DNA from: an uncultured Lachnospiraceae bacterium
GTDB lineage: Bacteria; Bacillota_A; Clostridia; Lachnospirales; Lachnospiraceae
Direction of reading: 5' to 3'
Assembly (NCBI GenBank): GCA_902767195.1
Contig: CACXGS010000208.1
Coordinates: 1 to 7,059 of the forward strand
DNA: 7,059 nt
The notes below the pieces were generated by a model. The model was not told the origin of the DNA and did no database searches. It saw nothing but the letters and a program-made list of their open reading frames with translations. Positions 1-7,059 of this stretch are shown in pieces. Position numbers and translations under genes: made by a program. How positions within the stretch are numbered: the stretch's first letter is position 1; every line of letters starts with the position of its first letter.

Positions 1-845
1 ACGGGAAACATACAAAAGATCAGAAAAGATCCAAACACTAGGGCGCTATAAGGTGTCAGAGGCCATCCCTCGACCACAATCCTTGGATTGTATCTTGAGA
101 AAACATATCCTTTGGAGGCTCCGAAAAGAGTGAGCCCGAAAAAGAATACCATAGCCGCGAGACAATAACCGTCCCGGCCGTCAAAGTGAAAAATAGCAAA
201 GGCGGTCCTCCCCTTTTCGCCATAACCGCGGCATTTCATGGAATCAGCCGTCTCTATGGCATTTTCCAGAGCCCAGGTCACCAGAATAGAAAAAATGGTG
301 ATACCATGTCTGATCCTGGATAAAATGTTACCGTTGGATATACTTCTCCCCACACATTTCTGTCCGTCGGCAATCACACCTGCCTGACGGGCAAAATGGG
401 GCACAAATCGCAGGGCCATGGAAAGGACCAGGGAAAGGGCCGGAATGATCCGGCCAAACAGATAAATGAATTTGTCCGAGGTCATCACTTCCGTGTAGCA
501 GGAAAACCATGTAATGACAGCCGCCAGCATCAGCGCCATAATCAATCCATAGACACAGCTCTCCAGAGTAAAGGGATTGCCGTTGGACAGATATCCCAGA
601 ATGGTCACGCCGTAATGATTGAACATGGGGTTGACCGCTGCCGCGATAATCATCACCGGCAAAGTAAAGATCAGATTGTTTCTGATGGTTCTCCTCCAGC
701 CCTTTAAAAGAGCGGCATAGGATATGCCGCTGATCAGGGAAATGGCCAGGATAATGGGGTGGGTGACGAACATGGTCACCCCCAGCACCCCGGCAAAGAA
801 AAGGATATTATTTAGAGGATGATAAGTTGAAAACGTATCGCTCAT
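1..845 (-). CDS. ecfT: ECF transporter transmembrane subunit (EcfT/CbiQ family), 3' end missing
   Basis: Integral membrane coupling subunit of an energy-coupling factor importer. EcfT joins the two ATPase subunits to the substrate-binding S component. The gene starts at 845 and runs off the left edge, leaving 281 full codons with no stop. Several hydrophobic segments are visible, near residues 13-45, 55-72, 95-115, 130-147, 180-195, 228-243 and 265 to the edge. The family hallmarks are LRFVP at about 145-149 and SMKCRGYG at 202-209, which matches the second Ala-Arg-Gly coupling motif of EcfT. The corresponding first motif reads GQKCVG (161-166) and is degenerate. The start is supported by AGAGGG five to six bases upstream, directly after the stop of the DUF4430 lipoprotein gene. 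The 12-bp gap implies translational coupling. ATPase and S-component genes would be expected further left, outside the window. Corrinoid as substrate is inferred from the neighbours, not from this protein. Confidence 0.9.
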   Translation of the reverse strand, partial: MSDTFSTYHPLNNILFFAGVLGVTMFVTHPIILAISLISGISYAALLKGWRRTIRNNLIFTLPVMIIAAAVNPMFNHYGVTILGYLSNGNPFTLESCVYGLIMALMLAAVITWFSCYTEVMTSDKFIYLFGRIIPALSLVLSMALRFVPHFARQAGVIADGQKCVGRSISNGNILSRIRHGITIFSILVTWALENAIETADSMKCRGYGEKGRTAFAIFHFDGRDGYCLAAMVFFFGLTLFGASKGYVFSRYNPRIVVEGWPLTPYSALVFGSFLIFCMFP

Positions 846-860
846 ATGATTCCCTCTTTA
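846..860 (-). promoter_or_regulatory. Shine-Dalgarno site abutting the upstream stop codon
   Basis: On the minus strand the TAA stop of the lipoprotein gene (860-858) is followed at once by AGAGGGA (857-851), then five bases, then the ATG of the EcfT gene at 845. A ribosome terminating on the lipoprotein gene would sit on this site, so the two proteins are probably made in coupled amounts. The site also settles the EcfT start. Confidence 0.7.
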
Positions 861-2285
861 ATACATAGAGTTATCTCCTACGTCTTTACCCAGATCGCAG
901 GTGTATACCCAGTTGATCTCATCACCGTCAGATACGGTGTATTTGCTGCATCCGTAATTGGGGAACCAGCCGTTAACGTTGAACATCCAGCCGGAAAGCT
1001 CACCACAGTCAAATTCGTAGAGCTGGTTGATGCCTTCTACGTAGGCAGAATCATAGACGGGACTGTAGCTGGATTCCATGTGGATGCCCCGGTCTTTGCA
1101 TACTCTCTTTAATACGTCATGGACAGATTCTCCCGGGGAGAAGCTGACCGACACAGGCTTTAAGATCCAGCCGTTGGAGGGCACGAATTCTTCCTTGCCG
1201 CTGGTCAGATTATCCATGTTATTGAGGATGGTGGAACAGTTGATGGAAATGGTGCAGGTCCCCCCGGAACTGCCGCCGCTTCCTCCGCTGCCGTTTCCGC
1301 CACCGCCTCCGGAGCTGTCATTACCCCCTCCGGAACCGCCGGAATTGGTGATATCGTTGGGGATATCCGCCGCCTGATCATTCCCGGCGCCATTCGTGGC
1401 ATCGCTTCCGGACAAATCAGTGGAGCCATTGGCAGTATTGGCCGGATTATTACCGTTGGCGTTGGCATTGGCAATATTCTTAATCTGCTGATTAATCTCC
1501 GCCAGCTTATCCTCGTCGGTAATACCGCCCACAATATAACTGTCTCCTTCCAGAGACAGAACATGCATAGTAAGGACAGTAATGCCCGGTTTTGGTGCCT
1601 TTAGGCTTTCAATGGTCACCTTGGCCTCGGTGGTTTTTTCTGCCCCGGCATCCTTTTTATCTTTATCTTTTTTCTTATCTTTGGATGAGTCCTCTTCCTT
1701 GGGATCCGTAAAGATAGACACATCACTTACCTTGGCCAGTTTGGAATTCTGCTCTTTAAGGAGCATTCCCTTATCGGACTGCCAGGCTTCGGGAAGTTCT
1801 ACCTCCAGAGTGGGAGAACAGATCAGGCCCTTGCCGTACATGGTCATCTTGAGGGCGTCATTGGCCTGATTGGCCTTTTTCTTGATATCATCAAGGTTCT
1901 TAGAATCAAAGGTAATCCGAAGGTTCTGATCTTCCGGGTTCTGAATCTGGCTGCAATCGTAGATCCAGGTGTAGCTGATTCCGTCTTCGGTTTTTCCGAC
2001 AAAACGGATCTCCCGGTTCTCTCCCACTACCGTTTCAAAACGTTCTTTTGTAATGATACCGTCTGCCGGAATGGGATTCTCATCCGCCAGGGGTTCTACA
2101 TTTTTGCCCCCGGAAGATTTCTTTTTCCCCGCCTTCTTTGTCTCCGTCTTGACGGGACGGTTCATCTCTTCCTGATTGGATGTAGCACAGGCCGTCAGGA
2201 ATACCAGGCAGCAGATCATCAGCAGACCGATGAAACGTCGTCCTCTTCTGCCGTGCTGATTCTTTAAACACATTTTTAAACGCAT
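858..2285 (-). CDS. DUF4430 (transcobalamin-C-like) surface lipoprotein, candidate corrinoid-binding subunit
   Basis: A 475-aa predicted lipoprotein. A basic N-terminus and a hydrophobic stretch (18-30) lead to a lipobox, L-T-A-C at 30-33, so Cys33 should be lipidated and the protein tethered outside the membrane. A Lys-rich segment (46-56) is followed by a globular region at about 78-255, with an internal Lys/Asp-rich stretch (196-213). This region has no family name I can assign with certainty. An Asn/Ala-rich spacer (about 270-305) and a Gly/Ser-rich linker (315-342) then lead to a C-terminal DUF4430 domain (about 343-466) carrying SGWMFNVNG (431-439), typical of this beta domain. DUF4430 is the family related to the C-terminal beta domain of transcobalamin and intrinsic factor. 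Six cysteines (344, 350, 396, 427, 446, 463) lie in the domain and could form disulfides outside the cell. The start is set by GGGAGGAG at 2292-2299, six bases upstream. It lies 40 bp behind the barrel protein and 12 bp ahead of the EcfT gene. Corrinoid binding is inferred. Confidence 0.85.
   Translation of the reverse strand: MRLKMCLKNQHGRRGRRFIGLLMICCLVFLTACATSNQEEMNRPVKTETKKAGKKKSSGGKNVEPLADENPIPADGIITKERFETVVGENREIRFVGKTEDGISYTWIYDCSQIQNPEDQNLRITFDSKNLDDIKKKANQANDALKMTMYGKGLICSPTLEVELPEAWQSDKGMLLKEQNSKLAKVSDVSIFTDPKEEDSSKDKKKDKDKKDAGAEKTTEAKVTIESLKAPKPGITVLTMHVLSLEGDSYIVGGITDEDKLAEINQQIKNIANANANGNNPANTANGSTDLSGSDATNGAGNDQAADIPNDITNSGGSGGGNDSSGGGGGNGSGGSGGSSGGTCTISINCSTILNNMDNLTSGKEEFVPSNGWILKPVSVSFSPGESVHDVLKRVCKDRGIHMESSYSPVYDSAYVEGINQLYEFDCGELSGWMFNVNGWFPNYGCSKYTVSDGDEINWVYTCDLGKDVGDNSMY
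1260..1343 (-). repeat. Gly/Ser-rich low-complexity linker inside the lipoprotein gene
   Basis: Codons 315-342 of the DUF4430 lipoprotein encode almost only Gly and Ser with a few Asn and Asp. The DNA is a run of imperfect GC-rich short repeats. It separates the N-terminal region from the DUF4430 domain and probably works as a flexible tether. Its length may vary between strains through slippage. Confidence 0.75.
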
Positions 2286-2325
2286 ATGTATCTCCTCCCG
2301 TTCTCAGCGTGTGATCAGGTTCTGG

Positions 2326-4497
2326 TTATTTTCCCTTTTTCTTTTTCTTCGTCTTTTCCTCTTTCCTGCCAAGTTTTGCAGGCAGAAGGAAAAATGCTGC
2401 GCAGGCTCCTCCACCAAGGCCGGCTGCCAGAGGAACGGTCCAGATGGGCACGCCGGACTTTTTCATGTTGTCGACACTTTCTATATTCAGGCCTGCCTCT
2501 GTGGTGGCCTCTTCCTGATCCGGATCATAATCTTCAAACAGACTGTCACCAGTTTCCTCGCCGAATTCCGGAATATAGTCCTCCCCGTCGAAAGACCAGG
2601 CTTCGGCCTCGGTGCTTTCTTCCGCTTTGTCATCCTTTTTATTATCCGTATTCTGTCCGGACTGACCTCCCTGATTCGCAGAATTGTTCTGGGAATTCAC
2701 GGTTTGTCTGGCAGCATTCTGGTTCGTGTTGCTGCCCTGGGGAAGCCGCTGCTGACTGGTCGACTGGTTCCGGTTTGTTCCACCATAGACAATGACCGTA
2801 CAGGTTGAGCTCCTGCCACTTCCATCGGCTGCCCTGGCAGTGATGGTCGCTGTTCCCGAAGAGCGGCCGGTCACTTTACCGGAGGAGTCTACCGAAGCCA
2901 CACTGCTATTGGAAGAAGACCATTTGACTTTACGGTTAGAAGCATTGGAAGGCAGGACGGTTGCGGAAAGACTGCGTGATGAACCGGCTGCCAGAGATAT
3001 CTGCTTGTAATTGATTCCCACCGAGCTAACCTTGATGGTACTGCCGGATTGACTCTTATTGCTTCCGGACTGTTTCTTGCCGGTGCTGGCTCCGGAAGTA
3101 GTATTCTTAACAGTGACGGTACATGTTGCCTTCTTTTTGCTTCCGTCTTTCGCGGTAACTGTAATTTTGGCTGTTCCTGCTTTGACGGCTTTGACCACAC
3201 CTTTCTGGGTTACCGTGGCAACTTTCTTGTTGGAGCTTGACCATGTCACATTTTTGTTCGAAGCATTTTTGGGGGTAACAGTAACTTTTAGAGTCTGGCT
3301 CTTCCCTTTTTTAAGGGTCAGTTTGGTTTTATCCAGAGTCAGTTTGGTTACCGGTACCTTGCTGTCTGTTTCTTTTTTGGAAGGAGTATCCGGCTTGCCA
3401 CCGGCAGAGAGACTGATATCACTCATATCATATATAGAAGTGTCTCCATTCAGCATTCTTACATAAGCGACTACAGCACACATACCCTGTTCGGTAGCCA
3501 TACCATCCAGAGTTCCACCTGCACCACCGCCATTGTTGACAGAGCCTGAAACATGCATGAAACCTCCTTCTCTTAAATAATATTCAAAAAGGCGGCTCAT
3601 GGGCCAGGCACCATTCTTAATGAAACGGGTGTCTTTGGCCGGGTCAATCCCCAGGGCCGCAAAGGCTATAATTGCCTGGGAACAGCTCTCGGAAGTTTCC
3701 AGCTCTCCGGTTCCATTTAAGGTTCCGAAGCCACCGGATGCATATTGTTTGATGGACAACCAGGTAAGTGCCCGGTCTATGGCAGCAGTAACCTTTTCCC
3801 TTCCCTCCATGCCATAATAGGGAGCAAGGGCCTGAATGGTCATGGCAGTGATATCCACGTCCGGAGTGTCTCCATAGAGGGTCCATCCTCCGTGGGCTAC
3901 TTTAGAATTCACTTCTCTTGCAAGAATATATTCAATGATCTTTTCTTCTGTGGTGGGATTGGCCGCGCCTGTGACCCCTGTGAAATAATAGTCGGGATGG
4001 GAATGAAGAGCGATCAGGGCCCAGACCGGCCCGTTAAAGCCCTGTTTCTGCAGATATTTGAAATCATCCAGATAGTCGAACAGATTATGTCCGTAAATAC
4101 TGCGGGCATCCTTGCCGATAACCGTCATGGCAAGGATCAGCTTGGAATAGTCGGAGGACCGGTTGGTATCCAGATCCCAATTGTTGTCAATCATGTAATT
4201 GACAATATTATCGTAAAACTCTTTCTTATAATTATCCGGAATACCAAGAGGACTCCTGGCCATACCAATGGCATTCCATATGCTGGCATAATCCGGATCT
4301 TTGTCCTTGGACAACATGTAATTACGAACAGACCGGATCACGGTCTCTGTAGACGGACTGAGGGTACGGGCAGGAACATCCGCTGCCCTGGAAGGGACTA
4401 CCTTATAGTTCCATCCCAGAAGCAGGCTGAAGGCAAAGAAAAGGATGGTCAGGCGAAAACAGACCCTTATTCGGTTGTAGATATTACCATGTCCCAT
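2326..4497 (-). CDS. Surface protein: alpha/alpha-barrel (prenyltransferase-like) domain, two BIG2 domains, C-terminal membrane anchor
   Basis: A 723-aa exported protein. A signal peptide (hydrophobic about 14-29) probably ends after S-R-A at residue 38. Residues 45-360 form a helical-repeat domain of the prenyltransferase/squalene-oxidase-repeat type, with GGWTLYGDTPDVDITAM (203-219), ASGGFG (253-258), an ETSESCSQAI helix (267-276), GGFMHV (311-316) and ATEQGMCAVVAYVRMLNG (334-351). The same fold makes the B12-holding barrel of intrinsic factor and transcobalamin. A catalytic DxDD motif of class II terpene cyclases is absent: the position reads D-V-D-I (213-216). Two BIG2 domains follow (382-464 and 488-570), each with W-S-S-S-N. 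Then come an Asn/Gln/Ser-rich stretch (571-618), an acidic stretch (620-675), one membrane segment (683-706) and a Lys-rich tail. No LPXTG signal is present. GGAG seven bases before the ATG supports the start. The gene heads the operon with the DUF4430 lipoprotein and EcfT. Corrinoid capture is inferred from this pairing and from nearby cbiZ. Confidence 0.88.
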   Translation of the reverse strand: MGHGNIYNRIRVCFRLTILFFAFSLLLGWNYKVVPSRAADVPARTLSPSTETVIRSVRNYMLSKDKDPDYASIWNAIGMARSPLGIPDNYKKEFYDNIVNYMIDNNWDLDTNRSSDYSKLILAMTVIGKDARSIYGHNLFDYLDDFKYLQKQGFNGPVWALIALHSHPDYYFTGVTGAANPTTEEKIIEYILAREVNSKVAHGGWTLYGDTPDVDITAMTIQALAPYYGMEGREKVTAAIDRALTWLSIKQYASGGFGTLNGTGELETSESCSQAIIAFAALGIDPAKDTRFIKNGAWPMSRLFEYYLREGGFMHVSGSVNNGGGAGGTLDGMATEQGMCAVVAYVRMLNGDTSIYDMSDISLSAGGKPDTPSKKETDSKVPVTKLTLDKTKLTLKKGKSQTLKVTVTPKNASNKNVTWSSSNKKVATVTQKGVVKAVKAGTAKITVTAKDGSKKKATCTVTVKNTTSGASTGKKQSGSNKSQSGSTIKVSSVGINYKQISLAAGSSRSLSATVLPSNASNRKVKWSSSNSSVASVDSSGKVTGRSSGTATITARAADGSGRSSTCTVIVYGGTNRNQSTSQQRLPQGSNTNQNAARQTVNSQNNSANQGGQSGQNTDNKKDDKAEESTEAEAWSFDGEDYIPEFGEETGDSLFEDYDPDQEEATTEAGLNIESVDNMKKSGVPIWTVPLAAGLGGGACAAFFLLPAKLGRKEEKTKKKKKGK
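2788..3036 (-). repeat. Second BIG2 (bacterial Ig-like) domain
   Basis: Codons 488-570 of the barrel protein encode a BIG2 domain with VKWSSSN (524-530), SVASV (532-536) and GTATIT (548-553). It is a diverged copy of the domain at 3106-3354. This copy is rich in Ser and Arg where the first is rich in Lys, so the duplication is old or the two are under different selection. Its likely role is a rigid stalk that lifts the barrel away from the membrane through the cell wall. Confidence 0.85.
3106..3354 (-). repeat. First BIG2 (bacterial Ig-like) domain
   Basis: Codons 382-464 of the barrel protein encode a BIG2 domain with the usual order of features: KLTLDKTKLTLKKG (385-398), VTWSSSN (417-423), KVATV (425-429) and GTAKITVTAKDGS (441-453). 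It is strongly Lys-rich and sits directly after the barrel domain. Confidence 0.88.
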
Positions 4498-4552
4498 AAC
4501 GTCTCTCCAGGAAAAATTATTGTTGTATTATTTATCCCTATTTATAGTAATA

Positions 4553-4581
4553 ATTATACTTTTATTAAAAACAAATAGCAA
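4553..4581 (-). promoter_or_regulatory. Candidate sigma-70/A promoter P1 for the barrel-lipoprotein-EcfT operon
   Basis: On the minus strand TTGCTA (4581-4576) and TATAAT (4558-4553) are separated by exactly 17 bases. Transcription would start near 4546, giving a leader of about 50 nt before the ATG at 4497. That is too short for a cobalamin riboswitch. The perfect -10 and ideal spacing make it the best promoter candidate here, though the region is AT-rich and chance matches are easier. Confidence 0.6.
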
Positions 4582-4603
4582 GATATATCAAGGAATAATT
4601 AGC

Positions 4604-4649
4604 GACGAAAAGTTGTCCCAAACAATCATGTTGTGCAAAAACTCTCGTC
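4604..4649. repeat. Imperfect inverted repeat between the two operon promoter candidates
   Basis: Outer arms GACGAAAAGTT (4604-4614) and AACTCTCGTC (4640-4649) are complementary except for the G versus AA at the centre of the arm. Inside lies a second small palindrome, AACA-ATCA-TGTT (4621-4632). No T-run follows on either strand, so it does not look like an intrinsic terminator. It lies just upstream of promoter P1 and covers the expected start of promoter P2, a place where an operator or a leader hairpin would sit. No regulator can be named. Confidence 0.5.
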
Positions 4650-4652
4650 ATT

Positions 4653-4681
4653 ATTATCCTTCATCTGTTTTGTTTTTACAA
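4653..4681 (-). promoter_or_regulatory. Second candidate promoter P2 upstream of the operon
   Basis: On the minus strand TTGTAA (4681-4676) and GATAAT (4658-4653) have a 17-base spacer. Transcription would begin near 4646, inside the inverted repeat, giving a leader of about 150 nt. It is weaker in sequence than P1. Together the two would allow tandem transcription of the surface-protein operon. Confidence 0.4.
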
Positions 4682-4730
4682 GGTAATTATATAGTGGTTT
4701 TCCATAGGTTTTAAAAAATAATTCCCGGGG

Positions 4731-6083
4731 TTAATAATATTGATATCTCTCCCTTTTCCGGGCCAGAAAACAGACTGCCAGAAGAAAGGCGGCAGTTTCC
4801 GCGGCGATGATGGCCCACCATATTCCATCCAGGCCGAAAATGGAGGGAAGAAGCAGAATACTGGAGCTCTCAAATACAAATGTTTTCAGGAAAGAGATCA
4901 GGGCAGAGATCTTCCCGTTCTCCAGGGCGGTAAAGAGGGAGGAGATAAAGACAGCGTAGCCTCCCGGCAGAAATGACAGGGAATAGATATAGAAGGCATG
5001 AAGAGTAAGCCGAAAAAGGCCCTGGTCGTACCCTGCAAAAATACCGGTAACAGGACTCCCGAAGACCCGGACCAGCAGCATCATGGCCAGACTGAAGCTT
5101 CCGATCACTCTTACACTTATGTGGAAAAGATTCTTCAGCTCGTCCGTATCTCCTGCACCATTATGGTAACTGATAACCGGAGAGCATCCGGCACTGTATC
5201 CGTAGTAGCAGGAAGAGAAAAGGTAGCCTGCATAGATAATAATCCCGTAAGCAGCCACACCATCTGCCCCGGCATAGCGCATGAGCTGATAGTTATAAAG
5301 GGCGGAGATGACGGAGGCCGCTATGGTATTTACCATCTCCGAAGAACCGTTGGTACAGGTCCGAAGGATAATCTGCCCGGAAAACCGGGGCCGTCTGAAA
5401 CGAAGCAGGCTGTCATTCTTCCGGCCAAAATATATCAGTTCCAGTAATACACCGGCGGATTGACTGATGGCCGTAGCAAAAGCAACTCCGGCAAGACCCC
5501 ACCGGAAACCTATCACAAAAACCACATCCAGCAGGACGTTCAATGTTCCCGAAAACACACTCATATAGAGTCCCAGTCTGGGCTTCTGGGCAGTGATAAA
5601 GAAGCTGTGAAACATGTTGGAAAGCATATAGCATGGCAGTGTGATCAGAACGATCCTTCCGTAGACCACAGAGTCAGTAAGAATAGGACCGTGTCCTCCC
5701 ATGAGTCCCAGTGCGGGACGGATCAGAATCAAGCCAAGAAAAGCCAGGACCAGTCCCGCTGTCGCAGTAAAAAGGGCAATCAGAGTAAAATATTCCTCTG
5801 CCAGCTCCTTTTTCCCTTCTCCCAGGGCAAAAGCGACGATGGCTGAGCCGCCGGATCCTGCCATATAACCTACTGCTCCCATTATAAATAAGAGAGGCAT
5901 AACAAAGTTGATGGCCGCAAAGGGAATCTTCCCCACATAATTGGATACAAAAAAGCCGTCCACCACACTGTATATGGATGAAGTGATCATCATGATAATA
6001 GTCGGAAAGACAAATCTTATGATACGACCATAGGTGAAGTGGTCTGCAAGCTGGATTTTGTTCTTAGATATGTCCTTATCCAT
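4731..6083 (-). CDS. MATE-family multidrug/organic-cation exporter (MepA-like)
   Basis: A 450-aa polytopic membrane protein of the usual length for the MATE family, with about 12 hydrophobic segments in two homologous halves. The N-half signature around SIYSVVDGFFVSNYVG (36-51), followed by the AAINFVMPL segment (56-64), is typical of MepA-like Firmicute MATE proteins. The second half shows AAYGIIIYAGYLFSSCYYG (277-295), the region matching that signature, and SPVISYHNGAG (301-311). MATE proteins export cationic or amphipathic compounds using Na+ or H+ gradients; the substrate cannot be read from sequence. The start at 6083 is supported by GGAGG (6096-6092) eight bases upstream. It lies on the same strand as the corrinoid operon, 233 bp before it, with promoter candidates in between. 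It may therefore be an independent gene or an unlinked passenger. No intrinsic terminator was seen after its stop. Confidence 0.92.
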   Translation of the reverse strand: MDKDISKNKIQLADHFTYGRIIRFVFPTIIMMITSSIYSVVDGFFVSNYVGKIPFAAINFVMPLLFIMGAVGYMAGSGGSAIVAFALGEGKKELAEEYFTLIALFTATAGLVLAFLGLILIRPALGLMGGHGPILTDSVVYGRIVLITLPCYMLSNMFHSFFITAQKPRLGLYMSVFSGTLNVLLDVVFVIGFRWGLAGVAFATAISQSAGVLLELIYFGRKNDSLLRFRRPRFSGQIILRTCTNGSSEMVNTIAASVISALYNYQLMRYAGADGVAAYGIIIYAGYLFSSCYYGYSAGCSPVISYHNGAGDTDELKNLFHISVRVIGSFSLAMMLLVRVFGSPVTGIFAGYDQGLFRLTLHAFYIYSLSFLPGGYAVFISSLFTALENGKISALISFLKTFVFESSSILLLPSIFGLDGIWWAIIAAETAAFLLAVCFLARKRERYQYY

Positions 6084-6174
6084 ATGTTTTGCCTCCGTCT
6101 TTCTGGGGACTTAAAATGTTACTCCGATGACCTTTCTTTTATTTTGTTATGATACCATAAATTGTTTTGAAATG

Positions 6175-6192
6175 TGCTATAATGTTTATAAT
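6175..6192 (+). promoter_or_regulatory. Candidate extended -10 promoter for cbiZ, with overlapping second -10
   Basis: TGCTATAAT at 6175-6183 is a full extended -10 element (TG-n-TATAAT). A second TATAAT lies at 6187-6192, with TTGTTT at 6162-6167 as a poor -35 at 19-base spacing. A start near 6190-6200 leaves a leader of only about 26-36 nt before the cbiZ ATG. AAGGGG at 6212-6217 serves as the ribosome site, eight bases from the start. The leader is too short for a riboswitch. Confidence 0.5.
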
Positions 6193-6225
6193 AACTGTCT
6201 TTCTATTCTATAAGGGGTATTGTCT

Positions 6226-7059
6226 ATGATCATTCACAAGCTCACTGACGGGGATACTGTTCACAAATATAATCAATGTATTGTTGTTCTCTTTTCAGGT
6301 AAGCGTCATGTCATCAGTACCGGCCCCAATAACGGGGGATACCGGGAGGACCTCCAGGCTGTTTTCAACCAGGATGCCAATCCCGGTCCTGGTATGCCCT
6401 GTGTGCTCAAGGGTGACACTTACGAGAGCCACATGAATGTGGTGGCACTGGAAGATCTGGGTCTTCCGCCAGACCGGTGCTCCGGCCTGTGCACTGCTGC
6501 AAGTATGGAGAATGCTTCGATACAGTCCCTCTCCTTCCGGGATCTTACTGTTACTGCTATCGTGACTGCCGGTATTGAACACAATGGCGGTCGGGCAGGT
6601 GATCCGGCAACTTTTTATGAGGAGAAAGGCTCATTTCAACCTGTTGCCCATGGGCCCGGAACAATCAACATTATTGTCCATACCAATGCCTCCCTTAGCC
6701 AGGGAGCCCTGGCAAGAACCCTGATTACCGTTTCCGAGGCAAAGTGCGCTGCCTTGCAGGAATTGATGGTGCCAAGCCACAACTCTTCCGGACTGGCAAC
6801 AGGGTCCGGGACCGATGGGATTATCAGTATCTGCAACCCCTCATCTCCCCTGGCTTTGACCAATGCCGGGAAGAACAGTAAGCTGGGTGAACTGATCGGG
6901 AAAACAGTGAAAGCCGCAGTCAAAGAATCTCTGCTCCGGCAAACCGGACTCTGCCCGGACAGGCAGAGAAACATCCTTCGGATCATGGGCCGGTTCGGCA
7001 TCGATGGAAATAAACTGTGGGAAAAGTGGAATCGTTGCCATGATAATGGCTGGAATAAG
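6226..7059 (+). CDS. cbiZ: Adenosylcobinamide amidohydrolase CbiZ, 3' end missing
   Basis: CbiZ cleaves the amide bond linking the aminopropanol arm to the corrin ring in adenosylcobinamide and, in some bacteria, in pseudocobalamin, releasing adenosylcobyric acid for rebuilding into the preferred cobamide. It is a cytoplasmic salvage and remodelling enzyme. The reading frame is open from the ATG at 6226 to the window edge: 278 codons, no stop. Family features are TAGIEHNGGRAGDP (114-127), GTINIIVHTNASLSQGALAR (145-164), VSEAKCAALQEL (169-180) and SSGLATGSGTDGII (187-200), the conserved CbiZ core, then GELIGKTVKAAV (221-232). After about residue 240 a basic extension rich in Arg and Trp continues past the edge and is not part of the core I recognise. 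AAGGGG eight bases upstream supports the start. It is divergent from the MATE gene and about 1.7 kb from the surface-protein operon. Its presence is the strongest pointer to corrinoids as the theme of this locus. Confidence 0.9.
   Translation, partial: MIIHKLTDGDTVHKYNQCIVVLFSGKRHVISTGPNNGGYREDLQAVFNQDANPGPGMPCVLKGDTYESHMNVVALEDLGLPPDRCSGLCTAASMENASIQSLSFRDLTVTAIVTAGIEHNGGRAGDPATFYEEKGSFQPVAHGPGTINIIVHTNASLSQGALARTLITVSEAKCAALQELMVPSHNSSGLATGSGTDGIISICNPSSPLALTNAGKNSKLGELIGKTVKAAVKESLLRQTGLCPDRQRNILRIMGRFGIDGNKLWEKWNRCHDNGWNK

What the first reader, a model, noticed from the sequence alone, without database searches (positions are those of the whole stretch)
1..4497. Split intrinsic-factor/transcobalamin-like corrinoid capture system feeding an ECF importer
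Seen: one operon encodes an exported alpha/alpha-barrel protein, an exported lipoprotein with a DUF4430 domain, and an EcfT subunit, with gaps of 40 and 12 bp. Established: vertebrate intrinsic factor and transcobalamin bind B12 between an alpha6-alpha6 barrel and a C-terminal beta domain related to DUF4430; ECF transporters import vitamins including cobalamin. Inference: these two proteins are the two halves of an intrinsic-factor-like clamp, encoded separately but in the same order, which catches cobamides at the cell surface and passes them to the ECF complex. This would be a Gram-positive counterpart to the surface B12-capture lipoproteins of Bacteroides.
Basis: partly seen in the sequence, partly recalled or inferred. 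Interest (0 to 1): 0.88.

Follow-up and report, generated by a model that had tools for sequence, protein, structure and literature searches.

The report
Bacterial vitamin B12 capture-and-import operon
A bacterium, probably from a gut, carries an operon whose two membrane-tethered surface proteins look like the separated halves of our own vitamin B12 carriers and, in relatives, sit beside a B12-type importer, which could explain how many Gram-positive gut bacteria catch B12.

The parts
3..845 (-). EcfT, transmembrane coupling subunit of an ECF importer (3' end cut by the window edge)
   Evidence: 20-member profile hits EcfT chains of solved ECF transporters (5d3m_D 1e-15; the same sequence is in 6fnp); 13 of 20 members match PF02361; no Pfam hit for the window copy alone.
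858..2285 (-). Lipoprotein: signal and lipobox (C33), N-terminal beta domain, Gly/Ser linker, C-terminal DUF4430 domain
888..1259 (-). DUF4430 = transcobalamin-type beta-grasp domain of the lipoprotein (residues 343-466)
1518..2090 (-). N-terminal conserved beta domain of the lipoprotein (residues 66-256), fold not identified
2326..4497 (-). Secreted barrel protein with two Big_2 domains and a C-terminal hydrophobic anchor
3403..4365 (-). alpha/alpha-barrel (toroid) domain, residues 45-365
   Evidence: Homologous to the barrel of the folded L077 fusion (alignment A3; model, searches). The window's own barrel was not folded.
4731..6083 (-). MATE family transporter, same strand, 233 bp upstream of the barrel gene; role unclear
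   Evidence: PF01554 E 3.1e-32; gap.
6220..7059 (+). CbiZ, adenosylcobinamide amidohydrolase (probable ATG start at 6226; runs off the window), divergent
   Evidence: PF01955 E 5.7e-58. In L001, L008 and L013 CbiZ follows the operon on the same strand; in L031 it is upstream on the other strand.

Best explanation
This is the surface capture end of a dedicated corrinoid (vitamin B12 family) importer of a Gram-positive bacterium, probably a Lachnospiraceae-like gut organism judging by its nearest relatives. The barrel protein (secreted, anchored by its C-terminus, two Ig-like domains as a stalk) and the DUF4430 lipoprotein sit on the outer face of the membrane. The DUF4430 domain has the fold of the beta domain that holds B12 in transcobalamin and intrinsic factor; the barrel corresponds to their alpha domain. 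Most likely the two tethered proteins together enclose a cobamide or cobinamide and pass it to a CbrT-type S component, which EcfT and the EcfA-A' ATPases drive. Inside, CbiZ (and, in relatives, a possibly CbiR-like enzyme) trims the imported corrinoid for rebuilding. Shown by computation: gene order, domain families, fold of the DUF4430 domain and of a homologous fusion, CbrT kinship of S in relatives, riboswitches upstream in relatives. Inferred: binding, the clamp (my estimate about 0.5), hand-over, and the unseen left part of the window's operon.
For: S components of relatives: best PDB match CbrT 6fnp_A, 1.5e-9 single sequence, 1.5e-15 for a profile of 16 (next 4hzu_S 0.27), 2.1e-17 for a profile of 10 divergent ones (next RibU 1.1e-6). 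CbrT transports cobalamin and cobinamide (PMC5997447 passages). Cobalamin riboswitches: 17 above gathering score in 45 loci (714,786 bases), 16 of 17 on the operon strand, 13 upstream of the ORF chain that leads into the operon; about 24 per Mb, against 132 at E up to 0.001 (127 over cut-off) in about 74 Mb of 24 host genomes. CbiZ in the window and in 4 of 80 loci; of 24 host genomes 7 have CbiZ, 4 of these at the locus. Lipoprotein DUF4430 fold. Barrel-DUF4430 fusions in 25 ORFs, both orders; the folded fusion's top 15 PDB rows are all TC/IF/HC, 2.3e-12 to 4.4e-10, rank 16 being 3.8e-5. One barrel and no fusion seen in 3 of 7 near-relative genomes.
Confidence: 0.77

Rival explanations
1. Relay, not clamp: the barrel protein and the DUF4430 lipoprotein each act alone (or pair with other surface DUF4430 proteins) and hand corrinoid from one to the next, much as wall-anchored haem receptors pass haem inwards (recalled).
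For: 5np4 is titled as the transcobalamin beta domain alone bound to cyanocobalamin. Some loci hold a barrel-DUF4430 fusion plus a separate barrel plus the DUF4430 gene before EcfT, e.g. L031 (1617, 546 and 289 aa). L008 has a class B sortase by NCBIfam and L005 its homologue; L005, L008 and L010 have surface proteins ending in a VPKTGD-type signal. The lipoprotein has its own N-terminal domain. 16 of 80 loci have no detectable barrel.
Against: In 3 of 7 near-relative genomes there is one barrel match and no fusion seen, so any two-domain enclosure there must be split. In transcobalamin the two domains sandwich one B12 (PMC1796856 passage).
Confidence: 0.35
2. The system serves another ligand (cobalt, a corrinoid fragment such as a lower-ligand base, or an unrelated vitamin) and the B12 context is by association.
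For: Not every locus shows a riboswitch or CbiZ (32 of 45 scanned loci without a riboswitch upstream of the operon in the DNA held; CbiZ in 4 of 80). R. gnavus 3u7z, of the same beta-domain fold, is deposited as a putative metal-binding protein. The divergent S components also match RibU at 1.1e-6.
Against: CbrT is the nearest solved S component in all three searches made. Cobalamin riboswitches are about 13 times denser at the scanned loci than in 24 host genomes.
Confidence: 0.08
3. The barrel is an enzyme (terpene-cyclase or prenyltransferase type) or a wall-binding adhesin unrelated to ligand capture.
For: Best VIA neighbours of the homologous barrel are squalene-hopene cyclases; best profile hits of the barrel part are cyclases (1gsz 9e-11). 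Big_2 domains are common in adhesins (recalled).
Against: The DXDD motif of such cyclases (recalled) is absent from the window's barrel and found in 1 of 51 aligned rows; the site was not aligned to a cyclase. The protein is secreted, fused in nature to DUF4430 domains (25 ORFs) and encoded beside EcfT.
Confidence: 0.05

Closest known systems
Bacterial transcobalamin-like SLBB (DUF4430) proteins with alpha/alpha toroids beside CbiO/CbiQ genes (Burroughs et al. 2007, PMC1796856)
   Same: Same domain families, same transporter type, same predicted role: scavenging B12 or precursors; both domain orders noted in bacteria; animal proteins proposed to descend from them (passages).
   Different: In the passages read, the inference rests on sequence and gene context. 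Here the S component of relatives is found to be CbrT-like, riboswitches, CbiZ and a possible CbiR are mapped, folds are tested by models, and some genomes show only the split form. The paper says such bacteria usually lack key B12 biosynthesis genes; here 16 of 24 hosts have CbiC, the one marker tested.
Intrinsic factor / transcobalamin / haptocorrin of animals
   Same: Beta-domain fold; barrel plus beta-domain make-up in a fused relative.
   Different: Two separate, membrane-tethered proteins in the window; no sequence-level match; arrangement of domains not shown.
ECF-CbrT of Lactobacillus delbrueckii (6FNP, PMC5997447)
   Same: S component family of the relatives' operons; EcfT homologous.
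   Different: One operon holds ECF genes and surface proteins; the S components have an N-terminal extension; in 32 ORFs S is fused to both ATPases.
Bacteroides BtuG/BtuH surface B12 lipoproteins
   Same: Surface lipoproteins that would feed a B12 importer.
   Different: BtuG is a beta-propeller working with the outer-membrane BtuB (PMC6977713 passage); for BtuH only a listing was seen (PMC8941943), its different fold is recalled. An analogy, not kinship.
PDB 3u7z, R. gnavus RUMGNA_00854
   Different: A 96-residue chain, deposited as a putative metal-binding protein; ligand not known from the calls made.

Membership tests
DUF4430 / transcobalamin-like clade of SLBB | PF14478 match above the curated cut-off | tested here: met
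   61 bits against 23.8.
DUF4430 / transcobalamin-like clade of SLBB | Beta-grasp fold closer to the transcobalamin beta domain than to other beta-grasp proteins | tested here: met
Animal intrinsic factor / transcobalamin family | Both domains in one chain, barrel first | tested here: not met
   Separate genes in the window. Fusions exist in relatives.
Animal intrinsic factor / transcobalamin family | Match to the family's own Pfam model (PF01122, accession recalled) | tested here: not met
   Not listed for either protein at E up to 0.1.
Animal intrinsic factor / transcobalamin family | alpha/alpha-barrel that with the beta domain resembles the carrier as a whole | tested here: inconclusive
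   A homologous fusion hits TC/IF/HC first over both domains, but at rmsd 19-21 Å; by VIA the barrel is nearer to cyclases. The window's own barrel was not folded.
Animal intrinsic factor / transcobalamin family | Binds B12 between the two domains | not testable with these tools
   No complex or ligand modelling available.
ECF importer | EcfT, two ATPases and an S component | tested here: inconclusive
   EcfT in the window; ATPases and S lie left of position 1 and were seen only in relatives (52 of 80 loci have all five parts).
CbrT-type B12 S component | Nearest solved relative is CbrT | tested here: met
   In relatives only, not in the window.
Cobalamin-riboswitch regulon | RF00174 element upstream | tested here: not met
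   None in the window; found in 13 of 45 scanned related loci.
CbiR (for the TIM-barrel gene of relatives) | AP endonuclease 2 superfamily and place among cobamide genes | tested here: inconclusive
   PF01261 45.9 bits for L001, 29.3 bits, below cut-off, for L031; not compared with CbiR itself.
CbiZ | PF01955 match | tested here: met
   196.5 bits, E 5.7e-58.

The most novel reading that the evidence does not exclude
The operon encodes a two-part, membrane-assembled intrinsic-factor-type clamp: a stalked barrel and a DUF4430 lipoprotein that meet around a cobamide and then dock on a CbrT-type S component, so that closing of the clamp selects and delivers the ligand. It would represent the split state from which the one-chain carriers of bacteria, and by the 2007 proposal of animals, could have arisen.
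Probability: 0.4. Interest if true: 0.82.

Novelty: new variant of a known kind. Interest (0 to 1): 0.62.

Why it matters
How Gram-positive gut bacteria capture B12 is poorly known; a survey of gut genomes calls identification of their transport systems for B12 and precursors an open problem (PMC6593275, passage). This locus gives a concrete candidate found in many genomes, with a defined importer type, riboswitch control in relatives and two surface proteins that can be expressed. If right, it supplies living bacterial counterparts of intrinsic factor and transcobalamin, a test of the 2007 idea that animals got their B12 carriers from such bacteria, and an ECF importer that works with extracellular binding proteins, where usually the S component alone is the binder (PMC5997447 passage).

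Tried and rejected
Sequence-profile search of the PDB for IF/TC with the barrel (A3) and DUF4430 (A4) alignments: no IF/TC row; Big_2 domains and cyclases came up for A3, nothing convincing for A4. Riboswitch in the window: none, only two chance snoRNA rows at a permissive threshold. Whole genome of the window: not held. Fold of the lipoprotein's N-terminal domain: no convincing row, left open; the domain was not folded alone. Auxotrophy as an argument for scavenging: dropped, since 16 of 24 hosts have CbiC; CbiC alone does not prove a whole pathway. CbiR identity of the TIM-barrel gene: suggested by superfamily and place, no CbiR sequence was at hand, so not tested. A complex of the two window proteins could not be modelled, as the tool folds single chains; the natural fusion L077 was used instead. 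L081-L085 were fetched to check contig lengths; their genes were not analysed.

Papers, what was seen: PMC1796856 outline with abstract and passages; PMC5997447, PMC6593275, PMC6977713, PMC7733943 and PMC4350170 passages only; PMC6143338 and PMC8941943 as search listings with the start of the abstract. Paper searches that listed no experimental work on bacterial DUF4430 or toroid proteins as B12 binders, judged from the listings: (open-licence PMC papers only).
Full report
Observation. The window holds five genes. On the minus strand, read right to left: a MATE transporter (4731-6083), a secreted barrel protein (2326-4497), a DUF4430 lipoprotein (858-2285) and an EcfT cut by the window edge (3-845). 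On the plus strand, divergent from MATE, lies CbiZ (6220, more likely 6226, to 7059). Pfam confirms DUF4430 (61 bits), Big_2 (134 bits, two stretches), MatE and CbiZ (196.5 bits). EcfT has no Pfam or NCBIfam hit alone, but a 20-member family profile finds EcfT chains of solved ECF transporters at 1e-15 to 2.7e-12 and 13 of 20 members match CbiQ. CbiZ, a cobamide-remodelling enzyme (family knowledge), is not in the finding and is the first independent hint of the substrate.

Relatives. By their titles they are Bacillota, many from gut or rumen samples. Barrel, DUF4430 and EcfT occur together in 58 of 80; with EcfA-A' and an S component in 52 of 80; singly, EcfT 71, EcfA-A' 68, barrel 64, S 61, a TIM-barrel gene 12, CbiZ 4, SrtB homologue 3. 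DUF4430 is present in all 80 by selection. Among the loci nearest to the window, L001, L002, L012 and L013 run barrel, lipoprotein, EcfT, EcfA-A', S, TIM barrel (L012 with one more gene between barrel and lipoprotein); CbiZ follows in L001 and L013; in L003 neither TIM barrel nor CbiZ follows S within the DNA held. CbiZ is divergent and upstream in L031, much as in the window.

Substrate. The S component of L001 matches one S component in the PDB by sequence, CbrT (6fnp_A, 1.5e-9). A profile of 16 S components gives CbrT 1.5e-15, next 4hzu_S 0.27. A profile of 10 divergent ones gives CbrT 2.1e-17, next RibU 1.1e-6. CbrT imports cobalamin and cobinamide (PMC5997447 passages). Cobalamin riboswitches reach the gathering score 17 times in 45 scanned loci totalling 714,786 bases, 16 of 17 on the operon strand. 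Thirteen lie upstream of the ORF chain that leads into the operon; in five of these (L018, L021, L030, L040, L046) an unlabelled ORF comes first, and in four (L021, L025, L027, L028) my simple ORF caller puts a small opposite-strand ORF over or just after the element. One more lies further upstream in L031; those of L008, L013 and L015 lie elsewhere. That search also placed elements at or just beyond the upstream edge of the fetched DNA in L005, L008 and L010, one at L074, and one below cut-off before the barrel of L059. Against this, the window itself has none, and 32 of 45 scanned loci show none upstream of the operon in the DNA held. The TIM-barrel gene of L001 belongs to the AP endonuclease 2 superfamily, that of the cobamide-remodelling enzyme CbiR (PMC7733943 passages); identity with CbiR was not tested.

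Split or not. Fused barrel-DUF4430 ORFs occur in 25 of the 80 loci, in both orders (15 DUF-barrel, 5 barrel-DUF, 5 more complex). Among 7 genomes of loci near to the window, three (those of L001, L012, L013) gave exactly one barrel match, in this operon, and no ORF with matches to both domains, though each has one or two further weak DUF4430 matches elsewhere; those of L003 and L004 had 6 and 2 barrel matches; that of L002 had one, cut by a contig end; that of L007 none. In the first three the two-domain function, if it exists, must be split between two proteins. Completeness of these genomes is not given, and a single-sequence search can miss distant barrels.

Mechanism. Both proteins are exported and held at the membrane, the lipoprotein by its lipid and the barrel by a C-terminal hydrophobic stretch with a lysine tail (inferred from sequence). 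Some relatives have S-layer-type surface proteins (the L077 protein carries PF00395) or sortase-type ones: L005, L008 and L010 have proteins ending in VPKTGD-like signals, and L008 encodes a class B sortase. I take this as a family of surface devices that catch corrinoids and feed a CbrT-type ECF importer; in the window the device is the split barrel and DUF4430 pair. Binding, closure and hand-over are inferred. The main rival is a relay in which the two proteins bind separately.

Prior knowledge and novelty. Burroughs and colleagues described in 2007 the bacterial transcobalamin-like beta-grasp proteins, their fusion to alpha/alpha toroids in either order, their operons with CbiO-like and CbiQ-like genes, and proposed B12 scavenging and transfer to animals (PMC1796856). 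I saw no later experimental test in the listings of the searches made (open-licence papers only). Their remark that such bacteria usually lack key B12 biosynthesis enzymes is not borne out here by the one marker tested: 16 of 24 hosts have CbiC. The finding is a new variant of a predicted kind, with stronger evidence for the substrate and a split form of the carrier.

Noticed in passing
L024 11211-13913, L045 11292-13919, L059 11091-13931 and others: EcfA, EcfA' and the S component appear as one polypeptide of 809-1002 aa in 32 ORFs of the 81 sources scanned (Pfam-checked in three). A covalent tie of S to the ATPases seems at odds with models in which S leaves the ECF module during transport.
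   Followed up: partly
L014 9059-9973, L015 8937-9848, L016 8904-9845, L019 8910-9866: A second, S-like component is encoded just before the lipoprotein, in addition to the usual S after the ATPases (Pfam for L015).
   Followed up: partly
L005 14776-15573, L008 14892-15725; surface proteins of L005, L008, L010: A sortase gene beside the S component (class B by NCBIfam for L008; L005 by similarity to it) and surface proteins with VPKTGD-type ends, reminiscent of haem-uptake (Isd) loci (recalled).
   Followed up: partly
L027 8145-8777, likewise L024 and L028: A 210-aa protein between barrel and lipoprotein; in L027 it matches Pfam cohesin. L024 and L028 have an ORF of the same length there, not scanned.
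   Followed up: no
window 1518-2090 (lipoprotein residues 66-256): Strongly conserved N-terminal domain, modelled mostly as beta strands, no clear fold match.
   Followed up: partly
window 4731-6083: MATE transporter between CbiZ and the operon; a MATE gene also precedes the operon in L013. Possible link to corrinoid traffic not tested.
   Followed up: no
L012 7677-8810: A second protein with a partial DUF4430 match and an fn3-like region (below cut-off) between barrel and lipoprotein.
   Followed up: no
host genomes G001-G024: 16 of 24 hosts carry CbiC, so the operon is not confined to genomes without this B12 biosynthesis marker.
   Followed up: partly
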